From Dongshaea marina (GTDB lineage Bacteria > Pseudomonadota > Gammaproteobacteria > Enterobacterales > Aeromonadaceae), in NCBI RefSeq assembly GCF_003072645.1, contig NZ_CP028897.1, positions 1,625,658 to 1,689,657 on the forward strand: DNA of 64,000 nt. Reading direction: 5' to 3'. Made by a program: the position numbers and the translations under genes. Of the stretch, positions 1-64,000 are shown piece after piece. Each line of letters begins with the position of its first letter. Within the stretch, counting starts at the first letter, position 1. Under the pieces are notes generated by a model, which saw only the letters and a program-made list of their open reading frames with translations, searched no databases and was not told the origin of the DNA.

Positions 1-113
1 CACACCCTGAGCGGGTATTCCGGGCGGTTGCCAACTCATGGTATCCGGCTGAGTGGGGTGAAGATGGCGGCTGGATGCGGATGTTCCGTAATGCACGGGC
101 TAACATCGGCTAA
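1..113 (+). CDS. Papain-like (C1A) cysteine protease, C-terminal end only
   Basis: An open frame enters the window at its left edge and ends at TAA 111-113. The visible 36 residues contain VANSW, then W-G-E-D-G-G-W-M-R. This fits the papain-family block N-S-W-x(2-4)-W-G-x-x-G-x-x-R, in which the Asn orients the catalytic His. The catalytic Cys and His would lie outside the window, so the assignment rests on one motif only. A terminator follows about 45 bp downstream. Confidence 0.5.
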
Positions 114-156
114 TGGTTTAAGCGGCTCAGCCCTATGGACTGAAGTCAGGTGAAAA

Positions 157-182
157 GGGGCAGCTTAGGCTGCCTCTTTTTT
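157..182 (+). terminator. Rho-independent terminator
   Basis: An 8-bp stem (157-164 with 169-176, one G-T pair) closes a 4-nt loop and is followed by six T. It ends the transcript of the partial gene at 1-113. Confidence 0.8.
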
Positions 183-427
183 ATCCAGCGGATGACTTCT
201 TTATTTATACCTACGGCACAAACAACCATTGAGAATGATAAAAGGCTTTTGTTCGCTATTGGTACAAAGCCAACCTTTTATATCCTGCGGATGGCTATTT
301 GCCACTATGTGGCAATTGTCGGTCTCGCCCGACAGCGAGCAAAGGGGCAAACGCCTTTCCCCTTTGCAATCCCCTCGCGCCCCAGCACCTCGCTGAACCC
401 TCGATTCACCTAAGGATTAAGGCACCA

Positions 428-478
428 CTTAGCCATCACATCCCTGTGATGGCTAAGCTCTCGCGATATCCCTATCGC
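428..478. repeat. Two ATCCCT-loop hairpins
   Basis: A perfect 12-bp stem (428-439 with 446-457) closes the loop ATCCCT at 440-445. Five bases further, a 5-bp stem (463-467 with 474-478) closes another ATCCCT at 468-473. The two stems are unrelated in sequence. Confidence 0.8.
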
Positions 479-699
479 TCAACCTAAATCCTTAACGGTT
501 CACCTCAGCGCTCGCTAACGGGGAGGTGAACCCTCTCTTCGATTTGATAGCTGAGGTGCTGTTCAGTGCCTCTTGAAATTTTATGTTTTCAGCGCTGAAA
601 CCAGAACAGAGAAAAAATTTAGATATCACCACTGAGCTAACTGACTGGGATTTTTGGCCCCGTTTATTTGCGCCGAATGGTTCATTGTTGATGAACGTA

Positions 700-721
700 T
701 CAATCACATGGATGTGATTGA
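700..721. repeat. ATGGAT-loop hairpin
   Basis: A perfect 8-bp stem (700-707 with 714-721) closes ATGGAT, the complement of the ATCCAT loop found in other blocks. Confidence 0.75.
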
Positions 722-973
722 AGGGCAGCCAGAATAGGGACGTTCTGTCTGTCCGTTAGTGAATCTGATGAAGCATGAGGATGAAGCAAATACCGGGGTG
801 TCCTTGGGAGTGAAGAGGGTATTGGACAAGCAATACCCTCTTCCCGCCGCCGCTCGGTAGCGGCAAATGTGCCATAGGCACAAAACCGCCGACCGCAGGT
901 CAAATGATGGAGGTTCGCTTTGTACTAACAGCGAACCTCCATTTGTGCGACGTCTGACTGAACGGATGTTTCC

Positions 974-1720
974 CTAGATACACATTCTTGGGTAGAGTGA
1001 AAACTTAGGGTACTCATCGAGGCTATCTAAGTTTTTCTTCATCAGGAATCGTAATTTACCTGAGCAGACCACCTTTTTATAATTCGTATCAAAATGCTTC
1101 TTGAGTGCCGCCCCTTTGCTGGTATCGCTAAATCCCACAAAGGTTGGGTCTGAGAAAGCGTTGATGATGACTCTGGGCTCGGGCTTGATGTCAAACTCAC
1201 TCAGGGCTTCATAGTCTGCGGCATACCCTATGACGGCATCTACTTCATTCGCTCGCAGCTGTTTTAGTTGTTTGACTAGGTCATTTGACTCTGAATACTT
1301 GAGAGGGATTTTTAGGGCGAGATCCATGCTATAGCCAACCGGCCCGATCAATCTTTTCCCCTTGAGGCTGGCAAGGCTCTTCCATTGTTTTGCGAAAGTT
1401 GCCGATAAAATCAGGTCAAAACGCTCCTCTTCCAGTGGGTAGTGGCTCAAGATCAACCCTGGCAGTTTGTCTGTCCTGGCGATTCCCATAACAAGGTCCG
1501 CCTTCTTCTCGGATACTGATTCTATTGAGTCCTCAAAGGGTTCCGGATCGATTGAGAGCTGATATTCAGGAGCATGGAAGACCTCATGCAGGATATCGGC
1601 ATAGTATCCACTTCCATCACTATTGAAATATCCCTGCCACAGATCCGAGACTGCGCGAACGGACTGGGCCGCTGTTGGCCAGCAAATCAATGACATAGCA
1701 AGAATTATGATAAGACGCAT
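974..1720 (-). CDS. Periplasmic solute-binding protein (SBP_bac_3-like), orphan
   Basis: The preferred start is ATG at 1720, not the in-frame ATG at 1774: it has a GAGAGG ribosome site 8 nt upstream and opens directly into a signal peptide (MRLIIILAMSLICWPTAAQS). The protein has 248 residues, typical of the extracellular amino-acid-binding (PBP2) fold. No permease or ATPase gene is near, so it may feed a transporter encoded elsewhere or act as a sensor. The ligand cannot be deduced. It is divergent from the lipoprotein gene at 1841. Confidence 0.75.
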   Translation of the reverse strand: MRLIIILAMSLICWPTAAQSVRAVSDLWQGYFNSDGSGYYADILHEVFHAPEYQLSIDPEPFEDSIESVSEKKADLVMGIARTDKLPGLILSHYPLEEERFDLILSATFAKQWKSLASLKGKRLIGPVGYSMDLALKIPLKYSESNDLVKQLKQLRANEVDAVIGYAADYEALSEFDIKPEPRVIINAFSDPTFVGFSDTSKGAALKKHFDTNYKKVVCSGKLRFLMKKNLDSLDEYPKFSLYPRMCI

Positions 1721-1840
1721 CCCTTTGCCCTCTCTGGTTGCTACCCTAATTATATAAGGAGTAAGCTTATTCATGGAATCACACCAATGAACTTGAGGTT
1801 TCCCCCGGCTTTTAAAGTCATTGATTCTGGGAAAGCTAGA

Positions 1841-2179
1841 ATGAAAAATGCTTTATTGATCATAATGTTACTTGGCATAACCCCATTACTATCCGGATGT
1901 TTGGAAGGTAAATCTCAGAGGATAAGCCGGGATAGTTTTGGAGATACCTGGCCCTTCACGGTCGACACCGTCGAGCTGCGCTGCATCGGATTTGATAACA
2001 AATTACTCGCGGTAAGCCGGGCCAAGATAATCTATGCGCTGAACCAGGCAGCAAGGAAGGCCGGTTACCGTCCGGTGGAGTCTATCTGGCGGCGGCAGGA
2101 TGGGATCATATCCAGTGAGTTTAGCCTTAAGCCCGTGATCAAAATAGCCGAAAAGCAATGTGTCTGGGGTAACTTCTGA
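1841..2179 (+). CDS. Small lipoprotein, DUF2511 (YebY-like)
   Basis: The start at 1841 gives MKNALLIIMLLGITPLLSGC, a lipoprotein signal with lipobox L-S-G-C (Cys20), so an upstream in-frame ATG at 1787 is unlikely. The mature part carries W-P-F-T-V-D-x-V-E-L-R-C and a later Cys. This matches the DUF2511 pattern as I recall it: a tryptophan-rich beta segment with two conserved cysteines that could form a disulfide. Total length is 112 residues. The function is unknown. Confidence 0.6.
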   Translation: MKNALLIIMLLGITPLLSGCLEGKSQRISRDSFGDTWPFTVDTVELRCIGFDNKLLAVSRAKIIYALNQAARKAGYRPVESIWRRQDGIISSEFSLKPVIKIAEKQCVWGNF

Positions 2180-2398
2180 TAGCCTGACTTTGGGTCTACT
2201 AGCTTTGCTGCAGATGCCGAGACTCACGCATTCTGCCCCGATATCATAATTAAAATTAACTTGATAGCTGTGTGCCAACGGCTGATATCCATTTTCCGTT
2301 GGGCATTCTCAATCCATGATGATTTATAGGTCAAACGCTAGGGACATTTATACCCTACATTTAATGTATTGGTAGCCATATTTCAGGATGTAAGCGGT

Positions 2399-3367
2399 AT
2401 GGATGGTGAAATGCTTACGCTGACGGATGAGCACCCGTCTGATCGGCTTCCTCGGGAGCAGTCCTTAAAAACATGGAAAGTGGCTGTGGTTGATGATGAA
2501 GATGATATTCACTCCCTGACCCGAATGGTGATTAAGGATCTGCTCTTCTTTGGACGAAAACTGGAGCTTTATAGCGTTCATTCCGGCAGTGAAGCGCAGC
2601 AGTTATTGAGACAACACCAGGATATAGTACTTGTCTTACTTGATGTGGTCATGGAAACTGACCACGCTGGGCTAGATTTAGCTCAATTCATCCGTAAAGA
2701 TCTCAATAACCATCTAACCCGGATCACTCTCAGAACAGGCCAACCAGGACAAGCTCCAGAACTCTCTACGGTTGTGAACTATGACATCAATGATTATAAA
2801 GAAAAAACAGATTTAACCTCGAAAAAACTCATTGTTGCCATTTACTCTGCGATCCGCAGCTACAGGGATCTGCTTGCGATAGAAAAGACAAAAGATCACC
2901 TCAAAAAATTACTTCGATCCACCCATGAACTCTATCATTCTCACGCAATTCGAGAGTTTGCTGTTCATGTATTGGAGCAGTTGGTCTCTCTTCTTCACTT
3001 GGGGGAGGATGCCCTTTACGTTAAAACAGAGACACCCGGGGTGGATGGTTACCTGGGTAAAGAGGTCGTTGTCGGCATTGGCTGCTATTCAAAATATTCA
3101 TGTAGTACCCAGTCTCAGCTTCCTGATGTGATGCATACCGAGCTCGATCGTGTACGTGAAGAAAAGAAGATCATTGTTTTTGATGATCACTTCCTTGCTT
3201 ACTTTCGAGCACCTCAGGGGTCTGAGCACCTTCTTTATGTCACTGGGATTACGAAAAAAGAGTTCACGGTCGAAAATCAGGAGTTGGTTTGTATCTTTTG
3301 CGAGCATGTGGGGAAAGCCTTTGACTCGTTCGCACCAAAAGAGCGCGAGGAATACCTCCATTTTTAG
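2399..3367 (+). CDS. Response regulator with REC and DUF3369 domains
   Basis: From ATG 2399 (AGGA about 11 nt upstream; a TTG 10 codons earlier is less likely) the protein has 322 residues. The N-terminal receiver domain (about 25-150) has the acidic pair VVDDEDD and the phosphoacceptor Asp82 in VLLDVV. The rest (about 165-315) resembles DUF3369, a GAF-like sensory module usually found after REC. In many family members an HD-GYP or other output domain follows. Here the protein ends at DUF3369, so its output is either a protein contact or absent. No histidine kinase is adjacent. Confidence 0.75.
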   Translation: MDGEMLTLTDEHPSDRLPREQSLKTWKVAVVDDEDDIHSLTRMVIKDLLFFGRKLELYSVHSGSEAQQLLRQHQDIVLVLLDVVMETDHAGLDLAQFIRKDLNNHLTRITLRTGQPGQAPELSTVVNYDINDYKEKTDLTSKKLIVAIYSAIRSYRDLLAIEKTKDHLKKLLRSTHELYHSHAIREFAVHVLEQLVSLLHLGEDALYVKTETPGVDGYLGKEVVVGIGCYSKYSCSTQSQLPDVMHTELDRVREEKKIIVFDDHFLAYFRAPQGSEHLLYVTGITKKEFTVENQELVCIFCEHVGKAFDSFAPKEREEYLHF

Positions 3368-3429
3368 CCATGCAACACTGGAGTTGCTCAAGGTAAGCCG
3401 ATACGACTTTTATGCTGTTCGAGCTTCGC

Positions 3430-4060
3430 AGCGATTTGCCTCATGGTCTGCCTCAAGAGGCGCAAATAGCTTTTGGTTACTTTTCTCGGAAGAAAAGTGA
3501 CTCGCCGGTCAGGCGAGACCGAAAATTGGCAGGCAGTGGTAAATAGCCATCCGCAAGATATATAAAGGTTCGCTTTTGATACAAAGCGAATCTGGTTAGG
3601 TTGACCTGCGGTCAGCGGTTTTGTGCCTATGGCACAATTGTCTGGCCGCGGACTTCGGGTCAAGGGAACTGCTCACCCAGTTCCCCTAACAACCCCGAGG
3701 GTGCCCCCCGATTCGCGTTGATCCTCAGAGCCACTGGCTTTATGAGATACGCAAAAACGAGCCATCCATGGCTCGGCCCTGCTTTCAGGATATCCATATC
3801 CTTCAATCTCAAAATCCAACGTGACTCTTCGGTGTGAATCAAAGGGGAGTTTAAACCCCGTCAGCGAGCGCCGAGGCGAACTATTAACCCACTATTTTGT
3901 TTTCGAGGCAGGATGCCGAGCTGCGTAGCTCTGCGGAGGGACTCGCAGCGCGGAGCGAACTTTTGGTTACTTTTCTTGACAGAAAAGTGACTCGCCGGTC
4001 GGGTGAGACTGACACTTGCCACGAAGTGGCAAACAGCCACCCGCTGGGACAATTTCTCTG
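3430..4060. repeat. Gene-free mosaic repeat block 2
   Basis: Two related modules at about 3470-3565 and 3955-4050 each contain a TTTTC/GAAAA hairpin and the phrase GTGACTCGCCGGTC. They face opposite to the equivalent module at 290-345. Positions 3601-3640 repeat the module of 845-903 in inverted orientation. Positions 3838-3885 are the inverse of 495-540. The phrase GGCAGGATGCCGAGCT at about 3909 recurs near 59466. No gene is convincing here. The block separates the REC-DUF3369 gene from the MATE gene. Confidence 0.7.
3758..3802. repeat. Two ATCCAT-loop hairpins
   Basis: A 6-bp stem (3758-3763 with 3770-3775) and a 5-bp stem (3787-3791 with 3798-3802) each close the loop ATCCAT. The stems differ completely in sequence. 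Confidence 0.7.
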
Positions 4061-4147
4061 AATCTATCTGATATATAGATAGTTCCTGACTTTATTCAAT
4101 CGGTATTACTGGAATAACCTGAGGCATTCACTTCAACGAGAGTCGTT

Positions 4148-5527
4148 ATGCAGTCCCAGTCCCTATCAATTCAATCCAGCGCCGGGATCAGCCGAACTTT
4201 CTGGCGCTATGCGATCCCCTCGATCGCCGCCATGTTGGTCAGTGGTCTTTACCAGATCATCGATGGAGTCTTTGTTGGCCACTACATGGGAGCCGAGGGA
4301 CTTGCTGCGATCAATATGGCCTGGCCTGTGGTATTTATCATAGGTGGGGTAGGGCTGATGATCGGCATGGGGTGTGGCAGCTTGATCTCGATGAGTCGTG
4401 GCGAAGGCTTACAGCACAAGGCGCAACAGGCACTCAGCACAGGGTTTGGATTACTGCTGGTGGTTGGGGTAGCCCTGATGGCTCTGATGCTATTTGTGGG
4501 ACAATATTTATTGATCGCTCAGGGAGCTCGCGATCTGGCGCTCAAGCTGGCAACTGAGTATGTGGATGTTTTTGGCTGGTGTGCCTTGCTAACTATTACC
4601 GCGGCAGCCATCCCGATCCTGGTGCGTAATGATGAGAGTCCTAACCTGGCAACCGTCCTGATGGTCTTGGGGGCCCTGCTCAATATAGTGCTGGATTATC
4701 TGCTAATCGGCCATCTGGGCTGGGGACTCAGGGGGGCGGCTATCGCGACTGTGCTGGCTCAGGCGGCGGTTTGCCTGGGGGGCATAGGTTATTTTCTACT
4801 GGGTCGCTCACAGCTTGGGTTGCGGTTCAGATTGGCTTTTGGCGGAAAGCTTGCTGGCCGGATCCTGCTGCTCGGGGCATCCTGCCTGGTGATGTACCTC
4901 TATACCAGCTTCGTGGTGGGGTTGCATAACTGGTTGTTTGTTAAATATGGCACCGAGTTAACCGTGGGGGCTTTTGCCATCGTTGGCTACCTGATGACAC
5001 TGTATTACCTGATTGCAGAAGGGGTTGGGGAAGGGGTTCAGCCCCAGGTTAGCTATTACTTTGGGGCGAGAGAGGACTTTAATATCCAAAAAGTGATGAA
5101 ACTTGCGACCAAGGTCACCCTGGTTGCCGGGGTGTTGTGGATTGGGTTGCTGAACTTTTTTCCCGACCCCCTGATAAGCCTGTTTAACGGTGATAATCAG
5201 GCCCTGATGAGTGAGGCGGCAAACGGGATCCGCTTGCACCTGTTCGCAATTTTCCTGGATGGCTTTATCGTGTTAGCTTCTGTCTATTTCATGTCGGTGA
5301 ATCAGGGGGGGAAAGCCCTTGGGATTTCGGTCGGAAATATGGCGATCCAGCTGCCGTTTTTGTTCTTTTTACCCCAGTGGCTTGGGGTTAACGGGGTTTG
5401 GTTGGCCCTGCCTTTGTCCAATATTGCTCTATTTGCGATTGTGGCCCCCATGGTGTGGCGGGACCTTCAGCAGCGAAGTGCAGTTGCCCCGGTCGGGATC
5501 TCTGCTCAAGAGCCGGAGGCGGGCTAA
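4148..5527 (+). CDS. MATE family multidrug/cation antiporter
   Basis: This 459-residue hydrophobic protein has about 12 membrane segments in two repeats, each beginning with a pattern like the MATE signature (IPSIAAMLVSGLYQIIDGVFVG near residues 24-45). The family exports drugs or metabolites in exchange for Na+ or H+. Length is normal for the family. It stands alone after a repeat block, with a purine-rich ribosome site (GAGAG) before ATG 4148, and is followed by the peroxidase gene about 80 bp downstream. The specificity is not deducible. Confidence 0.9.
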   Translation: MQSQSLSIQSSAGISRTFWRYAIPSIAAMLVSGLYQIIDGVFVGHYMGAEGLAAINMAWPVVFIIGGVGLMIGMGCGSLISMSRGEGLQHKAQQALSTGFGLLLVVGVALMALMLFVGQYLLIAQGARDLALKLATEYVDVFGWCALLTITAAAIPILVRNDESPNLATVLMVLGALLNIVLDYLLIGHLGWGLRGAAIATVLAQAAVCLGGIGYFLLGRSQLGLRFRLAFGGKLAGRILLLGASCLVMYLYTSFVVGLHNWLFVKYGTELTVGAFAIVGYLMTLYYLIAEGVGEGVQPQVSYYFGAREDFNIQKVMKLATKVTLVAGVLWIGLLNFFPDPLISLFNGDNQALMSEAANGIRLHLFAIFLDGFIVLASVYFMSVNQGGKALGISVGNMAIQLPFLFFLPQWLGVNGVWLALPLSNIALFAIVAPMVWRDLQQRSAVAPVGISAQEPEAG

Positions 5528-5606
5528 CTGCTTGAGGCTGGCTTGACTGAGTCGAAGGGGCCGGTGAAAATGCCAGACTCTATCATCATAAAAATAGGAA
5601 GTCGCT

Positions 5607-6506
5607 ATGAGCAGCCCGCAGCAGGGAATTTTTCAAGAGGGGAGTAATCAGTTCTACCACCTGGAGTATCGTATCGATCGCTCGGTCCCCGGTGAGACGA
5701 TTCGCTCGGTACTGAAACAAGCACTGAGCAGTAGCTCCTCGGATGTTCAGCTGGTTTGTGCCTTTGGAAGATGGCTGTGGGATCAATTGCAACCCGGATG
5801 GGCCCCGGCGGATCTCCAGGACTTTCAGACTCTCAAGGGAGTGGATGATTTCTGTATTCCCTCGACCCAACGCGATCTCCTGATCTGGCTTCACGGCACC
5901 AGCCATGATGAGAATCTTGAGACAGTTCTCAAAATTCAGGAGCTGATGGGTGAAGTGGCTGAGCTTGAATTGGATCTGCCCGGCTTTACCTATCGGGATT
6001 CCCGTGATTTGACCGGGTTTATTGATGGGACGGCTAATCCGAAAGAAGATCAGCGTCAGCTGGCAGCCCTGATCCCTGCCGGGCTACCGGGTGCCGGAGG
6101 CAGTTATGTGCTGACTCAAAAGTGGGTGCATAACCTCAAGGCGTTTCATCAGCTTTCTGAGCAGCAGCAGGAGCGGGTGATCGGGCGTACCAAGAAAGAT
6201 AGCATCGAGCTTGAGGGAGATGCCATGCCGGCTAATTCTCATGTTAGTCGCACCGATGTCAAGGTCGATGGCAAGGCGATGAAGATCTATCGCAGAAGTG
6301 CTCCCTATGGAACAGCCACTGAGAATGGCCTGTACTTCCTGTCGTTTGCCTGCGAAATAGAGCGGTTCTCGGTGCAGTTAGAGCGGATGTTTGGAACCTC
6401 GGGAGATGGCCTGCATGATGCGCTGATCCATTACTCCAGGCCTGTAACCAGTGCCTACTGGTTTGCTCCCTCAGCTGGGGATCTCCAGGCGTTACTTGAA
6501 GACTGA
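5607..6506 (+). CDS. Dyp-type heme peroxidase (YfeX-like)
   Basis: The 299-residue protein carries the Dyp signature G-F-I-D-G-T-A-N-P with the distal Asp140, the proximal heme ligand His212 in NSHVSRTD, and the catalytic Arg230 in RRSAPYG. No Tat or Sec signal is present, which places it in the cytosolic class related to YfeX. Such enzymes oxidise dyes or porphyrinogens with peroxide; the physiological substrate is uncertain. AGGAAG precedes the ATG. A perfect 9-bp hairpin without T-run lies at 6589-6610. Confidence 0.92.
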   Translation: MSSPQQGIFQEGSNQFYHLEYRIDRSVPGETIRSVLKQALSSSSSDVQLVCAFGRWLWDQLQPGWAPADLQDFQTLKGVDDFCIPSTQRDLLIWLHGTSHDENLETVLKIQELMGEVAELELDLPGFTYRDSRDLTGFIDGTANPKEDQRQLAALIPAGLPGAGGSYVLTQKWVHNLKAFHQLSEQQQERVIGRTKKDSIELEGDAMPANSHVSRTDVKVDGKAMKIYRRSAPYGTATENGLYFLSFACEIERFSVQLERMFGTSGDGLHDALIHYSRPVTSAYWFAPSAGDLQALLED

Positions 6507-6718
6507 TCCCGTGGGTTGTTATTGATAGCAAGCTGTAACCGCCTCAGGTGCTGTGTCTGTGAATCTTTTGCCAGAGGCCCTATGATTGCCAGTGATGACT
6601 ATCACTGGCGGTCCCGTCCGTATGCAGGGTTCAGATATGCGTGAGGCAGTTAATCATCCTAGCCTTTTCTGTGAGAGTACGGCCTGTGCTGTCGGAGCGG
6701 CTGGATGCTACCAGGGGG

Positions 6719-8365
6719 TTATTGGGCATTCCCTGAAAAAGGCAAGGAGATCACAAATTTCGTCCCCTCTCCCAGGATGCTCTCTACGTCAATGTACCCT
6801 CCATGCTCCTCAATGATCCCAAGGCTTATCGATAATCCGAGTCCCGTGCCCTTTCCAACATCTTTGGTGGTGAAAAATGGTGTGAATAGCTGATTCTTCG
6901 TTTCATTAGTCATTCCTGAGCCTGTGTCTTCTATCTCAATAAATATATACTGATTATCATGGTAGGTTCGAATGTATATATTTCCTTTATCTTTAATTGA
7001 CTGTGCTGCATTTATAAGTAAATTAAGAAATACCTGTTTTATTTTACCCGGATTACCAATAAAGTTCGGGATGGATTTATATTCCTTATGTATTTGGCAG
7101 TGATATTTAAGTTCATTCCATACGATTTTTATCGTAGAGTCAAGTTGCTCATTTATGTCAATACACTCTAAAGAGTTTTTATCCATTCTAGAAAAGCTTC
7201 TTAGGGCTGAAACTATCCCCTCAATTCTATCCATTCCTTCGAGCGATTCTGTGATTAACAATGGAGCATCCTGGGCTAAAAAAGAGATATCACTTTCCAT
7301 CTCTTCTAACTGAATCTTAATCTGCGACTCAATGTTTTTCTCTCTCTTATTTGCGTAGAAAAAAGAAATTGGCTTAATAATGGTGCTGAAATACTCATTT
7401 AACCGGTTGATATTACTTTTTACAAAGCTAAGAGGGTTGTTTATTTCGTGTGCAATTCCTGCGGATAACACACCCAAGCTGGCCATCTTTTCAGTTTGTA
7501 TCAGTTTGTTTTGGTCGTTCTTATATTCACTTATTATCTGGGTAATAATATTGGATCGTTCCTGTTGGGGTATTTTATTATCACTAATAGTAGACTCAAT
7601 TTTATTGACACTCCTGAGCAGTGTATTTTCAAGCTCGATCCGTGAATTAATTAATTCTTGCTCCTGGAGCTGTTTTTTCTTGATGAATGAGGAGAGCTCG
7701 TTCGTTATCTCGGCAAGGACTGACAACTCGGGTGGTGCCATGAAGTCGATATCGTATGCTTTTTTTCCTTTAGCTATTCTACTGAGTCGGTTGTTTATTT
7801 TTTTAAGGGGGTGAAAAATGATTGTCTGTAGTATAAACCATATGATGAGAGAGAATGTTATCAATGCTAATGATATAAACAGGTGTGCCATATTCAGTAT
7901 GTATTTAATTTCATTATCCAAGTGATTTAGGCTAAATGACGCAATAATATAGCCAAAAGTTTCACCTGCATATGAGACTGGCACCTTCAATTGATAAACC
8001 TGATCTTGCTCTCTAATTTCATTTCTACTCCAACTGGCTAAATAATCTCTCTGTTCGTTTGTTATTATTATGCTTTCTATATGGGAATGATTTGCTACAA
8101 GTTGATTTATTATTGTTTTAAGCAACGCATGGTCTTCACTTATGATTGCCTCTATTGCGGTGGATGTGACCGTAGTGACTATTTCTTTATCATGACTCTT
8201 TTCATGCTGCATAAGTAAGTTATAAATGACGGAGTTAATATATGCACTGATAATAATATTAAATAAGATTAGGCTAAAAGTAAGGGTGGATAATATTTTA
8301 GCCCACAAAGGTAATCCTCTGAATTTATTTAATATTCTTGATGCTGGATCATGGGCTGCAATCAT
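6719..8365 (-). CDS. Membrane sensor histidine kinase
   Basis: The 548-residue kinase has a transmembrane helix near residues 18-48, a periplasmic segment, a second helix near 155-180, a HAMP-like linker, a coiled region near 240-280, and a HisKA box G-I-A-H-E-I-N-N-P. The HATPase domain follows with N (LLINAAQ), G1 (DTGSGM), F and G2 (GKGTGLGLSI) boxes. Its ATG overlaps the stop of the PhnD-like gene by four bases (8362-8365), so the two are translationally coupled. The binding protein probably delivers the signal to the kinase. No response regulator gene is adjacent. The pair is AT-rich compared with its neighbours. Confidence 0.92.
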   Translation of the reverse strand: MIAAHDPASRILNKFRGLPLWAKILSTLTFSLILFNIIISAYINSVIYNLLMQHEKSHDKEIVTTVTSTAIEAIISEDHALLKTIINQLVANHSHIESIIITNEQRDYLASWSRNEIREQDQVYQLKVPVSYAGETFGYIIASFSLNHLDNEIKYILNMAHLFISLALITFSLIIWFILQTIIFHPLKKINNRLSRIAKGKKAYDIDFMAPPELSVLAEITNELSSFIKKKQLQEQELINSRIELENTLLRSVNKIESTISDNKIPQQERSNIITQIISEYKNDQNKLIQTEKMASLGVLSAGIAHEINNPLSFVKSNINRLNEYFSTIIKPISFFYANKREKNIESQIKIQLEEMESDISFLAQDAPLLITESLEGMDRIEGIVSALRSFSRMDKNSLECIDINEQLDSTIKIVWNELKYHCQIHKEYKSIPNFIGNPGKIKQVFLNLLINAAQSIKDKGNIYIRTYHDNQYIFIEIEDTGSGMTNETKNQLFTPFFTTKDVGKGTGLGLSISLGIIEEHGGYIDVESILGEGTKFVISLPFSGNAQ

Positions 8366-9228
8366 GAGTCATTCCTAATGTTATTATTAAACTGAGTGTT
8401 TATCATGATTGACTTCCGGATTTCGTCATAATCTGAGTCTTTAGCATCAAGGAACCCTTGTTTACCAAGATTCTTTTCTACAATGCTCTTCGGTATTTCA
8501 AATAGAGAGCTCTTTAATACAATTAAAAGATCTTTTTGCAGGTTAGAACTTGCAACCCAGGGCTTGGTTACATTTTTAAATTTAGCGATCTCCTTTATCT
8601 TGACCCCTTTTGAGACCAGTTTGTTGAATGTTCCTTCTTTCAGGGACCCAGCATCAAATTTCATTGCTGCAACAGACATACCAACCTGATCATGCCTTTT
8701 AAGATAGCTGAACCTCGATAGATCATCGGAGTAAATACCATGCTGCATCAGGTATAGTTGGGATAAGTAACGTCCAATGGTTGAAAGAGGATTACCAAAG
8801 GCAAATGATTTGCCTTTGAGTTGAGAAACGTTTGAGATATCACTGGATTGCGGCACACATATCACACCATAGAAAAACTTTCGACCATGATTGCTTTCCA
8901 TTGCCAGTAATTTTATGTTTGGGTTTGCTTGCTTTGATCTGATATAGGATGCGGGGCCCAGCCTGGAGAAATCTACCTCTGCGTTTGAGATGCTGTCGAT
9001 CCCTTTCTGGTAATTATTGGCCACCTGGATCCGGATCTGAACCTTTTGTTTGAGCTTATCAGACATGATCTGCTCCAGTTCATTTAAAATCGGGCGGAAC
9101 ATTTTGATCATGACGGTTGGCTTATCTGAGGTGTAGACACCGAAGTTCATTCTGATCTCGGCATGACTCAAGCTGCTTATGCTGAGTGCAAGAAGAGTAC
9201 AGACTGCTTTGACTAGAGTTGAACTCAT
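8362..9228 (-). CDS. PhnD-like periplasmic binding protein, paired with kinase
   Basis: The 288-residue protein begins with a signal peptide ending SHA (residue 23) and continues with FGVYTSDKPTVMIKMFRPILNELE, the usual start of PhnD-type phosphonate/phosphite binding proteins. It contains the family-like stretch F-S-R-L-G-P-A-S-Y. It is the first gene of a two-gene operon with the overlapping histidine kinase, and there is no ABC permease. This context favours a sensory role over transport. Whether it binds a phosphorus oxyanion or another ligand is not deducible. Confidence 0.85.
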   Translation of the reverse strand: MSSTLVKAVCTLLALSISSLSHAEIRMNFGVYTSDKPTVMIKMFRPILNELEQIMSDKLKQKVQIRIQVANNYQKGIDSISNAEVDFSRLGPASYIRSKQANPNIKLLAMESNHGRKFFYGVICVPQSSDISNVSQLKGKSFAFGNPLSTIGRYLSQLYLMQHGIYSDDLSRFSYLKRHDQVGMSVAAMKFDAGSLKEGTFNKLVSKGVKIKEIAKFKNVTKPWVASSNLQKDLLIVLKSSLFEIPKSIVEKNLGKQGFLDAKDSDYDEIRKSIMINTQFNNNIRNDS

Positions 9229-9454
9229 ATGATGCCCGTCTCAAATGATTCTGATCACATGCAAAAATTATAGATGAGAATTGAAAGCTGGCATGAAATG
9301 CTTGCAGTGGCGGGAGGGAGACAGAGCCAATCCATAGCAGGGAGGGTATCGACTCTATGGCTTCATTCATCTTGATTGCGCGACAACAGTGACGGGCATC
9401 TGCAGATACTTGAGTTTTGAATTAAACCTCATGCAGCGACAGAGCCCGGAAAGT

Positions 9455-9483
9455 CGCTGGGGATAGTGTGATTATCCCCAGCG
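9455..9483 (-). terminator. Hairpin terminator after the PTS IIABC gene
   Basis: A perfect 11-bp stem (9455-9465 with 9473-9483) lies just beyond the stop of the minus-strand PTS gene. The following T-run is weak, so termination strength is uncertain. Confidence 0.55.
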
Positions 9484-9501
9484 GGGGCGGTTATAAGCCA
9501 A

Positions 9502-11423
9502 TTAACCCCCTGTTACTGGTTGTAGCTCAGCGTCCTGTTGTTGCTCAAGGTAGGTGCTTAGCAACTTCTGTGGGTTATTCATCGCCTCCTTGGTCTTGGT
9601 GTCGATGATCTGTTTTCCCTGGAAGCGCTGGGTTTCCTTGATGGCAACATCATGGGCCAGGATCACCAGCTTGGCCCGGGCCACATCGGCGGCGGTCAAT
9701 CGATTGACAATGCCATTGGCGCCCTGAGTTTCGACCTTGATCCTGATTCCGAGCTTATTGGCTGCTTTCTCCAGACTCTTGGCGGCCAGGAAGGTGTGAG
9801 CAACCCCGGATGGGCAGGCGGTAACCGCAATGACATCGGCGACACCTTCTTCAGAGATGGAGTCGACCGGGGTCTCGGCTTCGCTGCCTTCTTCGTCGTC
9901 TTCAGTGACCGGCTTTTTCAGCAGGTTGACGATAATCGCCGTGGTGAGTGCTCCGGCAATGGTACCCACGATATAGCCCATCTTGCCCTGAACCACGGGG
10001 AGTACGATCCAGCCACCCCAGGGAGCGTGATTGATCACATGCAGCAGGAAGCCTGTGACGTTACCGACAATGCCGCCGGCGACAATGGCTGGGATCACCC
10101 GTACCGGATCGGCGGCCGCAAATGGGATCGCACCTTCGGTGATGCCGATCATCCCCATGATCGCCGCAGCTTTACCCGCTTCACGCTCCTCTTTCTTGTA
10201 GCGTTTGGGTGAGATCAGGGTTGCCAGAGCCATTCCCAGGGGGGCACACAGATTGCGATCCCGACGCCACCCATCAGCCAGGGTTGGGTATCGACCTGAG
10301 TTTGGGCAAACAGGGTGGCTACCTTGTTGACCGGGCCGCCCATATCAAAGGCGGTCATTCCACCGAGAATGGTTCCAAGCAGAACCTTACCGCTTCCTGC
10401 CATGCCAGCCAGCCAGTGATTCATCGCTGTCATCATGTGGGCGATGGGCTCACCAATGCCCCACATCACCAGGCCACAGACGATGAAGGTCCCGACCAGG
10501 GGATAGATGAAGATAGAGCCCAGTGATGCCATGCTGTCCGGGAACTTGATCCGTTTTAGTTGCTGCACCACGAAGCCTGCCACAAAACCGACTACGATCG
10601 CTCCGAGAAAGCCCGTATGGTAATGCTGGACCGCGATCCAGGAACCTAGCATCCCCGGGGCCAGGCCCGGCTTATCGGCGATCGAGTAAGCGATATAGCC
10701 ACCGAGGACCGCCGTAAACAGGGTAAGTCCGGCGATTCCCATGGTCGCGATATCCTTGAGGATCCCGGACTGTGGCACCGCCCCTTTTCCTGAGATCATC
10801 ACCGAAAGAGACAATAAAACCCCTCCGGCAACAATGAAAGGGATCATGTGGGAAGTTCCAAACAGCAGGTGCTGCTTCATTTTGCCCATTCTCTGTTTAA
10901 AGGAGGAGCCTGAGGCTTTTGGCTTCGCTGGGGCAGCCTTGGGAGCGGGAGACTCCTTAGGGGTTTCAGGCTCATTGACAGGCTCCAGTAGTTTGAGGAT
11001 CTCCTGGGTAGAGCGAGCGGCTCGCAGCTTATCGATAAAGCCCTCCTCAATCAGTCGACTGGATATTTGTGCCAGGACCTCGATGTGATGGTTGTCTCCG
11101 CCATCAGGGGAGGCCAGCATAAAGAACACATCGGAGGGCTGGCCATCATCAGCATCAAAATCGATACCGCTACGACTGATACCTATGGCTACGGCAGGCT
11201 TTAATACCGCAGCACTCTTGGCATGGGGAATGGCTACGCCCTCTTCAAATCCGGTACTTCCGAGGGACTCTCGTTCCCAGACATCGGCAAGATAGGCCTC
11301 TTTATCACTGACACAGCCGGCTTTGTCCAGGAGTCCGGCCATTTCGGACAGTAATTCTTCTTTGGTGGTAGATTTAAGATCAAGGCAGATCAAATCAGGG
11401 GTGATCAAGGATAGTATGTTCAT
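9502..11423 (-). pseudogene. Fructose-family PTS enzyme IIABC, frame-disrupted
   Basis: Two overlapping frames form one protein. The upstream frame (11423-10215) holds the IIA domain (about 1-150, phospho-His in AIPHAKS) and the first part of IIC. The downstream frame (up to 10233) holds the rest of IIC and the IIB domain (phospho-Cys in VTACPSG). At 10239-10244 a run of six G (C on the coding strand) needs a seventh to join VGIAICVPP to LGMALATL. The restored protein has about 640 residues in the order IIA-IIC-IIB. It would import and phosphorylate a fructose- or mannosyl-glycerate-like sugar. With all domains intact apart from one base, an assembly error is as likely as a real mutation. Confidence 0.85.
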
Positions 11424-11857
11424 GATGACTCTCTATATTCATGAATCGAATAAAGGTATAAAAATCAATCAATTAAAGAAAGAAAAATCATAATTCCACG
11501 CCGTATTCTGAACTTATTTATGCCTGTTACAGTTTGGTTGTAGCTGTTTCAGGAGGGGGGATGGCGTGAAGATATGGTGAGCGAAATAGGTTGAGAGCGA
11601 TAGTGGAGATTTCATCCATTCACTGGATTAATGTACCCATCAGGAGGAACTGTGATCAACGTCAATTGGCTACCCTTGGCCTCGAGATGAGTTCGGGAAT
11701 AAAAGAGCATGATCATTTAGCAATCATGTGATACTAAATTAATGTTTGTGATATCAATCACTGCAAAAATAGTTATTAAATTAATATTATAATTTTACAA
11801 TTTTAAAAGTATCACAAGATTACTTCGTACTTTTACCATTTTGATGATGGACCCTGT
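11424..11857. promoter_or_regulatory. Divergent PTS promoter region with CRP-like site
   Basis: This AT-rich 434-bp gap separates two oppositely oriented PTS loci. At 11747-11762 lies TGTGA-N6-TCACT, a near-perfect CRP half-site pair. A TATAAT box at 11788-11793 follows, which would put the CRP centre about 42-46 bp before the transcription start, a class II activator position. A further half-site TGTGA lies near 11727. Carbon-catabolite control of the IIC operon is the inference. Confidence 0.6.
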
Positions 11858-13168
11858 ATGGAACATTTCAGTCGTTTGTTAGAGCAAAAGTTGATGCCAC
11901 TGGCTGGTAAGTTGGCTCAACAAAGGCATCTTGGAGCTATTCGTGATGCCTATATTTCATTTATGCCATTTATTATCGTTGGGTCGATTCTGCTGGTGAT
12001 CTCGTCGTTTCCCAGTAAGGCCTATCAGCATGCGATGGCATCGGTGTTTGGGGCGAACTGGACCAATGTGGTGGAAGTCCCTTTTAATGCCGTGTTTTCT
12101 ACCATGTCTCTTTTCATTGCTTTTTTGGTGGCATATCGGCTTGCAGAGCGTTACAACATCGACAAAATGTCTGCCGGGATCCTCTCGTTGACCACGTTTT
12201 TGATCCTGACTCCCTTCGCGAATACGACTAGCCTGGGACAGGTTATCTCAACACAGTGGTTGGGCTCAAAAGGTTTATTTGTCGCTATGCTAGGGGCAAT
12301 AGTATGGACCGAAATCTTTGCCTGGTTTATTCGCCGAAATATAGTGATCAAGATGCCCGCAGGGGTACCTCCTGCGGTCCAAAAGTCGTTTGCAGCCTTG
12401 ATCCCTTCATTAGTTGTGCTGTGTCTGGCTCTGGTGGTGCGGATGTCATTCCATGCTTCCGGATATCATACCATCCATGAGTTTATCTATACCGTGCTGG
12501 CTATGCCGATTAGCCACTTTGGGACATCTTACGTCGGGGCTTTGTTTACTGTACTTAGTATTACCTTGCTTTGGTCGGTTGGAATTAACTCAGGGTCCAT
12601 GGTCAATGGGATCCTGCGTCCATTCTGGATGGGGAATCAGGCCGATAATATTGCAGCCATGCATGCGGGCTTACTGCCCCCTCATGTAATAACCGAGCAG
12701 TTTTTTGACATGATTTGGATGGGGGGGGCAGGTTCAACCTTATCCCTGGTGATTGCCATGCTGTTTTTTGCTCGGAGCCAACATATCAAAAATGTTTCAC
12801 GGTTGGCGATCGGTTCTTCGGTTTTTAATATCAATGAACCTGTGTTGTTTGGGATCCCGGTGATCATGAACCCCATCATGTTGATCCCTTTTAATCTGGT
12901 GCCTCTGGTTCTGGTCACGGTTCAATACAGCTCGATGGCACTGGGAGCCGTAGCAACTACAACGGGAGCTTATATTCCGTGGACTATACCTCCGGTGATT
13001 AGTGGGTTTCTGGTTACAGGACATATATCGGGAGCAGTGATCCAGGTCGTGAATTTGTGTATAGGTGCCATGATTTATTTGCCATTTTTGAAGGTGGTCG
13101 ATAAGCAGTATCGTGCCAAAGAGCGGCAAGCGGAGATTCAGAACAAAGAGTCAGCCGTGACTGTATAA
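11858..13168 (+). CDS. PTS lactose/chitobiose-family enzyme IIC
   Basis: This 436-residue membrane protein has the CelB/ChbC architecture with about 10 hydrophobic segments and the conserved block F-N-I-N-E-P-V-L-F-G-I-P with Glu327, used in sugar binding. The segment W-S-V-G-I-N-S (Asn244) stands where many homologues, as I recall, have G-I-H-G, so a residue near the phosphorylation site may be changed. It is the first gene of an operon with an asparaginase, an aminopeptidase, IIB and IIA. The CRP-like site upstream suggests catabolite control. Confidence 0.9.
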   Translation: MEHFSRLLEQKLMPLAGKLAQQRHLGAIRDAYISFMPFIIVGSILLVISSFPSKAYQHAMASVFGANWTNVVEVPFNAVFSTMSLFIAFLVAYRLAERYNIDKMSAGILSLTTFLILTPFANTTSLGQVISTQWLGSKGLFVAMLGAIVWTEIFAWFIRRNIVIKMPAGVPPAVQKSFAALIPSLVVLCLALVVRMSFHASGYHTIHEFIYTVLAMPISHFGTSYVGALFTVLSITLLWSVGINSGSMVNGILRPFWMGNQADNIAAMHAGLLPPHVITEQFFDMIWMGGAGSTLSLVIAMLFFARSQHIKNVSRLAIGSSVFNINEPVLFGIPVIMNPIMLIPFNLVPLVLVTVQYSSMALGAVATTTGAYIPWTIPPVISGFLVTGHISGAVIQVVNLCIGAMIYLPFLKVVDKQYRAKERQAEIQNKESAVTV

Positions 13169-13177
13169 GGAGTATTC

Positions 13178-14143
13178 ATGCAAAGTAGTAGTAACTGGGG
13201 GATCATCGCAACATGGCGGATGGCGTATGAAGGGATCAGCGAAAGTGCTCAGATGTTGGCTGAGGATCAAGATTCAACCAGAGCGGCCCTTCACGCTGTG
13301 ACGCGGGTGGAGGACTACCCCTACTACAAGTCAGTTGGTTATGGTGGCCTTCCTAATGAATGCGGTGAGGTTGAGCTGGATGCCGCGTTTATGAATGGAG
13401 ATACTTTGGCGGTCGGAGCCCTGGCTGGAGTTAAGGATCTTGCTAATCCTGTCCTGGTGGCAGAGGCTTTGAGCCGGGAGCGATTTAACAGCTTCATGGT
13501 GGGTGAAGGGGCTAGGGAGTGGGCTCTGCGCCAGGGGTTTGAGGAAAAGCCGATGCTTACCGAACGTGCGCAGCAGCATTACGTGAAGCGCCGCCGAGAG
13601 ACCATAGACCGAGGGCTCAGTCCTTACGCAGGTCATGATACGGTTGGGGTGATCGCTTTGGATCAACAGCGAAAGATGAGTGTTGCGACCTCTACCAGTG
13701 GCCTGTTTATGAAGCGTCCGGGTCGGGTGGGAGATTCTCCGGTGTCCGGCAGTGGCTTTTATGCTGATAGTCACATTGGAGCGGCAACTGCAACCGGGTT
13801 AGGTGAGGATCTGATGAAGGGGTGCATCAGCTATGAGATCGTGCGGCGGATGGGGGATGGGCTTTCTGCACAGCAGGCTGCAGACTCTGCTGTTTGGGAT
13901 CTGGAGCAGCGGCTTCTCGAGCGATATGGGCGTGCCGGGGATCTATCTCTAGTCTGTATGAATAACCGGGGGGAGTTTGGTGTGGCAACCAATATCGATA
14001 ATTTTTCATTCTCTGTGGCAACCGCAACTCATCCATCCACCATCTATCTTGCCTGGCGAGAAGGAAAGAGGACCCACTATCGCGAGGCTGATCAGGAGTG
14101 GCTTGACGCCTATCAGGATAGGATCACGGCAGTAGTTAGCTAG
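13178..14143 (+). CDS. Ntn-hydrolase asparaginase (glycosylasparaginase/isoaspartyl peptidase family)
   Basis: The 321-residue protein follows IIC by 9 bp with an AGGAG site. It has the autocleavage signature G-H-D-T-V-G-V-I-A-L-D. Cleavage before Thr155 would free the catalytic N-terminal threonine of the beta chain. A G-S-G-F-Y and a G-A-A-T-A-T-G-x-G-E-D block match the substrate pocket of this family. The HDTVGV form is closer to N4-(beta-N-acetylglucosaminyl)-asparaginases than to plant-type isoaspartyl peptidases. There is no signal peptide, so it acts in the cytosol. Position inside a sugar PTS operon suggests it cuts the amide bond of an imported glycosyl-asparagine; this is inference. 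Confidence 0.88.
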   Translation: MQSSSNWGIIATWRMAYEGISESAQMLAEDQDSTRAALHAVTRVEDYPYYKSVGYGGLPNECGEVELDAAFMNGDTLAVGALAGVKDLANPVLVAEALSRERFNSFMVGEGAREWALRQGFEEKPMLTERAQQHYVKRRRETIDRGLSPYAGHDTVGVIALDQQRKMSVATSTSGLFMKRPGRVGDSPVSGSGFYADSHIGAATATGLGEDLMKGCISYEIVRRMGDGLSAQQAADSAVWDLEQRLLERYGRAGDLSLVCMNNRGEFGVATNIDNFSFSVATATHPSTIYLAWREGKRTHYREADQEWLDAYQDRITAVVS

Positions 14144-14400
14144 GCTCTGTTGATGTTTCCTATTTTGAACCTGTTGCCCCTGAAATGTTTTGTTCAAGAT
14201 ACGAATTACACAGTTTAGTGCCTCTAAATAGGTGATTCGCCTCAATGAACTGGGATTGCAGAGCAACCCTTAGGCAAGGGCTATTTGTCCTCCCTGCGCC
14301 GTTATCTGATGTTCATGTAGAGCAAGTACATCACACATACTCTGCCTTGCTGGATGAAAAATAGCGCACGGCAGAACCAAGTCTGAGCGTCAACAAAGCC
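14143..14400. mobile_element. MITE-like element with GGCTCTGTTGA ends
   Basis: The segment starts with GGCTCTGTTGATG and ends with the near-inverse CGTCAACAAAGCC, giving imperfect terminal inverted repeats around 258 bp without an open frame. The same end sequence occurs in the 52-bp palindromic element at 23991-24042. The element begins on the last base of the asparaginase stop codon and ends just before the ribosome site of the aminopeptidase. The autonomous parent is not in the window. Confidence 0.55.
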
Positions 14401-14411
14401 CGGGAGGAATC

Positions 14412-15914
14412 ATGGAGTTTGGCTTGCTACGCTGGGTGGATAGTCCATCCCTTAAAGAGCAGCACTTAATTGGGTTTGGAAGTTCACTGCAAGAGTGGCT
14501 TACTGCCAGCTCTTTTCATGGGATAGCACCTCTTTTGAGAGAGTTGCATGAGCATGGCGGAGGGACTTGCAAATTTGGATTAGGATCTGTTTGCCGACGC
14601 CTTACTCTGCTTGAAGGGGATTCTCCCGACCACACAGAGTGCTGTGCCAAGGCATTGAAAGAGGTGGAACAGTTGGAGTTGGGACACCTGTGTTCGCTGA
14701 CCTTCTCTTTGTTGGGATTAGAGTTGGAAAGCCCTGATACATACCGGGGAGTGCTGCGGCTGTTGGTGGCTCTTGGAAATCGTGATTATCGATTGAGTGA
14801 TCTGGGCTACCACCAGAACAAGGAGTCTAAATCAAAATTAGTCATCTCTTTACTTGCAACGGATGCTCAGTTGGATAGAGCCTATCAACTGTGCCACACA
14901 GCCGATGCGATCACTCAGGGAATGATAGTCGCCCGTGAATTAGCCGATAGGCCTAGCCAGGACTGCACTCCCCAATCGATTGCCAACTGGGTTGAAGAAT
15001 ATTGCTCTGAGAAGCTAAGCCTGAGCTACCAGATCTTGGATGAGGCTGCGATGTTACGCAAGAAGATGGGGGCACTGTATGCAGTGGGTAAGGGGAGCTG
15101 CAATCCTCCGCGATTAGTCACTTTAAGCTACCGGGGTAAGGGGTCAGAGGCATTACACCATGTTTTTGTTGGGAAGGGGGTGACCTTTGATACGGGAGGG
15201 CTTTGGCTCAAGCCCGGAGAGGGGATGCGAACCATGAAATATGACATGTGTGGTGCTGCATCCTTGCTGGGCTTGATGGATACAGTATATCGCTTACAGC
15301 TTCCGGTGAATCTTTCTGTGGTGCTGGCACTTGCTGAGAACATGCCAACGGCTACGGCGATGCGGCCGGGAGATGTGGTTCAAACCCATGCCGGCTATCG
15401 GGTGGAGATCATCAATACAGATGCAGAGGGGCGCCTGGTTCTGGCCGATGCTTTGAGCTATGCGGCCCGGGAGCTTAAGGCCGATCTTCTGATCGATGTA
15501 GCTACCTTGACCGGTGCGGCAGTGAAGGCTCTTGGCTACGATATCAGCGCCTTGATGGGGAATGATGAAGAGTTATTGAGATGGCTGGAGTCGGCGGGAG
15601 AGCACTCAGGTGATCGTGTGTGGAGACTTCCACTGGATGAGAGCTTCGAATCTCAGGTGGGTAGTGAGATTGCCGATCTGTGTAATACCCCGCCCAATAA
15701 CGCAGCCATTTCTGTATCGGCGGCCTATTTCCTGGGGAAGTTTTGTGACGGGAGGCGGTGGGCTCATCTTGATGTGAGTGGGACGGCATTGACTCGGGGG
15801 GACGCAATACGGGCAAGTGGAAGACCGATCCCCTTATTAATTCAATACCTGTGCGACCGCGTACAGGGGACAAATAATGGAGTATCTGATGAAGAAGATC
15901 CTGTTAGTGTGTGA
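14412..15914 (+). CDS. M17 leucyl aminopeptidase-type metallopeptidase
   Basis: The 500-residue protein has the M17 two-metal site: VGKGVTFDTGG (Lys255, Asp260), MKYDMCGAA (Asp278) and the signature NTDAEGRL (Asp337, Glu339, Arg341). M17 enzymes remove N-terminal residues from short peptides with Zn2+ or Mn2+ in the cytosol. The N-terminal 150 residues are the usual variable regulatory domain. A GGGAGG site precedes the ATG. The gene overlaps the start of IIB by about 26 bp, which binds it to the PTS operon. Its place suggests hydrolysis of a peptide part of the PTS substrate. Confidence 0.9.
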   Translation: MEFGLLRWVDSPSLKEQHLIGFGSSLQEWLTASSFHGIAPLLRELHEHGGGTCKFGLGSVCRRLTLLEGDSPDHTECCAKALKEVEQLELGHLCSLTFSLLGLELESPDTYRGVLRLLVALGNRDYRLSDLGYHQNKESKSKLVISLLATDAQLDRAYQLCHTADAITQGMIVARELADRPSQDCTPQSIANWVEEYCSEKLSLSYQILDEAAMLRKKMGALYAVGKGSCNPPRLVTLSYRGKGSEALHHVFVGKGVTFDTGGLWLKPGEGMRTMKYDMCGAASLLGLMDTVYRLQLPVNLSVVLALAENMPTATAMRPGDVVQTHAGYRVEIINTDAEGRLVLADALSYAARELKADLLIDVATLTGAAVKALGYDISALMGNDEELLRWLESAGEHSGDRVWRLPLDESFESQVGSEIADLCNTPPNNAAISVSAAYFLGKFCDGRRWAHLDVSGTALTRGDAIRASGRPIPLLIQYLCDRVQGTNNGVSDEEDPVSV

Positions 15915-16194
15915 TATGGGAATGTCTACCAGCTTGGTGGTCAAAAAAATGCAGGAGGCTGCGTTGCTACGCGGCCTGGATATAGATATTCAGGCTAAAG
16001 GAATGCAGGAGTTCAAAGAGCAGATCCAACACTTTGATTGCGCCTTGTTGGGGCCACAGATCAGCTATAAGCTGGCCGAGTGTCAGGGGATCGCCGCAGG
16101 TTTTGATAAGCGAGTCGAATGCATCAATATGATGCACTATGGACTGACCGATGGAGAGAAAATCCTTGATCATGCCCTGACTTTGGTGGCTTAA
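15889..16194 (+). CDS. PTS lactose/cellobiose-family enzyme IIB
   Basis: The start MKKILLVCD at 15889 is preferred over an ATG 12 bp earlier because TGGAG lies at suitable spacing. The 101-residue protein has the phosphocysteine loop L-V-C-D-M-G-M-S-T (Cys8), the position used in CelB/ChbB-type IIB subunits. It takes phosphate from IIA and passes it to the sugar held by IIC (11858). Its first codons overlap the end of the aminopeptidase gene in another frame. Confidence 0.9.
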   Translation: MKKILLVCDMGMSTSLVVKKMQEAALLRGLDIDIQAKGMQEFKEQIQHFDCALLGPQISYKLAECQGIAAGFDKRVECINMMHYGLTDGEKILDHALTLVA

Positions 16195-16204
16195 GGAGTT
16201 GCTG

Positions 16205-16513
16205 ATGGACTTAGAAGAGAAGGTCATGACCTTGATCTGTAGTGCAGGAGCCTGCCGTAGTCTCCTGATGGAGGCCTTGCAAAAAGCACGTGAAGGAGCG
16301 ATCCCTGAAGCAGAGCTGAGAGTAGAGCAGGCCCGCGAATCCCTCAATGCGGTTCATGCTGTGCAGACACGCCTGATTGAAGAGGATGCCGGTGAGGGAA
16401 AATTGCAGGTTCCCATTGTGATGGTGCATGCTCAGGATCAGGTGATGAATGCTGTTTTGCTGATGGATCTTACCAAGGAGTTAATTGAGGTACATCGGCG
16501 GCTTGCAGCTTAA
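16205..16513 (+). CDS. PTS lactose/cellobiose-family enzyme IIA
   Basis: From ATG 16205 (AGGAG at 16195-16199) the protein has 102 residues and is all helical in character. It carries the phospho-His in V-M-V-H-A-Q-D-Q-V-M, the conserved HxQDxxM motif of LacF/ChbA. It receives phosphate from HPr. It is the last gene of the operon and is followed at 16540 by a strong terminator. Confidence 0.9.
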   Translation: MDLEEKVMTLICSAGACRSLLMEALQKAREGAIPEAELRVEQARESLNAVHAVQTRLIEEDAGEGKLQVPIVMVHAQDQVMNAVLLMDLTKELIEVHRRLAA

Positions 16514-16539
16514 TTATAAGGGCGTGTTTGCAAATAAAG

Positions 16540-16562
16540 AGGGCCTTTTCAGGCCCTTTTTT
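16540..16562 (+). terminator. Terminator of the PTS-asparaginase operon
   Basis: A perfect 7-bp stem (16540-16546 with 16551-16557) with TTTC loop is followed by T6. It overlaps the 3' end of the opposing gene (stop at 16549) and may serve both strands. Confidence 0.85.
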
Positions 16563-17373
16563 GTTGCACAAAGCCAAAGGGGGTTTGATGTTGGAGGCCT
16601 TTACGAAGGAGTCGCTGATTGAGAATGTCCTCGTAGTGGAGCAGTATTGCTGCGAGTCCAAGGCGATGGTCATAGCATTCACCCTGAAGCAGCTGCTGCA
16701 AGGTCAGAGCAAAGTGGCAGGCTGTGGCATTAAGGCAGCTTTGAGTTGATTCTTGCGTCAGCGGGACTTCAAGCCTACGGGCGATATCCAGAGCGACCGG
16801 ATGTTGGCAACATGAGATGGAGGTCACTTGAAATGGTAAGCTATGGTGGATAAATTCGATTAATTTTTGCCGAGCATCTTGTCGCTCCTGCTCTAGCAAG
16901 GCGAAGGCGATATAGCTACTTTTCTTTTCTACGATGACCAGCAATTGGCCCTGGCTTTTATGGAGCTTCTCAGGGAGATCAAAGCAATCAAGTTGAATGC
17001 TTCCCAACCCATCGTCACTGATCGGTTTTCTGAGTCGGCCGACCTGATGACGTTGTAGGCAGCGACTTATCCCTGCCCGGGATGCGTTTCGATTAATAAG
17101 AAGCCGAGTAACCTCAAGAAGCTCATCTAAAGGGAGTTTCAGTCGTTGCCGCAGATAAATAACCAGAATCTCCTGCTCTGAGGAGAGCGTCTTATGGATG
17201 GTGTTCGGTCGATGCGAGCGATCCTGGCAGTCATTGCGCTGACGCCAGCGGCGTATGGTGTCGATTGAGAGATTCAGTTCTTTGGCCAGCTGTGTGTCAG
17301 ACAGCTCCGAGCGTTGAATATACCTTCGGATCCTGGGGGTAGTGGTGGCATTCGAGTGAAGTTTTATTTCCAT
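16549..17373 (-). CDS. IS481-transposase-like protein lacking catalytic triad (putative regulator)
   Basis: The intact 274-residue frame follows the IS481 transposase plan. There is an HTH near 15-48 (SDTQLAKELNLSIDTIRRW), then D-R-S-H-R-P, the segment L-R-Q-R-L-K-L-P-L-D-E-L-L-E-V, a second HTH near 88-112, an RNase-H-like core beginning I-Q-L-D (Asp129), and a C-terminal segment L-N-Q-R-L-L-R-K-G-L-Q-H-Q-T-P resembling the usual end. The second Asp and the Glu of the DDE triad are not visible at the expected places. No inverted repeats flank the gene. I infer a domesticated DNA-binding protein, possibly controlling the convergent PTS operon. Confidence 0.65.
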   Translation of the reverse strand: MEIKLHSNATTTPRIRRYIQRSELSDTQLAKELNLSIDTIRRWRQRNDCQDRSHRPNTIHKTLSSEQEILVIYLRQRLKLPLDELLEVTRLLINRNASRAGISRCLQRHQVGRLRKPISDDGLGSIQLDCFDLPEKLHKSQGQLLVIVEKKSSYIAFALLEQERQDARQKLIEFIHHSLPFQVTSISCCQHPVALDIARRLEVPLTQESTQSCLNATACHFALTLQQLLQGECYDHRLGLAAILLHYEDILNQRLLRKGLQHQTPFGFVQQKRA

Positions 17374-17518
17374 AGAGGTGCGGCGTTATTTTAGTCTTGT
17401 GCGCGATTCATTCTGCGATGGAGTGAATCGTATGACTCATCTCTATCAACCGGATATTGGCTATTATCCTCGTAGTTTGGGCGTGAAACAACCATATCGG
17501 CCCGCCTTATGGGGATGT

Positions 17519-18529
17519 TCAATTCGATTGAGGTGTTTTGCTATTCGTCTCCTCGGCGGCCAGCTCTTTGAGCAAAGAGAAATCAAACATCGAATCAGGG
17601 GTTACACCGGATTGAACGCCAAACATGGCGATGGTGGCGCGGCGGCGCAGGGATTTTGGTGGGATTGAATTAAAGAAATTCAATACCTCTTTGGCGACGC
17701 TTTTTATCCGGGGGATCTGGGTGGTGGCCTCAGTGACGCTGCGGAAGATATAAGCATCCTCAAGCCAGTGGGCGTAGGTCTTTTCGGGGATCTTATCGTA
17801 TTTTGCAATATTGCGTGGCACTCGTGGATCCTGCATCCCTTTGTACCAGGCTCTGAGGAGCGCCTTAAAGGCCGGGCGGTTCTCGGCGAGTGCAGACTTT
17901 TGCACCACGATCACATCATAAATATTTTCGGGAAAGTCCTTGCTGGTCGCAACCAACTGACCCACTTCAGGGGTGACCATATCTAAGTTTGGGTTCCAGC
18001 CTACGGCGGCGGCCAGTGATGGAAGATGGACAAACAGCTCGCCAACATTTTCACCGACGGCATATTTGAGATAGATATCATCAAGGCTTTTGCCATGCTG
18101 TTTCAGATAGAGATGGGCCAGCCACAGAGAAATGGAGTTGGATTGTAAGACCCAGCTTTTGCCGAACAGATCATCCGGCATCTTGAGTCCCTGGCGTGCC
18201 ATGATCTTATCGCCGCCATTGCTGTAGTCGGTGATCCCTATGATGACACCATTATGTTGATTGCTCTGGGTGTAGATAAAATCATACAGGGTGAGGAAGG
18301 CGACATCGGCGACTCCATCCTTAAAGCGTTCGACATTGGTGTTGTAGGTTTTGAAATAATAGTTGAACTCGGGAGGGAGCATACTCATCCGGTGCATGGC
18401 ACGGCTCGCCATCCATACCGGCCAGTCTGAGGCAAACATTCTGAATTCGGTGGCCGCAGGACCCCGGGTCAGATCCGGTGCCAGGCTGAGCAGGCAGGTA
18501 AGGAGTAGCTGGCAGAGTCTCTTTTGCAT
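17519..18529 (-). CDS. NitT/TauT-type periplasmic binding protein, orphan
   Basis: The 336-residue protein starts with a hydrophobic signal sequence and continues with a PBP2 fold of the SsuA/ThiY/NMT1 type (DVAFLTLYDFIY near 75-87, then W-V-L-Q-S-N-S-I-S near 125). No ABC permease or ATPase is nearby. A second, degraded copy of its 5' end lies at 20509-20680, part of a direct repeat. The ligand is unknown. Confidence 0.8.
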   Translation of the reverse strand: MQKRLCQLLLTCLLSLAPDLTRGPAATEFRMFASDWPVWMASRAMHRMSMLPPEFNYYFKTYNTNVERFKDGVADVAFLTLYDFIYTQSNQHNGVIIGITDYSNGGDKIMARQGLKMPDDLFGKSWVLQSNSISLWLAHLYLKQHGKSLDDIYLKYAVGENVGELFVHLPSLAAAVGWNPNLDMVTPEVGQLVATSKDFPENIYDVIVVQKSALAENRPAFKALLRAWYKGMQDPRVPRNIAKYDKIPEKTYAHWLEDAYIFRSVTEATTQIPRIKSVAKEVLNFFNSIPPKSLRRRATIAMFGVQSGVTPDSMFDFSLLKELAAEETNSKTPQSN

Positions 18530-18782
18530 CAGATAACCATCCTTTTTTATAAAGGGTGGTTAAAGAAAAGGGAGTCTGCAAATGAAATTGCTCATGCCAC
18601 AGGAGTGACAGCAGCGCTGCGACTCCCTGCTGCCAGAGGTGTGATCCTGAGTGCTCTACCAGTCATCGTCCTCATCATCGGTTGGGTGCATCTTACTTTT
18701 ATATTCGGGAATGTTTTTATCCATCCCTTTCATCCGCAGATAGGCGCTTCGGGCGATCCCGATAACAAAAAGGATCACCACA
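18364..18782. repeat. Left copy of a ~400-bp direct repeat
   Basis: This segment runs from inside the 5' part of the binding-protein gene through the spacer to the 3' part of a ypfN copy. It corresponds to 20509-20911. The outer parts are clearly similar (the ypfN part is almost identical) and the spacer is more diverged. The two copies flank the AT-rich insert 18783-20508. Confidence 0.8.
18657..18782 (-). pseudogene. 5'-truncated second copy of ypfN
   Basis: On the minus strand this piece encodes VVILFVIGIARSAYLRMKG through the acidic tail ending D-D-W and a stop, nearly identical to the intact gene at 20788-20940. The first nine or so residues are missing where homology stops at 18782. 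It is a by-product of the direct duplication. Confidence 0.8.
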
Positions 18783-18904
18783 GTATCATAAGCTATATTT
18801 GAATAGATTAAATATATTATTTTTTATATAACTTGATAGGGGGAGTTAATTATATATCTGGATTGAAATCTTAAGTTATTGAATAGATTCAATCTCTTCG
18901 GGCT

Positions 18905-19480
18905 TGATTCCCCGCCGCTTGCGGCGTGAAGCTCTAAAATAGAGCAAGTTGGTGGTCAGAGTGGAGCTTGATGTATTGGTTGTCCTGATTTTTGACATAG
19001 TTGTCAATCATCGCTTCGTCACCGTGTTTACTGACAGTGTTTGCGAAATACCCATCAGTCCAGAACTCGCTACCCCATAGTTTTTTTTACTTGTGGGCAG
19101 CGCCTGAAAAATTCCTTGGCAGTCAGGCTTTTAAGCATTTGCACGATTTTAGTGATGCTGTAGGTAGGAACGGACTGGATGAGAAAATGGACATGATCTT
19201 TATCAGATCCTATTTCTAGAAACTTGATCTGATAGCGCTCAGCGATTTCTAGGCATACATTCTTGAGAACCGAGTCAACATTGTCATCGATTATTTCTCG
19301 ACGGTATTTTGCAGGAAAAACCATGTGGTAAAGTAGCACTGTAACGTTGTGAATTTTGTGGATGAACTCACTCATAAGTAGAGAGTACATGGTTTGTTAT
19401 GTTGAATTCTACTGCAAGTGCTAGCTCAAGTCCCTCGATTCGCGAAGCGAAGTCGAGCCTAGGCGAGAGGCTTGACCCGG
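18905..19480 (-). mobile_element. IS200/IS605-family insertion sequence (IS200-like)
   Basis: A Y1 transposase gene is bounded by terminal hairpins as in IS200. A perfect 6-bp GC hairpin lies at about 18912-18925 beyond the 3' end. A nested hairpin at about 19427-19475 lies before the 5' end. No accessory tnpB is present. Exact ends cannot be fixed by eye. Confidence 0.7.
18934..19390 (-). pseudogene. tnpA: IS200-like Y1 transposase, frame break in A8
   Basis: The first frame ends at ...CPQVKKTMG. The next frame continues LWGSEFWTDGYFANTVSKHG down to TAG at 18934, the normal IS200 C-terminus. The switch falls in a run of eight A on the coding strand (19081-19088). The HUH motif is visible as D-H-V-H-F-L, and the catalytic Tyr lies in the C-terminal part (I-D-N-Y-V). 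The cause may be slippage, programmed frameshifting, mutation or miscalling of the run. The likely start is MSEFIHK or the ATG five codons earlier. Confidence 0.8.
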
Positions 19481-19745
19481 GGATTTTTATTTATATGCAT
19501 TTGCCCAAGACTTCAACATAATCTGTAATGTTCCTATATTATTCTCAAAGTCTTCCTGTGAATTTAAGGTGTTTAAGGGATATTAAGGTGCGCTTGTAGA
19601 TATTTTGTTTAAAATCATTGTTCTCTTTTTTTGCTTGATCCTTTTTAGATGGATGTATCGGGTGATGCGTATCGCGTGATGTAATCAAGATGATGTGATC
19701 AAGAATTACTAAATGGCTTTTTAAATTGATAATGGTTTAAATAAG
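19481..19745. other. AT-rich spacer, no gene seen
   Basis: This spacer inside the AT-rich insert lies between the IS200-like element and the kinase-like gene. Two GTGATGT/GTGATGCG-like repeats near 19660-19700 may be regulatory. Nothing else is recognisable. Confidence 0.5.
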
Positions 19746-20432
19746 ATGCTTAAATTTATAAAAATAAAAATTGATGGAAAACCCAGAGTGTGCATTGTTA
19801 AAAGCGATATATACCTTCCGAGATACATTGAGATTAAGGAGAGTGAATTAATTAAGACTGGTAGTAGTAAGTTTTACATATATGATGGAAAGTTTCTTTT
19901 TAAAGTGCGAGAAAATAAATATAAAATAAAAAGAAATCCTATTGGTTGGTTTTTTAGAACTTTGATTAGAGACCGAATTTTAATCCAGACTGACTCTAGA
20001 AAAGAGTATAAAGGAAATAAGAGAATAGAAAGAGTAGGGATAAAAACGGTTCGTAACTATGGATGGGGTGTTTTTATAAACCCATTTGATAGATATCTAT
20101 CACTTTGTTTTATGAGCTATCATCCGGAGATGGTTGAGCTTCAAGAGTTTTTGAATGATAAAAACAAATCAAAGGAGAATAAAAATCATGTTATCGAAAA
20201 TTTGCTTGATGAAATTAATTATTTGGCAGGTAGAGGATACTATTTGAAAGATTTTCATTTCGGTAACTTTTTATATGGAGATAATGACTTGCTATGGATA
20301 GATACTCATATAAAACCGCTATCAAAATTTAAAAATAAGAAAGGGGATCAATTTACTTCAAGTATTGATAAGAGGAAAGTCGGAGATCAATACTGGGATA
20401 TGGTTAAATCCGTAATTCAGCCGATATCGTAA
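19746..20432 (+). CDS. Lipopolysaccharide-kinase-like protein (WaaY/KdkA-type fold)
   Basis: The 228-residue protein is very rich in Lys and AT-rich codons, unlike its neighbours. It has a kinase-like catalytic loop Y-L-K-D-F-H-F-G-N-F (Asp169, Asn174) and a metal-binding Asp186 in L-L-W-I-D-T-H. These match the arrangement in bacterial LPS-core heptose and Kdo kinases. It is a solitary gene without other LPS genes, between an IS200-like element and a direct repeat, which indicates horizontal transfer. The substrate is not known. Confidence 0.6.
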   Translation: MLKFIKIKIDGKPRVCIVKSDIYLPRYIEIKESELIKTGSSKFYIYDGKFLFKVRENKYKIKRNPIGWFFRTLIRDRILIQTDSRKEYKGNKRIERVGIKTVRNYGWGVFINPFDRYLSLCFMSYHPEMVELQEFLNDKNKSKENKNHVIENLLDEINYLAGRGYYLKDFHFGNFLYGDNDLLWIDTHIKPLSKFKNKKGDQFTSSIDKRKVGDQYWDMVKSVIQPIS

Positions 20433-20508
20433 TAAAAATTATTAATGTCAGATATTCACTTTAAATTGTAGGCTCTTCTTCAGGGTGGTTATAGGTCTAT
20501 AAGTAACT

Positions 20509-20680
20509 GTTGAACTCAGGAGGGGGCACCTTTATCCGGTTCATGGTGCGGTTCGTCATCCAGACCGGCCAGTCTGAAGCAAAAATCATGAATTCGCTCG
20601 CAACTGGATTGCGCGGGATATCCAGCATCAGTCCATGCAGACCAGCAACCACATTCGGAGTTGTTTTTGCATCGCAATAC
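20509..20680 (-). pseudogene. 5' fragment of the NitT/TauT-type binding protein
   Basis: The minus strand here resembles the first about 60 codons of the gene at 17519-18529 (the WPVW...RTMNRI portion is recognisable) but is truncated at 20509 and has small indels. It is not functional. Confidence 0.75.
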
Positions 20681-20911
20681 CTCCCTCTTTTGTATAGAGG
20701 GTTGGCTAAACTCGCGCGGTTAACAAATGAAGGGGTGGCAGCAGCAGAGGTCTGCTGCCCACAGAGCAGTTGTGACTGTCTGCCGGGCTACCAGTCATCG
20801 TCCTCATCATCGGTTGGGCGCATCTTACTTTTATATTCGGGAATGTTTTTATCCATCCCTTTCATCCGCAGATAGGCGCTTCGGGCGATCCCGATAACAA
20901 AAAGGATCACC
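20509..20911. repeat. Right copy of the ~400-bp direct repeat
   Basis: It corresponds to 18364-18782. It begins with GTTGAACTC, matching the middle of the binding-protein gene's 5' region, and ends within ypfN, whose intact copy continues beyond it. It bounds the AT-rich insert on the right. Confidence 0.8.
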
Positions 20912-20940
20912 ACAATGATCAGTATCCACCACCATCCCAT
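20788..20940 (-). CDS. ypfN: YpfN-like small membrane protein (UPF0370)
   Basis: The start MGWWWILIIVV at 20940 gives a 50-residue protein with one N-terminal membrane helix and an acidic tail ending D-D-E-D-D-D-W. This is the layout of UPF0370/YpfN. It follows the M15 peptidase and dapE on the same strand, as ypfN follows dapE in E. coli, which supports the name. Its function is unknown. A truncated copy lies at 18657-18782. Confidence 0.8.
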   Translation of the reverse strand: MGWWWILIIVVILFVIGIARSAYLRMKGMDKNIPEYKSKMRPTDDEDDDW

Positions 20941-20944
20941 AGAA

Positions 20945-22742
<1,798 letters not shown>

Positions 22743-23111
22743 CTAGCTCCCGGCATGCTCTAAAAGCTCAGCGGCATAATCGCTGGCCTTAAACCCAACC
22801 AGTATCTGCTCTCCCCTGGTGAGAACCGGACGCTTGATGAGAGTCGGGTGCTGCTGCATCAGCGCAACGGCCTGCTGCTGGGTCTCGAGCTGCTTTTCAC
22901 TCTCGGTCAGATTGCGCCAGGTGGTACTGCGGGTATTGAGGAGCTTTTTCCAGCCCAGGGTTTCACACCAGAGTGTGAGCTGCTGCTCGTCGATACCATC
23001 GGTTCTGAAATCGTGAAATTGAGCTTGGATTTCCTGTTCGGCCAGCCATTTGCGAGCCTTGCGCACAGTGTCACAGCTTTTGATCCCGTAGAGGGTCACG
23101 GATTGGGTCAT
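22743..23111 (-). CDS. ArsC/Spx-like protein YffB
   Basis: From MTQSVTLYGIKSCDTVRKA (start 23111) the protein has 122 residues and is a thioredoxin-fold ArsC/Spx family member with a single active-site Cys in K-S-C-D-T. The KRPVL element near residue 92 matches the glutathione/arsenate-reductase-like family. It immediately precedes dapE, as yffB does in E. coli. It is a probable glutathione-dependent thiol reductase; arsenate reduction is not implied. Confidence 0.85.
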   Translation of the reverse strand: MTQSVTLYGIKSCDTVRKARKWLAEQEIQAQFHDFRTDGIDEQQLTLWCETLGWKKLLNTRSTTWRNLTESEKQLETQQQAVALMQQHPTLIKRPVLTRGEQILVGFKASDYAAELLEHAGS

Positions 23112-23246
23112 GGTGAGGTTGCCCTGAATGAGAAAAGTTCCCAATTGTGGCATGGGGTTTCGGGCCTGTAAACCGTCAGTGAGGTATCTGTGTGCCTGGA
23201 TCTCACTCTATACTTTGGATGTGATGCATGACGCAAGGATGACGTG

Positions 23247-23986
23247 ATGAAAACGCTCATGATGCTGTTGTCGTTTAGTTTGGCACTGTTAAGCTCTTTG
23301 GCTCTCGCAGCTCCCAAGGTGTATCTGACCTCTTTGGACTGGCCTCCCTATACGGGCAAGAAGCTGCCGGAGCAGGGGCTGCTGTGGCGGTGGCTAAATC
23401 GGTGTTTGCCAAGGCTGGTTATGAGCTGGTGGTTGAGTTTTACCCCTGGAATCGGGCGGTGAACCTGGCAAAGACCAATAAGAAGTACGCCGGGTATTTT
23501 CCTGAGTACTATGCCAAGGATCTGGAGAAGGACTTTATCTTTTCCAAGCCCTTTGGCAAGGGGCCATTAGGCTTTGCCGAGCTTAAATCCAAGCCGGTGC
23601 CCTGGAGTAGCCTCGATGATCTCAAGGGGATGAAGCTTGGAACCGTGGCGGGTTATGTCAATACCCAAGCCTTTGATGACATGGTGGCCTCCGGCGGCCT
23701 GAAGGCCGATGCGGCTCGCTCTGATATGGCAAATCTGCAGAAGGTTGGCGCCGGGAGAATTCAGCTGGCGGTAATTGATGAAAACGTGATGCACTATCTT
23801 CTTAAAACCGAGCCTGCTCTCAAGCGCTATGCAGATAAGATAGGGTTTAACGCCAAGGTGCTGGAAGATAAGAAGCTGTATGTCTGTTTCAGGCGCGATG
23901 GGGCAGATATGCAGATGATCGATGCCTTTAACAAGGCGGTGGATGCGGTGAATGCTGCCGCCATGCTGGATAAAAAACTGAAGTGA
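23247..23986 (+). pseudogene. Amino-acid-type periplasmic binding protein, one base short
   Basis: Two frames form one SBP_bac_3 protein. The first gives a signal peptide (MKTLMMLLSFSLALLSSLALAA) and LTSLDWPPYTGKKLPEQG. The second continues with AVAKSVFAKAGYELVVEFYPW up to the end. A single extra G in the run 23375-23378 joins them as EQGAAVAVAKS, giving about 247 residues. It is an orphan without permease genes, similar in type to the gene at 974-1720. RBS AAGGAT precedes ATG 23247. Confidence 0.85.
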
Positions 23987-23990
23987 TTTA

Positions 23991-24042
23991 GGCTCTGTTG
24001 ACGTTTCAGATTTGGTTCAAAATTGGAAATGTTAACAGAGCC
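23991..24042. mobile_element. Short palindromic MITE-like element
   Basis: The 52-bp segment starts GGCTCTGTTGACGTTTC and ends with the near-inverse GAAATGTTAACAGAGCC. It is flanked by TA on both sides. Its ends match those of the 258-bp element at 14143. It sits right after the binding-protein stop codon. Confidence 0.55.
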
Positions 24043-24055
24043 TAGTGATTCCCTT

Positions 24056-24090
24056 GAAAATCGCAGCCGGGTTCACAGGCTGCGATTTTC
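24056..24090. terminator. Bidirectional terminator
   Basis: A perfect 13-bp stem (24056-24068 with 24078-24090) has A4 on one side and T4 on the other. It would end transcription from both the binding-protein gene (+) and the small gene at 24095 (-). Confidence 0.8.
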
Positions 24091-24094
24091 TGGT

Positions 24095-24415
24095 TTATGC
24101 CAGGGCGCTTTCCTGCTCCCAGCTAAAGTCAAATACCCGGGCTCTGACCCAGGGTGCATCAGGCAGAGAAGATGAGAGCTGATGCACTCCTTCATCATCG
24201 ACAACGATTGCAGATAGGGTCGGAAGCTCCTGTTCGCTGCAGTAGGTACGGATCTGGTGCAGGGCCTCGATGAGGGCCTCGGATTGCTCTGGATAGCCTG
24301 CAAGTTTTGCAAGTTTCGAGAGTCGAATCGTACGCCGAGTTGCAGCTCGCTCCGTCAGTATGTTCCAAATAGAGCAATGGGGGAGGTCGGTTTCGGTTTG
24401 TATCTGATTATCCAT
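24095..24415 (-). CDS. Hypothetical protein, 106 residues
   Basis: The start MDNQIQTETDLPH at 24415 is chosen because the upstream extension to 24553 is unlike protein sequence. The product is a soluble acidic protein without signal or membrane segment; a central helical part (SEALIEALHQIRTYCSE) is followed by beta-like segments (LSAIVVDDEG). It resembles no family I recognise with confidence. The strong terminator directly after its stop supports it as a real gene. Confidence 0.5.
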   Translation of the reverse strand: MDNQIQTETDLPHCSIWNILTERAATRRTIRLSKLAKLAGYPEQSEALIEALHQIRTYCSEQELPTLSAIVVDDEGVHQLSSSLPDAPWVRARVFDFSWEQESALA

Positions 24416-24553
24416 GGTGTGTGAACTCCACAACAGGCCATTGTTTATACGCAATCGCTCCCCGGGCAGTTTTTTCAGTTCGTCCGGTGAGCACAGGGTG
24501 ATAAAAAATAGTCTCGGTTTGTGAACGTTTAAGGATGGCGCTAAAACTACCAC

Positions 24554-24968
24554 ACAAAACAGGGTTGCCCCATAATCGAAATCGCTTTTTTGAGAGCTGC
24601 TTCAAAAGAATGAAACTTGATTGGATAATTTGTCCTGAACTGAGAGTGCTGGCCTGCCAGGGGGTTTGACTTGGCCACTTTAACTGTGATTTATTCTGCG
24701 GGTCATTTCTCCGGGGGATTGTCAGTGGCTGGCAATGGGTGATGATTGTGGCCTGGGAGCGACGGCTTGCCCCTTTATTAGGCGCAACCTTGACTCCTCA
24801 GTTCATTGGCTCATTGTGGACTCGACAGATTTTTCAGAACCAGGAACTATAGATAGGTTCCGGTGGCCTGAATCTATCGAGCCTATCGACTCTTCCTGAA
24901 ATCACCAAACCTGTCATTCTCAGTGATCCCGGGGAGAAAAGAGCAATCCTCATAAGTGAGAACAAACA
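24554..24968. other. Upstream region of maeA, no gene seen
   Basis: The 415-bp gap carries no convincing frame. An AGAGTCG-like inverted motif around 24870-24895 (AATCTATCGAGCC...TATCGACTC) may be regulatory. A purine-rich ribosome site precedes ATG 24969. Confidence 0.4.
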
Positions 24969-26668
24969 ATGAATCATAATGCTCAAGATCAACAGCAGCC
25001 CCTGTATATTCCTTACGCAGGTCCAAATCTTCTCGAAATGCCGTTACTGAATAAGGGCAGTGCTTTTAGCCAGGAGGAGCGGATTTTTTTCAATCTTGAG
25101 GGGTTGTTGCCACATAACATTGAAACCCTGGATGAGCAGGTTGAAAGAGCTTATCAGCAGTACCTCAATGCAGCCGATGACATGGGGCGGCATATCTTCC
25201 TGCGTAACCTTCAGGATACCAGTGAAATACTATTTTATAAGCTGGTCCAGACTCACCTTAAAGAGATGATGCCGATCATCTATACCCCGACCGTTGGTAA
25301 GGCGTGCCAGGAGTTTTCTAATATTTACCGTCGCCACCGGGGACTCTTCATCTCATACCCCGAGCGTGAGCGAATCGATGACATTCTGCACAATGCAACC
25401 CACGGCGATGTGAAGGTGATCGTGGTGACCGATGGTGAACGGATCCTCGGCCTGGGCGATCAGGGGATTGGCGGCATGGGGATCCCTATCGGTAAGCTCT
25501 CTTTGTATACCGCCTGTGGCGGAGTGAACCCGGATCAGACCCTGCCGATCGTCCTTGATTGCGGCACCAACAATGAGGCGCGTCTGAAAGATCCCATGTA
25601 TATGGGGTGGCGGCATAACCGGATCACAGGTCAGGAATATGATGAGTTTGTGGATCTGTTTATTGAGGCGGTGAAACGGCGCTGGCCCGATGTGCTATTG
25701 CAGTTTGAGGATTTTGCGCAGCAGCATGCCCAGCCTCTGTTGGACAGATACCAGGACGAGCTTTGCTGCTTTAATGATGATATTCAGGGACAGCCTCGGT
25801 CACCCTGGGGTGTCTGATTGCCGCTTGTCGCGCCAGTAAGCGTCCGATGAAAGATATGAAGGTGGTGTTCCTCGGGGGAGGCTCGGCAGGATGCGGCATC
25901 GCAGAGCAGATCATTGCGCAGATGCGCTCTGAGGGGCTTAGCGATGAAGAGGCCCGGGCCCAGGTGTTCATGGTGGATCGCTATGGACTGCTGATCGACA
26001 GCATGCCGAATCTGACTCCGACTCAAAGTAAGCTGATGCAGAGTAAAGATCTGATTGAGCAGTGGAACTGCCCTCAGGACAATATCTCGCTGCAGGCGGT
26101 GATCGAAAATGTGAAGCCGGATATCCTGCTGGGAGTCTCCGGGCAACCGGGGCTTTTCAGTGAGGAGGTGATCAAGACCATGTATGCTCACTGCAAGACC
26201 CCGATCATCTTCCCGCTGTCGAACCCAACCTCCAGGGTCGAGGCACTGCCGGAAGATATTTTGCGCTGGACCGAAGGCAATGCCCTGGTTGCAACCGGGA
26301 GCCCCTTCGATCCGGTGCAGTATGAGGGGAAGAGCTATGCGATCGCCCAGTGTAATAATTCCTATATTTTCCCGGGAGTCGGCCTTGGGGTGTTGGCGAC
26401 CGGTGCCAAGCGGGTGACCCGGGAGATGTTCATGGCGGCCAGCCGTGCCCTGGCGGACTGCTCGCCCTTGGCTAAAGATGGCGAAGGGGCACTATTGCCA
26501 CCTCTTGAAGAGATCCAGGAGGTGGGCCGCTGTATCGCCAAGCTGGTGGCGAAGACGGCCCAGCTGCAGGGCCATGCGGTCCAGTGGCCGGATAAGGTTC
26601 TGGATGAGGCGATCGACAATAGCTTCTGGCAGCCTGAGTACCGGCCGTATCGCAGAACCTATTTCTAA
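24969..26668 (+). pseudogene. maeA: NAD-dependent malic enzyme, one base short
   Basis: The first frame covers residues 1-275 of a long-type malic enzyme (catalytic Tyr in IIYTPTVG; metal ligands Glu-Asp in [10 protein letters not shown] and D in CFNDDIQG). The second frame continues from residue about 280 with the NAD site [11 protein letters not shown]. One additional G at 25787-25789 joins them as [23 protein letters not shown], giving 566 residues against 565 in E. coli MaeA. The enzyme decarboxylates malate to pyruvate. The break lies within a conserved motif and is probably an assembly error. Confidence 0.9.
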
Positions 26669-26711
26669 GACTTTTGTTTTATTGGTCGATAACCGGCCCT
26701 GAGATCAAAAC

Positions 26712-26737
26712 CGCTCTCGGTTGGGAGCGTTTTTTTT
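26712..26737 (+). terminator. maeA terminator
   Basis: A 7-bp stem (26712-26718 with 26723-26729, one G-T pair) with GGTT loop is followed by T8. Confidence 0.9.
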
Positions 26738-26793
26738 ATGATCACAGAGGACTCTGGTAATGCCGCGATTATCTATACTGCTTAGACAAGTGG

Positions 26794-27030
26794 TCACAAA
26801 GTAGGTAGTCCATTATCGGGCTCACACTCTTTCTTGCCCTTAAACCAAGCCAAGAGTACTTCCAGCAACTGGATAAGAATCGGCTTGCTCTCCTTTGTTG
26901 GAGTTGTGCTTGAAGGCATAGTTAAGAAGACATCTCCACCATTAGTGTTGATGTACGTGTTGTGGTAGGTTGTTTCATGAGCATCCTTAACTAAAGAAAT
27001 ATTACTTTTGCCCTTTTGATCTGTCGCCAT
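26794..27030 (-). CDS. Small hypothetical protein, 78 residues
   Basis: MATDQKGKSNISLVKDAHETTYHNTYINTNGG begins a polar protein with one more hydrophobic stretch near 52-64 (ILIQLLEVLLAWF) and a basic end. An AAGGA lies about 12 nt before the ATG. It resembles no family I know. It is the first gene of an accessory patch that also contains a recombinase remnant. Confidence 0.45.
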   Translation of the reverse strand: MATDQKGKSNISLVKDAHETTYHNTYINTNGGDVFLTMPSSTTPTKESKPILIQLLEVLLAWFKGKKECEPDNGLPTL

Positions 27031-27624
27031 TATGCGTTACTATCCTTTTGCAGATGCAATACTGATCTCAGTTTAATACACCGTATATGGCCAGAGAGCA
27101 GCGCGCGTTTCACAAAATAGACGCGCGTAGAGTCCGCTAACTTTTTAGTTAGAGGGCACAGCCGCATCTATACCCGGCTCATAAAAACACGTATCTAACT
27201 TTGGCGAGCGAGATGTGTTTTATGGGCCTTATTTTTAACCATGCCAATTTTACGTGCAAAAACGCCTTGATTTCGCATGCACTTTTATTTGTGATAGCCT
27301 AATCGATCTCCTCACTAAAATTGGCTGAGGCCAAAAATACAAATCTTTAATTCCCCCCAAAAAAATAGGCCGAGCTTTGGTCATGTGGCTCCTGTCAGAT
27401 GCCAAAATATCTGATTCAATGTCGAGGTGCTTACCACATACAAACTCACCAACAGTGAACCTTTCGGAATTTTCAAATATTACCCAATAATACTTTAATC
27501 ATTACTAGGTGATAGGGGGAAAATACCCCCTATCAAAATTAGGCAAATTATGGTATGCGTGTATCATTTCGCTATACGGACACTTAGCGTTTTGACGCAA
27601 TCAATAAAACGCGAGCAATAAAGC
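27031..27624. other. Accessory intergenic region, no gene seen
   Basis: About 590 bp without a credible frame lie in the accessory patch between maeA and the DUF4145 gene. Several GCGCG-type short palindromes lie near 27100-27125. No attachment-site duplication is evident by eye. Confidence 0.4.
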
Positions 27625-27850
27625 ATGAAAAAGGCCGCCATCTACATAAGAGTCTCAATCAAAGAATAGGGAAGGTCAGGTCTAGAGTTGGGAGCGCAGA
27701 TTACAGCTTGTGCATCATTCGTAGATAAAGAAAACATCATTGTGCTGGAGGCTTACAAGGATGTTAAAGCTGAGCGGTCAGAGAGCGTGAAGGTTTAAAT
27801 AAGGCGCTGGAGTTATGCCGCTTAACTGATGCAGATCTTGTTTGTAGCTA
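27625..27850 (+). pseudogene. Serine recombinase (resolvase/invertase) remnant
   Basis: From ATG 27625 the frame reads MKKAAIYIRVSIKE, then TAG where CAG (Gln) is expected, then GRSGLELGAQITACASFVDKEN. This is the N-terminus of a large serine recombinase with its catalytic Ser in RVS. A later frame change leads to LNKALELCRLTDADLV before the trace is lost near 27850. The gene is dead by a nonsense change, a frameshift and loss of the C-terminal part, and marks a former integrative element. Confidence 0.8.
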
Positions 27851-27997
27851 AACCATGTCGCCTATCCTGTCTATGGCCGACGCCATGACTATCATTGAAC
27901 AATCCTGGGTCAGGGTTAACTAAGTTGTTCAGGTTAAACTTCAAAGTAAACAGCCATAGGAGTATGATTAAACAATTTCAAAAGTTGGATTTATTAC

Positions 27998-28690
27998 ATG
28001 ATTCCCGTAGACCTTGGTAGTGCCCACGTTGGTATCGACAAAGATCCTGACACCTGCCCTATATGCAAACATAAAATCGTTCCAAATGCCGTTTACAACC
28101 ACGCAAACGCAAGGCATCCAAAAGGCTTTTTCCAAAGACTGTATCGCGTATACGAATGCCCAAATGAAGAGTGCTCTGAGCTATACATAGCCTACTATGA
28201 CTTACAAACTGGAAGGAGGGCATCTACATCGGGAATTAATAGCTATGAGCTCAAGTTCGTGGAGCCAACTTGCGTAGATAGTTCAGTTATTCCACAGGAG
28301 ATAATAGATATTTCATCACAATACGTTCGTATAAAAATTCAAGCAGAAGAGGCAGAGCAAAGAAGCCTATCAGAGGTCTCAGGGATTGCTTACAGGAAGG
28401 CTTTAGAATTTTTAGTCAAAGACTACGCGATCCATTGCGCTCCTGAGAAAGAAAAAGAGATAAAAGTAAAGGCACTATCAAAAGTCATTAAAACACAGTT
28501 TAAGGATTCACCAAGGATAGTCGCAGCAGCAGAAAGGGCTGCATGGCTTGGTAATGACGAGACCCATTACATACGTAAGTGGACAAACCACGACATCCAA
28601 GATCTGAAAAGATTACTATCCATAGTGGAGCACCTAATCACCACAGAGGAACAGCTAAAGCAGTATGAAAAAGAGCTTCAACCATCCTAA
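27998..28690 (+). CDS. DUF4145-type protein with N-terminal zinc-binding motif
   Basis: The 230-residue protein has an N-terminal C-P-I-C-x-H...H-x-N-x-x-H segment and a C-P-N-E-E-C pair, suggesting a zinc site. The C-terminal part (about 125-215) has the helical DUF4145 pattern, with G-x-x-Y-R-K-A-L-E-F-L-V-K-D-Y and later W-L-G-N-D-E-T-H-Y. Such proteins often travel with restriction or other mobile genes. It lies in the patch with the recombinase remnant. The function is unknown. Confidence 0.7.
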   Translation: MIPVDLGSAHVGIDKDPDTCPICKHKIVPNAVYNHANARHPKGFFQRLYRVYECPNEECSELYIAYYDLQTGRRASTSGINSYELKFVEPTCVDSSVIPQEIIDISSQYVRIKIQAEEAEQRSLSEVSGIAYRKALEFLVKDYAIHCAPEKEKEIKVKALSKVIKTQFKDSPRIVAAAERAAWLGNDETHYIRKWTNHDIQDLKRLLSIVEHLITTEEQLKQYEKELQPS

Positions 28691-28777
28691 CGCCCCCCGC
28701 TTGTTAGGCGACAGATCCCCTAAGGATTAAGGTGCTACTTCGACGCAATGTCTCTGTCGTGGCTAAGCTCTCGTCAC

Positions 28778-28797
28778 GCTTATCATCCCTGATAAGC
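28778..28797. repeat. ATCCCT-loop hairpin
   Basis: A perfect 7-bp stem (28778-28784 with 28791-28797) closes ATCCCT. In the aligned position of block 1 (463-478) the loop is the same but the stem is different. Confidence 0.75.
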
Positions 28798-28962
28798 TTT
28801 CCCTGTTCGACTTCCTTGCCTCTCGTTTTTCTTCTCTGAGAGAAGCTTCACCCATGTGTCTCGAATGGAATTATCTACGGTTCACCTCGGCGCTCGCTCA
28901 CGGGGGTGAGTTAACTCCCCCTTTGATTCGTACCGAAGAATCATAAAGTTATTTGAAGTTGA

Positions 28963-28978
28963 GCAGCATGGATGCTGC
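28963..28978. repeat. ATGGAT-loop hairpin
   Basis: The stem GCAGC/GCTGC closes ATGGAT at 28968-28973. Confidence 0.65.
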
Positions 28979-29357
28979 GAGTGCGCAGCCAGTATAGGGA
29001 CATACTGTCTGCGTTGTGCTTCAAAATATGATGATTTTGAGGAGAAGAGCGAATCGAGGGGCACCCTCGGGGTTGTTAGGGGGACAGGGTGAGCAGTCCC
29101 CCTGACCCGCCGCCGCTCGGCAGCGGCAATGTGCCTTTGGCACCAATATGCTGACCGCAGGTCATCAATTCGAATTCGATGTTGTCCCGGGGAGTCCAGA
29201 GGGGGTTGGACAAGCAATCTCCTCTGGTCGCAGGTAGCTTGCGCCATCAATGGCTTCAGCTGCATTTGCACATCCTTGTGTAGCATCCGCGGCTGGACAA
29301 ATATGCCGCAGGCACAAATAAGCCGACCGCAGGTCAAGTTGTCAGAGACTGCAGGTA

Positions 29358-29759
29358 TCAGCGGCGCTGTTTGACCTTTTTCGCCCGGGCCTTGAGCTCG
29401 TGATCCAGCTCGTCGGGGAACAGCACCAGGCCATCTTCATCCTGGTTGGGGAAGATCACCAGTGACAGCTCATCATCCAGCATCCCAGGTGTCCAGTGGC
29501 TGTGCCAGCGTGCCAGCGGGATCGCCTCGGCCTTACAGTGCTGCCATTCGCCACTGATCCAGGCCTCGGCAAACTCGGAATTTGGCCAGACCGGGATGCA
29601 GTCCTCATCCTCTGTTGTTAGCATCATGCAGCCATGCTGATCGGTCAGGATCCAGACCTCCTGGTTGGTCACGACCTCTTTCACTAAATACTGATAGCGT
29701 TGCTGCGCATCAAGGCGCAGGATCTCATCCACCCGGGATGGCTCTAACGGGCTAGACAT
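29358..29759 (-). CDS. DUF2750 protein
   Basis: Starting at MSSPLEPSRVDEIL (29759) the protein has 133 residues. The patterns L-D-A-Q-Q-R-Y-Q-Y-L-V-K-E-V, V-W-I-L-x-D-x-x-G, I-P-V-W-P-N-S-E-F-A-E-A-W and a C-terminal V-L-F-P-D-E-L match the DUF2750 family, small soluble proteins of unknown function. An upstream in-frame extension is unlikely. It follows the malic enzyme gene on the same strand, beyond a hairpin. Confidence 0.8.
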   Translation of the reverse strand: MSSPLEPSRVDEILRLDAQQRYQYLVKEVVTNQEVWILTDQHGCMMLTTEDEDCIPVWPNSEFAEAWISGEWQHCKAEAIPLARWHSHWTPGMLDDELSLVIFPNQDEDGLVLFPDELDHELKARAKKVKQRR

Positions 29760-29918
29760 CTTCAGATACCTGTTGCAAAAAAGGGGTAGCATACCTGAAC
29801 AATCGCTGCGGGGAGCAGATTTTTTAGTGTTTAGGTGTTTTTGTGAGCATCGGGAGTCCTGGGTCAGGCTCAATTGGGTTTTCGGGGAGGATAGGGAGAA
29901 AGGCTGGCAATAGAGATA

Positions 29919-29947
29919 AAGAGTGGGGAGGGCGCCTCCCCACTCTT
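29919..29947 (-). terminator. Terminator after the short malic enzyme gene
   Basis: A perfect 13-bp stem (29919-29931 with 29935-29947) closes a 3-nt loop just past the minus-strand stop. The T-run in the minus direction is short. Confidence 0.7.
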
Positions 29948-29955
29948 AAGGGAGC

Positions 29956-31230
29956 TTATGCGACGGAAAGAACGTCCGCTTTTTCCAGCATATAGTCTTG
30001 TGGTACCGGACGCTGGTTCACACCCGTTGCCTCTGCGGCCAGGGCTACGGCGCGGGATACCCGGGACTTAAGGCGTGGATCCATCGGTTTAGGGATCACA
30101 TAGCCACGACCGAACTCCAGGTGAGAGGCACCCGCTGCCAGCAGAACCTCGGTCGGAACTGTCTCTTTCGCCAGATCGCGGATCGCTTCAACGGCGGCAC
30201 ACTTCATCTGCATGTTGATGCGGGTTGCATGAACATCCAAGGCACCACGGAAGATGAAGGGGAAGCCCAGTACATTGTTGATCTGGTTTGGATAATCGGA
30301 GCGACCGGTCCCCATGATGATGTCATCGCGGGTCTCATGGGCAAGCTCTGGCTTGATCTCAGGATCCGGGTTGGCGCAGGCAAAGACCACAGGATTTGCA
30401 GCCATCCGTTTGAGCTGCTCAGGACTCAGCAGGTTCGCGCCGGAGACACCAATAAACACATCTGCATCTGTGATCACATCATCCAGGGTGCGCAGCTCGG
30501 TGTCGATAGCGAAACGCTGCTTGTACTGGTTGAGATCGGTACGACCGTTATGGATGACACCGCCGCGGTCCAGTACGAAGATGTTGTCCTTCTTGGCGCC
30601 AAATTCCTGCATCAGTTCGACCAGCGACAGGCCGGCAGAGCCAGCGCCCAGAACCACGATGCGCGCATCTTCAATGCTCTTACCCTGGATCTCCAGAGCA
30701 TTGAGCAGACCCGCAACGGTTACGATCGCGGTACCGTGCTGATCATCATGGAATACGGGGACATTACAGCGCTCGATCAGGGCTTCCTCGATGGCGAAAC
30801 ACTCGGGAGCCTTGATATCTTCCAGGTTGATGCCACCGAAGCTGTCGGCGATGTTAGCGACCGTGTCGATAAACTCCTGCTGGGTATCGTGAGTCACCTC
30901 GATATCGATGGCATCGACACCGGCAAAACGCTTGAACAGCAGAGCCTTACCTTCCATGACCGGCTTGGAGGCCAGAGGGCCCAGGTTTCCAAGGCCCAGG
31001 ATGGCGGTGCCGTTTGAGATAACTGCAACCAGGTTACCTTTTGCGGTATAGCGATAGGCGTTATTCGGATCTTCAGCGATCTCTAAAACCGGAGCGGCAA
31101 CACCCGGGCTGTAGGCTAAAGAGAGATCGTCTGCGGTTTCGGCCGACTTGGTCAGTTCGACAGAGATCTTACCGGGTTGAGGGTACTGATGGTAATCGAG
31201 AGCAGCCTGATGTAATTGATCTTTTGGCAT
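29956..31230 (-). CDS. NADP-type short malic enzyme (oxaloacetate-decarboxylating)
   Basis: The 424-residue protein is a complete short-form malic enzyme: an N-terminal substrate domain with [11 protein letters not shown], the catalytic segment [13 protein letters not shown] and F-H-D-D-Q-H-G-T-A, and a Rossmann fold with V-V-L-G-A-G-S-A-G. It lacks the C-terminal phosphotransacetylase domain of E. coli MaeB. It yields pyruvate and reducing power from malate, alongside the long enzyme at 24969. It stands alone. Confidence 0.93.
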
Positions 31231-31436
31231 GGAATGGCTCCTTATTATAGTGAATGCGCCAAAAAAAAGGGCGTTAGTTTAGCGAAGATGCCCTAATGTG
31301 GATACAGGGATGTGAGTGCTTGCTTAATAAGCAGGCTGCAACTAATATTGTGCGACAAATTTTGCCGCACCAAGTCTTAGTTGGCTCCGAGATAAGCCCT
31401 GAGCGCATAGTCTGCCTGAGTCTAGGCGACGCATAT

Positions 31437-31477
31437 TTGATATGACGCAAGTATTCTCGCAGTTTGTTCGTTATAAT
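31437..31477 (+). promoter_or_regulatory. feo promoter with FNR-like site
   Basis: TTGAT-N4-CGCAA at 31437-31450 matches 8 of 10 positions of the FNR palindrome. A TATAAT box at 31472-31477 follows. The presumed start near 31484 places the site centre at about -41, the class II activation position. FNR activation of feo under anaerobiosis is known in E. coli. No convincing Fur box was found by eye. Confidence 0.5.
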
Positions 31478-31526
31478 CGATGATTCAAAAAAGAATCAAT
31501 CTCACTATTATTCCCGGAGCTTAATT

Positions 31527-31757
31527 ATGCTGTTGAGTGAGCTGTCTTCCGGCCAACGTGCACAAATTCTGGATATGGCTGCCCTGACGCGACCGATTCG
31601 TCGCAAGCTGATGTGTATGGGGCTGCTACCTCATAGCGAAATTGAGTTTCTTCGCCAGGCCCCGATGGGCGATCCGCTGCAGATCCGTGCCAGTGGGATC
31701 ACCCTGGCCGTTCAACGCTCACTGGCCTCGCAGATCCAGGTTGAGGTCGTTGAATGA
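31527..31757 (+). CDS. feoA: Ferrous iron transport protein A
   Basis: The start MLLSELSSGQRA at 31527 gives 76 residues, the FeoA size; an upstream in-frame ATG would add an unlikely tail. The SH3-like fold is visible in R-R-K-L-x-x-M-G-L-L-P-H-S-E-I-E-F. FeoA works with FeoB at the inner membrane. Its stop overlaps the start of feoB by 4 bp. Confidence 0.93.
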   Translation: MLLSELSSGQRAQILDMAALTRPIRRKLMCMGLLPHSEIEFLRQAPMGDPLQIRASGITLAVQRSLASQIQVEVVE

Positions 31758-34024
31758 GCTATCAGCTGGTTACCATAGGTAACCCCAACAGTGGTAAAAC
31801 CTCTCTGTTTAACGCTCTGACCGGCTCCCGCCAGCATGTGGGAAACTGGAGCGGAGTCACGGTCGATAAGAAAGTCGGTCGTTTTCGCGCCGGTGGTCAT
31901 GATTATGAGCTGGTGGACCTTCCTGGGATCTACGCCCTGGAGAGCCGGGACTGCTCCGTTGATGAACTGGTTTCCTATCACTACCTGATGAACAACCGCC
32001 CGGATCTGGTGGTGAATGTGGTCGATGCCTCCTGCCTGGAGCGCAGCCTCTATCTGACCTTGCAGCTTCGGGAGCTGGGGCTGCCGGTGGTGGTGGTGCT
32101 CAATAAGCTGGATGTGATCCGTCACCGGGGGCTCAAGCTGGATGAAGCCTCCCTGGCCAGGGCGCTGGGTTGCCCCGTGGTCTCACTTTCGGCGCGTAAT
32201 GCCAAACAGACAGCGCAGCTCAAACGGGATATGCATCGCTACCTTGAGTCCGAACAGCAGCCGCTGGTGCTTGATTATGGGTCTGAGGTCGAAACCAGCG
32301 CCCGTAAGATAGCTATGCTGCTTGAGGGAGAGCCTTGCCTGGATAAGCGGGGGATCGCCCTGCAGCAACTTGAGTCCGGTTGTCAGCCCTGCCAATGGCT
32401 GAATGAAACGGGACGGGATCAGGCGATCAATCTCTACAATAAGCTGCATGTTACATTAGATCTGGATCTGCATTTTGCAGATGTTCGTTACCAGTTTATC
32501 CACCAGTACTGTGCTCCCTGCATTAAGCATCCGGCCCGCCTGTCGACCTCGGTGAGTGAAAAGCTTGATCGATTGTTTTTGAATCGCTATCTGGGGATCC
32601 CGCTGTTCCTGGCGGTGATGTACCTGATGTTTCTGTTTGCCATCAATGTGGGCAGTGCCTTTATCGACTTCTTTGACCAGATAGGGCAGCTGTTCCTGGT
32701 GGATGGGGTGAAGCAGGGACTGGGGGCCATTGGAGCGCCAACCTGGTTGTCGACCATCGCCGGGGACGGGATCGGAACCGGTATTCAGACGGTTCTGACC
32801 TTCATCCCTGTGATTGGCTGCCTGTATCTGTTTCTGGCTTTTCTGGAGAGTTCGGGGTATTTGGCGCGGGCTGCCTTCGTGGTGGATCGACTGATGCGAC
32901 GTATCGGCCTTCCCGGAAAGGCGTTTGTTCCCATGCTGGTGGGGTTTGGTTGTAACGTCCCGGCTTTGATGTCGGTTCGCACCCTGAGCGCGGAGCGTGA
33001 GCGTCTCACCACCTCGGCGATGATCCCCTTCATGTCGTGTGGGGCTCGATTGCCTGTCTATGCGTTGTTCGCGGTGGCCTTTTTCCCGCAAAGCGGCCAG
33101 AACCTGGTCTTCATTCTCTATCTTCTGGGGATCGCGGTCGCGGTACTCACCGGCTTGCTGCTGCGCAAGACCATCCTGCCCGGAGTCAGTGGCTCCCTGG
33201 TGATGGAGATGCCGGACTATGAGCTGCCACGCCTTAAAGATGTGGCTCTTAAGACTCACCATAAGCTCAAGAGCTTCATCTTTGGCGCCGGTAAAACCAT
33301 AGTGCTGGTGGTAGCGGTGCTGAGTGTCCTGAACTCCCTTGGCACAGATGGCAGCTTTGGCCACCAAAATAGCGAGCGTTCATTGCTCAGTTATGTAAGC
33401 CAGCGGGTGACTCCGGTGTTTGCACCGCTGGGGATTGAGCAGGATAACTGGCAGGCAACGGTCGGCATTGTGACCGGGGTCTTTGCCAAGGAGTCGGTGG
33501 TTGGGACCCTCAACAGCCTGTATGCCAATCAGCAGGAGGAGCAAAGTCAGGCTCTGGACATCTGGCCCCGGGTTAAGGCTGCATTTGCAACGATTCCGCA
33601 GAACCTGGCGGCGATTAATCTGAGCGATCCCCTGGGCCTTAAGGTTGGGGACACCGAAAATCAGCAGGAAGCAGCCAGTGAGCAGGATGTTAGTCAACGC
33701 ACCTTTGGCTCGATGCAACAGCACTTTGATGGTAAGCATGGCGCCTTTGCCTATCTGTTGTTTATCTTGTTGTATATGCCCTGTGCGGCGGCGATGGGCG
33801 CCCTGGTGCGTGAAACGGGTCGCCGTTGGGCACTGTTTGTCGCCCTGTGGTGTAACTTTACCGCCTACTTCTCCAGCGTGCTCTATTATCAGCTGACGAC
33901 CCTGAGTCAGCATCCTCTGCAAAGCCTGGGTTGGCTGGTGCTGTTTATCCTGTTGATCACCCTGATGTGGTGGCAGCTCAAAAGGCGGGGCGACATATTG
34001 ACCCGGGAGGCTTTGTCCCTGTGA
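31754..34024 (+). CDS. feoB: Ferrous iron transporter B
   Basis: The 756-residue protein has an N-terminal G domain (G1 GNPNSGKTS near 9-17, G3 DLPG, G4 NKLD) followed by a GDI-like helical domain and the transmembrane core. Gate regions with G-C-N-V-P-A and S-C-G-A-R-L-P-V-Y are present, including the conserved Cys residues. It imports Fe2+ across the inner membrane. It overlaps feoA and feoC by 4 bp each, so the three are coupled. Confidence 0.96.
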   Translation: MSYQLVTIGNPNSGKTSLFNALTGSRQHVGNWSGVTVDKKVGRFRAGGHDYELVDLPGIYALESRDCSVDELVSYHYLMNNRPDLVVNVVDASCLERSLYLTLQLRELGLPVVVVLNKLDVIRHRGLKLDEASLARALGCPVVSLSARNAKQTAQLKRDMHRYLESEQQPLVLDYGSEVETSARKIAMLLEGEPCLDKRGIALQQLESGCQPCQWLNETGRDQAINLYNKLHVTLDLDLHFADVRYQFIHQYCAPCIKHPARLSTSVSEKLDRLFLNRYLGIPLFLAVMYLMFLFAINVGSAFIDFFDQIGQLFLVDGVKQGLGAIGAPTWLSTIAGDGIGTGIQTVLTFIPVIGCLYLFLAFLESSGYLARAAFVVDRLMRRIGLPGKAFVPMLVGFGCNVPALMSVRTLSAERERLTTSAMIPFMSCGARLPVYALFAVAFFPQSGQNLVFILYLLGIAVAVLTGLLLRKTILPGVSGSLVMEMPDYELPRLKDVALKTHHKLKSFIFGAGKTIVLVVAVLSVLNSLGTDGSFGHQNSERSLLSYVSQRVTPVFAPLGIEQDNWQATVGIVTGVFAKESVVGTLNSLYANQQEEQSQALDIWPRVKAAFATIPQNLAAINLSDPLGLKVGDTENQQEAASEQDVSQRTFGSMQQHFDGKHGAFAYLLFILLYMPCAAAMGALVRETGRRWALFVALWCNFTAYFSSVLYYQLTTLSQHPLQSLGWLVLFILLITLMWWQLKRRGDILTREALSL

Positions 34025-34260
34025 TAGTACGGGAGCTTGGAGCCTATTTGGCGAAACATCAGCGGGTCAGTCGCCAGGAGTTAGCCCGGCATTTTCACTG
34101 CAGTGAGGATGCCATAGACGCCATGATGCAGGTGTGGGTCCGCAAGGGGCGGGTACGTTTTATCTCCTCTCAATCCTGTGCTGGCGGCTGCTGTGATCAG
34201 CGCAGCCCCGCCTGCTACGAATGGCTGCCCGAGGGAGAGATTGCGGTGAGCCCGCGCTAA
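34021..34260 (+). CDS. feoC: FeoC-like [Fe-S] winged-helix protein
   Basis: A GTG start at 34021 overlaps the feoB stop and gives 79 residues; the in-frame ATG at 33931 would be inside feoB. The winged-helix part (RVSRQELARHFHCSEDAIDAMM) is followed by a cysteine wing with Cys53, 57, 58 and 65, as in the FeoC proteins that bind an iron-sulfur cluster. It is thought to protect or regulate FeoB. Confidence 0.88.
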   Translation: MIVRELGAYLAKHQRVSRQELARHFHCSEDAIDAMMQVWVRKGRVRFISSQSCAGGCCDQRSPACYEWLPEGEIAVSPR

Positions 34261-34493
34261 CAGCCTGGGAAGGCGTTGTTTGTTTTCTTACTCTCTCATG
34301 GGCCTTGCCAATCATTTCAATAGGTTTGTGGCTTTCCTGGATATCATCTCGGTCGTGCGGTGGAGCCAAATCTCCTTTATGAGATTTGGTTTAAGCCCTG
34401 CGATGGCCACCACCTCTTGTTTCATTGAGAGGGGGCAATCCACCACTATCTTAAAGTGATGGAGATAGCCCCCGGTAAAGGTGAGCGGGATGA

Positions 34494-35420
34494 TCAGGAC
34501 AGTTGGTTCAGGCTATCCTGAAGAAGCGGATAATTGCTACTGCCTGACGTGAGATCGCTAAATATGGAGATCTTTTCGGGAGATTGATCTTGCATCTGGC
34601 TATCTATGCAGTGGTTATACGAGATATATCCCTCGGCTGTCTTGATGGTGAGGCCACGGCTGGTGACCCCAACGATAGAGTAGCTGCCATCGGCATTTTC
34701 ATTGAAGACGGCACTGCCACTGTCCCCAAAGTCCGTGGCCTGGGATCCACAGGCAGCAAAGAGTCCGGTGGCGTTGTAGTTTTGGGCGTTCGCCAGTGAG
34801 CCATCAGGGATCTCTTGTTCAGCAAGCCAGTGGCTGCCCTCTTTAAGGGTTTTTCTGGCTGCTGTGTCCGAAGTGATCTTCACCTTGCCTTCTAGCAGCT
34901 TATATCCGGGGTTTGTATCCTGGTTTGCAAATCCTATATCGCGACCATAGCCGGCGATGAGTAGTGTTTGATGAGCCAAGAGCATTTGTGTTTCTGTCAG
35001 GTTCATTTCAAGGGGAACATAGGGATGATTGGCGACAGGCTCTGCAAGTTTTATCAGGGCAAAATCATGCAGTTTGCCATCAAAAGGGGTTTGGATGCTG
35101 GCAACCTTGGGTAATGGGATCCAGTTGGCCTTCTCATATAGCTGAATCGTACTTGGGCTTGCGATGATCATTTGCTTGGAAGAGGGGTCTTTTGATGTGA
35201 CACAGTGCCCCGCCGTGAGGATGAGATCATCCTGGATGAAGGTGCCGGTACAGGTGCTCCCTCCATGAATACTGTTATACAGCATCACTATGCTATTGAA
35301 GGGGGCTTTATCTGGATTGGCCTGTGTACCATTGTCAATTAATGCCAGGGCATGGCTTGTGAATAAAGGGAAAATAAGCAGTAAATAAAGGGGGCTCCAT
35401 AGGGCTACTTTTTCTTTCAT
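34494..35420 (-). CDS. Secreted trypsin-like serine protease (S1), copy 1
   Basis: A signal peptide (cleaved near SHALA, residue 26) precedes a chymotrypsin fold. The catalytic triad is His72 (TAGHC), Asp119 (HDFALIKL) and Ser234 (GDSGSAV). Cys pairs around His and Ser could form disulfides. Its 308 residues are normal for vibrio-type secreted trypsins. The next gene upstream is a paralogue. No inhibitor or secretion genes are adjacent. The product is probably periplasmic or exported. Confidence 0.9.
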   Translation of the reverse strand: MKEKVALWSPLYLLLIFPLFTSHALALIDNGTQANPDKAPFNSIVMLYNSIHGGSTCTGTFIQDDLILTAGHCVTSKDPSSKQMIIASPSTIQLYEKANWIPLPKVASIQTPFDGKLHDFALIKLAEPVANHPYVPLEMNLTETQMLLAHQTLLIAGYGRDIGFANQDTNPGYKLLEGKVKITSDTAARKTLKEGSHWLAEQEIPDGSLANAQNYNATGLFAACGSQATDFGDSGSAVFNENADGSYSIVGVTSRGLTIKTAEGYISYNHCIDSQMQDQSPEKISIFSDLTSGSSNYPLLQDSLNQLS

Positions 35421-35499
35421 GGTGAACTCACAATCTATGAATAAAATAAAGGCTGCTAAAAAGTGAGCAGCCTTTAATGATTTATGAAGGCTATCGACT

Positions 35500-36522
35500 T
35501 TAGGATGGAATTTCCTTTAGATAGTTATCCAGCAAGATCCGGTTGTCACTTGCGGTGGTCAAGTCTGTATATTCAGAGATCCGCGTGCCGCTTTGGAGGG
35601 TGCCCGTATAATCCATGCACTTAGTATATGAGTAATATCTTCCCTGATAGGGTATCGTGAGCCCTCGGCTTGTGACTCCGATCAGAGTGTATTGACCGTT
35701 ATCATCATAAAAGACCGGGCCGCCGCTATCCCCATGATCTGTTGACTGGGTAGAGCAGGTTGAGAAGAACTGGCTTTCAGGATAGCCGGACGCATCACTC
35801 AGGCCCGAGGCGACGAGTGTCTTAATTGTATTACTATCTGAGGTCGGGGTTTGCTCTCCCTTAAGAAGAACACCCTTGTTAAAGACATCATTGGTATTTT
35901 CACTGCGATCGTATGCCATCCAGCCATCCCGGTCTATGAGTCCTCTTCCTATATCTTTATCCCGTGCAGTCGGTTGGTGTTCATAGGCATTTTGATAGGG
36001 TAGGTTGATACCATAGCCGGTGGAGAGCAGGGGCTGCTGATTTTTTATGACATCCTTTTTGTATATTGGATGAGTCCCTGAGCTCTGTAGGGCTGCCACC
36101 GGGGCGGTTGCCACACTTTGATCTGTGTTATCGAGCGCCAGTACAGCAAAGTCGTGATAGGTACCATTGTAATCAGAATAGACATGGGTCGCATGATACT
36201 GATGTGTGCCATCGGCACTGGTGATCGTAAAGGAGTCAGGGGTGATCTTTTGTTGCCCTTTGGCATCTTTAAAAACGCAATGGCCTGCTGTTATAACCGC
36301 ATTATAGCGAATTAAAGAGCCGGTGCAGGCGGAGGTGCCATCACCCAGATTAATCAGAATCTTTACCACTGCATTGTATGGTGCCGAGCTCAGAGCAAAG
36401 GTAGGGACAAGATCACCATTGTCTATTTGGGATGTACCTTGTGAAGCAAAGACTTGACTGCTCATCACAAGAGCGATGCAGGAGGATAATATAGATATCT
36501 TGGTCTTAAGTTTCATCTTCAT
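35500..36522 (-). CDS. Secreted trypsin-like serine protease (S1), copy 2
   Basis: The signal peptide ends near VFA (residue 26). The triad is His81 (TAGHC), Asp124 (HDFAVLAL) and Ser266 (GDSGGPV). The 340-residue protein shares the closing block VGVTSRGLTI-type sequence and a Y-x-K/H-C-x-D segment with copy 1, showing tandem duplication. Spacing to copy 1 is 79 bp, so they may be cotranscribed. Confidence 0.9.
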   Translation of the reverse strand: MKMKLKTKISILSSCIALVMSSQVFASQGTSQIDNGDLVPTFALSSAPYNAVVKILINLGDGTSACTGSLIRYNAVITAGHCVFKDAKGQQKITPDSFTITSADGTHQYHATHVYSDYNGTYHDFAVLALDNTDQSVATAPVAALQSSGTHPIYKKDVIKNQQPLLSTGYGINLPYQNAYEHQPTARDKDIGRGLIDRDGWMAYDRSENTNDVFNKGVLLKGEQTPTSDSNTIKTLVASGLSDASGYPESQFFSTCSTQSTDHGDSGGPVFYDDNGQYTLIGVTSRGLTIPYQGRYYSYTKCMDYTGTLQSGTRISEYTDLTTASDNRILLDNYLKEIPS

Positions 36523-37392
36523 TTATTGTCCTTAATGTTTGATGAATGAAAAGTTTAATTAGCCTATAGAGCATATCTCGCTGGATAAAAGACTCTGTTT
36601 GACAGAGCTTTTTATCTGACAAGCGTATAGCGCATGAAAAATATAATGGCTTATAAATGAAATGCCATAGAAATATGTTACAAGATACCTTGTTTATAAC
36701 GAAGTACCTCAGATCAGGTAAGCAAAATGTAGGTGAAATCTTTAATCCGTTACAGCGGGAGCATCATGCTTTCCTTGCATAACAAAGATATAAAGCCTCC
36801 TTGTGTAAGTATTGGTATGAATTGCTAGTGTCGCTGGTGTTTCAAGCGAGAAATCATGCTAGCGCTATTTTATTAGGCAATCAAGTGTCAAAAAGTGCTT
36901 TATTCCTTGAAGCAATTAATTATCTTTGCAAATAAACTTAGAAAAAACAGTTTTTAAACTATCATTTCTATTTAATAGATATATATAAGAAAAAAATTCT
37001 CTGAATTAACCAAAAATAGTGAATATAGAATTGATAAAAATATAATTCGGAATTCAGTGTGGTTCATCTTTAATCGCAACGTACCCTTATGGGGTTTTTA
37101 GTCAGCCTTTTCGTTTTGAAGTGCCTTGAGTGGTGTTCGTATGAGTATTATTTTTGTGCGGCAGTAGCGGCGTAACTCAGGGCATGACTAAGTTGAGCTT
37201 TTATACAAAGAGGGGTGGATAGCCCGAACCAGAACAGGTTTGCGGATTATTGACGTCCTCGCTTGGGGAAGGGGAGATCATTAATTTGCATCAATTAATG
37301 AGGAGAATTTAGATTCGACTGAAGTATGGCGTAGTTTATTTTTAGACCAAATGAAGCAGGCCGGGCATCAAGGGCCCGGCTTGCCAGAAACA
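36523..37392. other. AT-rich intergenic region, no gene seen
   Basis: This 870-bp stretch upstream of the protease pair is strongly AT-rich between 36880 and 37060 and has no supported frame. The AT-rich part may hold promoters or silencer (H-NS-like) binding regions; this is inference from composition only. Confidence 0.4.
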
Positions 37393-38324
37393 TTAAATAT
37401 GCACCAGTGACATAAATACAGGTAGGGTCACAATTGCAACCAGTGTTCCCAGAATCGTGGCACTGGTACTCTCCTCGGTCAATGTGTTGTAACGTAAGGC
37501 AAACATGGTGGTCATGGTGGCCGTTGGCATGGCGCAAAGCAGGACCACCTCTTTGGCGAGTACCCCGCTCAGCCCGAAGACAAGCACCAGCCCCATCATT
37601 AACAGTGGATGAATCACGTTTTTGATGACGATGTTTTGCAGAACGGTTTTACTAAAGGTGATGGCGAAGCTGGACATGATAAGGCCAAGAGCAAACAGAG
37701 AGACTCCTGATGTGGAGCCGCCAATTAACTTGAGGCTGTGTTCCATGAGCTCGGGTAAGCTCAGGCCGGATAAGGAGAATAAAATACCTAGGACGGGGGA
37801 AAAGACCAGGGGCTTTCGGGCAACATTGAGCAGATTTTTCACAATGATCTCACTATAGTTAACCTTTTTGCCGGCCTGGAACTCCAGCAGAATAATCGTC
37901 AGGGGATCATCAGAAGGCTGGTAATAATATTACCGATAGCGATCGAGATGAGGGATTTCGATCCCAGGAGCTCGAGAAAAATAGGGATCCCCATGAAGGC
38001 CATATCCGGAAAGGAACAAACAAAGGCTGCCTGTCCGGCCTGCTGTATATTACGTCCCAACAGGTACCTGTGGATCAGCAGGGCGATCAGGTACATCCCC
38101 ATTAATGCCAGGGTAAAGGCGATAATAAATTCACTGTCAAAGAGATCTGCCGGCTTAGAGGTTGCGGTGATCACAAACAGTAAGCAGGGAAAGCTGAAGT
38201 TCATGACATAAGTCGCAAAGCTCTTGCTGTGGGATTTATCAATAAAACCCTTGTAGCCTGCAAGCCAGCCTAAAAAAATAACAAAGGCGACAGGGATCAG
38301 GGAGTTGAGTATGGTGAGAAACAT
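37393..38324 (-). pseudogene. Auxin-efflux-carrier (AEC) family transporter, one base short
   Basis: Two adjacent frames are the N-terminal half (38324 to 37899, five membrane segments) and the C-terminal half (37842 to 37393, five segments). At 37902-37905 a run of four G (C on the coding strand) needs one more to continue LLMIPLTIILLEFQAGKKVNYSEIIVKNLLNVARKP. The restored protein has 310 residues, the normal AEC length. AEC proteins of bacteria carry malate, malonate or similar acids. No metabolic partner gene is adjacent. Confidence 0.85.
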
Positions 38325-38694
38325 TGAGAAATTATCCTTTTATAATGATGATCGCCAACACAGGGCGATCAGTGAATGATTTAAAAAATCATAAGAATCA
38401 GTATCTTCAAATTTTTGTTAATGAACTGTTGTGGCCAGTTATTCAACCCAAACTGAAGAGATTTGACAATTCACCTTCACCGGATTGCGAACACTCTTGT
38501 CGTTATGTATGAAAAATCGCAATAGAGATCTCATTTCTGGCCTGTCGGGCCAGGCTTATAAGGATGGGAGTTAAGCCTCAATGGGCTGTGATACGAGTGA
38601 ACGGGAGCTCAGGCGAAAAAGAGCTCATCAGACTCTGAGCGGGATTGAAGCACGGCGAGGATGGGCTAATCCAAAATCGAACCTTTGACAGGAC
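38325..38694. other. Intergenic region, no gene seen
   Basis: The 370-bp gap has a 6-bp GC hairpin (38537-38542 with 38548-38553) but no supported gene. Confidence 0.4.
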
Positions 38695-39192
38695 TTACGA
38701 CACAGGATAGACGGCAAGTTGTACCGCGGCCCTGTCGTTGTCTGGATCCTCGGTTGCCGGGACCAGCTCAATCATCTGGATGTAAGAGGCGGGGAGCCCC
38801 GCCTGCTCGGCACCAAAGAGCACATGCTGCTTGTACCAGGAGAAGGGTTTGAGACCAGGCTTGGTCTGGATGGCATAATAGCTCCAGGCGGTGCAGTGCT
38901 GGCCGGTCATGCTCGAAAGCTCAACTTCTTTTTCAGCATAACCTTTGCCTAATCCTTCGATCTGATCCAGCTCTTTTTTATCGTCGGGGTTCAGTTCATA
39001 GAGAACCCCAAGCACGTAGTCTTCGGCTTGTCCGGTATACTGGATATCGCACTTTCCTGACCCATCCTGACCGACCTTGTGAAAGCAAAGCCTGTGCTTT
39101 GAGAGCTGGTAAGTCTCTATCGGGGTTGCATCCGGAAGTCTCGCCCTGAGTCTTGGGATCGACATGTTGGAGCCATAGGCAAAATAGTGCAT
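38695..39192 (-). CDS. Gamma-glutamylcyclotransferase-like protein
   Basis: The 165-residue protein begins MHYFAYGSNM, the Y-G-S-N glycine loop of the AIG2/GGCT fold, and has the catalytic acid Glu79 in L-D-Q-I-E-G. The loop L-G-K-G-Y-A-E-K-E-V matches the family. It probably cyclises gamma-glutamyl amines or peptides to 5-oxoproline. It stands alone with its own promoter region. Confidence 0.88.
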   Translation of the reverse strand: MHYFAYGSNMSIPRLRARLPDATPIETYQLSKHRLCFHKVGQDGSGKCDIQYTGQAEDYVLGVLYELNPDDKKELDQIEGLGKGYAEKEVELSSMTGQHCTAWSYYAIQTKPGLKPFSWYKQHVLFGAEQAGLPASYIQMIELVPATEDPDNDRAAVQLAVYPVS

Positions 39193-39486
39193 CAGCTCAT
39201 CCTATTTTTGTTGTTTCGACTTGTGGTATTTATAGCGAATTGATGAGTGAAGCGATAGGCGTAGATTTTTGTTCTGACAACTGCGGTTGCCGGGCTTCGC
39301 TTCTGTGATCCGGGCTTAACCTATTATCCCTGAGATCCCGATCGCACATTCAGGGGCGGTCGTGAATAAGCCCTTGAGTTTGCGCTGCCTCTTCATGGAC
39401 AATGCCTGCCTACGGGGTTTACAAAATAACTTTTTATACGTGGATCTCAGATCCATGTCTTTGCTCGATGTTTACAGGAGTTGTTG

Positions 39487-40332
39487 ATGAAAAAGACCAT
39501 GTTGGCAGTGATCACTACAGCGGCACTGACGGTTGCTTCCTGGCAGGCTACAGCCAAGGAGATGCCGGTTACCACGGCTCAGCTAGAAAACCAGGCTGTG
39601 TTGGCGGTGGACTGGGTCCAGCAATCCGGCGAGTATCGTGCCCTTGCTTACCAGGCCTTTAACAGTGCACGGATGGCGTTTGATGATATCCATAAGCTGG
39701 ACCTCAATCATGTATCCAAGGTGCATCGCTCAGATAAGCTGAAAAAAGCTGTGGTGGTTGATCTGGATGAGACCATGGTCGATAACAGTGCCTATGCCGC
39801 ATGGCGGATCAAGCATGGCCAGAGCTACTCCTCCAAGACCTGGCACGAGTGGGAAAAGGCTGGAAAGGCGACGGCAATTCCCGGAGCGGTCGCTTTTGCC
39901 AACTATGTGAACTCACATGGTGGCACTATGTTTTATGTGAGTAACCGCTCTCATGCAAGCTATGCAGAAACGGTGAAGAATCTTAAAGAGCTGGGCTTTA
40001 CCGGGGTCAATGATAAGACGGTATTGCTGAAGACCACCACTTCAGACAAGGCGGCTCGTCGCGATAAGATCACCAGTGAAGGTTATAAGATCGTGATGCT
40101 GATCGGCGATAACCTGGATGATTTTGATTCCGATGTGATTCATCAATCCAATAAGGTGCGTCGCGACCATGTAGATGCCAATAAGGCACTGTACGGGATC
40201 AAATACATAGTGCTGCCGAATCCAACCTATGGTGGTTGGGAGCCAGGCATGGCCAAGGACTATTTTAAGCTGTCTAACGAAGGCAAAAACAAGGTGCGGC
40301 ATGACGCCCTGAATGCCTGGGATGGTAAGTAA
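39487..40332 (+). CDS. Periplasmic e(P4)-like 5'-nucleotidase/acid phosphatase (HAD)
   Basis: The start MKKTMLAVITT at 39487 has AGGAG at optimal distance. The signal peptide ends near ATAKE; no lipobox Cys is present, unlike Haemophilus e(P4), so the protein should be soluble. The HAD site is D-L-D-E-T (Asp92, Asp94) and I-G-D-N-L-D-D-F in the C-terminal part. The 281-residue length fits the family, which strips phosphate from nucleotides such as NMN in the periplasm. A hairpin at 40349-40366 follows. Confidence 0.9.
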   Translation: MKKTMLAVITTAALTVASWQATAKEMPVTTAQLENQAVLAVDWVQQSGEYRALAYQAFNSARMAFDDIHKLDLNHVSKVHRSDKLKKAVVVDLDETMVDNSAYAAWRIKHGQSYSSKTWHEWEKAGKATAIPGAVAFANYVNSHGGTMFYVSNRSHASYAETVKNLKELGFTGVNDKTVLLKTTTSDKAARRDKITSEGYKIVMLIGDNLDDFDSDVIHQSNKVRRDHVDANKALYGIKYIVLPNPTYGGWEPGMAKDYFKLSNEGKNKVRHDALNAWDGK

Positions 40333-40348
40333 TCCTTTGAATCAGAAC

Positions 40349-40371
40349 GGGTGCCGCAGGGCACCCTTCTC
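40349..40371 (+). terminator. Hairpin terminator
   Basis: A perfect 7-bp stem (40349-40355 with 40360-40366) with GCAG loop and a weak T-rich tail follows the acid phosphatase stop. Confidence 0.7.
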
Positions 40372-40396
40372 ATTGATGTTTTCCCCTCACTTCTCA

Positions 40397-40535
40397 GAAC
40401 CAGATTTCCACCTGCACGCCGAAGCTCCACCGACCACCACTGGTAACCCCTGAGCTGGCAAACGCATCATCACTGGCGTAATTATCCAGATCCTTGCTCC
40501 AGTCCATATAGGTGGCAAAAAGCCAGACTCAGGAC
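40397..40535 (-). pseudogene. Maltoporin (LamB-type) C-terminal remnant
   Basis: On the minus strand, codons up to TGA 40397-40399 read V-W-L-F-A-T-Y-M-D-W-S-K-D-L-D-N-Y and later S-G-G-R-W-S-F-G-V-Q-V-E-I-W-F. This is the last strand of a sugar porin with its terminal Phe. Upstream of about 40535 the similarity ends, so only the last about 45 residues remain. An unrelated plus-strand frame at 40530-40722 was not recognised. Confidence 0.7.
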
Positions 40536-40719
40536 GGCTAAAGAACTTACCGACTCACGAGGTTTTAAAGGTTGGAGCCAGGGTGAGCCTATACAGGCCG
40601 CCATTGACAGGGTTACGTCTGTTGTGGCCCCGGGGTCTGAGAGCCATATATTGATTAGTCCTCTCAAAGGCCAATTCAAAGTTCTGATTAATTGCGAACT
40701 AATACGATTAAGCCAAGTG

Positions 40720-40905
40720 TGATGTGACTATCTTTTGTGGGTCGTGTTTCACATCTATTGTTGATGTCTGATTTCACGTCTCACCAACAGGGTGTGTATC
40801 CATCCATGGAACCTCTGCTGCCGCATCCTTGCGACAGAAGGTTGGTGACCTTGAAATTAGTACACCTTTGTATGAACAACGGATCTGAGACATAACCCTT
40901 TTGTG
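40720..40905. repeat. Dispersed repeat family 2, copy A
   Basis: This 185-bp segment is the inverted counterpart of 60495-60655. Shared parts are ATGTCTGATTTCA, CTCACCAACA, CTCTGCTGCCGCA, GAAGGTTGGTGACCTTGAAAT, TACACCTTTGTATGA and ACGGATCTGAGACAT. It has a degenerate ATCCTT-loop hairpin at 40817-40836 where copy B has a perfect AGGGAT one. No gene lies within. Confidence 0.8.
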
Positions 40906-41044
40906 GTGATTTCTCTAGAAAAGAGGATAGCTGGCATAAAGAGGTTTCTGACACAAGCGCGGCGCAGCATTCTGAGATCTGTACGGCCCGGGTTTGCTAT
41001 ACTCTGGCGCGCAATTTTTACACTTGGCTGAAGAAGGGAGCACT

Positions 41045-42307
41045 ATGAATCGAGTTGTGGCAGTCGATGAGCGTTTACCACTTTTACAAACCATACCACT
41101 GAGCCTGCAACATCTGTTTGCGATGTTTGGGGCGACCGTGCTGGTTCCCATCCTGTTTCATATCAATCCGGCAACCGTGTTGTTGTTTAACGGAGTTGGG
41201 ACTTTGCTATACCTCTATATCTGTAGAGGAAAGATCCCCGCTTATTTGGGCTCCAGCTTTGCCTTCATCTCGCCGGTACTCCTGCTGCTTCCTATGGGTT
41301 ATGAGCTAGCTTTGGGCGGTTTTATTGTGTGTGGGTTGCTGTTTTGTATCGTGGCCCTGATCGTTAAAAAGGCCGGGCTGAACTGGCTGCATGTGATCTT
41401 TCCGCCTGCGGCGATGGGAGCCATAGTGGCTGTCATTGGTCTGGAGCTTGCCGGGGTTGCGGCCAAGATGGCTGGTCTGGTGACGGCGCCCGGAGTGGCG
41501 GTTGATTCCAAAACCATTACGGTTTCGATCATCACCCTGGCGGTCACCGCTTTGGGAGCCGTGGTGTTTCGTGGCTTTCTGGCCATCATCCCGATCCTGA
41601 TCGGCGTGCTGGTGGGCTATGGAGTCTCTTTTGCGCTGGGGATGGTGGATATCAGTAAGATTGCCGAGGCCCACTGGCTGGCGATGCCCACTCTGTATAC
41701 CCCTAAGTTTGATTGGGTAGCGATTTTGACCATATTGCCGGCTGCGCTGGTGGTGATTGCCGAGCATGTCGGGCATCTGGTGGTGACCGCCAACATAGTG
41801 CAAAAGGATCTGCTCAAGGACCCGGGCCTGCATCGCTCGATGTTTGCCAATGGCGTTTCGACCATGCTGTCGGGCTTTTTCGGTTCGACTCCCAACACTA
41901 CCTATGGTGAGAACATCGGGGTACTGGCGATTACCAAGGTGTTTAGCTGCTGGGTCATCGGCGGTGCGGCGGTGATCGCTATTTTGCTCTCTTTTGTCGG
42001 TAAGCTGGCGGCCGCCATCCAGGTGATCCCGGTGCCTGTAATTGGCGGGATCTCTTTGGTGTTGTATGGGGTGATCGCTACCTCCGGCATCCGGATCCTA
42101 ATTGACTCCAGGGTTGACTATAACCTGCCGAAAAACCTGATCCTGACCTCGGTGATTCTGATTATCGGCGTCGGTGGTGCCAAGATCAATATCGGCAGTG
42201 TTGAACTCAAGGGGATGGTGCTGGCTACCCTGGTGGGTATCCTGATGAGCCTTATCTTTAAGGGGATTGAGATCTTAAGAAAAGAGACCCCGGCTAAGGC
42301 GGATTGA
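41045..42307 (+). CDS. uraA: Uracil/proton symporter
   Basis: From ATG 41045 (GGGAG site) the protein has 420 residues with about 14 membrane segments of the NCS2 family. The signature near 230-290 (E-H-V-G-H-L and N-T-T-Y-G-E-N-I-G) includes the uracil-binding Glu residues of UraA. It imports uracil with protons. No upp gene is next to it. A 17-codon upstream extension is unlikely. Confidence 0.93.
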   Translation: MNRVVAVDERLPLLQTIPLSLQHLFAMFGATVLVPILFHINPATVLLFNGVGTLLYLYICRGKIPAYLGSSFAFISPVLLLLPMGYELALGGFIVCGLLFCIVALIVKKAGLNWLHVIFPPAAMGAIVAVIGLELAGVAAKMAGLVTAPGVAVDSKTITVSIITLAVTALGAVVFRGFLAIIPILIGVLVGYGVSFALGMVDISKIAEAHWLAMPTLYTPKFDWVAILTILPAALVVIAEHVGHLVVTANIVQKDLLKDPGLHRSMFANGVSTMLSGFFGSTPNTTYGENIGVLAITKVFSCWVIGGAAVIAILLSFVGKLAAAIQVIPVPVIGGISLVLYGVIATSGIRILIDSRVDYNLPKNLILTSVILIIGVGGAKINIGSVELKGMVLATLVGILMSLIFKGIEILRKETPAKAD

Positions 42308-42329
42308 TCGACCCGATATCAGGGAGTAA

Positions 42330-42350
42330 AAGCTGCCCCATGGGCAGCTT
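42330..42350. terminator. Bidirectional terminator between uraA and the OYE gene
   Basis: A perfect 9-bp stem (42330-42338 with 42342-42350) lies between two convergent genes. A-rich sequence on its left gives a T-run for the minus strand. Confidence 0.7.
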
Positions 42351-42359
42351 GCAAAGATA

Positions 42360-43481
42360 CTAAGCCGGGCTCTTTTCAGCCGGCTCAGGCTCCATGATCC
42401 CAAAGGCAGCAATATAGGTGTTGCAGTAATCGATCACCCCCCGGGGGATGCCCCGGCTGATCAGATCTTGTTGTCGGTAGGGGTACTCCAACACTGGAAG
42501 CTGCTCCCTGATCCGTTGTGGCCAGTCCGGATTACCCAGGGCGATCCGCCCCAGCGCCACAAAGCTTGCTCCTGCCTGTAGTACCCTTTGTGCTTTTGCT
42601 TTCGAGGTGATCCCCCCGGCCACAAAAATTGGATAATCCTCTCCCAGCGCATTTCTGAAATAGTGTACGACCATCTGCTCTGCATCCGGATATTTTGTCG
42701 GAGGCATGCTGGCATCGAGCTGTGAAAGATGTACAAAGTCTAAACCATCGGCTTTTAGCCAGAGCGCGGTCTGAACCGACTCATCCAGATCAAGGCCCGG
42801 GCCCTCGGGGGAGAGGCGGGCTCCTATGATAAAGTCGTGAGGAACTTTTGCACGACAGGCCTGAACTACCTCCCGGGCAAAGCGTGCCCGGTTTTCCAGT
42901 GTTCCCCCATAGCAATCCTGGCGAAGGTTGGTTTGGGTGCTCAAAAACTGGGTGATGAGATAACCGTTGGCAAAGTGAAGCTCTGCACCATCAAACCCTG
43001 CCTGGTAAGCCCGCTCGACGGCTCTGGCGTAGGCTTGGGTCAGGCTCGCTATCTCTTCAAGCCCAAGGGCTCTGGGTTGCTCAAATCCGGGGATATCCAG
43101 AGTAAAAGCTGAAGATGACACCGGCTGCTGCCCGATGAGTTCAGCCGGGCTGCGGGATCCGTTGTGGCCGATCTGGATAATGCTCAGGTTATTGTCTGTG
43201 TTGATAGTCCTGGCGAGTGTGGTTAGTCCCGGCAGGTTCTCATCCTGATCGATCGCCATCTGATTGGGCCAGCCCTGGCCTGAAGTACTGATGTAACTGA
43301 CAGGGGTGGTGATCACGCCAAATCCCCCCTCGCGGAAACTTTGTAGCCACTTAAGATCCAGAGCAGAGATGGAGCCATCGGGCTGGCTCAGGGTGGTTGT
43401 CATGGGAGCCAGTGCAATACGGTTCCCGGCTTTTTTGCCATTGGCAAAACTAAAGGGGCTAAACAGAGTTGGACTTGGCAT
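42360..43481 (-). CDS. Old-yellow-enzyme-type NADH:flavin oxidoreductase
   Basis: The 373-residue protein is a TIM-barrel FMN enzyme. It has L-A-P-M-T-T near residue 25, a Q-I-G-H-N-G-R-like strand, H-F-A-N-G-Y-L-I-T-Q-F-L, the G-G-T-L-E-N-R-A-R-F motif of OYE, and a phosphate site V-A-G-G-I-T/V-A-L-G-R. No [4Fe-4S] cysteines follow, so it belongs to the simple class reducing activated C=C bonds. It diverges from a LysR gene that probably controls it. Confidence 0.9.
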   Translation of the reverse strand: MPSPTLFSPFSFANGKKAGNRIALAPMTTTLSQPDGSISALDLKWLQSFREGGFGVITTPVSYISTSGQGWPNQMAIDQDENLPGLTTLARTINTDNNLSIIQIGHNGSRSPAELIGQQPVSSSAFTLDIPGFEQPRALGLEEIASLTQAYARAVERAYQAGFDGAELHFANGYLITQFLSTQTNLRQDCYGGTLENRARFAREVVQACRAKVPHDFIIGARLSPEGPGLDLDESVQTALWLKADGLDFVHLSQLDASMPPTKYPDAEQMVVHYFRNALGEDYPIFVAGGITSKAKAQRVLQAGASFVALGRIALGNPDWPQRIREQLPVLEYPYRQQDLISRGIPRGVIDYCNTYIAAFGIMEPEPAEKSPA

Positions 43482-43559
43482 GGAGCGACTCCTGCTTGAA
43501 TGAGTTAGGCCCGTAACCGGACTTCATTGAGTGATGTTTCGACTCTAACAGCTTGATTG

Positions 43560-43600
43560 TGAATTTATAATCAATAATTATTCAATTAATAATTGTGCTA
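43560..43600. promoter_or_regulatory. Probable LysR operator between divergent genes
   Basis: An AT-rich near-palindrome around AATAATTATT-C-AATTAATAATT (43572-43593), with a T-N11-A half-site ATAATCAATAATTAT, lies between the OYE and LysR genes. It fits the position of a LysR binding site but has not been measured. Confidence 0.4.
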
Positions 43601-43615
43601 ATCGGGATAATATCG

Positions 43616-44542
43616 ATGCCTTCTGTTGACGCCTTACATGATTTTCTGGCGGTGGCACGTCATCTTAATTTTGCCAGGGCGGCCCATGAGCGGGGCTGCT
43701 CTCACTCGGCGATCTCCCGCAGAATCGCTCAATTTGAGGGTGAGCTTGGAGTGGCTCTTTTTGTTCGCAGCACCCGCAGTGTCGTGCTTACCGAGGCGGG
43801 TCACTGTTTGATGGAGCGCTCGGTCGCGGTTTTGAACCAGTTCGACGAGCTGTTTGACGGGATCCGCGAATTTAGCCAGCGGATCGAGGGGGAGGTTCGG
43901 ATCTCCTGCCCCCGACTCTATGCCAATCAGTATCTGAGTGGTTTACTCCCGGAGTTTCGTCAGCTTTTTCCGGATCTGAAGTTACTGATCCAGACCGATG
44001 AAGCTTTAACTGATCTGTTTTCATCCGAGATTGATCTGTGTATTCGCCTGAGTGTACCCGGTGACAGTAACCTTGTGTCACGCAAGATCTGTGATGTGGA
44101 CTACTGGCTGGTGGCATCAAAGGAGTATCTGGCTGAGGGGGAGCAGATCACTGGGGTTGATGATCTCAGAAGCAAGACCCTGTTGCCGCTCAATCGAGAG
44201 AGCTATCATCAGCAGTGGCACTTTGAACGAGATGGCCAGCGGCAATCCCTTTCTGTGGTGGACACTCCCCTTAAAACTAATGATGTAGAGCTGCTACTGA
44301 GCATGTTGCATCAGGGCCTGGGGATCGGGCTTTTTGCAGAACATCTGGTCCGTGACGATCTTGAGCGAGGGAGACTGGTTCGGCTGCTGCCTGACTACCA
44401 GATCGTACCCCATCAGGCGGGTAGTATGCTGCACCTGCTCTATACCCGGGAGCGCTCCCGTTTACTGAGAGTGAGAGTGGTGATCGACTTTTTAATCGAG
44501 CGGTTACGCCAGCTTCACCGGGTGGCTTCGATAGCCCCCTGA
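43616..44542 (+). CDS. LysR-type transcriptional regulator
   Basis: Starting at MPSVDALHDFLAVARHLNFARAA (43616), the protein has 308 residues with the winged HTH at 1-60 (A-A-H-E-R-G-C-S-H-S-A-I-S-R-R-I-A-Q-F-E) and a periplasmic-binding-like effector domain. It is transcribed divergently from the OYE gene, the usual regulator-target layout, and is followed by an antiporter gene. Confidence 0.93.
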   Translation: MPSVDALHDFLAVARHLNFARAAHERGCSHSAISRRIAQFEGELGVALFVRSTRSVVLTEAGHCLMERSVAVLNQFDELFDGIREFSQRIEGEVRISCPRLYANQYLSGLLPEFRQLFPDLKLLIQTDEALTDLFSSEIDLCIRLSVPGDSNLVSRKICDVDYWLVASKEYLAEGEQITGVDDLRSKTLLPLNRESYHQQWHFERDGQRQSLSVVDTPLKTNDVELLLSMLHQGLGIGLFAEHLVRDDLERGRLVRLLPDYQIVPHQAGSMLHLLYTRERSRLLRVRVVIDFLIERLRQLHRVASIAP

Positions 44543-44595
44543 GATATTCGGCCATCATTTATACTCAAAGTAGTTGTGCTGATGGGTAACAGCAG

Positions 44596-45777
44596 ATGGA
44601 AGTACTTGCTCAGGTCCTGGTTGTCCTTGGTGCCCTGTTAATTTCCGGACTCCTGTTTGAACTGATCGGGCGGCAGATCCTGCTACCCAGGGTCACCCTG
44701 TTGCTGGTGTTTGGCTCAGTGATCGGTCCCCAGGGTTTCAACCTGATACCGGATGTATTGACGGTTCACTTTGAGCTGGTGGCCAATGTTGCGCTGGTGA
44801 TGATCGGTTTTTTGCTGGGTGAAAAGCTGACCTTCCGGGCGATGCATAAAATGGGCAAGCGAGTTATCTGGATCTCATTTTGCGCGGCACTGGCTCCAAC
44901 CATCATAGTGACCTGTGGCCTGCTGTTTGTGGGGCTTCCAGTGGATATCGCAATTTTGCTGGGGTGCATCGCTTCGGCAACGGCCCCGGTGGCGACCGTC
45001 GATACAGTGATGGAGTCGGGCTCCAAGGGGCCCTTTGCCGATCTGCTGCTGGCGATCGTCGCTTTTGATGATGCCTGGGCGCTGCTGTTTTTCAGTTTTG
45101 GGATCGCGATTATCGGCATCCTGGATGGTGGTAATGGCCTGATGTTCCCAATTCTGCATGCGCTGCGCGATATTGGGGGAGCCTTGCTGCTCGGGATTGC
45201 TATCGGGGCACCGGCGGCCTTTCTAACTGGTCGCCTGAGCTATGGTCGTCCCATGCTGACCGAGGCCCTTGGTGTGGTCTTTCTGTGTGGCGGACTGGCG
45301 ATCTGGCTGGATGTCTCCTTTTTGATCTCAGCCATGGTGATGGGGGCTGTGATCGCCAATTTTGCCCGCCATCACCAGTACCCGTTTCATGCCATCGAGG
45401 GGATCGAAGGGCCCTTCATGGTGATCTTCTTTATCCTGGCCGGCGCCTTGTTTGAGTTTGAATCGATACTGATCGCAGGAGGAGTCTGTATCGTGTATAT
45501 CTCCTGCCGGATCCTCGGAAAAATTGTCGGGGCGGCGATCGGCAGCAGCATCAGTGAGGCAGACCGGGTGACCCGGCGCTGGATGGGGGTGGCCATGCTG
45601 CCCCAGGCCGGTGCGGCGATGGGGATGATGCTGGTGGCGATTGAGCTATTTCCCGACTATCGCCAGACTCTGCTCTCAGTGGTTATCGGCTCTACCGTCT
45701 TCTTTGAGATCATAGGGCCTGTGTTCACCCGTCTGGCACTCAAGCTTGCTGATCACAGCGAAGGGGACGGCCCCTGA
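44596..45777 (+). CDS. Cation:proton antiporter (CPA family)
   Basis: The 393-residue membrane protein has about 11-12 segments and the CPA-type ion site A-S-A-T-A-P-V-A-T-V-D and F-D-D-A-W near residues 130-160, where acidic residues bind the cation. It exchanges Na+ or K+ for H+. There is no C-terminal TrkA-N domain, so it is the short form. It follows the LysR gene by 54 bp and converges with the GGDEF gene. Confidence 0.9.
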   Translation: MEVLAQVLVVLGALLISGLLFELIGRQILLPRVTLLLVFGSVIGPQGFNLIPDVLTVHFELVANVALVMIGFLLGEKLTFRAMHKMGKRVIWISFCAALAPTIIVTCGLLFVGLPVDIAILLGCIASATAPVATVDTVMESGSKGPFADLLLAIVAFDDAWALLFFSFGIAIIGILDGGNGLMFPILHALRDIGGALLLGIAIGAPAAFLTGRLSYGRPMLTEALGVVFLCGGLAIWLDVSFLISAMVMGAVIANFARHHQYPFHAIEGIEGPFMVIFFILAGALFEFESILIAGGVCIVYISCRILGKIVGAAIGSSISEADRVTRRWMGVAMLPQAGAAMGMMLVAIELFPDYRQTLLSVVIGSTVFFEIIGPVFTRLALKLADHSEGDGP

Positions 45778-45795
45778 CGATTCTCTTAGTTGCAG

Positions 45796-47277
45796 TTACT
45801 CGAAGATAGAGCTGACGATGGTGTTGCGACCGGCAGCCTTGGCCTTATAGAGGTTCTCGTCGGCCTGCTCTATGAACTCCTGGACATGTTCACTGCGCAA
45901 CCAGGCGCCACTGTGCTCAATCACGCTGGCGCCGATGCTTATGGTCAAATAGTCAGAGCATTGTGAATATTCATGAAGAATCGCCAGCTCCCGCAGTTTG
46001 GTTTGCAGAGACTCGAGATAGGCCTGCAGAGGCTGGAGGATCTGTGCCTCTGCGACAATCACAAACTCCTCACCGCCGTAACGGGCAACGAAGTCGGTGG
46101 CCCGGATAAAATGCTGGCTGAGGAGCTCTGCAAGCTGGATCAGCACTTTGTCGCCGGCCGGATGGCCGTAATTATCGTTATAAGGCTTGAAATAATCGAC
46201 ATCACAGATGATGAGAGCCAGGCCCGACTGGATGCGGCTGGCCCGTTGCCAACTCTCACGCATATGTCGATCGAAGGCCCTGCGGTTGTAAATCCCGGTC
46301 AGGCCATCGGTATGGGCCATCGCCTCCAGCTGCTGTTTTTTAGCCTTGACCCGATCCACCAATCGATTGTAACTCTTGACGAAATGATTGAGCTCTTTGA
46401 GGGGAGTGTAGCCATTTTGGATCGGCAGCGGATCGCCCTGGGTGCTGGTGCGACCCACCTGTTTTTGGGTATGCAGCAGGGGTTTGAGAATAAAGTGGTG
46501 AAAAGACCAGATCAGGCAGCCTGATAGCATCATCAACCAGAAAAGTAACATGATCTCGCCGCTAAAATACCAGAGTAGTGGGCGCTGATCCTTGCTGATC
46601 AGTGTCAGTTGCTGGGAGGGCTCAAGCCTGAGATTACTGAGGTACAGGCGCAGCTGTGGCTGGTTTTGCTTCAGAGCCATGGGGGCGGTCAAGGGCTGTG
46701 AGGATAGGTTGCTATCGTAAGGCTCCAGCCGGTAGTCAAGATGACTCTTAAGCGCCAGTTGCCTGAGTGCAATACCGCTGAGCTCGCGGACCAGTAGCAG
46801 GTGTTGGCCGTTCGCCAGGGGTTGGGTATCGATAAGCAGCAGGCCATCCTTGAAAGGATACCATCCGCAACGATGATGGGTCGGAAGCCTTGGGGTTTCG
46901 CCGAGAAAGGTGCTGAGAGTCTGGCTTAAAGGTGTGGTGCCCCGATTATTTAGATCCCAAAAAATCTGTCCATCATAGATAAAGGCATGGATATCATCGT
47001 GAGCCTGGATTCGCTCAAACAGGGGATGATACGTTTGGCTGAGATTTTTCCTGTCGATGCTGGCAATATCCTGTAGCAGGTTAGCCAGTCGCTGCAGTTG
47101 CTGTTGCTGTTGCTCCAGGCCACCCCGAAATTCCTGATACTGGAGCTTTAGATGCTGATGGTTGAGGCGTTGCTGATTGGGAAGCTGCCAGATCAATAAA
47201 ATAGCTAAAAATGCCAGCAGAGCCAGCATTATGTAGACAGCAAACAGCTTATAGGTGAATTGCCTTAACGTGGGCAT
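45796..47277 (-). CDS. Membrane diguanylate cyclase
   Basis: The 493-residue protein has two membrane helices (near 12-32 and 237-260) enclosing a periplasmic sensory region, then a HAMP-like linker and a coiled coil. The GGDEF domain carries the active G-G-E-E-F site about residue 400. The segment R-A-T-D five residues before it is a canonical inhibitory I-site (RxxD). It should make c-di-GMP in response to a periplasmic cue. It is monocistronic. Confidence 0.93.
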   Translation of the reverse strand: MPTLRQFTYKLFAVYIMLALLAFLAILLIWQLPNQQRLNHQHLKLQYQEFRGGLEQQQQQLQRLANLLQDIASIDRKNLSQTYHPLFERIQAHDDIHAFIYDGQIFWDLNNRGTTPLSQTLSTFLGETPRLPTHHRCGWYPFKDGLLLIDTQPLANGQHLLLVRELSGIALRQLALKSHLDYRLEPYDSNLSSQPLTAPMALKQNQPQLRLYLSNLRLEPSQQLTLISKDQRPLLWYFSGEIMLLFWLMMLSGCLIWSFHHFILKPLLHTQKQVGRTSTQGDPLPIQNGYTPLKELNHFVKSYNRLVDRVKAKKQQLEAMAHTDGLTGIYNRRAFDRHMRESWQRASRIQSGLALIICDVDYFKPYNDNYGHPAGDKVLIQLAELLSQHFIRATDFVARYGGEEFVIVAEAQILQPLQAYLESLQTKLRELAILHEYSQCSDYLTISIGASVIEHSGAWLRSEHVQEFIEQADENLYKAKAAGRNTIVSSIFE

Positions 47278-47314
47278 TCCTGGCCTCTCAATCGACCCCT
47301 TGGGTTAAGCATAG

Positions 47315-47956
47315 CTAATTAGCTGTGTTATCGGGTGGCAGGCAGAAACCTAATCCACCCAGACCACAATATCCCCCGGGATTCTTCGCCAGGTACTGTT
47401 GATGATAGGGCTCGGCAAAATAGAAAGAGGGGGCGGTTTCAATGCTGGTGGTAATGGTTGCAGGATGGCCCTTGTCTGCCAGCAGCCTGGAAAATTGGTC
47501 TCGGCTGGATTGTGCCTGCTGTCTTTGCTCCGGGGTGAGGGTAAAGATCACCGAGCGGTACTGGGTGCCGATATCTGCACCCTGGCGCATTCCCTGGGTT
47601 GGATCGTGCTGTTCCCAGAAAAGCTGGAGCAGTTGTGGGTAACTTACGATCTTGGGATCAAACACCACCTGCACCGATTCTGTGTGTCCGGTGCGGCCGC
47701 TGCATACCTCTTCATAACTTGGGTTCGGGGTATAGCCCCCCTGGTAACCGACAGCCGTGCTCCAGACACCCGGCTGTTTCCAGAACAGGCGTTCAGCGCC
47801 CCAGAAGCAGCCCATGGCAAAATAGGCGATAGCCATCCCGGGTGGGATCTCTTCCTGCAGAGGGTTGCCGGTGACATAGTGTTGCTCTTCAATTCGAATA
47901 GGCTCTGTTCGACCGGGAAGCGCTTGCTCCGGGGTGATCATCTGTTGCTTATCCAT
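47315..47956 (-). CDS. msrA: Peptide methionine-(S)-S-oxide reductase
   Basis: The start [15 protein letters not shown] at 47956 has AAGGAG 7 nt upstream; an in-frame extension to 48064 lies within bcp and is rejected. The 213-residue protein has the catalytic G-C-F-W-G (Cys50) and the C-terminal resolving cysteines in [10 protein letters not shown]. The [11 protein letters not shown] block is typical of the family. It repairs oxidised methionine with thioredoxin. It follows bcp, forming an oxidative-stress pair. Confidence 0.95.
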
Positions 47957-48023
47957 GCACTGGCTCCTTAGCTGGAGGAAGCGGTCACCTCGAAAGTTAG
48001 CTGTTCGGTAACCGCGGGTCGAC

Positions 48024-48497
48024 TCAGGGGTGTTGCTTGAGGTAGTCCAGGACCACGTCGGCATGTTCTTTGGTCTTGAACTTATTAAAGACGTGGGCTA
48101 TCTGTCCTTTTTCATCGATGAGAAAGCTGATGCGGTGGATCCCATCAAACTCCCTGCCCATAAATTTCTTGAGTCCCCAGACACCGAATTTTTCGGCGAG
48201 CTGATGATCCTCATCGGCCAACAGGGTGAAATTGAGTTGCTGCTTATCTTCAAAGCGCTTGAGACGAGCAGGAGCATCCGGACTGACCCCGACCACCCGG
48301 GTGTTCAACGCCTCAAGCTCGCTGTTGATATCCCGCAAGCCACAGGCCTGGGTGGTACAACCTGGAGTCATCGCCTTGGGATAAAAATAGAGCAGCAGCT
48401 TTTTACCATGAAAGTCGCTGAGGGAGACTGTTTTGCCTTCCTGGTCTTGCAGGGAGAAGTCAGGGGCCGGAGCACCTGCCTGGAGAGTTTCAATCAT
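48024..48497 (-). CDS. bcp: Thiol peroxidase Bcp (PrxQ type)
   Basis: The 157-residue peroxiredoxin has T-P-G-C-T-T-Q-A-C with peroxidatic Cys47 and resolving Cys52, the PrxQ arrangement. It reduces hydroperoxides in the cytosol. It lies between gcvR and msrA on the minus strand, and bcp-gcvR opposite dapA is the order known from E. coli. Confidence 0.95.
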
Positions 48498-48532
48498 CAG
48501 GGATCCTTATTTATCTGTCTTTATATCTATCT

Positions 48533-49075
48533 TTATTGATCGGCCAGGGTGTGAACCTGGAACTGATGGTTTAGAGTACCCAGAGTGTTACACAAATCCA
48601 AATACTGTTGATGAGCCGCCTCTATATCACTGCCTTTGGGCAGGCTAAGCTGAAAACGCGCATGCAGGATCTCTGTTTTGGAGGGCTCTTCCACATAGAT
48701 TTCGGATTGCAGGCTATGAAGTTCTGCCTGGATATCGGTAAAAAACTGGGTGAAGTGCTTGAGTATTCCCGGTGTATCCTGAATCTCAATATTGGCATCC
48801 ACGCTGTAGCTGTAGCTGCGAAGCTCCTGCTCAGAGGTGCGCTTCATCACGCTGACCAGATCCAGCTCCTGGCTTTTCAGCGGAAGAGTGGCTTCAACCT
48901 GAGCCATTGAATTCCAGTTTCCGGAGAGCAGCATCATCAGGGTAAACTCCTGGCCAAAGATGGCAAGACGACTGTCGATGATATTGCATCCACATTCGGC
49001 AACATGGGAGGCGATCTGATGGACAATACTGGAACGGTTTTTGCCGATGGCACTCACGACAAGATAGTGACTCAT
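48533..49075 (-). CDS. gcvR: Glycine cleavage system repressor GcvR
   Basis: The 180-residue protein consists of two ACT domains (about 1-80 with V-V-S-A-I-G-K-N-R-S-S-I-V and 90-175 with I-E-I-Q-D-T-P-G-I-L). GcvR controls the glycine cleavage genes by binding GcvA rather than DNA. It is divergent from dapA and upstream of bcp, as in E. coli, which supports the name. Confidence 0.92.
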   Translation of the reverse strand: MSHYLVVSAIGKNRSSIVHQIASHVAECGCNIIDSRLAIFGQEFTLMMLLSGNWNSMAQVEATLPLKSQELDLVSVMKRTSEQELRSYSYSVDANIEIQDTPGILKHFTQFFTDIQAELHSLQSEIYVEEPSKTEILHARFQLSLPKGSDIEAAHQQYLDLCNTLGTLNHQFQVHTLADQ

Positions 49076-49202
49076 AGCTTAACTATTCTGTTATTTTGTG
49101 TGGCACGATAGTAACACAAAAGCCCGTTCGTTCCCGAACGCCTCTTGTATTTATTGAGAGTCAACCGTACCATGGACGGCCAATAATTGGGAGAGCTCAT
49201 AC

Positions 49203-50090
49203 ATGTTGCAAGGTAGCATCGTTGCCCTTATTACCCCCATGACTGGTGACGGTCAGATTGACTACACCAGCTTGCAAAATTTAGTCGATTATCATGTTCG
49301 CAGTGGAACCCAGGCGATTGTCGCCGTGGGGACGACCGGAGAGTCGTCAACGCTGGATACCGAAGAACATATCTCAGTGGTTCGCCATGTGGTGAAATAC
49401 GCTGCAGGCCGGATACCGGTGATCGCTGGCACCGGATCGAATGATACCGCTTATGCCATTGAATTAACCCAGGCCCTCGCCAACAGCGGTGTGGTTGCCG
49501 GTTTATCGGTCACCCCCTACTACAATAAACCCTCTCAGGAGGGGCTGTATCAGCATTTTAAAACCGTTGCCGAAAGTAGCGAGCTCCCTCTCATCCTTTA
49601 TAATGTGCCGGGCCGGACCGGCTGTGACCTTCTCCCACAAACCGTGGCACGGCTGGCCGAGATCCCCAATATTATCGGGATCAAAGAGGCGACCGGTAGC
49701 CTGGAACGTCTTCAGGAGATTAAGGCCTGTTGCCCGAGTGATTTTCTGCTGTATAGCGGAGATGATGGGAGTAGCTGTGAATTTATGCTCCAGGGTGGGC
49801 ACGGTACTATCTCGGTGACGGCTAATGTTGCGGCATCACAGCTCAATACCATGTGTCAGTGTGCACTGGCGGGAGACAGAGAGCAGGCGTTGGCTGCGGA
49901 TCAGCCTCTGCGCGCTCTGCACCAGGCTCTGTTTATCGACTCGAACCCGGTTCCTATCAAGTGGGCGTGTCATGCGGTAGGCCTGGTTGCGAATGGTCAA
50001 TTAAGGTTGCCTCTGGTTTCTCTGGCACAGGACAAGGTCCCTGAGCTGGAGCGGGCGTTAGAGTCGGCAGGAGTGAAAGTAGGTGAATAA
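49203..50090 (+). CDS. dapA: 4-hydroxy-tetrahydrodipicolinate synthase
   Basis: The 295-residue TIM-barrel protein has the Schiff-base Lys161 (G-I-K-E-A-T-G), the Tyr133 of I-L-Y-N-V-P-G-R-T-G, and T-T-G-E-S near 44-48. It condenses pyruvate with aspartate semialdehyde, the first step to diaminopimelate. It overlaps bamC by 8 bp. With dapE at 21613 the window carries two steps of the pathway. Confidence 0.96.
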   Translation: MLQGSIVALITPMTGDGQIDYTSLQNLVDYHVRSGTQAIVAVGTTGESSTLDTEEHISVVRHVVKYAAGRIPVIAGTGSNDTAYAIELTQALANSGVVAGLSVTPYYNKPSQEGLYQHFKTVAESSELPLILYNVPGRTGCDLLPQTVARLAEIPNIIGIKEATGSLERLQEIKACCPSDFLLYSGDDGSSCEFMLQGGHGTISVTANVAASQLNTMCQCALAGDREQALAADQPLRALHQALFIDSNPVPIKWACHAVGLVANGQLRLPLVSLAQDKVPELERALESAGVKVGE

Positions 50091-51156
50091 TAAAAAACAG
50101 TGTTTGCAACTGGCGGCTGCCGGAGTGCTTGCGATCATCGGGGTGAGCGGCTGTAGCTCCAGCCATGATCTGTCGCAGGCGACAGGCTCGACGGAGTATC
50201 TCAATGCCAAGCTGGATACCCAACCCTTTGTGGTACCAACTGGCCTGCAGGCTCCGCAGTTTAATACCCGCTACTATATTCCCGCGGCTGCTGCAGGCAC
50301 ATCAAAAGAGCCAGTCGGTAAGAGTGTCAATATTGAACCGCCGGTCCAGCTGCTACCTGTCGTTAGTGGAAGCCGGGTGGGTCAATCACAAAGTGGAGCC
50401 CTGGTCTGGTACAGCAGCACTCAAAGCATCTCTGAGCTAAGTGATACCCTGTGGTCGCTGATGCAGCAAACTCTGAAGGTAACCGACAGCAGCTCTGGGA
50501 AACAGGACTATTCACTGGCAACCCCCTGGATTAAATCCTATACCGTACAGCACAACCAGGTTCGCTCAAAGTTTAAGGTGGCTCTCAAGAGTCAGCCGGA
50601 TCTGCACCGGGTTGGCGTTGAGCTCACCACAGTGGCGGCCGAAGTTTTCCAAAAAGGGTCCTGGCAGGGGATCTCTGTCAATGATTATGCTGCCCTGCAG
50701 CAGCGTAACACTTTGATGAATCAGCTTGCGTTTAACTATCAGAATCGATTGAACCAGCAGCTTCTTAAGGCGGCCAGTGGCAGCATTAAGGTGCAGGCGG
50801 GCAAAGATAGCAGTGAGCTCAACGCCTGGATCGCCGATGCTCCTTATGAGGTGGTGTGGAACCGTCTTGAGCACCTGCTGCCGGCCCTTGGTTTTACCGT
50901 AACCCAGGCTCAGCAATCTCTGGGCGAGTTCAAGCTCGAATACAAGGGCAGTTCCTTGTTTAGTAGTGACAAGGGTAAGCCGCTATCGGCTCTTGATTCA
51001 GGTAAGTACCGCTTGCTGCTCGGCGATCTCGGGCAGAAGACCTCGATGACCCTGTTTAGTAAGGAGTCGACGCCGCTCAAGGCTGAGACCTTCGATAAGC
51101 TGACCCCGACCGTGGTTAGCGCATTTGCAAAGCAAAATAGCATTAAGCATCAGTAA
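50083..51156 (+). CDS. bamC: Outer-membrane assembly lipoprotein BamC (NlpB)
   Basis: The 357-residue precursor has a lipoprotein signal with lipobox V-S-G-C (Cys24), then an unstructured stretch and two helix-grip domains typical of BamC. It belongs to the BAM complex that inserts beta-barrel proteins. The dapA-bamC-purC order is the classical one in gammaproteobacteria. Confidence 0.93.
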   Translation: MNNKKQCLQLAAAGVLAIIGVSGCSSSHDLSQATGSTEYLNAKLDTQPFVVPTGLQAPQFNTRYYIPAAAAGTSKEPVGKSVNIEPPVQLLPVVSGSRVGQSQSGALVWYSSTQSISELSDTLWSLMQQTLKVTDSSSGKQDYSLATPWIKSYTVQHNQVRSKFKVALKSQPDLHRVGVELTTVAAEVFQKGSWQGISVNDYAALQQRNTLMNQLAFNYQNRLNQQLLKAASGSIKVQAGKDSSELNAWIADAPYEVVWNRLEHLLPALGFTVTQAQQSLGEFKLEYKGSSLFSSDKGKPLSALDSGKYRLLLGDLGQKTSMTLFSKESTPLKAETFDKLTPTVVSAFAKQNSIKHQ

Positions 51157-51163
51157 TTTCATT

Positions 51164-51189
51164 AATGGGGCGTTTCGCCCCATTTTTTT
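51164..51189 (+). terminator. dapA-bamC terminator
   Basis: A perfect 9-bp stem (51164-51172 with 51176-51184) is followed by a run of T up to 51189. Confidence 0.9.
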
Positions 51190-51270
51190 ACCCCCCAAAA
51201 AGCTGGTTATTCGCGGGTGACAGGTTTTGCCTGTGATGATTAGCATGAAATTGTATATAGGACGCTTCTT

Positions 51271-52374
51271 ATGAGTCTTGCAGATAAAGTTTTGGCCGTG
51301 AATGACGATTTGCCGATCCGAACCGAGCTACCGGTTCACAGCGGCAAGGTCCGTAGTGTCTACTGGCTGACCGAGGCGGATAGCCGTCGCCTGATCCAGG
51401 AGAAAAACTACGATGTTCCCGCTGATACCCCATTGGCGATCATGGTGATCAGTGACCGGATCTCTGCGTTTGATTGCATCTGGCATGGCGAAGGTGGAAT
51501 GAATGGAGTTCCGGGCAAGGGCGCAGCCCTTAATGCGATCTCCAATCACTGGTTCGAGCTGTTCCGCGATAAGGGACTGGCCGATAGCCACATCCTGGAT
51601 ATTCCCCATCCGTTGGTGTGGATCGTGCAAAAGGCTAAGCCTGTGATGATTGAGGCGATCTGCCGCCGTTATATCACCGGCTCTATGTGGCGCTCCTATG
51701 AGAAGGGAGAGCGTGAGTTCTGTGGCATCGAGCTCCCAGAGGGACTGGGAAGAGATCAGGAGCTTCCCGAGCTTTTAATCACTCCCTCAACTAAGGGCAT
51801 TCTCAAGGGGATCCCAGGGGTTCCCGAGGCGGATGATGTGAACATCACCCGTGACAATATTGAGCAGAACTACCAGGCCTTTAACTTCCAGAGCAAGCAG
51901 GATATCGATACCTACGAGAAGCTACTCAAAGAGGGCTTTGATGTGATCTCTGAGGCTCTGGCGCAGATCGATCAGATCTTTGTCGATACCAAGTTTGAGT
52001 TTGGTTATGTGAAGGACAAGAGCGGCCAGCAGAAGTTGATCTACATGGATGAGGTTGGAACTCCTGACTCCTCACGGATCTGGGATGGCCCGTTGTACCG
52101 AGAAGGGAAGGTGGTTGAGAACTCAAAGGAGCAGTTCCGCCAGCTGTTGCTCAATCACTTCCCGGATCCGGATATCCTGCTCAACAAAGAGCGGATGGCT
52201 GAGCGCAGTGCCCTCGCCAGGGATAATGCGCTGCCGACCGAGGTGCTGATGAAGGTGTCTGAGATCTACTGCGGCATTGCCGAGAAGATCACCGGAAGGA
52301 CCCTGGAGCTCTCAGACAATCCAAAGGCAGAGATCATCGAGATCCTCAGCAGTCAGTATCAGTTGATTGATTAA
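51271..52374 (+). CDS. purC: SAICAR synthetase, long form
   Basis: The 367-residue enzyme carries the SAICAR synthetase motifs [20 protein letters not shown] and the conserved D-E[10 protein letters not shown]. It is longer than the 237-residue E. coli enzyme and belongs to the long class found in Vibrio and Shewanella relatives. It performs step 8 of purine synthesis. It has its own upstream region and terminator. Confidence 0.95.
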
Positions 52375-52396
52375 ATCGACTCAACACTCTTAAAAT

Positions 52397-52418
52397 GGCG
52401 CCGCGAGGCGCCTTTTTT
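52397..52418 (+). terminator. purC terminator
   Basis: The 6-bp stem GGCGCC (52397-52402 with 52407-52412) with GCGA loop is followed by T6. Confidence 0.9.
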
Positions 52419-52439
52419 ATATGTGTCGTGGGGGGCTGG

Positions 52440-52640
52440 TTTGTGCCTTCGGCACAGGAGCCGGCGGCGCCTTACTTTTGTATCGTCAAAAGTAAGCAAA
52501 ATCTCACTCCGAAACGATGCGCCCTATATCCCTATAGGCTTCCCCAGTTCAGCATCCTGCTTCTCGCTTTATAGCTGCGCAATTCCGCCCCGACATCGGC
52601 CTGCGTGGCTCGGCGTCTATGCCTCGAAGAAGCAATGGCT
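52440..52640. repeat. Mosaic intergenic repeat module
   Basis: A TGCCTTCGGCA hairpin, a perfect 10-bp hairpin of CTTACTTTTG with CAAAAGTAAG (about 52471-52496), and an ATCCCT-loop hairpin make up this stretch. They resemble components of blocks 1-3. No gene is supported. Confidence 0.55.
52523..52538. repeat. ATCCCT-loop hairpin
   Basis: The stem CCTAT/ATAGG (52523-52527 with 52534-52538) closes ATCCCT. Confidence 0.7.
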
Positions 52641-52731
52641 GCCAATTTGGCATAACCAATTAATACTTGATGGATATTTCAAATCTATACTAAGCTACAG
52701 TTTTGTAGGCCTATAATCTTAGAAGTTTCTT

Positions 52732-53187
52732 ATGGAATATAACTACGAATTATATATAAAAGAATCGAATACACTGCTTCCAGTGTTGGAGGGAGCATGT
52801 GTGAAAACCATACTCATAAATGTAGTTGATCCTGAGTTTAATGTAGTTTACTTGGAGACAGATAAAGGAGTGTTCTCCTTACAAGGAGAAATGGGTGGTG
52901 AGTACTTAGGTGTTCATCGTAGATCCGAGCTTCCTGAAATAACAAATCAAGATGGCTGCATTATATGCAAGCATCAGCCTTTCAACATGTTTGAAGGAAA
53001 AACTATTTCTCAGGCTAGGCAGATAGGAGCCGCGTGGCATGGACATGGATATGAATTTAATTTCGAGGGAGTATTTAATAGAACGATGATTGTTCAGTCA
53101 ATATATTGTGGAGCTCAGCCTAAGGGATTGGGAGACTGTCTTCGCCTTGGAGTTGGATACTATGAAAACGAATGGAGAAAAATTTAG
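52732..53187 (+). CDS. Hypothetical protein, 151 residues
   Basis: The AT-rich gene follows a repeat module and has only a weak ribosome site. The protein is soluble and acidic, rich in beta-type segments (VKTILINVVDPEFNVVYLETDKGVFSL) with Cys pairs at C-I-I-C and later. It has no signal peptide. I recognise no family. Small solitary genes of this kind beside repeats are often immunity proteins or other accessory genes, but nothing here proves it. Confidence 0.55.
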   Translation: MEYNYELYIKESNTLLPVLEGACVKTILINVVDPEFNVVYLETDKGVFSLQGEMGGEYLGVHRRSELPEITNQDGCIICKHQPFNMFEGKTISQARQIGAAWHGHGYEFNFEGVFNRTMIVQSIYCGAQPKGLGDCLRLGVGYYENEWRKI

Positions 53188-53271
53188 CAAGTAAATCAGG
53201 AAGTAGGATGTTCTTGATTCTTTTAGCTTATAGTGACTTCAATTCTGCTATGAGTCTTGATGAGGTGAAAT

Positions 53272-53371
53272 ATGGGTAACGAAAAGTACAACCTCTATCT
53301 TAAAGATTTAGGGAAATAATGAATATGTCCGAGAGGCTATAAGTGAATATATAGAATCCGGCGGTATTTGA
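53272..53371 (+). pseudogene. Broken small gene
   Basis: ATG 53272 gives MGNEKYNLYLKDLGK and a stop; the +1 frame continues NNEYVREAISEYIESGGI to TGA 53369. A single-base change joins them into a peptide of about 33 residues, probably the start of a longer lost gene. A GAGG site lies upstream. Confidence 0.35.
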
Positions 53372-53600
53372 CATCCGTTGCTGATGGCTGGTTTCACCAT
53401 CAGCGGCACGCTGTAAATCCATCCCGAGGATCTCTACTGCCCTGGCTATCATCCCTGATAGCCGGGGCAGTAACCATATTTCACACGCTCAATGGCTCAG
53501 TGATCCATCTCACCCCAGTGTCCAGGAGGTTGGAGGTGCTGAAGGCCACATCTTAACTTCGAATAACCGATCTGAGACATGACTCAAAATATGTGCCGTG
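53372..53600. repeat. Repeat stretch related to family 2
   Basis: The stretch from 53375 to 53600 holds CCGTTGCTGATGG..., a very long hairpin at 53435-53472 and the end phrase GATCTGAGACATGAC, shared with 40870-40900 and the complement of 60498-60515. No gene is supported. Confidence 0.55.
53435..53472. repeat. Long ATCCCT-loop hairpin
   Basis: A 16-bp stem (53435-53450 with 53457-53472, one G-T pair) closes ATCCCT. It is the longest of the set. Confidence 0.8.
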
Positions 53601-53695
53601 AGTCGCTTCAACCTGGCTCGGACCTCATTTATTGCAACGGCGCGCAACAAAGCCCACAATCAAACGTGACAGTGAACTTTTGAGCAGGTAAGCGG

Positions 53696-54517
53696 ATGAA
53701 TAATAAATCATTGATATTCATCACCCTGATTTGCAGTTTAATGAGCTCTGGTTGCAAATATGTGATCAACGCAATGGCATTTCATCCTGACACCAGAAAT
53801 ACGCTACCTTCGGGCTTACTTCCAAAAAATGTCGAGGAAGTTTCTATCGACACAAGTGATCATCTAAAGATAGAGGGTTATTTTATTCCGGATCTGAAAT
53901 CAGACAAAATCCTCCTCTATTTTCATGGCAATGCCGGTAACATAAGTCATCGACTAGATGATCTGCTGCAGCTCCATCGGATGGGGATCAATGTATTAGG
54001 GATCGGTTATCGCGGCTATGGAAAAAGCCAGGGAGAACCAAGCGAAGAGGGGATCTATATCGATGGAAGCTCTGCTTTCCACTATGCTGTTCAGCAACTC
54101 GGGTTTAAGGCGGAAAATATCTACATCTTAGGGCGCTCTATCGGCACCACGGTGGCGGTGAATACGGCTCAAAACAAAGAGATAAGAGGACTAATCCTGA
54201 TTACCCCTCTGACCAGCGCGAAGGATTATGCTCAATCTGGTGGACTGAGTGCTGTCTCATTTCTGGCAGGAGATTCATTTGACAATATCGGTAAAATCGA
54301 AAATATCTTATCCCCGGTACTGATCGTCCATGGAGATAGAGACTCAGTGATCCCAATTCATCTGGGTAAGAAACTATTCAATAAGATAAAAGCAAACAAA
54401 GAGTTTATCGAGATAGATGGTGCTGGCCACAATAACTTATCAACCACCTACGCAAAAAGTTACTGGTCAGTGATCCAGGGTTTTATCGATAAGAACAACC
54501 AAAATAATCTCGACTAA
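53696..54517 (+). CDS. Alpha/beta hydrolase lipoprotein (BEM46/YfhR-like)
   Basis: The 273-residue protein begins with a lipoprotein signal (lipobox S-S-G-C, Cys20). The hydrolase core has H-G-N-A-G-N, the nucleophile Ser148 in G-R-S-I-G-T, Asp216 in H-G-D-R-D-S-V-I-P and His245 in G-A-G-H-N-N. It resembles the BEM46/YfhR group of serine hydrolases. Substrates are unknown. It is a single gene between a repeat stretch and a convergent small gene. Confidence 0.88.
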   Translation: MNNKSLIFITLICSLMSSGCKYVINAMAFHPDTRNTLPSGLLPKNVEEVSIDTSDHLKIEGYFIPDLKSDKILLYFHGNAGNISHRLDDLLQLHRMGINVLGIGYRGYGKSQGEPSEEGIYIDGSSAFHYAVQQLGFKAENIYILGRSIGTTVAVNTAQNKEIRGLILITPLTSAKDYAQSGGLSAVSFLAGDSFDNIGKIENILSPVLIVHGDRDSVIPIHLGKKLFNKIKANKEFIEIDGAGHNNLSTTYAKSYWSVIQGFIDKNNQNNLD

Positions 54518-54575
54518 CTGCTCGAATGTTTTGGCCTTACTGAATGAAATTTTTCTTGAAGGACAGAAGGTCCCA

Positions 54576-54962
54576 TCAACCTTTGCAGGGAAAGGCTTCC
54601 TCCATAGAGCTCATCACGGCATAAAAAGCGGGGTAGTTTTGAGTCTGAGGATGGGCCTTGAGGTAGTTGAGGCTGATATGTGCAGCCTGGCCGGTGGTCA
54701 TCTCTTTGGGGAAGCAGTAGCTCGTGTTGTAGCCATGAGATACGGCCATCAGTTGGGTCATCGCCTTGATAAACCCGGCACAAAACCCGTACTCGATATC
54801 GCTTCCGGTTTTATTACCATCAATATAGTTCTGTACTAATCCCTTGCAGGAGACAAGTAGCCCTTTTCCGGTACCATCCATGCTTTGTACCAGCTCCGAG
54901 CCGTGGCCGGCGGTCGGTAACAGCAGGGTCGAGAGCAACACAATCATCTTGAGGTAATCCAT
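54576..54962 (-). CDS. Rap1a/Tai-like immunity family protein
   Basis: From MDYLKMIVLLSTLLLP (54962) the 128-residue precursor has a signal peptide ending near GHGS, and then C-K-G-L-V-Q-N-Y, G-F-C-A-G-F-I-K-A, Y-C-F-P-K-E-M-T-T-G-Q-A and a C-terminal L-K-A-H-P-Q...A-F-P-C. This cysteine pattern is that of the Rap1a/Tai immunity domain, which blocks peptidoglycan amidase effectors of type VI secretion in the periplasm. No effector gene or secretion gene is adjacent, so it is an orphan. Confidence 0.75.
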   Translation of the reverse strand: MDYLKMIVLLSTLLLPTAGHGSELVQSMDGTGKGLLVSCKGLVQNYIDGNKTGSDIEYGFCAGFIKAMTQLMAVSHGYNTSYCFPKEMTTGQAAHISLNYLKAHPQTQNYPAFYAVMSSMEEAFPCKG

Positions 54963-55278
54963 CGGTAGTTCCACTTGAGCCATCTCAATTTTTATAAGTG
55001 TAGATAGGGTTGGGAGGAGGGGCCATCTGGCTGTAACAAAATGACCTCATAGCTCGCGGACTTGTACCTTCGCCACCAGTGCCGGTCGACGGTCTCGGGT
55101 AAAGGCCTTTTCTCAGCATCTGGTCTTTTACGGCATCGATAGCGCCTGCATGCCAGAAGTACCCTGGTCGCCCTTGATGGGATGAAATTTCTTAGGTTGA
55201 AAAAAATTTGCATCCTTTTGGGACCTCGTTCGTTTACCTCTATGCAAGGTGAATAACCAATACATTGAGGTGAGAGAA
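54963..55278. other. Upstream region of arsD, no gene seen
   Basis: The 316-bp gap between the divergent immunity and arsD genes has no supported frame. The arsenic operon promoter must lie here, since arsR is at the far end. No ArsR-type palindrome could be recognised by eye. Confidence 0.4.
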
Positions 55279-55641
55279 ATGCCGAAAATTGAAATTTTTG
55301 AACCCGCCGGTTGCTGTGCAACGACAAGTGCAGTGATTGCCGAGGAGTCTATTAAATTCAATGTTGATATTGAGTGGGCCAAAAGAAATAACATTGATAT
55401 TAAGCGTTATAGCCTGTCTAAAAACCCGCAGATATTTGTTAATAACCCGGTAGTCAGTAAATATCTGCGAAACTTTGGCGCAGAATCACTACCTGTCTCA
55501 TTACTTGATGGAAATATTGTTCAGTCAGGACAGCTTCCAGCCCGTTCAGACATAGCTCGTTGGGCGGGTATTTCCGTTAATGATGAGGAGTTCGTTTATG
55601 GTGATATTCCACCTTGTTGCTGCACTCCCAGACTACCCTAA
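55279..55641 (+). CDS. arsD: Arsenite metallochaperone ArsD
   Basis: The start MPKIEIFEPAGCC at 55279 has GAGG upstream. The 120-residue protein has Cys12-Cys13, the pair that binds As(III), and a C-terminal triple Cys C-C-C. ArsD delivers arsenite to ArsA. It is the first gene of the arsenic operon. Confidence 0.92.
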   Translation: MPKIEIFEPAGCCATTSAVIAEESIKFNVDIEWAKRNNIDIKRYSLSKNPQIFVNNPVVSKYLRNFGAESLPVSLLDGNIVQSGQLPARSDIARWAGISVNDEEFVYGDIPPCCCTPRLP

Positions 55642-55666
55642 TTTACGTTTATTGATGGTGAAATAA

Positions 55667-57430
55667 ATGAATATTAAATTCCTTGATAATGTACCGCCCT
55701 TTATTTTTTTTACCGGAAAAGGTGGAGTAGGAAAAACATCTTTAGCTTGTTCAACGGCGGTAAATCTCGCGGATAAGAATAAGAGAGTTCTACTTGTAAG
55801 CACCGATCCGGCTTCAAACGTTGGCCAGGTCTTTGATCAAAAGATTGGGCACAAGATCACTTCAATCGACTCAGTGAACAACCTATCTGCAATTGAGGTT
55901 GATCCCATGGTTGCGGCGCAGGATTATCGTAACCGGGTGCTTAATCCAGTGAAGGACCTACTGCCAGCCGATGTTGTAGATAGTATCGAAGAGCAACTAT
56001 CGGGGTCTTGCACCACTGAAATTGCCGCTTTTGATGAGTTCACCGGGCTCCTGACAAATGAGGATATTCGCCAGAAGTATGACCATATTGTATTTGATAC
56101 GGCCCCCACGGGTCACACGATCCGGATGCTTGAGCTACCTGGAGCATGGACGGGTTATCTTGAAGCAAACCCCGAGGCGGCCGCAAATCTAGGGCCTCTG
56201 GTTGGTCTTGAAAAGCAACAAGACCAATATTCAGATGCCGTTAAAGCATTGTCCGATGCCAATCAGACTCGGTTGGTTCTGGTCGCGCGAGCTCAATCAT
56301 CCACGCTTAAGGAGGTGTCTCACACACATGATGAGCTTTCACAGATTGGCCTGAAGTCACAGCATCTGGCGATCAATGGTGTGCTTCCACCACAAGCTGC
56401 CGAGAACGATCTCCTGGCCAGGAGTATCATGGCTCGTGAAGAAAGAGCCATCAGTCAAATGCCAGAAAACCTGGCTGCGCTTCCGCGGACTCTGCTGCCA
56501 TTGAAACCTTTTAATATGGTTGGTCTGGAAGCTCTAAGGCGACTGCTCAGTGGTGAAGCAGATATCGTATCCGCCGTTGAAGCGCCCGCTCTCTCTGATA
56601 TTGAGCTTCCGAAGCTGGACTCTCTTGTGGATGAGCTGAGCCTTGATGGTAAGGGGCTTATCATGACAATGGGTAAAGGCGGGGTTGGTAAGACAACCGT
56701 TGCAGCATCGCTCGCTGTTTCATTGGCTCAACGTGGTCATAAAGTTCATCTGACAACATCCGATCCCGCAGCACATCTGTCATACACGATTGAAGATACG
56801 CTCGATAACCTGAAGGTAAGCCGTATCGATCCTAAGGTCGAGACCGAAAAGTATCGTCAGTTTGTTCTTGATAATCAGGGCAAGGATTTAGATGAAGAGG
56901 GGTTGGCGGTACTGGAAGAGGATCTTCGATCACCATGTACCGAGGAGATTGCTGTATTCCAGGCATTTTCGCGGATTATTGAAGAGTCGAATGATCATTT
57001 TGTTGTCATGGATACTGCACCCACAGGGCATACACTGCTATTGCTTGATTCGACAGGGGCGTATCACCGGGAGATGACCCGCCAGATGGGGGAGATAGAA
57101 AATAATACGATCACCCCGATGATGCAGCTTCAAGACCCGGATAAAACCAAGGTGATTATTGTGACCCTGGCCGAGACGACTCCGGTGTTGGAGGCGGCCA
57201 ATCTTCAGCGTGACTTGCGTCGAGCTAAGATAGAGCCCTGGGCCTGGGTGGTGAACAATAGCATCGCGGCGGCTCAGGTGTCATCGCAGTTTCTGATCAC
57301 CCGTGCCAACAGGGAGCTCCCCCTGATTGAGGAAGTGAAACAAGAGTACGCTACTCGTACAGCTCTTATTCCTCAGCAAAGTGAAGAGCCGGTGGGTGTA
57401 TTTTCACTAGAAGCCCTTTCCAAAATCTAA
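55667..57430 (+). CDS. arsA: Arsenite-transporting ATPase ArsA
   Basis: The 587-residue protein is a tandem of two ATPase halves. Each half has a P-loop G-K-G-G-V-G-K-T (near 17-24 and 337-344) and the signature D-T-A-P-T-G-H-T. It drives arsenite efflux with a membrane partner. The partner here is of the ACR3 type rather than ArsB. The linker between halves is normal in length. Confidence 0.94.
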   Translation: MNIKFLDNVPPFIFFTGKGGVGKTSLACSTAVNLADKNKRVLLVSTDPASNVGQVFDQKIGHKITSIDSVNNLSAIEVDPMVAAQDYRNRVLNPVKDLLPADVVDSIEEQLSGSCTTEIAAFDEFTGLLTNEDIRQKYDHIVFDTAPTGHTIRMLELPGAWTGYLEANPEAAANLGPLVGLEKQQDQYSDAVKALSDANQTRLVLVARAQSSTLKEVSHTHDELSQIGLKSQHLAINGVLPPQAAENDLLARSIMAREERAISQMPENLAALPRTLLPLKPFNMVGLEALRRLLSGEADIVSAVEAPALSDIELPKLDSLVDELSLDGKGLIMTMGKGGVGKTTVAASLAVSLAQRGHKVHLTTSDPAAHLSYTIEDTLDNLKVSRIDPKVETEKYRQFVLDNQGKDLDEEGLAVLEEDLRSPCTEEIAVFQAFSRIIEESNDHFVVMDTAPTGHTLLLLDSTGAYHREMTRQMGEIENNTITPMMQLQDPDKTKVIIVTLAETTPVLEAANLQRDLRRAKIEPWAWVVNNSIAAAQVSSQFLITRANRELPLIEEVKQEYATRTALIPQQSEEPVGVFSLEALSKI

Positions 57431-57489
57431 GTAGTCAGAGGGCTGGTTTTTATGCCAGCCCGGTTCAGAACAGTTTATATAAAATATAG

Positions 57490-58593
57490 GTGATTGTTAT
57501 GAGTGGTTTTTCAAACAAGATAGGAGGGGGGATATTAGGTTATTTGACCCGTTACCTATCCGTATTAGTTGCTGCAGGAATTGTAGTTGGTGTCATCTTA
57601 GCTTATGCATTTCCAAACATTAAGTCGTTCTGGGAATATTTCACCTATGACGGTGTTAATATACCATTGGCAGCGATGCTCATCATAATGTTGTTTCCAT
57701 CATTTGCCAAAGTTGATTATTCGCAAATGGGGCGGGTATTCAGGGATAGAAAAGCATTAGCTCTTTCTATTATTTTTAACTGGGTCTTTGGACCTATCCT
57801 GATGTTTGCTTTGGCTATGTTGACTTTGCAGTCGCTGCCACACTATTTAACTGGGTTGATTCTGATAGGTTTGGCACGCTGTATTGCCCTGGTTATTACC
57901 TGGACTGAGTTGGGACATGGGGATGCAGAGTTCACCACAGGAGTGGTGGCGGTCAACTCTGTGTTGACCATTATTCTGTATCCTATCTATACATATATTT
58001 TCCTGGGGATACTGGCTCCGATGTTTGGATTCCATGCCCTGAGCGTTCAAGCAGACATGATGAGTGTTGCTACAAACGTATTCGTATATACTGGAATACC
58101 ATTTATCTTGGCAATCATTGTGCGCTATACACTGATCGGTGCAAAGGGGATCGAATGGTATGACAGTAAATTTGTGCCAAAAGCACTGTTGGGAATTTTT
58201 ATTGGCCTGTTCGTGATGATCGTAATTATGTTCTCCATGCAGGGGAAAGCGATTGCTGCCGATCCATTAACTCTGGTTCATGTTGCGATACCCTTGTTCC
58301 TGTATTTCATAATTATCTTTACAGTTGCATTTATTGTTTCAAAAAATGCAGGTTACAACTATGAAATGACATCGGCTTTTGCAATGACTAGCGCGTCTAA
58401 CAATTTCGAGCTGGCCCTGGCGGCTGCAGTCGCAACTTTTGGTATCTACTCTCCGGAAGCTGTTACCGCGACTATTGGTCCCCTGATTGAAATACCTACC
58501 ATCCTGTTGTTGTTGAAAATATCATCCGTCATCAGGCACAGATATATTGACACACCCTGGGTCACTCGTAAGTCTGAGTTATTGACGAGTTAA
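57490..58593 (+). CDS. acr3: Arsenite efflux permease ACR3
   Basis: The 367-residue membrane protein has about 10 segments and the ACR3 signature G-L-A-R-C-I-A-L-V with the conserved Cys, followed by V-V-A-V-N-S. It exports As(III). The start MIVMSGFSN or the ATG three codons on are both possible. It follows arsA by 59 bp and ends at a terminator. Confidence 0.92.
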   Translation: MIVMSGFSNKIGGGILGYLTRYLSVLVAAGIVVGVILAYAFPNIKSFWEYFTYDGVNIPLAAMLIIMLFPSFAKVDYSQMGRVFRDRKALALSIIFNWVFGPILMFALAMLTLQSLPHYLTGLILIGLARCIALVITWTELGHGDAEFTTGVVAVNSVLTIILYPIYTYIFLGILAPMFGFHALSVQADMMSVATNVFVYTGIPFILAIIVRYTLIGAKGIEWYDSKFVPKALLGIFIGLFVMIVIMFSMQGKAIAADPLTLVHVAIPLFLYFIIIFTVAFIVSKNAGYNYEMTSAFAMTSASNNFELALAAAVATFGIYSPEAVTATIGPLIEIPTILLLLKISSVIRHRYIDTPWVTRKSELLTS

Positions 58594-58601
58594 CCTCCAT
58601 A

Positions 58602-58631
58602 CCCACCAGGTTGTTGCCCGGTGGGTTTTTT
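58602..58631 (+). terminator. Terminator of the arsDA-acr3 operon
   Basis: The stem CCCACC (58602-58607) pairs with GGTGGG (58620-58625), followed by T6. Confidence 0.85.
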
Positions 58632-58932
58632 CACTCTCTTCGGAGTGGAGGGTGTACCAGCTGGCTGCTATCGATCATGGTAGATTCGCAATCTTCTCAT
58701 TAGCCTGGCACTTTTGGATGTGGCGTCAAATAGCACTTTCCCCCAGCAGCAGAGCCGCTGTGAGTATTCTGCGCCGCCATTGCCAGCTGGTCGACCTCAC
58801 AATAGGGACTCTTCTCACAACCTTCTCTTTTCCTAAAACTGATTATTTATCATAACCTTAGCTTGAGCTCCCGAGAGCTATTTAAGATAGATCTGGCGCT
58901 GGCTTGTATATAACAGAGAACAAGGAGCACTG

Positions 58933-59219
58933 ATGAAAATTGAAAAAGTCGCCAATGTTCTAAAGGTGCTTGGTCATCCCAAGCGATTAATTATCTATAA
59001 GAACGTGGTAGAATCCGGGGCTCTTGGGATCTCAGTCGGGGAGCTAAAAAAACGCCTAAACATCCCCTCTTCAACACTATCCCATCATATTGCTTGTCTC
59101 ATTGCTGTTGGTCTTTTGAGCCAACGACGTGAGGGCGAACACTGTTTTGTGTCGCTGAGTATCAATATCTTTCGGCGATGCTTGATTTTACCCTTGAAGA
59201 GGGCTGTGTTTATGAGTGA
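58933..59219 (+). pseudogene. arsR: ArsR-family repressor, one base short
   Basis: The N-terminal winged HTH (PSSTLSHHIACLIAVGLLSQRREG) is intact. After H-C-F the frame is wrong: the other frame reads A-E-Y-Q-Y-L-S-A-M-L-D-F-T-L-E-E-G-C-V-Y-E to TGA 59219, the typical ArsR C-terminal helix with Cys. One extra base near the T4 run (59145-59148) restores a 95-residue protein. Unlike common ars operons it lies at the 3' end, after a terminator, with its own AAGGAG site and a TATAAC box near 58910. Confidence 0.75.
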
Positions 59220-59708
59220 GCCTGGAACATATTTGGTACTGATCATGGTCGGCTCTGGTTCGAATAGGCTGGTGATCTGGACTCGAAAATCAACTCAGAG
59301 CATTTGGCGATAAAGGGGATGAGCCTAGAGTTTTTTCGGATTAATCCGGTTCATTATGTTCAGGCTTTGCTAAGCTGACTTTCTTCAGCAGAGCGGCCAA
59401 GGGCGTGGTTGCATCGCAACAAGCGAGAGGCATGGGTGGAATTGCCTCCTGGCAATGAAACGGGAGGCAGGATGCCGAGCTGGTGAGGATGCCCATGGAT
59501 GGGCATCGCCGAACTGGTAAGGATTATCATGGATGATAATCGGTATTGCGAGTCAGCGTGTAAAGCCAGAGATTAATTACAGCATTGGCTCCATCTATGG
59601 AGAAAATGCTCTAGTTACCTATATACCCAGAGATGAAAAGAGCCTCATCAAAGAGGCTCGAGTTCACTGCATGACCCTGGGGGCCATCTTATGATGAAAA
59701 CCCGGTAC
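59220..59708. repeat. Repeat-rich intergenic region
   Basis: The 490-bp gap carries the phrase GGCAGGATGCCGAGCTGG also found in block 2 (about 3909), and two ATGGAT-loop hairpins. A C-A-rich start may be the arsR end. No gene is supported. Confidence 0.5.
59488..59541. repeat. Two ATGGAT-loop hairpins
   Basis: Two neighbouring 7-bp stems (59488-59494 with 59501-59507; 59522-59528 with 59535-59541) close ATGGAT. The stems GATGCCC and GATTATC are different, while the sequences between them repeat the phrase GAACTGGTAAGGAT-like. Confidence 0.8.
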
Positions 59709-60341
59709 TTAATGGTTTTTCTTGATTAACAGGTAATTTATGAGTCGAGACAAATAATCTACTTTCTGCCGGGCATTGCTTCCTCGTAACTTTTGCAGAC
59801 AAATCTGGTACTTCCCATTAATAATAAACTCCGGAACACCGTACACCTTATAGCTCTTTATGAGTTGATTATATTGGTTAATCATTCCCTCAACCTGGAG
59901 GTTGCTCCATGCCTGATCAAATAGCTCCCCATTCACCTCGTTGGCAACAAACAACTTCTTGATGTCCGATTCATCACTTAGATTCTTATGTTCAAGTTGA
60001 ATTGAATTAAATAATACCGGCGTCATCTTTTCTGTCACCCCTAATAACTGAGCTACGGCAAAGGCATGTTGTAGTAACGGGCCTGAAGGACCACCGAGTA
60101 AGGCGAGTGGAACTCTTTTAAACTCAGTCCCTGCTGGGATTTTTGATTTTAAATATTCGGTAATAGGTTCAAATTGGTAGCAGTGCGGGCAAAAATAGGA
60201 AAAAAATTCCATAAGCTGGGGGTTTTCTGTGCTAACCTGTTTTACAATTATATAGTTCACACCTTTCTTGAACAGAGGTTCAGCCTGCGAGCTTAAAGAG
60301 GTGAATGTTCCAAGAAGTATTATCAACAACCATCTTTTCAT
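59709..60341 (-). CDS. DsbA-like periplasmic thiol oxidoreductase
   Basis: The 210-residue precursor has a signal peptide ending S-S-Q-A, then a thioredoxin fold with the active site C-P-H-C (Cys51, Cys54) exactly as in DsbA, an inserted helical domain, and the cis-proline loop Y-G-V-P-E-F. It probably forms disulfides in the periplasm; it may be a secondary DsbA. The adjacent sigma-factor gene is on the same strand about 370 bp away. Confidence 0.88.
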   Translation of the reverse strand: MKRWLLIILLGTFTSLSSQAEPLFKKGVNYIIVKQVSTENPQLMEFFSYFCPHCYQFEPITEYLKSKIPAGTEFKRVPLALLGGPSGPLLQHAFAVAQLLGVTEKMTPVLFNSIQLEHKNLSDESDIKKLFVANEVNGELFDQAWSNLQVEGMINQYNQLIKSYKVYGVPEFIINGKYQICLQKLRGSNARQKVDYLSRLINYLLIKKNH

Positions 60342-60494
60342 GTCTGTTACCTATGAGGTTTTCAGGTTTTTTGGATTTATCTATTCATTGGGATCAAGAT
60401 TACAAATAAGAGCTGTATCCAGATCTTATTTGTAATATTTTATTTGATTTATTTGTTATAAGTTAAATTGTTACCATAAATATAAAAGTAAATT

Positions 60495-60655
60495 GGTTAT
60501 GTCTCAGATCCGTTGCTCATACAAAGGTGTACTGATTTCAAGGTCACCAACCTTCTGCCGCAGGGATGCGGCAGCAGAGGCTCCATGGAAGGATACACAC
60601 CGTGTTGGTGAGACATGAAATCAGACATCAACATCAGTATTCATTTTCTGAGGAG
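60495..60655. repeat. Dispersed repeat family 2, copy B
   Basis: This is the inverse of 40720-40905, with most 10-20-base blocks identical. It lies between the sigma-factor and DsbA-like genes. The hairpin at 60555-60574 is perfect here but degenerate in copy A. Confidence 0.8.
60555..60574. repeat. AGGGAT-loop hairpin
   Basis: A 7-bp stem (60555-60561 with 60568-60574) closes AGGGAT, the complement of ATCCCT. Confidence 0.75.
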
Positions 60656-60708
60656 CATGGAGTTCGCTGGTGCTGTGGTGCATCAATGTCATGGTATGGA
60701 GTTATCTA

Positions 60709-61266
60709 TCAGATGCTATAGGTTGATGTTTTTCTATGGCAGCAGACCTTTGAAGATTCATCTTCTTCAACAGCACACAGATCAGCCATGATCTCCTTCA
60801 GGCTCTCTCTGGCACGCAACAGCCGGGATTTCAAGGCTGGTAATGTTATCCCCATTTCTGCTGCAACCTCTTTCTGTTGCCGACGTTCTAAGTCACATTC
60901 ACGCAATAGGGTGCGTGTAGCCTCTGGTAGTTTATTCATCGCCTCAGGCAGACATTCTGTCAGGGTTACCAACTCGGATTGCTCCACTCCGGCCGGAAAG
61001 TCAATCTTATCTATGTCAACACAGTCTCTATTGCGCCTATGTTCATCGGTGATCAAATTCTTAGCGCTTCGATAAATCCAGGCCCGAGGTTGAGCCATAT
61101 CGCAGAAGCTGTTGAAATTGTCTCTTGCTTTCAGAAATAATTCACTTAGAAGATCTTTAGCTTTTTCTGGATCAGCCACTCTTGACAATAAAAACATGTA
61201 AAACTCATCCTGATGTTGATCCCAAAACTCAGTTATACATGAGTTAAATGATTCGATACTTTTCAT
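60709..61266 (-). CDS. ECF-type sigma factor (SigZ-like) with Cys-rich end
   Basis: The 185-residue protein has a region 2 (about 20-85, with K-A-K-D-L-L-S-E-L-F-L-K-A and P-R-A-W-I-Y-R-S-A-K-N) and a region 4 (about 105-160, with L-P-E-A-T-R-T-L-L and the HTH K-E-V-A-A-E-M-G). The last 20 residues carry Cys175-Cys176 beside His177, a possible metal or redox sensor. No anti-sigma gene is next to it. Regulation might be through this tail; this is inference. Confidence 0.85.
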   Translation of the reverse strand: MKSIESFNSCITEFWDQHQDEFYMFLLSRVADPEKAKDLLSELFLKARDNFNSFCDMAQPRAWIYRSAKNLITDEHRRNRDCVDIDKIDFPAGVEQSELVTLTECLPEAMNKLPEATRTLLRECDLERRQQKEVAAEMGITLPALKSRLLRARESLKEIMADLCAVEEDESSKVCCHRKTSTYSI

Positions 61267-61632
61267 TAATCTACCTTCTGATTAAAGCTTAAAATTTCTC
61301 TATCGAGGAGTCATGCTTTCCTATCACAGCTAGCTACAGGAGCCGGAATAGACTTTGAGCTCGATGTTGATCGATTCATCAATAGAGCCCAGAAAATAAT
61401 GTTGCAAATTTGATTCAGAAATTCCAGGCACAGCTCTAACGCCTCCTCGAGAGTGTCTTATGATGGCTCACTTTAAGAACAGTGATTAGATTCGTATGTG
61501 GCCTAAGTCAAACCAATTGCAACTTCCATAAAACTAGTTTTATGGAAATGAATTGTAGCCTATCTCTTAGAGCATAACAACGTTGATTGAGCTAACAGAA
61601 AAACCAACCCCCAGGGTAAAGAAATCATCGTT
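61267..61632. other. Intergenic region, no gene seen
   Basis: About 370 bp with no supported frame. TAAAACTAGTTTTA at about 61531-61544 is a perfect short palindrome. Confidence 0.4.
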
Positions 61633-61842
61633 TTGCCACAAGGCTTGGCAGAGAGTCTGAGCCACAGAGGGGCTGAAATCATCAGGATTACTGAGGATTA
61701 TTTGAGATCCGGGACCTTGTGGATTGTTCGCGGTGAGCACCATGCCTTGTGTATTAGGAGGGAGACTATCTTTTCAACTCGCCGTGGGTCTGCATCGGCA
61801 TGTACCCTGAGCCCTTGGTCTGAGAGCTGGTCGCGATGTTAG
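61633..61842 (+). CDS. Doubtful small frame
   Basis: The frame (69 residues) contains an ordered-looking start MPQGLAESLSHRGAEIIRITEDYLRSGTLWIVRGEHHALC, then becomes unlike protein. No ribosome site is clear. It could be the remnant of a longer gene entering from about 61600. I do not recognise a family. Confidence 0.2.
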   Translation: MPQGLAESLSHRGAEIIRITEDYLRSGTLWIVRGEHHALCIRRETIFSTRRGSASACTLSPWSESWSRC

Positions 61843-61889
61843 CGAGGGTGATTTATAGTTTTTAATATTGCTTTCATCAGGAGGCATGA

Positions 61890-62392
61890 ATGAAATGCTC
61901 CCTGCTTGCCATCGCGTTACCATCACCGGATGTGCCACTCGTCCAGCGGAGCGTACGGAATATACCAAGCTGCAGCCTCTTGAGAGCGGCTGGAGTCGTA
62001 TCTATGTGAGTGCGGGGAGATATGCTGGAGTAAAGTTGTGGAGTGTTCACCAGGTCGGCCCCGTCTTCGTCGATGACCAACATGTGGGGAATACCGCAAA
62101 AGATGAGCATTTTGTGGTTGACCTGCGACTAGGGAGCTATGAGGAATATTGTGAACCAGAGCAGCCGGACAGGAACCGGGTTGAAAAACGCCAGTTCAGA
62201 TTTAATGCTGGAGAGACGTATTACTTAAGCTGTGAAATGTCGAATAAAGGGGTTGGGATCGGCTTTGGCATGGTTGGCGCTATTTTCTCAAAATACTTAA
62301 CCAAATCCTATTTAGCAGAAAAGACGATGAGTGACCCGGATAGCAAACTTGTTGCATACAAGAGATTGCAGCCCACACCCCTGAATAAATAG
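61890..62392 (+). pseudogene. DUF2846-like lipoprotein, one base short
   Basis: ATG 61890 with AGGAGG gives MKCSLLAIAL; one additional C at 61920-61921 continues P-I-T-G-C-A-T-R-P, a perfect lipobox, and joins the long frame to 62392 (167 residues). The mature part S-R-I-Y-V-S-A-G-R-Y, a G-P-V-F-V-D-D turn and F-N-A-G-E-T-Y-Y-L resemble DUF2846 lipoproteins. Without the extra base the longer frame begins at 61868 or 61886 with no signal peptide. Confidence 0.6.
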
Positions 62393-62513
62393 CTTCATTT
62401 TGACTCGCTTTAGTAAAGATCTGACATGCATCCGCGCCATCACGAGATGAGAGCAGATAATTGAGACTCTAGGTGAGCGAGAGCTGATGACTGGGTGAGT
62501 TATTTAGGCAAGT

Positions 62514-63018
62514 GGCATGTCATTAATGCTGCAACTTGGTGGAGCTTTCCTCTGAAGACTTCTGCCATCTTTAAGCCGACGTATCGACCAATCGAAGGGA
62601 GATCGGGAATGGAGACAAATTGCGGGCCGGTATAGGGTGTGGGCTTTTTGGTAAAGTGGACTGGATCTGCCTTGAGTGTCTCCTTTAGAACAAACTCAGA
62701 GAATGGTACTGACTGTAGGTACTCCTGATTATATGTAGAAAACCGCGAGCCCGGGGGACAGCATACCAGCCATCAGTATTTGCAACTTGCCTAATATACT
62801 CTTTCGAAAGCCCTGGTCACCAATTCATGAACATAGCCTTGATCCGGCAGGGGCATCCCTATGTAGGGTTCATGTTCGGATGCGGCTAAAACAACTTTAT
62901 CTCTGGCTATAGCAAGATTGGCCACGAACAGTGCAAATATCAAAGGGAGAAAGAACAGGTTGCGCCCTGGGGATAGCCAATCTGGACAAGTATGTATCGC
63001 GGGTGGTGGGCTACTCAT
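62514..63018 (-). pseudogene. Chimeric remnant of two solute-binding proteins
   Basis: The 5' part (63018 to about 62795) encodes a signal peptide and the SBP_bac_3 start VVLAASEHEPYIGMPLPDQG, then V-H-E-L-V-T-R-A-F-E. At about 62795 it passes into the C-terminal part of a sugar ABC binding protein: S-K-E-Y-I-R-Q-V-A-N-T-D-G-W, a P-P-G-S-R-F-S-T-Y motif, S-V-P-F-S-E and P-Y-T-G-P-Q-F-V-S-I-P-D, ending at 62514. The latter needs one more C at the run 62753-62757. The gene is not functional as it stands. Confidence 0.65.
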
Positions 63019-63195
63019 AACTCTCCTCCCTGAGAGTCTATGCGATCTGGAGATCTTTTCCTGCTCTAATTGTAGTTTAGTGGGAGAGCATATCTGCTCT
63101 GCGATAATCGAGCGGCTTTGCGCTTATAAATCTTTGCCAGGGATTTTGCAGCATTATCTGCAGATTACAGGCTGCTTAAGTCGAAGAGGGAAGAG

Positions 63196-63402
63196 ATGAG
63201 CCTGCAGATGGACGCCTTGATGGGAATGCTTCAAAGGGGCCGGTGCGTTACCTGGCGATTAGAAGAGCTTAACGGGTTGTCTTACTGCAAGGTCACACAC
63301 CCTGAAGGGACGGGCTCACTTGGATGGTTAACGTTCGATTTAAGTCAAGTCCATATTTACCAAAAAGCCTTTGTTTACTCACTAAGCAGGCTCTTCTCTT
63401 AG
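63196..63402 (+). CDS. Small hypothetical protein, 68 residues
   Basis: A GGAAGAG site precedes ATG 63196. The product MSLQMDALMGMLQRGRCVTWRLEELNGLSYCKVT... has no signal or membrane segment and resembles no family known to me. Coding status is uncertain. Confidence 0.35.
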   Translation: MSLQMDALMGMLQRGRCVTWRLEELNGLSYCKVTHPEGTGSLGWLTFDLSQVHIYQKAFVYSLSRLFS

Positions 63403-63753
63403 CTTAAATGAACACGCTTCTACTATAGAAATAGATGCTAACATGACCTGGTGAAGCTTGTTGCATCGGGCTTAGTAGTATACGATACGATAATCATTTT
63501 AAATAAAAAAGTCTGAATTCCATTGATAAAAGTATGGTTCTAGGAATGTATGTTAACGAGTCTTTTTAAGAGGGTTGATATTGAAATGTGTTTCTGTTAA
63601 CTGCTCCAATGGTGGTGTGAATGCAGATAACTTTATGCAATAAATCGGTTAGGACTTTGCATTCATGCAATTAACTTTCTAGATTGTCGGTGGTAACATA
63701 AGAGTAATTCTTCCTCTACCTGATGGTCCAAAATTATAAGGTATGATGATAAA
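63403..63753. other. AT-rich promoter region of the LysR gene
   Basis: The 350-bp AT-rich gap contains no gene. TATGATAAAAT-like boxes near 63740 and the AAGGT at 63739 probably serve the LysR gene. Confidence 0.4.
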
Positions 63754-64000
63754 ATGCTTTCTAAAACACTAGACTGGGACTTATTGAGAATTTTCTTCGT
63801 CATTTGTAAAACCGGCTCTCTTTCAAAGGCCAGTGATTATCTAAATATAAATCAGTCTACAATTTCACGCAAGCTTGCGAGACTTGAATTAAAATTAGGT
63901 GTTAGACTATTTGATAGAGTTTACAGTGGCCTTAAAGTAACTGATGAGGGTATTCAATTACTTGATTCAGTTAATAAAATAGACGTGGAAGTTAATAATA
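63754..64000 (+). CDS. LysR-family regulator, N-terminal part
   Basis: The frame from ATG 63754 runs off the window. The 82 residues show the LysR HTH: W-D-L-L-R-I-F-F-V-I-C-K-T-G-S-L-S-K-A-S, then N-I-N-Q-S-T-I-S-R-K-L-A-R-L-E, L-G-V-R-L-F-D-R and G-L-K-V-T-D-E-G. It is AT-rich compared with the rest of the window. Confidence 0.9.
   Translation, partial: MLSKTLDWDLLRIFFVICKTGSLSKASDYLNINQSTISRKLARLELKLGVRLFDRVYSGLKVTDEGIQLLDSVNKIDVEVNN

Follow-up and report, generated by a model that had tools for sequence, protein, structure and literature searches.

How did about 1.7 kb of AT-rich DNA come to lie between two copies of the ends of the same two genes in the genome of Dongshaea marina, and how long ago? 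The locus lies in a window of 64,000 nucleotides (the whole stretch of DNA that was analyzed, in whose numbering it is described here) and, read leftward along the minus strand, has the gene order arsC-dapE-vanY-ypfN, spacer A, SBP_A, AT-rich DNA, ypfN fragment, spacer B and SBP_B. Its features are:

17519-18529, minus strand: SBP_B, an open reading frame for a complete periplasmic binding protein of 336 aa, placed in the SsuA/urea-type SBP superfamily by sub-threshold matches
18530-18654, minus strand: spacer B, with a hairpin directly upstream of the SBP_B start codon
18655-18782, minus strand: ypfN 3' fragment, the left repeat copy, with 42 full codons including the stop and no start
18783-18890, no strand: left part of the AT-rich cargo, without similarity to what lies past the right-hand ypfN
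18891-19491, minus strand: IS200-type element, with its left end near 18891-18927, its right end near 19426-19491 and tnpA at 19070-19390
19746-20432, plus strand: gene for a kinase-like protein of 228 aa, with relatives that pass PF06293
20481-20672, minus strand: SBP_A, the 5' end of a homologous gene for a binding protein, truncated and apparently decayed, with a 4-base deletion and an internal TAG
20673-20787, minus strand: spacer A; a hairpin like that of spacer B precedes the SBP_A start codon
20788-20940, minus strand: complete ypfN-like small gene (50 aa), of which 20788-20914 is the right repeat copy
20945-21616, minus strand: VanY-type D-Ala-D-Ala carboxypeptidase (PF02557, 1.4e-33), a neighbor of ypfN in relatives too

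A preliminary description of this DNA had placed direct repeats here, and a repeat search of the whole window indeed returned, as its two longest direct-repeat families, the two blocks beside ypfN. The ypfN 3' block (18656-18782 against 20788-20914) covers the last 127 bases of the gene, is identical at 126 of them, and is recovered in a search of the organism's own genome with E = 7.9e-59. Its sole mismatch sets CGC in the right copy against CAC in the left (R to H), leaving 41 of 42 codons identical and not one of the 42 with a silent difference. The SBP 5' block (18341-18486 against 20488-20633) is identical at 106 of 146 ungapped bases (73%), its 40 mismatches falling 10, 10 and 20 at the first, second and third codon positions. 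The intergenic spacers (125 against 113 bases compared) show a weak likeness, with a score matched by 3 of 2000 dinucleotide-preserving shuffles, and a hairpin next to the SBP start codon is present in both diverged copies (18518-18570 and 20662-20715, minus strand; z -2.3 and -3.5). Similarity is absent further out: the score is reached by 948 of 1000 shuffles past 18340/20487, and by 649 of 1000 past 18782/20914. What had been taken for a single repeat of ~400 bp is a mosaic of two blocks with a weakly similar spacer between them, and the jump to 99% identity falls at the ypfN stop codon. The complementary truncation of the gene pairs had been read correctly: the left side holds the intact binding protein and a ypfN without its first 8-9 codons, and the right side a whole ypfN and a 5' fragment of the binding-protein gene. 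The name ypfN itself is provisional and follows from size, place and look, since all family profiles fall below cut-off (none of the Pfam or NCBIfam profiles reaches it for the 50-aa product).

Dating the repeats by divergence along their length, as had been proposed, yields two ages, with 1 difference in 127 bases in ypfN and 40 in 146 in the SBP block. Were ypfN diverging at the SBP rate, at most one difference would be expected with a probability of about 1e-16; a rate four times slower would still give 0.0013. The near-identity of the ypfN copies and their lack of silent change, beside so divergent a neighbor, argue for their recent common descent, and the comparison points to a recent separation of the ypfN copies and a separation long ago of the binding-protein copies. 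On these alignments the junction looks recent, and the binding-protein allele of the donor looks to have diverged beforehand. The earlier suggestion of a donor from another strain or an old event treated the repeat as one block. Recombination between direct repeats of 127 bp tends to delete the DNA between them, so the insert has to be either recent or maintained. A point against the crossover favored below is that the split transposase of the cargo appears older than the ypfN junction, though its frameshifts could be sequencing errors.

Of the two binding-protein genes, SBP_B is presumably the native copy. Its NCBIfam matches (TIGR03427, 1.3e-13; TIGR01728, 1.9e-10) are both far below the cut-offs and its Pfam matches are sub-threshold too; the fragment at 20481-20672 is its only other match in its own genome. 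A search of 394 genomes of the order (own included) gave matches in 77, the best outside the own genome being 36 and 33% identical; these two relatives, in two genomes, adjoin genes read as CheR/CheB-like. As judged from its reading frame, SBP_A is a pseudogene, a dead 5' fragment: the 4-base deletion lies in the signal-peptide region, the TAG is in frame, and the DNA similarity ends near 20487, with a protein search extending it to residue 85 across two stops. The open reading frame that adjoins SBP_B at 16549-17373 (minus strand) has a sub-threshold match to IS481-type transposases (1.2e-17).

The cargo is of foreign composition. From left to right, the GC content of the insert is 21% (18783-18895), 44% (IS200 element), 31%, 30% (kinase gene) and 23%; outside the IS it is thus 21-31%, against 49% for the whole window. 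Insert DNA has matches elsewhere in the own genome only at the IS ends. The IS200-like cargo of the preliminary description is borne out by a Y1 transposase (PF01797, 5e-25; NF033573, 5.7e-26, 91.2 bits against a cut-off of 55), which assigns the element to IS200/IS605, with the refinement that the C-terminal part of tnpA sits in another frame. Of the subterminal hairpins expected at both ends of such an element, folding as single strands gives a signal better than most shuffles at the right end (z -2.5, 4 of 200 shuffles as good) and a slight one at the left (z -1.4, 20 of 200). The end sequences recur at five other places in the own genome, over 66-136 bases:

C1:180080-180215, C2:33777-33904, C1:2788326-2788393, C2:62083-62148 and C1:2384178-2384272: stretches resembling the IS200 ends

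In the two of these stretches that were read, the ends are too close for a transposase between them; these stretches are possibly non-autonomous IS200-type elements. The own genome also encodes two distant Y1 transposases, 28 and 26% identical to that of the insert.

The other cargo gene had been called kinase-like. The window protein itself reaches the cut-off neither of PF06293 nor of any other Pfam or NCBIfam family, but its relatives bear the reading out: five were found, and the three that were aligned and scanned (all except L059 and L061) are 30, 26 and 23% identical to it and all pass the PF06293 cut-off, one of them scoring higher to RIO1. D169, H171, N174 and D186 are conserved in the window kinase and the aligned relatives, and two of the three relatives adjoin genes read as glycosyltransferases. 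A profile built from the four kinases matched the heptose kinase RfaP weakly (E 0.0054), at rank six behind CIPK23, MELK and RNase L chains. Taken together, the protein is probably a kinase of the Kdo/WaaP type, and its open frame, if expressed, could modify the lipopolysaccharide core. Pattern matches to the kinase and the SBP in genome and viral collections confirmed no close relative of either, the defense and phage families gave no match for either, no further copy of either was found in the own genome, and the plasmids gave no lead for the kinase. Three further open reading frames that lie within the insert or span its edges are without a match in Pfam, and no replication gene was recognized between the copies. 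No integrase was recognized when all five such frames of at least 60 aa were scanned with Pfam and two of them with NCBIfam as well. Promoter-like sites number 9 against a shuffle mean of 8.3, and terminator-like sites 1 against 2.8. As a unit, the insert probably has no function.

Frame changes in this region have to be read with some caution. The dapE gene (21606-22739) is read in two frames when compared to the DapE of all three relatives used (3/3), the change lying near 21760-21777, with six consecutive C on the plus strand near 21777. In a biosynthetic gene that is conserved apart from this, a homopolymer error of the assembly is the suggested cause. Given such suspected errors, the frame changes of tnpA, and perhaps the deletion in SBP_A, are weak evidence of decay; the truncation of SBP_A and its TAG hold independently of them. 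A malic-enzyme-like gene (named by reading) at 24969-26668 also appears split into two open reading frames in different frames.

The neighborhood of ypfN was compared by a DNA query covering ypfN and vanY against 40 other genomes (E <= 0.001), 29 of which gave matches. One stretch was taken from each of 18 of these 29; all are from other genera, 16 from the same family and 2 from other families. The gene for VanY is present in 18/18, the stretches having been selected by matches in vanY, and a YpfN-like open reading frame follows it, by eye, in 16, both exceptions being out of the family. None of the 18 has a binding-protein gene adjoining ypfN. As a tblastn query, the window YpfN matched 6 of the 18 stretches at 31-38% identity, and the ypfN part of the DNA query was untouched by any match in the 40 genomes at the same threshold. 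Conservation is therefore unlikely as the cause of the identity of the two ypfN blocks. By eye, the YpfN proteins of the relatives resemble one another more than they do that of the window, and they do not calibrate the pace of ypfN within the genus. In 11 of the 18 stretches bamC, with dapA and/or bcp (names by reading), is convergent to ypfN within a few kb, and in a twelfth (L064) the bamC match is weak and more distant. Here bcp-dapA-bamC (48039-51156) lies ~29 kb from the ypfN region (20788-23153), on the other side of dapE, so in this lineage the junction of ypfN with bamC has been broken.

These observations are best united by an additive integration of donor DNA through one homologous crossover inside ypfN, to which we assign a probability of roughly 0.6. 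The donor, most likely a small circle, would have carried the last 127 bases of a ypfN that hardly differed from the host gene, followed by a spacer and the 5' end of a binding-protein allele, both of them divergent and the allele in decay, and then the AT-rich cargo with the kinase-like gene and the IS200 element, the latter perhaps a later arrival. Such a circle could have formed, for example, from linear DNA that was trimmed into ypfN and then re-closed. The crossover would have kept the host spacer and binding protein at the left and placed the donor spacer and SBP fragment beside a rebuilt whole ypfN, thereby doubling the 3' part of that gene. We infer the crossover itself, and the close relationship of the donor at ypfN, from the following: direct repeats of a homologous segment flank foreign DNA, the intact and truncated gene pairs are complementary across the insert, and all junctions are explained by one crossover in ypfN with a donor carrying the ypfN 3' end. 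Counting against this reading, a near-identical ypfN beside a 73%-identical SBP requires either a mosaic donor locus or repair of the ypfN tract; in place of a near-identical donor ypfN, the tract may have been made identical during or after the exchange. No donor circle, donor genome or relative free of the insert was found in the genome, viral, plasmid and phage collections searched, of which the genome collection has one genome per species and one in this genus. The insert as a query matched six plasmid records, the best places covering 18-21% of it, within the IS200 part, and none 80%; among the phages it had no match. The preliminary description had proposed a single crossover of a circular DNA, and it was probably right in kind. 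The arrangement fits and has a precedent in E. coli (PMC3240628), but integration of a linear donor by one end looks the same.

In that alternative, a homology-facilitated illegitimate recombination, a linear donor would be anchored in ypfN and its other end joined illegitimately within the host ypfN. Such a mechanism has been proposed for displaced gene arrays at the T6SS loci of Vibrio cholerae, where, as reported, old genes stay behind the insert (PMC5361080). It predicts the same junctions and end product as the circle, the donor shape alone differing; likewise, the cargo past 18782/18783 is not homologous to the flank right of the ypfN repeat, and a pre-formed circle predicts this too. 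The E. coli work provides some leverage. With linear DNA having one homologous end, 56 of 60 clones had a partial duplication of the homologous locus by PCR, which in the 14 sequenced clones measured 109-950 bp, and its authors infer trimming, recircularization and a single crossover (PMC3240628). The illegitimate route is predicted there to delete rather than duplicate, and the clones that resembled one-ended illegitimate events were 4 of 60, against the 56 with partial duplications (PMC3240628). We accordingly regard linear one-ended integration as less likely than the circle, and on the whole as unlikely.

An old tandem duplication in the host of the ypfN 3' end, spacer and SBP, in which the upstream SBP underwent decay and received the insert while the ypfN fragment was gene-converted, would account for the homologous look of the spacers and leader hairpins of both copies. 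It would also suit the lean of the SBP differences to third codon positions, from which part of the SBP divergence may have arisen in working genes. Yet a start-less ypfN fragment should have diverged at least as fast as the SBP, against the 1/127 and 40/146 observed, and the conversion must end at the ypfN stop codon; we consider such a history rather improbable. Site-specific integrative elements typically leave the target gene whole and the foreign DNA between repeats of its 3' end, as at ypfN. Integration of a small element with the 127-bp repeat as its attachment site is nevertheless very hard to credit, as no integrase was recognized and the homologous spacer and SBP following both copies are left unexplained.

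Other candidates were rejected. Two independent paralogous loci do not agree with a left ypfN without a start and a similarity that stops abruptly, IS200-mediated insertion does not agree with an element lying ~108 bp inside the left junction, and, as to a transposon, no terminal inverted repeats were found within 60 bases of either insert end (best 8/15).

The proposed crossover in ypfN would make the insert a new instance of a known process, ordinary gene acquisition, most likely with the donor DNA coming from a relative. Its consequences beyond the ypfN locus are little; its value lies in being a clear natural example of apparent additive acquisition via one crossover, in which the age mosaic dates both parts separately. 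A further idea, which we regard as a long shot, is that this lineage repeatedly acquires DNA downstream of ypfN: recombination anchored in the small gene would swap or stack divergent alleles, while the ypfN in front of them is nearly identical. If true, the stacked genes would be a record of one acquisition after another, as has been proposed for T6SS loci.

Compared with known systems, the insert is like the single-crossover (Campbell-type) integrations of E. coli as reported, with one homologous segment, a partial duplication of 109-950 bp and foreign DNA between its copies; unlike those clones, it is a natural event, and the donor flank (SBP_A and spacer A) has diverged from the host flank to which it is related (PMC3240628). 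It differs from the T6SS arrays described in V. cholerae in that the incoming SBP is dead and the old one intact, and no effector or immunity gene is recognized here, and resembles them in that a conserved stretch serves as the anchor of the incoming DNA and the old downstream gene is left behind the new one (PMC5361080).
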